Origin: Candidatus Bathyarchaeota archaeon | GTDB taxonomy: Archaea; Thermoproteota; Bathyarchaeia; 40CM-2-53-6 | Assembly (NCBI GenBank): GCA_005888755.1 | Contig: VBBQ01000004.1 | Coordinates: 1 to 15,794 of the forward strand | Direction of reading: 5' to 3' | DNA length: 15,794 nucleotides | Shown here: piece after piece, positions 1-15,794 of the stretch | Layout of the letters: each line of letters starts with the position of its first letter | Numbering within the stretch: the first letter of the stretch is position 1 | Program-made: the position numbers and the translations under genes | The notes under the pieces: generated by a model | Databases searched by the model: none | What the model saw: only the letters and a program-made list of their open reading frames with translations | What the model was told of the DNA's origin: nothing

Positions 1-108
1 AGATACAACTATGATAAGCATGGTCAAGTTGGCCATGATTGTAGAAATGCCCTTTCGTGACCTACGGTTCTTCTTCACCCTAGACTTGGCCCACCTAACC
101 GTAGTCAC
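1..108 (-). CDS. Third type IV pilin/archaellin-like prepilin, N-terminus only (cut by window edge)
   Basis: A reading frame starts at GTG 108-106 and stays open for 36 codons to the left edge. The N-terminus is very basic and ends in RRSRKG, followed by the hydrophobic stretch ISTIMANLTMLIIVVS. This is the layout of an archaeal class III (prepilin) signal peptide, with cleavage expected after Gly20 and the hydrophobic segment forming the pilin core helix. A GGAGAGGA Shine-Dalgarno-like run lies about 8 nt before the GTG, and a TATA-like box lies at 141-150. An internal GTG at 78-76 is an alternative start. It lies 99 nt downstream of the second of two other pilin genes on the same strand. 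Unlike that pair, its basic leader is longer and its core helix differs, so it is a separate pilin type. The remainder of the protein is outside the window. Confidence 0.6.
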   Translation of the reverse strand, partial: MTTVRWAKSRVKKNRRSRKGISTIMANLTMLIIVVS

Positions 109-140
109 AGTTCTATTCCTCTCCTAACTTCTAGTTTCAC

Positions 141-165
141 CGCTATAGATCGGTTTTCAAAAAAC
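141..165 (-). promoter_or_regulatory. Possible terminator T-run and TATA box between pilin genes
   Basis: On the minus strand a run of six T (about 163-158) follows the upstream pilin stop by about 45 nt and may terminate that transcript. Directly after it, AAAACCG then ATCTATAGCG (150-141) resembles a BRE/TATA pair. It lies about 35-40 nt before the GTG of the third pilin. That would give this pilin its own promoter with a leader of roughly 10-15 nt. Both signals are inferred from sequence only. Confidence 0.35.
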
Positions 166-207
166 GGGGAAGTTCAAACCAGGCATCGAGACCCACCATG
201 CGTAGGC

Positions 208-696
208 TCACCTTGTCACCGAGAAAGTGAACTGGTTGTTTCGCGAGGTAATCATCAGTACGGTGTACGAGTAGCCGGATGTGAATGTATAGGCTGAACC
301 TGTCAAGGTGCAAGTACCGCAACTGCTTCCTATGGTGAAGGTAATCGAAGCGCTCGTGTTGGGGGCTATCGTTGGTCCCGCTCCAGTGTTGTAATTGTAC
401 TGGTATGAGTTGCCGTTCGCGTCCTTCACATAGTACGTTACGAGAGTGGTGTTCGCAGTACCCAAGTTATTGATGTACGCCGTCATACTTGTGCCGCTTG
501 CGAACGCACCAGAGTTCGTAACATAGTTCAAACTCTCTTGGCCAGTTGTGGGATGTACCAGTAAGGTGCCGAGTAGTCCTGTCGACCAGGCGTAAACCAT
601 GACTGACGCGACGACGACGATGACGACCATGAGTAGTGCTGCAAGAATCGTGTCGATGCCTTTCTTGTCATTGAGACATTTGCGAATTGGTTTCAT
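208..696 (-). CDS. Type IV pilin/archaellin-like protein (paralogue A)
   Basis: This is a predicted prepilin of 162 residues, counting from ATG 696. The frame could also start at GTG 708, but that codon sits inside the AGGTGATC Shine-Dalgarno site (710-703), which is well spaced for ATG 696. The leader MKPIRKCLNDKKG is followed by IDTILAALLMVVIVVVASVM, a class III signal peptide with cleavage expected after Gly13. The rest is a Ser/Thr/Asn/Gly-rich beta-type ectodomain, typical of extracellular pilins, ending in FSVTR. A CGTC motif in the second half could form a disulfide. It lies 16 nt after the stop of its paralogue and is presumably co-transcribed. The core helix and the following LLVHPTTGQE stretch are nearly identical to the paralogue, while the ectodomains differ. 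The subunit presumably assembles into a surface filament after processing by the peptidase encoded at 2697-3509. Pilus versus archaellum cannot be decided from this sequence. Confidence 0.8.
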   Translation of the reverse strand: MKPIRKCLNDKKGIDTILAALLMVVIVVVASVMVYAWSTGLLGTLLVHPTTGQESLNYVTNSGAFASGTSMTAYINNLGTANTTLVTYYVKDANGNSYQYNYNTGAGPTIAPNTSASITFTIGSSCGTCTLTGSAYTFTSGYSYTVLMITSRNNQFTFSVTR

Positions 697-1117
697 TTCT
701 TGGATCACCTGTTTACCGGGTCACCGAGAACGAGAATTGAGTGTTCCGTGAAGTAACCATGGTAATAGTGTAGGAGTAGCCTGAGGTGAATGTGAAGGCG
801 TTTCCGGTCAGAGTGCAGGAAGATCCACAGCCCGCATTGATGAGGACGATGATTCCCTTCACTTGGTTGGGAGCGATCACTGGAGGTGCATTGGGGGCTC
901 CCCACGATATCCGCGAATACTGGTTTCCGCTGGAGTCTTTGACAAAGTAGCTGGTGAGAGTAACGTTTACTGTGCCGAGTTCTCTAATACTCATTGTAAC
1001 GTTGGTGCCTGACGTGAAAGAGCAGGGGCTGCATGCCTCTAGGCTCAAATTCTCTTGGCCAGTTGTGGGATGAACTAGTAAGGTGCCGAGTAGTCCTGTC
1101 GACCAGGCGTAGACCAT
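535..1117. repeat. Direct repeat shared by the two pilin genes (535-600 and 1052-1117)
   Basis: Two 66-nt blocks 517 nt apart differ at only three positions by eye. They encode the end of the pilin core helix and the following STGLLGTLLVHPTTGQE stretch. The flanking core-helix DNA is also similar, with more synonymous differences. This is the conserved 5' part of a recent tandem duplication, or of genes homogenised by conversion. Confidence 0.8.
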
Positions 1118-1213
1118 AACGGATGCAACGACAACGATAACGACCATAAGTAGAGATGCAAGTATGGTGTTGATGCCTTTCTTGTTCCCTGTTATTTTTT
1201 CCAATTTTTTCAC
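713..1213 (-). CDS. Type IV pilin/archaellin-like protein (paralogue B)
   Basis: This is the tandem paralogue upstream of the pilin at 208-696. The first possible start is GTG 1213, but that codon is part of the AAGGAGTG Shine-Dalgarno run. TTG 1204 lies 8 nt beyond AAGGAG and is equally plausible, giving 163 residues instead of 166. The leader ends in TGNKKG and is followed by INTILASLLMVVIVVVASVM, a class III prepilin signal. The ectodomain has two cysteine pairs, CSPC near residue 61 and CGSSC near residue 130. These are candidates for disulfides that stabilise an extracellular fibre. The C-terminus FTSGYSYT...FSFSVTR matches the paralogue closely. The gene probably heads a pilin operon preceded by a small winged-helix gene. 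It is clearly a pilin-type protein, but its filament type is unknown. Confidence 0.8.
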   Translation of the reverse strand: MKKLEKITGNKKGINTILASLLMVVIVVVASVMVYAWSTGLLGTLLVHPTTGQENLSLEACSPCSFTSGTNVTMSIRELGTVNVTLTSYFVKDSSGNQYSRISWGAPNAPPVIAPNQVKGIIVLINAGCGSSCTLTGNAFTFTSGYSYTITMVTSRNTQFSFSVTR

Positions 1214-1350
1214 TCCTTGTAGTTTCCCTGTGGGCTCGTCCCAACCCTTTTCCCAGATTGAACCGAAGCCTGGGCTACGCGAGAAGGCGCGCTTGATTGG
1301 CTCGCTGGTACCGTTGTTCCGCGGTGGAGGTTTCTAGGGGCGTTGTTCAT
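1210..1350 (-). CDS. Possible 46-codon ORF coupled between winged-helix gene and pilin
   Basis: An ATG at 1350-1348 overlaps the TGA of the upstream winged-helix gene in the arrangement ATGA. The frame runs 46 codons and ends in a TGA (1212-1210) that overlaps the GTG candidate start of pilin B in the arrangement GTGA. The peptide begins MNNAPRNLHRG and is rich in Ser, Arg, Gln and Pro, with no hydrophobic segment and no recognised family. The exact coupling at both ends argues for translation through the interval. The low-complexity composition and lack of a clear Shine-Dalgarno site argue against a conserved protein. It could instead be untranslated leader of the pilin genes. The 132-nt gap holds no other feature that I can see. 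Confidence 0.25.
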   Translation of the reverse strand: MNNAPRNLHRGTTVPASQSSAPSRVAQASVQSGKRVGTSPQGNYKE

Positions 1351-1601
1351 GCGTGATCTCTTCCTGCTATGCTTAGCCTGGTGTCTGTGTGGTCTACCCA
1401 GAAGACCCAGGACTTTGTCGTCTTCTGACCGCTGATGAGTCCCTCCACTACGAGCTCGAGGAGCAGTGCCTTGGTGCTTTCCCAATTCTTGAGCCCTGAC
1501 TTGATCCGTACGTTCTCGACGTCCATTGGTATTGGAGCGCCGGAGAGCACGTGCAGTATTCTGTCGCGTAAGGTATCCTTGGATCTGTTCAATCGACTCA
1601 T
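1347..1601 (-). CDS. Small winged-helix DNA-binding protein
   Basis: This is a predicted 84-residue protein starting MSRLNRSKDTLRDR. It has a helix near residues 8-19 (DTLRDRILHVLS), then a helix-turn-helix-like stretch containing SGLKNWESTKALLLELVVEG, then a beta-wing (LISGQKTTKSWVFWV). This is the layout of a compact winged-helix domain with almost no other sequence, so it probably binds DNA as a dimer. The frame is open further upstream to 1736, but those residues look non-coding and run through a palindrome, so ATG 1601 is chosen. Its Shine-Dalgarno site is weak. It lies directly upstream of the pilin pair on the same strand and is a plausible local regulator of them. No precise family is recognised. 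Confidence 0.6.
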   Translation of the reverse strand: MSRLNRSKDTLRDRILHVLSGAPIPMDVENVRIKSGLKNWESTKALLLELVVEGLISGQKTTKSWVFWVDHTDTRLSIAGRDHA

Positions 1602-1684
1602 GTTGCTCTCTAGCTCTGGGGTCGTGGTGTGGATATCGCCCACAAGCCACTGACTACACCCAAGGCCGCATCCAACATAGGCAT

Positions 1685-1718
1685 CATGTAACTTCGAAAA
1701 TTGTCGAATAGTTACATG
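1685..1718. promoter_or_regulatory. Palindrome, candidate operator upstream of the winged-helix/pilin genes
   Basis: The arms CATGTAAC (1685-1692) and GTTACATG (1711-1718) are a perfect inverted repeat. Inside them TTCGA (1693-1697, with an overlapping T) and TCGAA (1704-1708) form a second symmetric pair around a 6-nt centre. The right half has two extra bases. It lies about 85 nt before the winged-helix start, in the 199-nt gap after the TrmB-type gene. Two-fold symmetric DNA of this size is typical of dimeric or tetrameric repressor sites. It could alternatively form an RNA hairpin at the end of the TrmB-type transcript. Confidence 0.5.
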
Positions 1719-1800
1719 GACAGTCGCGTGTATCAATCCGGGGAGAGAACCGGATATCCCCGGTATTATCCGAGAACGATCGCGTGGATAACAGGTTGTT

Positions 1801-2697
1801 CTATCTGGATAGACTAGCGAGCTTTGGCTTTTTCACTACTTCCTTCTGTTGAGGCTGGGAAGGCCAGAGCTGGTCAAACATTTTCTCATGTGCCTTCACA
1901 AGTAACGGGTCGTTTGTCCAGGTTGCTACGTCTTGTCCCGTCGCGACGTTGGTATCGTCGGGGATGTCTTCTGTGAAGATAATCTCAGCAGAGTCTGCAG
2001 TGAGGAATTTCACCATCGGGCCAGATGAGTTTCTTACCTCTATGACTTCTCCTAGTTCCCGCGCGACGCTCTGGTTGATCTGGTTTATTGGGGCAGCGAC
2101 TCTGACCTTGGCTCCTCTCTCCGCTGCTTTCTCCAGGACCTCTGAGTGTGCCTTGTAGATCCGTACTAGCCCGTTCGCTGTGGTGGTGAAGAAGACGTTG
2201 ACCTTGGCTTCGCCGATCATATCCTGGACCCGCTTGTACACCTTGTCCCTGCCTCTAACGCTCCAGAGGTCGTATCTCTCGTAGGGTTTCTCGGTGTAGA
2301 CGTATCTTGAGGATTCGAATGCCATGGCCAGGTTTTCGACAACTTGGACGCATTCTGTTGTTTCCTTGTTCAGTTTCTCGACGAGCGGTATGAGTACGTC
2401 GTTTGGCGATACGGCCATGTATCTTTCTGGTTTGCCTGGTACGATCCGCAAAAGACCCTTGCTTTCTAGTCCTCTGATCGCACCGTATGTTTTTGGCCTC
2501 GGGACTTTGCCGAGGAAGCTGATCTCGCTGGCGTTTCTGGGCCCCATTTTCGTCAGCACGACGTAGATTCGGGCCTCGTACTCTGTTAGTCCTAGTTTCA
2601 TCAGGGACTGTACGCTGAATTCGTCTGCGGCCAACACTTTCACTCCTAGGCTTCTGTCGTTGTCGTTTACTGCGGGATTTAAAATCGACGATGTCAT
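1801..2697 (-). CDS. TrmB-family transcriptional regulator
   Basis: This is a predicted 298-residue regulator from ATG 2697. A winged-helix domain at about residues 33-100 contains LGLTEYEARIYVVLTKMG and ASEISFLGKVPRPKTYGAI, the hallmark TrmB N-terminal pattern. A coiled linker and a C-terminal domain of about 150 residues with DLWSVRGRDKVYKRVQDMI and EVLEKAAERGAKVRVAAPI follow. They match the TrmB-type C-terminal, phospholipase-D-like fold that in characterised members binds an effector. The stop codon of the prepilin peptidase and this start overlap (TAATG), so the pair is translationally coupled. The position between peptidase and pilins suggests a role in pilus or archaellum expression. 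In other archaea such loci are regulated by dedicated HTH proteins, but the TrmB family also covers sugar and general metabolism regulators. The effector cannot be predicted. Confidence 0.8.
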   Translation of the reverse strand: MTSSILNPAVNDNDRSLGVKVLAADEFSVQSLMKLGLTEYEARIYVVLTKMGPRNASEISFLGKVPRPKTYGAIRGLESKGLLRIVPGKPERYMAVSPNDVLIPLVEKLNKETTECVQVVENLAMAFESSRYVYTEKPYERYDLWSVRGRDKVYKRVQDMIGEAKVNVFFTTTANGLVRIYKAHSEVLEKAAERGAKVRVAAPINQINQSVARELGEVIEVRNSSGPMVKFLTADSAEIIFTEDIPDDTNVATGQDVATWTNDPLLVKAHEKMFDQLWPSQPQQKEVVKKPKLASLSR

Positions 2698-3509
2698 TAT
2701 GAAACCCCCACGGCTCTGAAAAAGAGCCACATCAACAAGTCACCAATCACAACGGTCACGACTAGGCTCGCAGTCATGAATACTAGATGAGGAAGACCTG
2801 GGGTAACCCAGACACCATCGGAGAACAGCCCTTGATCCTTGTAGCCTTGGAGTCCAGCGACGAGCTTGTCTCGTTCCTCGTCGACCGAAGAAACGAGGTG
2901 CAATTGTCGCACAGGCCGAGAATTAACAACCGCGACCTGTTCGGCAGGATATAGATGTGTGCTGGATTGGAGCACATTGAAACTGGTCTTGTATGAGGTT
3001 AGAAGAACCAAAGCTTTTCTCAAGATCGACTCTTTCTCGAATCCTTGAAAGAGACCTTTGCCCGCAGAGGACCTCGAAAGGACGTTTTTCCCAAGTAGAA
3101 TGAACATCATGCTGATGGAGAGTAGGAATGAGTTGACGAGGATGGCGATTGGAAATGGATAGAAGTTCAACGGAGCTTGCCAAAGCGGAGACAGAAAAGC
3201 TGGGGCTACTGGAAGAGCGAGAGCAATACACATCAAGGCTTTACTGTCGGCTCCACCCATCGCTCCGAACTGGAAGAGCAGGAACGCGACGACAATGGTC
3301 GCCGCAGCGGACACTAGGAGGATCGCTGCGGTATCCGGGGCAAAAACAATTCGTCCTATGAATAAGACGGCTGCTATAGGAGCGTAGATTATCCAGAATC
3401 TATTGGAGACTTCTCGAGTCTTCAGATCGCTGAGCGACGCCACTATGAGCACTCCCAAGCTAACAGTGAGAGCTGCCAGATCGATGCTTGACGGCGTCGA
3501 GGTACTCAT
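2697..3509 (-). CDS. Archaeal A24 prepilin/preflagellin peptidase (FlaK/PibD type)
   Basis: This is a 270-residue polytopic membrane aspartic protease that cleaves class III signal peptides from prepilins and pre-archaellins. The two catalytic aspartates are visible: Asp28 in ASLSDLKTREVSNRFW and Asp88 in GAMGGADSKAL, the archaeal version of the GxGD motif. Hydrophobic segments lie at about residues 11-26, 40-57, 61-82, 97-111, 119-137 and 243-265, giving six membrane passes. A soluble region of about 100 residues lies before the last helix. The motif WVTPGLPHLVFM near residue 235 is typical of the C-terminal part of archaeal preflagellin peptidases. Its substrates are most likely the three pilins downstream on the same strand, whose KKG/RKG-Ile junctions fit its specificity. 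It is followed by a coupled TrmB-type regulator. FlaK and PibD subtypes cannot be told apart here. Confidence 0.88.
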   Translation of the reverse strand: MSTSTPSSIDLAALTVSLGVLIVASLSDLKTREVSNRFWIIYAPIAAVLFIGRIVFAPDTAAILLVSAAATIVVAFLLFQFGAMGGADSKALMCIALALPVAPAFLSPLWQAPLNFYPFPIAILVNSFLLSISMMFILLGKNVLSRSSAGKGLFQGFEKESILRKALVLLTSYKTSFNVLQSSTHLYPAEQVAVVNSRPVRQLHLVSSVDEERDKLVAGLQGYKDQGLFSDGVWVTPGLPHLVFMTASLVVTVVIGDLLMWLFFRAVGVS

Positions 3510-3539
3510 CGACTTTCAGTCTTCCCGCTACACACTGGA

Positions 3540-3582
3540 ACCGGGCATATCAATTCTGAAACCAACACTAGTAACGCCCGGT
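3540..3582. promoter_or_regulatory. Inverted repeat in the divergent promoter region before the peptidase
   Basis: ACCGGGC (3540-3546) and GCCCGGT (3576-3582) form a perfect 7-bp inverted repeat with a 29-nt spacer. They lie 30-75 nt upstream of the peptidase start, in the 154-nt gap between divergent genes. The spacer holds an AT-rich stretch that could be the minus-strand TATA region. It may be an operator or a coincidence. Confidence 0.25.
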
Positions 3583-3616
3583 ACTACTCACCATTAGTGC
3601 CACACGATTCGGCCGA

Positions 3617-3628
3617 AAGCTTAAAACT
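3617..3628 (+). promoter_or_regulatory. TATA-like promoter of the Lrp-like/TiaS genes
   Basis: AAGCTTAAAACT lies about 40 nt before ATG 3664, with a purine-rich CGAAA upstream that could act as a BRE. Archaeal spacing would place transcription start near 3648, leaving a leader of about 15 nt. This fits the absence of a strong Shine-Dalgarno site. Confidence 0.5.
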
Positions 3629-3663
3629 AAACAGCTCAAACCCTCAACTCGGCTGTTTCAAAA

Positions 3664-3897
3664 ATGCCTATGGCATTCGTTCTAATAAACGCCGAGATCG
3701 GTTCCGAAGACCAAGTCGTCAAGGAACTAAAATCGGTCCCACAGGTAAAAGAAGCCTACATGGTCTACGGAGTATACGACATCGTCGCAAAGGTATCCGC
3801 CGACACCATGGACAAGCTGAAAGAGATCATCACCTGGAAGGTACGCCATCTCAACAAGGTAAAATCCACCCTGACCATGATAGTTATCGAGAACTAG
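3664..3897 (+). CDS. Stand-alone Lrp/AsnC effector-binding (RAM) domain protein
   Basis: This 77-residue protein consists of a single alpha-beta domain: MAFVLINAEIGSEDQVVKEL, then VKEAYMVYGVYDIVAKVSAD, then LKEIITWKVRHLNKVKSTLTM. This is the C-terminal ligand-binding domain of Lrp/AsnC regulators, without the DNA-binding helix-turn-helix. In the family the domain forms dimers to octamers, and full-length members bind amino acids or related small molecules. Stand-alone copies are common in archaea and may co-assemble with full-length Lrp proteins or act as metabolite sensors. The start is ATG 3664, and a second ATG two codons later is possible. It is followed after 41 nt by TiaS on the same strand and may be co-transcribed with it. 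Confidence 0.85.
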   Translation: MPMAFVLINAEIGSEDQVVKELKSVPQVKEAYMVYGVYDIVAKVSADTMDKLKEIITWKVRHLNKVKSTLTMIVIEN

Positions 3898-3938
3898 TAT
3901 AGCTCTCAAATCCTATTCTTAGAACCGTCTTTCAGAAT

Positions 3939-5273
3939 GTGGCCCCAGTGCTAACTGAGTTTCACATCGGAATCGACGACACCGATTCAAGACTAGGAGG
4001 ATGCACCACATACACTGCAGCGCTCCTTTTCCAAGAGCTAGTATCCAAAGGACTCAAACCCATCGACTTTCCCTGGTTGGTAAGGCTCAACCCTAACATT
4101 CCCTGGAAAACACGCGGAAACGGAGCCCTCTCACTCCACTTCAGTCTCAAAGAAGAACAACTGAATGAGGTGAAGAAAATTGCAGTTTCAGTTGTCGAAC
4201 GGACGACCGACGCTAGCCAGCGATCAACAGACCCAGCTATAGTATTCCTCAAAGGCCCGGTACCAAGCTCATTCTCCGTTAGAGAAGCGCGAAATGTCGC
4301 GGATGCAGTGGGCGCGGAAACGCACTTGCTCAAAGGGTCTCGAGGACTTGTCGGGGCTCTAGCAAGCCTTGGAGCAGACTTCAACGGCGATCATACTTTC
4401 GAGATTATTGCATATAGGACACCCGAAAACATCGGGACGACCAGAAGGGTGAATCATGACTCAGTTCGTCGAATGGATGCAATGTTCCGCGGCTTAACTT
4501 TCAACAATGTCGACCCTGAAACAGGGAGAGTACTCATTTGTCCTCACGGCCCCGACCCTGTTCTGCTTGGAGTCCGAGGCGAAGACCCTGCAAGCGTCGC
4601 TAAGGCGTTCAATCAAATCGAGATCGATGAACCGATCGAAAGGGTCATAATCTTCAAGACGAACCAGGGAACAGATGCTCATCTAAGTTGTCGCAGAAGA
4701 ATCGAAACACTTGAGCCCCACCAATCCGCAGTGATTACTGGAAGGGTCAGCGATGCCCCTCGAATGCTTCGCGGAGGCCACGTAATTTTCAGAACAAGTG
4801 ACGAGACAGGATTGGTTTACTGTGCAGCCTACAGGGCAACAGGACCCGTTCGTGAAGCGGCTCTTCAGCTAGTTCCTGAGGACTCGGTTATCGTTTCAGG
4901 TGGAATCCGGTCTCGGTCCCTTGGAGAGTTGACCCTGAACGTGGAAAAACTGGAAGTGACCGGATTAGTTGATGTGGTTCGGCAGGAGAACCCTCTATGT
5001 TCTCGCTGCGGAGCTCGATGTGAATCTGTGGGCAAAGGTCAAGGATTAAGATGTAAAAAATGTAAAACCCGGTTACCGAAGACATCACGGGTCCAGACGC
5101 AAGTTCATCGAAAAATTTCGCTAGGCATCTATCTTCCGCCGCCTAGGACCCATCGACATCTGACCAAGCCGGCTTCTAGAAATGAAATCCATCGCGTCAC
5201 TCCATTCGAAACCAGTACCCCCAACATCGATCAAACACTTGAGCCACTAGTTTCAATTTCTCCCGCGTCTTGA
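3939..5273 (+). CDS. tiaS: tRNA(Ile2) 2-agmatinylcytidine synthetase TiaS
   Basis: This 444-residue enzyme attaches agmatine to C34 of tRNA-Ile2 (anticodon CAU) using ATP, so that the tRNA reads AUA as isoleucine and not AUG. The N-terminus has the family signature GIDDTDS (residues 11-17), followed by NPNIPWKTRGNGA (51-63) and TNQGTDAHL (241-249). Next come an OB-fold-like part (about 264-340) and a C-terminal zinc ribbon with cysteines at 354, 357, 372 and 375 (an extra Cys at 361). This is the full TCKD, ferredoxin-like, OB and zinc-ribbon order known for TiaS. A basic tail follows. The start is GTG 3939, and GTG 3948 would also keep the signature. No clear Shine-Dalgarno site is visible. 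An out-of-frame ATG overlaps the start. The gene follows an Lrp-like gene and precedes the initiator tRNA gene. The protein is essential in most archaea studied. Confidence 0.93.
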   Translation: MAPVLTEFHIGIDDTDSRLGGCTTYTAALLFQELVSKGLKPIDFPWLVRLNPNIPWKTRGNGALSLHFSLKEEQLNEVKKIAVSVVERTTDASQRSTDPAIVFLKGPVPSSFSVREARNVADAVGAETHLLKGSRGLVGALASLGADFNGDHTFEIIAYRTPENIGTTRRVNHDSVRRMDAMFRGLTFNNVDPETGRVLICPHGPDPVLLGVRGEDPASVAKAFNQIEIDEPIERVIIFKTNQGTDAHLSCRRRIETLEPHQSAVITGRVSDAPRMLRGGHVIFRTSDETGLVYCAAYRATGPVREAALQLVPEDSVIVSGGIRSRSLGELTLNVEKLEVTGLVDVVRQENPLCSRCGARCESVGKGQGLRCKKCKTRLPKTSRVQTQVHRKISLGIYLPPPRTHRHLTKPASRNEIHRVTPFETSTPNIDQTLEPLVSISPAS

Positions 5274-5317
5274 TGAGCCAGAGCTCCGGTATCGAGTAGA
5301 TCTTCTTCCGGTCAAAC

Positions 5318-5327
5318 CTTTTAAAAC
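5318..5327 (+). promoter_or_regulatory. TATA box of the initiator tRNA gene
   Basis: CTTTTAAAAC lies about 30 nt before the first base of the tRNA, the expected distance for an archaeal TATA box. It sits in the 79-nt gap between the TiaS stop and the tRNA. Confidence 0.6.
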
Positions 5328-5352
5328 TCGCTACAGGCGGCTTCGCTCTTGT

Positions 5353-5479
5353 AGCGGGGTGGGGTAGCCAGGTTTAACCCGCAGGGCTCATAACCCTGAG
5401 ATTGGTCGATGGAAGTTCGATCCTCAAGCGGTGGCTCGAAGGGCTCTTGTGGGACCCGAAAGTCCACCCCCCGCTACCA
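5353..5479 (+). tRNA. Initiator tRNA-Met (CAT), with probable introns in the T-arm region
   Basis: The acceptor stem AGCGGGG (5353-5359) pairs with CCCCGCT (5469-5475), and ACCA is encoded at 5476-5479. D-stem GGGT/ACCC (5362-5365, 5377-5380) and anticodon stem CAGGG/CCCTG enclose loop CTCATAA with anticodon CAT (5389-5391). A1-U72 pairing and three G-C pairs next to the anticodon loop mark it as the initiator. The span is 127 nt, about 48 nt longer than a mature tRNA, and all the excess lies after the variable loop. The likely T-stem is GGTGG (5430-5434) with CCACC (5464-5468). A 22-nt intron at 5441-5462 is suggested by a bulge-helix-bulge fold: CTCG/CGAA helix with one mismatch, bulges AA|G and AG|T. 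It would leave T-loop CTCGAAT. A further 26 nt near 5404-5432 must also be removed. Its ends are ambiguous because GGT is repeated there. Confidence 0.85.
5441..5462 (+). other. Predicted 22-nt intron in the tRNA T-loop
   Basis: The outer helix is the T-stem (GGTGG with CCACC). The next four positions CTCG pair with CGAA (5457-5460) except for one C-A mismatch. Three-base bulges follow on each strand, and the intron interior closes with GG/CC. Cutting after the second base of each bulge removes exactly 22 nt and leaves a 7-nt T-loop. The archaeal splicing endonuclease recognises this type of motif. The prediction is manual, and the terminal loop is weak. Confidence 0.5.
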
Positions 5480-5495
5480 GTCAGGAGCCGAGAAT

Positions 5496-6119
5496 CTACG
5501 GTTTTGGTCCGGCCTTCAGGACGGGGGTCAGTGTTATGTTGTCGTTTCCTTGGAAAACAATGTGGGCGCTGCCGGAAATCACAATACTTGAACTCATCTG
5601 AGCACTCACGTGAACAACAGGACTCACGGGAATCTTTAGCTCACCACTCGGCACTTTCACTGACTGGGTTACGCTAAGCCCTTGGACCGCTGCCACGGCG
5701 CCAGCAACGTGCAAGCTTACCATTGTTACGTTCTCTACAGGAACCTCGGACTTGGAGATCAGTGTTGACACGTTGAACGGTTTTAGAACGTCAAAAGTGA
5801 ATTTCGTGTTTGATACGACCATACCACTGTCACTCGTGTCGCCGTTCTTGTGGATGGTCACGCGGTCAATCGTGACGTTTAGACTGAGCAGCGTTCCGGT
5901 GGGCCTTCCGGAAACGTGCGCTAACGGGGCTTGCGAAGCGGTGGCGGCGATATTTGGATTCCCTAATATATCTGGTTGTATACTTGACATGTAGATTGAG
6001 AGTGTCCCGTCTTTGGGTATGAGTTGAATGGGTGACGCTTGGAAGAAGGCGATGGTCGACCCGGCTATGAGTAGGCCCAAGAGGCCGTACATAACCATCT
6101 TTCTTGTTGCCAGGTCCAT
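5496..6119 (-). CDS. Membrane-anchored DUF4382-like surface protein
   Basis: This 207-residue protein has a short basic N-terminus, then a hydrophobic segment at about residues 9-27 (VMYGLLGLLIAGSTIAFF) that acts as signal peptide or anchor. The extracellular part starts DGTLSIYMSSIQPDILG and contains LLSLNVTIDRVTIHKNGD. It continues with repeated beta-strand-like stretches ending ITLTPVLKAGPKP. The opening strand and VTIDRV.IH motif resemble the DUF4382 beta-sandwich family, which has no known function. The start is ATG 6119, preceded by AGGAGG (6134-6129) 9 nt upstream, one of the best ribosome sites in the window. It lies 80 nt after a membrane-anchored winged-helix gene on the same strand, and the two probably form an operon. 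It ends 16 nt from the convergent tRNA gene. A surface or signalling role is inferred. Confidence 0.6.
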   Translation of the reverse strand: MDLATRKMVMYGLLGLLIAGSTIAFFQASPIQLIPKDGTLSIYMSSIQPDILGNPNIAATASQAPLAHVSGRPTGTLLSLNVTIDRVTIHKNGDTSDSGMVVSNTKFTFDVLKPFNVSTLISKSEVPVENVTMVSLHVAGAVAAVQGLSVTQSVKVPSGELKIPVSPVVHVSAQMSSSIVISGSAHIVFQGNDNITLTPVLKAGPKP

Positions 6120-6199
6120 CAGTCTATTCCTCCTACGTTAAGGTCGCGCTGCCAATTAACTCAACGATTTTGAACACCTGTTCTAGATTTTGATGAGTT

Positions 6200-6652
6200 C
6201 TAAGGTCTCTGTCTCCATGTCTTGATAGCTTCAAACCAGAAGATGGCTGAGCCGAGCCCGCCGAAGAGAAGGCCGAAGAATGCAAAGAAGTCGATTGTTA
6301 CAAGGTTTAGAGCGTAATAAACGGTCAGGACCGTGAAGAGGACGGCGTATAGCGAGAATCTGGGCACGAAAAACTGTCCAGGGAGCTTCATGAACTGCTT
6401 GAGAACGTCAACTTTCACCTCTTTGATCAGCTTGTACCCCCCAGGATCGCGGGAAACGAGGCCTAGTTCTCGGAGCTTGTCCAGATGGTAGAGAGCGAGA
6501 GTAGGGCTTGAAAAGTTCAAGGCTCTCTGAGCCTCCCGAACCCCGACCGTCTGGTTTGATGCATTCATCACAAACCAGTACACTCTCAGCGTATTGCCCT
6601 TGAGCTCGCTCGCTATCCTGTCAGCGCTGACCTCTGTCGAGCTCGAAGACAA
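6200..6652 (-). CDS. Membrane-anchored winged-helix transcriptional regulator
   Basis: This 150-residue protein has an N-terminal winged-helix domain (about residues 10-80) with KGNTLRVYWFVMNA, VGVREAQRALNFSSPTLALYHLDKL and ELGLVSRDPGGYKLIKEV. This resembles the ArsR/MarR-like HTH group. The C-terminal half has two predicted membrane helices (about 99-117 and 121-140), followed by a basic tail. Such one-component membrane regulators bind DNA at the inner membrane face and probably sense a membrane or extracellular condition. The start is TTG 6652, with GGAG 9 nt upstream and a TTAACTA-type TATA-like element near 6693-6702. It sits directly upstream of the DUF4382-like surface protein and may control it. 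The signal is not predictable. The 253-nt region upstream to 6905 contains no other gene that I can see. Confidence 0.75.
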   Translation of the reverse strand: MSSSSTEVSADRIASELKGNTLRVYWFVMNASNQTVGVREAQRALNFSSPTLALYHLDKLRELGLVSRDPGGYKLIKEVKVDVLKQFMKLPGQFFVPRFSLYAVLFTVLTVYYALNLVTIDFFAFFGLLFGGLGSAIFWFEAIKTWRQRP

Positions 6653-6882
6653 AGAATGCCGCTCCGTTTCTCGGTTAGGGACTTGGTGTGGTAGTTAAGG
6701 GTAGGCGAGTCCAATATGTCGTGACGCTTTCGCTCGAAGCATTCTCTTTCATCGGCATGGCGCCATCTCAGGCCATCGAAAGTGCGAAAGGTCCGCGTTT
6801 CGCTAGGCCACTTGGTCATCAACGTTGTCCATGATAGGTGGCTAGCGATTATCTTCGTCTCTCGGCGGACTGTTATCGTTGC

Positions 6883-6892
6883 CGGAAAAATA
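6883..6892 (-). terminator. T-rich terminator after the truncated gene
   Basis: The minus strand reads TTCTATTTTT 14-24 nt after the TAG stop at 6908-6906. Archaeal termination commonly uses such T-runs without a strong hairpin. Confidence 0.35.
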
Positions 6893-6905
6893 GAAGGAAG
6901 TTTTT

Positions 6906-7217
6906 CTAGGGCAGGTCGAAGCTGAACGTCAACGCGTTAGGGGACATCGCTTCAAAGCGGACGGTGCTAGGAATTGTGTTCTGAATCATGGACGACACAT
7001 ATTCCTTCGTGAAGATCGAGAAGTTGAGGTTGACATCATGGTGGACTGTATAGAAATGTGTCTTTCCATCATAATGATGCTTACATGCGTCAAAGTGGCT
7101 CGTCCAGACGTCCATGTACTCAAGGACAGTTCGAGGGCTAATCTGTTGAAACAGAAATAGAATCTCTTCTCGCCCAGTGGTCTCGCCAAGTTTCTTGGCG
7201 ATTTCGACGAGCGGTGT
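6906..7217 (-). pseudogene. N-terminally truncated gene remnant, unrecognised family
   Basis: An open frame of about 103 codons runs from after a TGA at 7220-7218 to TAG 6908-6906 and reads convincingly as protein: IAKKLGETTGREEILFLFQ, SPRTVLEYMDVWTSHFDAC, HFYTVHHDVNLNFSIFTKEY, then SMIQNTIPSTVRFEAMSP. It has no ATG, GTG or TTG before ATG 7115, which would give only 69 residues and cut the domain in half. A run of seven T on the coding strand (7221-7227 region) precedes the start of the frame and is a likely indel site. The open frames before it do not join well, and only about 50 nt separate it from the upstream gene, so a domain seems lost. In outline it resembles the effector half of a small archaeal regulator, but this is not certain. 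It could still be expressed from ATG 7115. Confidence 0.5.
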
Positions 7218-7285
7218 TCAGAAAAAAAGGGAGGTTTTAGGCTGCTGTTGCTCAGTGCATCGCTGGTCCTAGCTACTGGAGCAGC

Positions 7286-7852
7286 TTACGCTGGTGGACG
7301 GCACTGCACCGTTGGATGTCGCTGGGCTGAAGCTGCAGGAAACAGTGAGTACAACACTACCCGGTGGTTGCTCCACGTTATGACGGCACTAGTGAACGAC
7401 ATGTCAGCGATAATCTCAGTCCACGACGAGTTGGGACAGTCCGGCGCGCCCGGAATCGGAGTCGATGGCGAGTTTGTTGTAACGCTGAACGGGGTGTCCC
7501 CATTCTTGACTTCGCTACCGGGTATTGACACGCTACCAGTCACGGTAACAGGTGCTGGGTTTTGTCCTGGGGCCTGAAACGTGTTGCCACCAGGGTTGCC
7601 GCATGTGCCCGTAGGGTTCGCGACGGCCGATAGGTTGACCAATACATCTCCGAACCCGAGACCCGCAAGTTCTCCGGACCCGGTCAGGGTCAGACCATTG
7701 TCGGTCAACGCAGGCTTCGAATGGTCGCCTTTGAGGTGCACGCTTGAGGCAAATACTGGAGTAGGGAAGAGTGTTGCAAGAGCAAATAGAACGGCTATAG
7801 CCAATATCTTACGCGTGTTTTTCTCTCCTTTGACTTTGGGTATTTTTCTCAT
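7286..7852 (-). CDS. Secreted protein of unknown function, probably C-terminally frameshifted
   Basis: ATG 7852 is chosen because AGGAGG (7864-7859) lies 6 nt upstream, giving 188 residues. A signal peptide is clear: a basic start, hydrophobic KILAIAVLFALATLFPTPVFA, and cleavage after Ala. The mature part begins SSVHLKGDHSKPALTDNGL and has glycine- and proline-rich beta-type sequence, with motifs NLSAVANPTGTCGNPGG and TPIPGAPDCPNSSW. As written it ends in a basic, unrelated-looking tail at 7286. Restoring one G after ACG near 7376-7378 switches the frame to VEQPPGSVVLTVSCSFSP and a stop at 7271-7269. That continues the style and cysteine pattern of the protein, so the gene was probably 584-587 nt long. 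It is a secreted, likely cell-surface protein with no known activity. A TATA-like TTTATTCTTTG lies near 7911-7923. Confidence 0.6.
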   Translation of the reverse strand: MRKIPKVKGEKNTRKILAIAVLFALATLFPTPVFASSVHLKGDHSKPALTDNGLTLTGSGELAGLGFGDVLVNLSAVANPTGTCGNPGGNTFQAPGQNPAPVTVTGSVSIPGSEVKNGDTPFSVTTNSPSTPIPGAPDCPNSSWTEIIADMSFTSAVITWSNHRVVLYSLFPAASAQRHPTVQCRPPA

Positions 7853-8098
7853 CGCGCCCCTCCTCGGTGCTCGTGACAATGCGTGGAAAACAAGTCCATG
7901 TATTTGTCAATACAAAGAATAAAGTGAACGTGGATAAGACGCGTGCAAACGATTGCAGGAAAAACAGGGACAGTGCAGTAAAGTGTATGGCAAAGTCTAG
8001 TTTGATCCGAGAGACCTTTCCGAGAGACAATCAATCAGACACAAGCTGATCACTCGATCGCTTTCGCCGCTTATGATCCGACTCAATTTTCTCGGCTC

Positions 8099-8130
8099 AG
8101 GCGCGGCGGGGAGCTTAAAGCACCGCGCCT
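8099..8130 (+). promoter_or_regulatory. Promoter and operator-like inverted repeat before the dehydrogenase
   Basis: AGGCGCGG (8099-8106) and CCGCGCCT (8123-8130) are perfect 8-bp inverted arms. Between them lies GAGCTTAAAG (8111-8120), a TATA-like box about 37 nt before TTG 8152. A protein bound to both arms would cover the TATA box, so this looks like a repressor site. The 272-nt gap upstream (7880-8151) otherwise holds only the divergent promoter of the secreted-protein gene. Confidence 0.5.
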
Positions 8131-8151
8131 CCTGCGAGAGGTTGACTGAGG

Positions 8152-9180
8152 TTGAAGGCTGTTCGGTTCCACGAGTTCGGCGGGCCTGAAAAGCTGAGCT
8201 TTGAAGAAGCACCCGACCCGAAGATCAATCCGACAGAAGTTCTGGTAAGGGTTAGAGCATGTGCGCTGAACCATCTTGATATTTGGGCTAGGGGAGGGAC
8301 CAGGAGCGAGAGAATTCCCCTACCACACATATCAGGCTCTGACATTTCAGGGGAAATCGCTGAAGTTGGTAGGCTCGTAAGCGGACACTCCAAAGGGGAG
8401 AAAGTTTTGATCGCGCCTGGAGTAAGTTGTGGAATTTGTGATTATTGTAGCAACGGCTGGGATAGTCTATGTGAGTCGTACAAGATCATCGGATATGAGA
8501 CACAAGGCGGTTACGCTGAATATGTTGCGGTTCCTGGACAGAATCTTCTTCCGATTCCTGACAAGCTCAATTTCGAACAAGCAGCGGCAGTTCCGCTTGT
8601 CTTCTTGACAGCCTGGCACATGCTCGTAACCCGGGCACATTTGGTACCGGGTGAGACGGTTCTGGTCTGGGCTGCCGGAAGTGGCGTTGGAAGTGCTGCC
8701 GTCCAAGTTGCCAAACTCTTAGGCGCGAGAGTCGTCGCGACCGTCGGGAGCGACGCGAAGAGAGAGAAGGCTCAGAAGCTCGGAGCAGATTTCGTTCTCA
8801 ACCATCATGCTCAGGACGTACCCAGCGAAGTCAAACGGGTAACAAATGGGCGAAAGGTCAACGTTGTTTTCGACCACATTGGAGAGGCGACATGGGAGAA
8901 GAGCATGAAGTCAATGGCCCCTGCAGGGAGATTAGTCAACTGCGGCGTCACCAGCGGCGGAAAAACTGAGATCGACATCCGATACATCTTCGTCAAACAG
9001 TTCTCCCTCATGGGGTCGTTTATGGGGGGACGAGGAGAACTCCTCAAAGTCCTCGGTTTCTTCGAAGATGGAAAACTCAAGCCTGTGCTTGACTCAATCT
9101 TTCCACTAAAGGAAGCAGCAAAGGCTCAGGAGAAGATGGAAAAGAGTCTGCACTTTGGAAAGTTAATCCTCCAGGTCTGA
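8152..9180 (+). CDS. Zinc-type alcohol dehydrogenase/quinone reductase of the MDR family
   Basis: This 342-residue medium-chain dehydrogenase/reductase has an N-terminal GroES-like catalytic domain (about 1-130) with Cys37 in VRACALNHLDIW. The structural zinc lobe has cysteines at 93, 96, 99 and 107. The Rossmann fold (about 140-290) contains WAAGSGVGSAAVQVAKLLGA for NAD(P)H binding. Full family length and intact motifs indicate an active enzyme. The usual catalytic GHE motif is replaced by HISGSD, a variation seen in the branch near quinone oxidoreductases, so a zinc-dependent alcohol dehydrogenase activity is not certain. The substrate is unknown. The start is TTG 8152 (MKAVRFHEFGG), with GAGAGG about 8-10 nt upstream. 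It is transcribed alone and is preceded by an operator-like repeat, so it may be inducible. A TTTTT run follows the stop. Confidence 0.88.
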   Translation: MKAVRFHEFGGPEKLSFEEAPDPKINPTEVLVRVRACALNHLDIWARGGTRSERIPLPHISGSDISGEIAEVGRLVSGHSKGEKVLIAPGVSCGICDYCSNGWDSLCESYKIIGYETQGGYAEYVAVPGQNLLPIPDKLNFEQAAAVPLVFLTAWHMLVTRAHLVPGETVLVWAAGSGVGSAAVQVAKLLGARVVATVGSDAKREKAQKLGADFVLNHHAQDVPSEVKRVTNGRKVNVVFDHIGEATWEKSMKSMAPAGRLVNCGVTSGGKTEIDIRYIFVKQFSLMGSFMGGRGELLKVLGFFEDGKLKPVLDSIFPLKEAAKAQEKMEKSLHFGKLILQV

Positions 9181-9183
9181 GAA

Positions 9184-9190
9184 ATTTTTC
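9184..9190 (+). terminator. T-run terminator after the dehydrogenase
   Basis: ATTTTTC lies a few bases after the TGA stop of the dehydrogenase and before the convergent small gene. This fits a simple archaeal T-run terminator. Confidence 0.4.
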
Positions 9191-9217
9191 CCTAATTAGC
9201 GACTGATTCGGTGCAGC

Positions 9218-9364
9218 CTACTCTGGTACAGAGTTTGTAACGAGCTTTCCGTCTACGATTTTGACGAATAGGTAGCGGTTGTCTCTGAGAATGATGGTAA
9301 CTTCATTCTCCCCCTCTTCAATCTCCAAGATTTCCTGTCCTCTTATGCCATCATATTTTGCCAA
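9218..9364 (-). CDS. Small 48-residue protein of unknown function
   Basis: A TTG start at 9364-9362 is preceded by AGGTGA (9378-9373), 8 nt away, a strong Shine-Dalgarno match. A TATA-like ATCTTTATGT lies at 9415-9406. The peptide reads MAKYDGIRGQEILEIEEGEN, then EVTIILRDNRYLFVKIVDGK, then LVTNSVPE. It has alternating beta-strand character with a charged turn, as in a small beta-barrel or hairpin protein. The product is soluble, with no membrane segment. It has its own promoter, separate from the 185-residue gene upstream on the same strand. No family is recognised. Ribosome site, promoter and clean amino-acid composition together make it a likely real gene despite its size. Confidence 0.6.
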   Translation of the reverse strand: MAKYDGIRGQEILEIEEGENEVTIILRDNRYLFVKIVDGKLVTNSVPE

Positions 9365-9405
9365 GGTGAGATTCACCTAATTCATCGTCCCCGCTGATCT
9401 AGCCA

Positions 9406-9415
9406 CATAAAGATA
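9406..9415 (-). promoter_or_regulatory. TATA-like box of the 48-residue gene
   Basis: On the minus strand ATCTTTATGT lies about 45 nt before the TTG start. This would place transcription start near 9385 with a leader of about 20 nt, enough to include the AGGTGA ribosome site. Confidence 0.45.
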
Positions 9416-9448
9416 ACGCTGTCACTTGGGCGTTGAAATTGGAGAAGC

Positions 9449-10006
9449 TCATTCGATCTGAATCTTCAGAGAAGGCGACTTGCCAGACGCTTCTCCCCGC
9501 TCAGTGAAGACGTGCTTGCCCCACTTGGCGCTCACGCTGGCCCCTAGACTGTGATTTCCCTTTCCAAGTGAGCTCGCTGGCAGCTCGAAGCTCCGCGTCA
9601 CATTGAACATCATCTCTCTAGCCTCCTCTTCAGTTTTCGGATATAGAATAGTCTCGAACTCTGTCGCCACGGTCATCCAGACCCGATGGGGAATCTCTGG
9701 GTTCCGTGTCCAGAAGAAAACTGCCCTCCGGACGAACTTCTCCTCCCTCAACGGCTTAGCGAGCAACCGAACTCCCGACTTGCGTAGTTCGGCTTTGAAA
9801 GCCATCCGCAGTCCACCATCATGCTGGTCGTAAGCAGCTTCCCAGAATTTCTGATGAAAGTTTCGGCGGACGACGCCGTCAAGCCGGAAACCCACATTGA
9901 ACGCGAGATTGTCGTCAATCTTCGCCTTCTGCGGTGAGCATTTGACTGTGACCTGTTCAATGCGCGCCCAGCTGCCCGCGTCCTGCTTCACAATAGATTT
10001 CTGCAA
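9449..10006 (-). CDS. Hypothetical protein, probably beta-rich
   Basis: This is a predicted 185-residue soluble protein, from TTG 10006. An internal GTG at codon 6 is an alternative start. No signal peptide or membrane helix is visible. Beta-strand-like stretches include ARIEQVTVKCSPQKAKIDDN and LAFNVGFRLDGV. A charged central part (MAFKAELRKSGVRLLAKPLR) is followed by VWMTVATEFETILYP. The C-terminus SLGASVSAKWGKHVFTERGE then LKIQIE looks like the last strands of a sandwich fold. The alternation suggests an immunoglobulin- or arrestin-like fold, but I recognise no family and claim no function. It is divergent from the S9 peptidase gene with 53-116 nt between starts, depending on the peptidase start used. 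Codon use looks like that of its neighbours. Confidence 0.65.
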   Translation of the reverse strand: MQKSIVKQDAGSWARIEQVTVKCSPQKAKIDDNLAFNVGFRLDGVVRRNFHQKFWEAAYDQHDGGLRMAFKAELRKSGVRLLAKPLREEKFVRRAVFFWTRNPEIPHRVWMTVATEFETILYPKTEEEAREMMFNVTRSFELPASSLGKGNHSLGASVSAKWGKHVFTERGEASGKSPSLKIQIE

Positions 10007-10085
10007 ATTATTTCACTAAGTCTGAGGATTGTGGTTTCAAGCCTTCACGCTGAAAAACTTTGGCATTTGCTAGCGCAACTCAAGC

Positions 10086-10095
10086 CATTATAAGA
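10086..10095 (+). promoter_or_regulatory. TATA box of the S9 peptidase gene
   Basis: CATTATAAGA lies 28-37 nt before ATG 10123. This would put transcription start close to 10116-10120 and argues that the frame extension upstream to 10060 is not translated. Confidence 0.5.
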
Positions 10096-10122
10096 ACAGC
10101 CAAAGGAGTCAAGGTGCTGACC

Positions 10123-11970
10123 ATGTCCTCAAACCGTCCAAGATACGGTTTCGATCGATACTCTAGCGTTCGCATAGCCTACGGACCAAGCTTCGCACCA
10201 GATGGTCAACATGTTTCATTCATAAGTGACATTACCGGGGTCCCGCAGGGCTGGATTCTAGATCTTACAACTGGCCGGATCGACCAGTTGACGCTTTTTG
10301 GTGAGCGCGTTTCCTCAGCGGTGATTTCGCCGACTGGTAAGAGTCTGGGTTTCTCTATGGACCCAGGTGGTGGCGAAAGACACCAAATCTGGTCCTTGGA
10401 TATGGAGAGTCTCGCGGCGAAGAAATTGACCGTTGGAGATGATTGGATCCGTGTCTTCGGCTCCTTCTCTCCGAGCGGTGAGTCAGTGTGCTACGCGTCA
10501 AACGAGAGAGATGAAAAATTCTTCGACATCTACACAAGCACTCTTGCGACTGGAGAGAAGAATCTCGCATACCAGAACGACGCCACAAATTATCCTTTGG
10601 ACTGGGTAGACAAAGATCGAATTCTCTTCACAAAGGCAAACACCAACCTGGACAATGATCTCTACCTGCTCTGGCCTGAGACAGGCGAGACCGCCCACCT
10701 CACCAAACACTCCGGTGAAGCCAGCTTTGACTACGCCGGCCACGCCAGAGACATGAACACGTTGTACGTTCTGAGCAACAAAGACCGTGAATTCCTACAA
10801 CCCGCCACCATCGACGTTGGAACCGGACACTTGGATTACCTGATCGAGGAGGACTGGGACTCGATCGGCGGCAGGATCTCCCTTGATACCCGTTTCCTTG
10901 CATACTTCCGGAACGTCGACGGAGCGAGTAGACTGCATATCTACGACCTCGAGAAAAAACAGGATTCTCTTGTCGACGGACTACCCTTAGGCGCGTACGA
11001 GTCACCCGTCGTCGCTGGCCACAATCTAATGGATTGGAGCCCGGATTCCAAGCATCTCATATTCAGCCTACAAGGACCAAAGCACAACCTGAACCTCTGG
11101 CTCTACGACACCGAGGATCAATCGGTCAGACAAGCAACGTTTGTCCCGACCGCAGCCATTCCACAATCAAATCTTGTCGAGCCTGAAGGTTTGAGATTTC
11201 CCAGCTTCGACGACCTAGTCATTCCTGTCTGGGCCTACCGGCCGGCTAATGGTCGTGGCCCCCTGCCAACGGTTGTCTTTGTCCATGGGGGCCCGGAGAG
11301 TCAAGAGACTGCCCGGTTCAACATAATCGTCCAATACTTGGCCAACCGAGGCTTCCTAGTTCTCGCCCCAAATGTACGGGGCAGCACTGGCTATGGCAAG
11401 AAAGGCGTCCACTTGGACGACGTGGACAAGCGTCTGGACTCCGTTAGGGATCTCGAATATCTAGTAAAGTGGGCGGTTGGAAAAGGCCTCGCAAAGCAAG
11501 ACAGAGTAGGAATCGTAGGAGGAAGCTACGGCGGCTTCATGGTACTATCGGCATTGACAGAATACCCGGACATATGGGCAGCAGGCGTCGACCTAGTAGG
11601 GATCGCGAACTTCGAAACATTTCTGGAAAATACTGCACGATGGAGACGACACCTAAGAGAAGCGGAATATGGCAGCCTCGAAAACAATCGCGAACTGTTC
11701 AAGCGAATCTCGCCAATACACCAGGTGGACAAGATCAAGACGCCCCTACTGGTCATTCATGGGGCCAACGATCCCCGGGTCCCGATCGGGGAAGCGGAAC
11801 AGATAGTGGAGAGATTGAAGGGCCTGGGAAGACACGTGGAATTCTTGAGATTCGAGGACGAGGGACATGGAATCGCCAAGATCCCTAACCGGGTCAAGGC
11901 CTACACTGCAATAGGCGACTTTCTAGAACGAACACTGCTAGCCCCCGAAAAACCGGTGCCGAACGCATAG
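10123..11970 (+). CDS. S9-family peptidase (acylaminoacyl-peptidase/dipeptidyl-peptidase-like)
   Basis: This is a serine peptidase of the prolyl oligopeptidase family, 615 residues from ATG 10123. The frame is open to TTG 10060, but a TATA box at 10086-10095 and AAGGTG 6 nt before the ATG favour 10123; GTG 10114 is another option. The first about 350 residues form a beta-propeller, with repeated motifs such as YGPSFAPDGQHVSFISD, GSFSPSGESVCYAS and MDWSPDSKHLIFSLQG. The C-terminal alpha/beta-hydrolase domain has the nucleophile in VGGSYGGF (Ser468), Asp550 in GANDPRVP and His582 in EGHGI, with an oxyanion region VFVHGGPES. All catalytic residues are present. It has no signal peptide, so it is probably cytoplasmic and degrades short peptides. 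Acylaminoacyl and dipeptidyl activities cannot be told apart by sequence. It stands alone, convergent with the radical SAM gene. Confidence 0.9.
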   Translation: MSSNRPRYGFDRYSSVRIAYGPSFAPDGQHVSFISDITGVPQGWILDLTTGRIDQLTLFGERVSSAVISPTGKSLGFSMDPGGGERHQIWSLDMESLAAKKLTVGDDWIRVFGSFSPSGESVCYASNERDEKFFDIYTSTLATGEKNLAYQNDATNYPLDWVDKDRILFTKANTNLDNDLYLLWPETGETAHLTKHSGEASFDYAGHARDMNTLYVLSNKDREFLQPATIDVGTGHLDYLIEEDWDSIGGRISLDTRFLAYFRNVDGASRLHIYDLEKKQDSLVDGLPLGAYESPVVAGHNLMDWSPDSKHLIFSLQGPKHNLNLWLYDTEDQSVRQATFVPTAAIPQSNLVEPEGLRFPSFDDLVIPVWAYRPANGRGPLPTVVFVHGGPESQETARFNIIVQYLANRGFLVLAPNVRGSTGYGKKGVHLDDVDKRLDSVRDLEYLVKWAVGKGLAKQDRVGIVGGSYGGFMVLSALTEYPDIWAAGVDLVGIANFETFLENTARWRRHLREAEYGSLENNRELFKRISPIHQVDKIKTPLLVIHGANDPRVPIGEAEQIVERLKGLGRHVEFLRFEDEGHGIAKIPNRVKAYTAIGDFLERTLLAPEKPVPNA

Positions 11971-12052
11971 AGCTTCCGGTATCTCCGCGTCTTTCGCGAA
12001 AATAGAAAAGGAAAGAACGGGATAGAGACTCCCGTAGCTCTCCAATTTCCAA

Positions 12053-12077
12053 GCAAAAATGCTGGGAAGATATTTTT
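12053..12077. terminator. Opposed T-runs between convergent genes
   Basis: In the 112-nt gap between the S9 peptidase and the radical SAM gene, a T5 run lies at 12073-12077 on the plus strand. A T5 run also lies on the minus strand at 12059-12055, within GCATTTTTGC. Each is suitably placed to end transcription from one side. Confidence 0.3.
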
Positions 12078-12082
12078 CCGGT

Positions 12083-13747
12083 TTAGGTGCCGGTTATGGG
12101 CTCTATGTGTACCGCGCTGCAGCCGCAGCCGTCCGCGTGCTTTCCACGTCGTAGCTGTCCACGGTAGAGGCGTGATTCAAGCTTCTCGCCATTCTTCTTC
12201 TCCCACTCTTCCACGCTGATACCGTATTTCTTCTGTATCCTGTCACGGTACCATTCGGGGATGACGTTGAAGCTGCAGAATGGAATGATCCTCATGTCTG
12301 GTGTAAGGTAGTGTATGTCGCATCGCTGTAGTCGCTCTTCGTCCTGGTTGTACTTGTCCTGGAAGTGCATCATGCCGAGGAACATGCTTCGGACATGGAA
12401 CTGTCCCACTGAGCTGTAGTCGTGTTTCAGCAAGGCTCCTACGAGCAATTTGCTGAGGTTGAGTCCTGCTGGTTGCTTGTCTTTCTCGATGAAGCTGTTC
12501 AGTTTGGTAATGAATTTCGCAGCAACCAGGTACTTGTTTGTGCCCGAGTTCAGCTCGTCGGTTTTCTCGTCAAGGTACTCGAATAGTCCTTTGAGGTCTA
12601 CGAACGATGTGATGGGAACCATCTTCTTGGTGTCTTTGTCCTCGAACACGTATGTTCCGGCACCGCACGCGAAGTGTATCGAGAGTTCGTACTGGGGTCG
12701 CTTCGTGAATGCTTCTACGAAGTGGGTTACTGGTGAGCAGCTTGGGACTGGGAACCACGCGTCTCGTGGGATCTCTCCGTTGGTCTGCTCTTCGATTCTC
12801 TCGATGCAGTCTGGAATGGTTATTCGGTACTTTTCCCTCTCTTGCTTCTTCATTCGTCCCGTTAGGGATACTGGCTGGTAGCTGATTGCTCGAACGATGT
12901 CGATGTTTCTCTGGGCGAAGCGCAGTATGCCGCCAAGCTCGTGATCATTGATTGACTTGATGACGGTCGGGACGAGTACTACTCCTAGGTTTGCTTTTCG
13001 ACAACTCTCGATTGTGTAGGGTGCTTCCCAGTGGTTCTTGGGGTTGGTCTTGGGGCTAACTCCGTCGAAGCTCATGTAGAGGTTGCTGAGCCCGTTATCG
13101 CGTAGGATATGGGCTAGGTTGGGGTTGAGTGCGAGGTTAATGCCGTTCGTGTTGAGCTGGATATGGTCTACTCCCTCATCCTTAATGATCTTGACGATCT
13201 CTGGAAGCTCTGGTCGTAGGGTCGGTTCTCCTCCGGTTATCTGGAGCGAGTTTCCTGGTACGGGCCTCTCAGCTTTGAGAGCTCGGACCATTTCTTTGAC
13301 CTGGTCGAGGCTCGGCTCGTACACGTACGCTCCTTCCAGTCCCTTCTTGACGTAGAAGAAGCAGTACCAGCAGGTCAAATCGCAACGGTTGGTAACGATG
13401 ATATTCGCAAGACCGGTGTGGCTGAGGTGGTTGGAGCATAATCCGCAGTTTGCGGGGCATGCGCAGCTCTCGATCGGGACGTTCGGTGCGTGGGTTCCTT
13501 TGCCGTCAGACCAGTAGGTCGCGAACTTTTGATACATGTCGTATGAGCCGAAGTAGAGCTCTTCTGTCTCACCGTGCTCTGGGCAGGTCTTGGTCATGAA
13601 GACCTTGCCTTCCCGCTCGAAGACGGTGCTCGGGAGAATGCGGTTGCATTCCGGGCAGATGCTTTGCGTTCGGCGAATGAATTGTCCTATTTGCTTCTGT
13701 GGCGACTGTAGTTCCGCCGGTAGTTCGATTTCTAATAGTGCCATCAT
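12083..13747 (-). CDS. tes: Radical SAM enzyme, tetraether lipid synthase (Tes)-like
   Basis: From ATG 13747 (MMALLEIELPAEL) the protein has 554 residues; 21 further codons upstream to 13810 look non-coding. The radical SAM motif is CDLTCWYC (Cys122, 126, 129), with GGEPT at 172-176. Other cysteine groups are CPEC (31, 34) with Cys55, then SCACPANCGLC (95, 97, 101, 104) just before the SAM motif, and GCGC near the C-terminus. This array is the arrangement of the archaeal Tes family, which joins two archaeol lipids by C-C bonds between phytanyl tails to make macrocyclic archaeol and GDGT membrane lipids. Characterised Tes carries several [4Fe-4S] clusters, consistent with the extra cysteines. 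It acts on membrane phospholipids. A TrmB-like regulator is divergent. A different substrate in a related radical SAM family is possible but less likely. Confidence 0.8.
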   Translation of the reverse strand: MMALLEIELPAELQSPQKQIGQFIRRTQSICPECNRILPSTVFEREGKVFMTKTCPEHGETEELYFGSYDMYQKFATYWSDGKGTHAPNVPIESCACPANCGLCSNHLSHTGLANIIVTNRCDLTCWYCFFYVKKGLEGAYVYEPSLDQVKEMVRALKAERPVPGNSLQITGGEPTLRPELPEIVKIIKDEGVDHIQLNTNGINLALNPNLAHILRDNGLSNLYMSFDGVSPKTNPKNHWEAPYTIESCRKANLGVVLVPTVIKSINDHELGGILRFAQRNIDIVRAISYQPVSLTGRMKKQEREKYRITIPDCIERIEEQTNGEIPRDAWFPVPSCSPVTHFVEAFTKRPQYELSIHFACGAGTYVFEDKDTKKMVPITSFVDLKGLFEYLDEKTDELNSGTNKYLVAAKFITKLNSFIEKDKQPAGLNLSKLLVGALLKHDYSSVGQFHVRSMFLGMMHFQDKYNQDEERLQRCDIHYLTPDMRIIPFCSFNVIPEWYRDRIQKKYGISVEEWEKKNGEKLESRLYRGQLRRGKHADGCGCSAVHIEPITGT

Positions 13748-13751
13748 ATAC

Positions 13752-13836
13752 CACTCTGAGTAGTGAATACGCCTGGCGGGACCGGTATTAATGCTTTTGA
13801 CACCAGTCACAAGGTGAAATAGGGTACTACTCTGAG
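13752..13836. promoter_or_regulatory. Divergent promoter region between Tes-like gene and TrmB-like regulator
   Basis: The 98-nt gap (13748-13845) holds a minus-strand TATA-like GCATTAATAC (13794-13785), about 40 nt before ATG 13747. ACTCTGAG occurs twice in the gap (13753-13760 and 13829-13836). The first copy is part of ACTCTGAGTAG and the second of CTACTCTGAG. They lie close to each start codon and could be binding sites for the neighbouring regulator. Plus-strand GAGGGGTG (13833-13840) serves as the ribosome site of the regulator gene. Confidence 0.4.
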
Positions 13837-13845
13837 GGGTGTTTC

Positions 13846-14247
13846 ATGCCTGTTCCGGGCTCGCTCAAGCGCCAACCGATCAACAAGAGCGAGATTGCTC
13901 AACTTCTCGAACGCCAATTCAACCTACCCACTCTGGAGACACTTGCCTACCTTCACATGCTTGAACAGGACAGCATTGAGCTAGATGAGCTCGCTGAAAC
14001 TCTCGTCCTCTCAAAGGAGAAGACGAGCGACCTTCTTCAAGTCATGATTAGCCGAGGTCTCATCATACGGGCACCGAGATCAAAAGCTGCTTTCAGTGCT
14101 CTTCATCCGAGGATGACAATGACCAATATCTTCAAGATCTATGAGAAGGACCTTGTTCAGTCTCTCAGGGATCGTAGAGCTACGGTTGACAGAGTTGTCA
14201 ACCTCCTGACACCTATCTATGAGGAAAAGAAACCGGGTTCGAACTAG
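13846..14247 (+). CDS. TrmB-like winged-helix regulator (HTH domain only)
   Basis: This 133-residue protein has an N-terminal basic stretch (SLKRQPINKSEIAQLLERQF) and a winged-helix at about residues 28-90. The latter contains PTLETLAYLHMLEQD, ELDELAETLVLSKEKTSDLL and MISRGLIIRAPRSKAAFSAL. A C-terminal amphipathic helix (about 95-127) could mediate dimerisation. The pattern matches the TrmB DNA-binding domain without its large effector domain, so ligand sensing, if any, needs another partner. The start is ATG 13846, with GAGGGGTG 5 nt upstream. It is transcribed away from the Tes-like gene and could repress or activate it from the shared 98-nt region. Its stop shares CTAG with the stop of the convergent Elf1-like gene. 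Confidence 0.75.
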   Translation: MPVPGSLKRQPINKSEIAQLLERQFNLPTLETLAYLHMLEQDSIELDELAETLVLSKEKTSDLLQVMISRGLIIRAPRSKAAFSALHPRMTMTNIFKIYEKDLVQSLRDRRATVDRVVNLLTPIYEEKKPGSN

Positions 14248-14936
14248 GCTTCTTCAGAGGCTTGAGGGGGAAGCGGATTGGGACTGTACCGTTTCTTGTC
14301 TTTGTTCTCCTGGAGAATATCCGCGAACGGCTCACCCTCTTCTTCAGACTCAGCCTTTTCGTCAGCTTCTTGAGACTGGGTGTTCTCCTCGGCGGGAGCA
14401 TTCTCACCGGGTAGATTCGGTTCCTCCATGGATTCCGCTGGAGATGAGTTTGCTTCGACTGGCTCAGTAGGAGGAACGTCCGGAACAGGGTTTGTCAGGG
14501 TCTCGGCCAGAGGGGTCTTGGGAACCACCTCGATTGCAGTGGACTCCTCAGCTGAGGTCTCAAGGGAAGGCTCTTCCGGCTCGTCAGACGGAGCCATAAT
14601 ATGTTCTCTTTCCCGAGGGATTATTGCCCTGGGATCCTTGACCCCGTAGAACCGGTCTGTGAAGTAGGAATAGACATCTATCGTCTGAGCAGCGGGATGG
14701 GCTGGAAAATCGTCTTTGAGCTGGCAGAGGGCGCAGAGGACCGTTGCGTGTCCAGTCTGCTTGTCAATGGTTACCCTGACAGCTTCTTCGCCGCATCGTG
14801 GGCACGTGAAGACGGTTGGTAGTTTCTTCTTGACGATTCTAACTACCCGACGTCTTCTTCTTCCCAACCCAAACGACTCTGAGAGGTCAGGTGGGTGGGA
14901 GTCAATATTTACCTTTGGTTCGAGAATCGTCGACAT
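14244..14936 (-). CDS. Elf1-like transcription elongation factor with long acidic tail
   Basis: This 230-residue protein carries a basic patch GRRRRRVVRIVKKKLP (residues 25-40) and then a zinc ribbon, TVFTCPRCGEEAVRVTIDKQ to VLCALCQ (Cys45, 48, 68, 71). PIDVYSD-like AQTIDVYSYFTDRFYG follows near 84-98. Basic tail, zinc ribbon and IDVYS match the eukaryotic and archaeal Elf1 family, which binds RNA polymerase and promotes elongation on chromatin. Usual archaeal members are roughly 70-110 residues. Here about 125 further residues are rich in Glu, Pro, Ser and Ala, with strong negative charge and predicted disorder (for example ESMEEPNLPGENAPAEENTQ). An acidic tail is known in eukaryotic Elf1. 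The start is ATG 14936, with AGGGGT about 7-12 nt upstream. It is a housekeeping gene, convergent with the TrmB-like gene. Confidence 0.8.
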   Translation of the reverse strand: MSTILEPKVNIDSHPPDLSESFGLGRRRRRVVRIVKKKLPTVFTCPRCGEEAVRVTIDKQTGHATVLCALCQLKDDFPAHPAAQTIDVYSYFTDRFYGVKDPRAIIPREREHIMAPSDEPEEPSLETSAEESTAIEVVPKTPLAETLTNPVPDVPPTEPVEANSSPAESMEEPNLPGENAPAEENTQSQEADEKAESEEEGEPFADILQENKDKKRYSPNPLPPQASEEA

Positions 14937-15061
14937 TTCTTTGGACCCCTTGTATTAACGTGGGATTCGTGGGCAATAGACCTCTATCCTTGCGAACGGC
15001 GTAATATTCGCGGACAACGAGGTTAGGTACCCCGAATCGCGTTCTGGAAATCCTTCAGGAT

Positions 15062-15563
15062 CTAGAAGATAAAGGGGATGAGACGTTTGACTCTTCTAGA
15101 GTATGTTATGTACCGTTCACCAAACTCGGAGACGAGGGCCTTCTCCTCCTTGGGAATGCGATATCCAGAGAATGTAGCAGCCAGAATGGCCGTTAGGAGA
15201 GTGATGATGGCCGCGGCTACCCAAGACTGAACCGCCCATCCTATACCCAGATACACAAGAATAAGACCCGATTACATGGGATGCCGCACGAACCTGTACG
15301 GCCCCCTCTCCACCAACTGATGACCTTGGTAAATCACTAACGCTTGGGAGTAATGCCGGCCCAAAGTCTGGTGTCCCCAGAACCATATCGCATTACCTAG
15401 AATTGAGAGGGACAGTCCAAGATAGTACGTCCAATCGGGGAGCGGCCCGAATCCAGCATAACCAACCCAGACGGCAACCAATACCAAGAACCAAAAGACC
15501 AAGGAGCCCGCCACTAAAATCGACCTGGGTCCAAGCCCGAACTTGGCCTTTGTTGGCGGGCAT
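15062..15563 (-). pseudogene. Isoprenylcysteine/phospholipid methyltransferase-like gene, disrupted
   Basis: This is a membrane methyltransferase of the ICMT/PEMT-like group. Readable segments are KAKFGLGPRSILVAGSLVFW, a membrane helix, TLGRHYSQALVIYQGHQLVE, GPYRFVRHPM, then VYLGIGWAVQSW and more helices. The end, EFGERYITYSRRVKRLIP, is typical of the family. Directly after RHPM the codon is TAA (15274-15272), where this family normally has Tyr (RHPMYSG), and the same frame continues cleanly to TAA 15064-15062. At the 5' end the frame lacks a good start. GTG 15514 would skip conserved sequence, while ATG 15563 connects only if one G is removed near 15548-15552. Family members methylate C-terminal prenylcysteines or lipids. 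Two lesions point to a pseudogene or assembly errors. A minus-strand frame open from the right edge (15792-15523) could hold an earlier membrane helix. Confidence 0.65.
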
Positions 15564-15570
15564 GCCTAAG

Positions 15571-15794
15571 ACGGATCAGGATAAGAAAAGAGTGCGAGCA
15601 AAGGAAGATGGAGACATACACAGCATAGATTATCTGGCCGGGTACGGACAGAAATATTGACACAGGTATCCTGTCCAAGAAGATGGTTCTAAAGGATTCG
15701 AGATTATCACTGTAACTCCGGATACGGAACGTTAAGGTGCATTCAAGCCATTTGGATTCTTTATGGGTAACGGAGACATCGCGAACGTTGGAAA
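15571..15794. other. Right-end region with no supported gene
   Basis: No complete gene is visible in these 224 bases. A minus-strand frame is open from the edge to 15523 and includes a hydrophobic stretch (QIIYAVYVSIFLCSHSFLIL) after a possible GTG at 15663. It may be the first membrane helix of the disrupted methyltransferase in a shifted frame. On the plus strand a 32-codon ORF from ATG 15562 has no clear ribosome site. Confidence 0.3.

What the first reader, a model, noticed from the sequence alone, without database searches (positions are those of the whole stretch)
5353..5479. Initiator tRNA-Met with two probable introns, both on the T-arm side
The anticodon arm is intact while about 48 extra nt lie between variable loop and acceptor 3' strand. 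The 22-nt part (5441-5462) fits a bulge-helix-bulge exactly and yields a 7-nt T-loop. The 26-nt remainder has ends that slide by three bases over repeated GGT (5404-5406 and 5430-5432). It contains a decoy T-arm-like hairpin, GGA AGTTCGA TCC. Most archaeal introns sit in the anticodon loop, so multiple T-arm insertions in the initiator tRNA are unusual. They could require ordered splicing. The mature T-loop would have C at position 54.
Basis: partly seen in the sequence, partly recalled or inferred. Interest (0 to 1): 0.65.

Follow-up and report, generated by a model that had tools for sequence, protein, structure and literature searches.

The report
Doubly interrupted archaeal initiator tRNA gene
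This soil archaeon's only gene for the tRNA that starts every protein is broken by two small introns; it belongs to a known kind of archaeal tRNA gene, but its relatives carry up to four such introns in this one gene, one more than the literature I could read reports.

Summary
The finding is real. Window 5353-5479 is the single initiator tRNA-Met gene of a Bathyarchaeia genome (nearest named relatives are soil Bathyarchaeota MAGs). It carries two bulge-helix-bulge (BHB) introns. Splicing then restores the canonical variable loop AGAUC with C48. The 'decoy T-arm' is not conserved. C54 is unique to this genome. Both introns are present in every family member whose gene I could read; central helices form at the predicted register in 25 of 25 (A) and 23 of 23 (B) distinct introns. 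Very different intron sets in relatives splice to the identical 76-nt tRNA. Relatives add introns at 15/16, 29/30 and 37/38. Two genomes (L116, L198) appear to have four introns in this one gene, where reviews give three as the archaeal maximum. The genome is intron-dense and encodes both subunits of an (alpha-beta)2-type splicing endonuclease. Splicing is inferred; no RNA data were available. New member of a known kind, with a notable record among its relatives.

The parts
5319..5326 (+). TATA-like promoter box TTTTAAAA, 34 nt upstream of the tRNA
   Evidence: conserved at the same distance in most genus relatives that have the same upstream type
5353..5402 (+). exon 1: initiator tRNA-Met positions 1-47 (acceptor 5' strand, D arm, intact anticodon arm CAU, variable loop AGAU)
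   Evidence: sequence; aligned to relatives
5403..5428 (+). intron A, 26 nt, tRNA position 47/48; BHB: central UGAG 5397-5400 / CUCA 5423-5426, bulges AU|U 5401-5403 and AG|C 5427-5429, inner helix GGUCGA 5404-5409 / UCGAUC 5417-5422, outer CC/GG 5395-5396 / 5430-5431
5429..5440 (+). exon 2: C48, T-stem 5' strand GGUGG and T-loop start CUCGAA (C54 private to this genome)
5441..5462 (+). intron B, 22 nt, tRNA position 59/60; BHB: central 5435-5438 / 5457-5460 (first pair C-A mismatched here, U-A in relatives), bulges AA|G 5439-5441 and AG|U 5461-5463, outer helix = T-stem
5463..5479 (+). exon 3: U60, T-stem 3' strand CCACC, acceptor CCCCGCU, A73, encoded CCA
   Evidence: sequence
3939..5273 (+). 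neighbouring gene, probably tiaS-like (tRNA-Ile2 agmatidine synthetase; named from memory, family not tested); same order upstream of the tRNA in many relatives
   Evidence: ORF; homologues in Bathyarchaeota with iMet just downstream

Best explanation
It is the organism's only initiator tRNA-Met gene. A primary transcript, driven by the TTTTAAAA box about 34 nt upstream, contains two BHB introns. The heterotetrameric (alpha-beta)2 splicing endonuclease cuts each intron two nucleotides into its 3-nt bulges, removing 5403-5428 (47/48) and 5441-5462 (59/60). An RtcB-type ligase (inferred, not searched here) joins the three exons into a 79-nt tRNA including CCA. That tRNA is identical to the clade's canonical initiator except for C54. 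Shown: gene, single copy, conserved intron places, conserved BHB pairing, both endonuclease genes. Inferred: transcription, cleavage, ligation, and any order of removal.
For: Single copy in G000: only one exact GGGCTCATAACCC and one AGCGGGGTNGGGTAG. All family-f1 relatives whose gene was found keep both 3'-side introns. Central helices are formed in 25/25 (47/48) and 23/23 (59/60) distinct introns and collapse on 1-2 base shifts; inner-helix pairs covary (for example GC/CG, AT/GC/TA/CG). Genes with differing sets of three or four introns splice to one identical 76-nt sequence. C48 gives the expected G15-C48 pair and matches the variable loop of a class member with no 3'-side intron (L051). ARAGORN calls the full 79-nt tRNA-Met(CAU) only after both introns are removed. 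Two PF01974 genes are present: the alpha subunit matches Aeropyrum pernix endonuclease over its whole length (E 4e-42) with Tyr/His/Lys sites kept and a crenarchaeal-type loop GFFGKPVGIPKP; the second is a diverged copy lacking those residues.
Against: No RNA data. C54 weakens the first central pair of intron B's BHB and is unique among the 95 genes parsed; it could be an assembly error or the start of decay. The isolated precursor's minimum-energy fold does not form BHB B and forms BHB A with pair probability of about 0.78.
Confidence: 0.93

Rival explanations
1. The same two introns, but intron A spliced at the reader's slide (5404-5407 to 5429-5432), leaving U48.
For: The GGT repeat makes the ends ambiguous on sequence alone; ARAGORN accepts this product too.
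Against: No 1-2 base shift gives a central helix in any of 25 homologues; the +3 shift gives three or more pairs in 18 but is a worse fit than 25/25 at register 0. The repeat is missing in most relatives. U48 would break the G15-C48 pair and differ from relatives without this intron.
Confidence: 0.04
2. A decaying pseudogene, with the functional initiator tRNA encoded in the missing part of the assembly (G000 is about 95% complete).
For: C54 is private and weakens a BHB pair; the genome is a 48-contig MAG.
Against: Relatives are also single-copy with the same introns; all other exon bases are canonical; promoter box and CCA are intact.
Confidence: 0.03
3. One composite insertion of about 48 nt removed in one step, with the T-stem 5' strand taken from elsewhere.
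For: The two introns lie only 12 nt apart; an automated two-intron search picked a 47-nt single intron at 49/50 for this gene.
Against: That product scores 26.6, against 33-36 for well-resolved tRNA genes. GGUGG (5430-5434) is invariant in the genus and pairs with CCACC. The 59/60 intron occurs alone in other families (L158, L167, L173, L195).
Confidence: 0.01

Closest known systems
Multi-intron tRNA genes of Thermoproteales (Pyrobaculum, Thermofilum; Sugahara 2008, cited in PMC8450103 and PMC4033280)
   Same: Small BHB introns at non-anticodon positions, several per tRNA, (alpha-beta)2 endonuclease
   Different: Those are hyperthermophiles with at most three introns per gene; here a soil Bathyarchaeia lineage with initiator introns at 47/48 and 59/60, and two relatives with four
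Permuted initiator tRNA-iMet of Thermofilum pendens (PMC3218864)
   Same: Initiator tRNA interrupted at 59/60 (and 37/38) with a BHB at the T-loop
   Different: There the halves are circularly permuted; here the order is normal with an intron at the same site
Soil Asgard archaea (Atabeyarchaeia, Freyarchaeia; PMC11291895)
   Same: 92-95% of tRNA genes with introns, over half with several, often non-canonical, in wetland soil archaea
   Different: Different phylum; intron number per gene and initiator details are in a supplement I could not read
Split initiator tRNA of Nanoarchaeum equitans (Table 1 of PMC3218864)
   Same: Disrupted initiator tRNA rejoined at a BHB
   Different: Trans-spliced halves at 37/38, not cis introns

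Membership tests
Archaeal BHB tRNA intron | 3-nt bulges flanking a 4-bp helix at both splice sites | tested here: met
   A: 4/4 central and 6 inner pairs; B: 3/4 central and 2 inner pairs, 4/4 in nearly all relatives
Archaeal BHB tRNA intron | Removal yields a standard tRNA | tested here: met
   ARAGORN tRNA-Met(CAU) after in-silico splicing, none before
Archaeal BHB tRNA intron | Conserved at the site with covarying pairs among relatives | tested here: met
   25 and 23 distinct introns
Archaeal BHB tRNA intron | Actually cut and ligated in the cell | not testable with these tools
   no RNA data
Archaeal initiator tRNA-Met | A1-U72, GGG/CCC anticodon stem, CAU, single gene | tested here: met
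(alpha-beta)2 splicing endonuclease | Catalytic alpha plus non-catalytic beta paralogue in the genome | tested here: met
   Two PF01974 genes; alpha aligns to A. pernix 3p1z_B at E 4e-42 with Tyr, His and Lys kept; beta lacks them by eye
(alpha-beta)2 splicing endonuclease | Heterotetramer that cuts relaxed BHBs | not tested
   would need recombinant protein
Permuted or split tRNA | 3' part upstream of the 5' part, or on another locus | tested here: not met
   all exons are in normal order within 127 nt

The most novel reading that the evidence does not exclude
In this clade the single-copy initiator tRNA gene is a hotspot of BHB intron turnover (positions 15/16, 18/19 or 19/20, 29/30, 37/38, 47/48, 59/60). 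At least two genomes (L116: 29/30+37/38+47/48+59/60; L198: 19/20+37/38+47/48+59/60) carry four introns in this one tRNA gene, above the three-intron maximum given in the literature I could read.
Probability: 0.7. Interest if true: 0.5.

Novelty: new member of a known kind. Interest (0 to 1): 0.4.

Why it matters
Every protein in the cell depends on this one tRNA, yet its gene needs two (in relatives up to four) cut-and-join events to become functional. A soil lineage in which intron sets differ between close species while the mature tRNA stays identical is a natural test bed for how archaeal tRNA introns are gained and lost, and for whether heavy tRNA intron load goes with the (alpha-beta)2 endonuclease rather than with heat. 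It also explains why a standard tRNA finder misses the initiator tRNA here.

Tried and rejected
Decoy T-arm hairpin: not conserved, a by-product of the palindromic inner helix UCGA/UCGA. Second initiator copy: none; the one-mismatch hit C32:25231 lacks recognisable tRNA arms. Ordered splicing: folding of the isolated precursor was not informative, and ARAGORN finding a shortened tRNA once A alone is removed is weak evidence. A first general tRNA-intron script had an indexing bug at U33 and was replaced; that script, limited to two introns and the best-scoring candidates, misplaced the iMet introns, so iMet rests on the template-based parse. The first template parse failed on genes with short 37/38 introns and was relaxed. 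The tree of the neighbouring protein needs three gain/loss changes for the D-loop intron but does not firmly reject one origin. Sugahara 2007 was not held.

Full report
What is there. Window 5353-5479 reads AGCGGGG-UG-D arm-intact CAU anticodon arm-AGAU, then 26 extra nt, then CGGUGG-CUCGAA, then 22 extra nt, then U-CCACC-CCCCGCU-ACCA. ARAGORN finds no tRNA in the raw window, and Rfam gives only a partial sub-threshold hit of 23.4 bits. After both insertions are removed, ARAGORN gives tRNA-Met(CAU), 79 nt with CCA. The genome (2.0 Mb, 48 contigs, about 95% complete) shows no other initiator gene. Named close homologues of the upstream protein are mostly soil Bathyarchaeota MAGs, with the same tRNA close downstream in most of them.

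Where the introns are. Fifteen congeneric genomes and two other genera of the family share the same 3'-side architecture; a third genus, G019, does too but with further introns. A dynamic-programming parse against a mature initiator template with BHB scoring resolved 95 distinct class-level genes. Intron A is 47/48, 5403-5428: central helix UGAG 5397-5400 with CUCA 5423-5426, bulges AUU and AGC, inner helix of six pairs. Intron B is 59/60, 5441-5462, with the T-stem as outer helix. Over 25 distinct 47/48 introns the central helix is complete in all; shifts by one or two bases never give three pairs, and the +3 shift gives three or more in 18. Over 23 distinct 59/60 introns all have at least three central pairs (mean 3.87), and none do at shifts of one or two. 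Because the parse rewards BHB pairing, these counts are partly built in; the independent support is that the exon template alone fixes the ends to within a few bases and that the resulting tRNA is canonical. Inner-helix pairs change on both sides while staying paired. Shuffling the intron letters reproduces both motifs at their places with frequency 5e-5.

Its GGT repeat is absent from most relatives, and only 5403-5428 leaves C48, the partner of G15 in standard tRNA (established knowledge) and the base present in L051, which has no intron there. The decoy T-arm is not conserved. C54 is real in this sequence and unique among the genes parsed; it turns the first central pair of BHB B from U-A to C-A.

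The clade. Of 95 genes, 42 have no intron, 25 one, 10 two, 16 three and two four. Most of the three- and four-intron genes of the order, with different intron sets and lengths from 132 to 168 nt, splice to exactly the same 76-nt sequence. Additional sites are 15/16 (22-44 nt), 29/30 and 37/38. L116 (G019, 67% complete) parses to 29/30, 37/38, 47/48 and 59/60. L198 (G186, 90% complete) parses to 19/20, 37/38 (printed as the equivalent 38/39), 47/48 and 59/60. Each is the only initiator-type gene found in its genome with this pattern. The weakest elements are the 12-nt 37/38 intron in L116 (three of four central pairs, one inner pair) and the exact ends of the D-loop intron in L198. A review, the permuted-tRNA paper and the tRNAscan-SE 2.0 paper put the archaeal maximum at three introns per tRNA gene; a search for 'four introns' found nothing in the listed papers, but the library is partial.

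The rest of the genome. An in-silico splicing search over the Rfam tRNA candidates (35 loci) resolved 17 loci with a cloverleaf score of 30 or more. Fifteen of these carry one or two BHB introns and nine carry two. With a stricter cut of 33, 11 of 13 carry introns and five carry two. The best of 210 shuffled loci scored 23.2. Exact positions in that survey are approximate. The initiator gene is thus one of many interrupted tRNA genes here.

Machinery. Two PF01974 genes exist. One (C46, 194 codons open) aligns end to end with the Aeropyrum pernix endonuclease, E 4e-42, keeping the GADFAVY, IDHAP and VRK motifs and a loop resembling the Crenarchaea-specific loop. The other (C32) is diverged and lacks those residues. 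This fits the (alpha-beta)2 type, which is associated with non-canonical introns. I did not search for the RtcB ligase.

Mechanism and limits. Most likely each BHB is cut in its bulges and the exons are ligated. The inner parts of both motifs are compatible with each other; the two outer pairs of BHB A compete with the T-stem and its central helix borrows U42 and G43 from the anticodon stem, so an order of removal is plausible but unproven. Precursor folding alone does not settle it.

Verdict. The finding is correct in substance. It is a new member of a known kind: intron-dense archaeal tRNA genes, already known from Thermoproteales and recently from soil Asgard archaea. The surprising part lies in the relatives: intron turnover concentrated in the initiator gene and two apparent four-intron genes.

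Noticed in passing
L116 (G019 C17) and L198 (G186 C211): Initiator tRNA genes that parse to four BHB introns each and splice to canonical tRNAs.
   Followed up: partly
L160 (G127): Initiator tRNA with a single 55-nt intron in the D-loop (18/19 by the parse).
   Followed up: no
L051 (G038 C2:153568 onward): Initiator tRNA with apparently two introns, both in the D arm, and none on the 3' side.
   Followed up: no
window 3939-5273: A tiaS-like gene (by memory) lies directly upstream of the initiator tRNA, an order kept in many relatives; both concern CAU-anticodon tRNAs.
   Followed up: partly
window 12083-13810 (-): Radical SAM protein resembling tetraether lipid synthase (by eye; not searched).
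   Followed up: no
window 208-1213 (-): Two tandem pilin/archaellin-like proteins with GIDTILA/GINTILA N-termini (by eye).
   Followed up: no
genome G000, tRNA loci: Most tRNA genes of this genome carry one or two introns at many non-canonical positions.
   Followed up: partly
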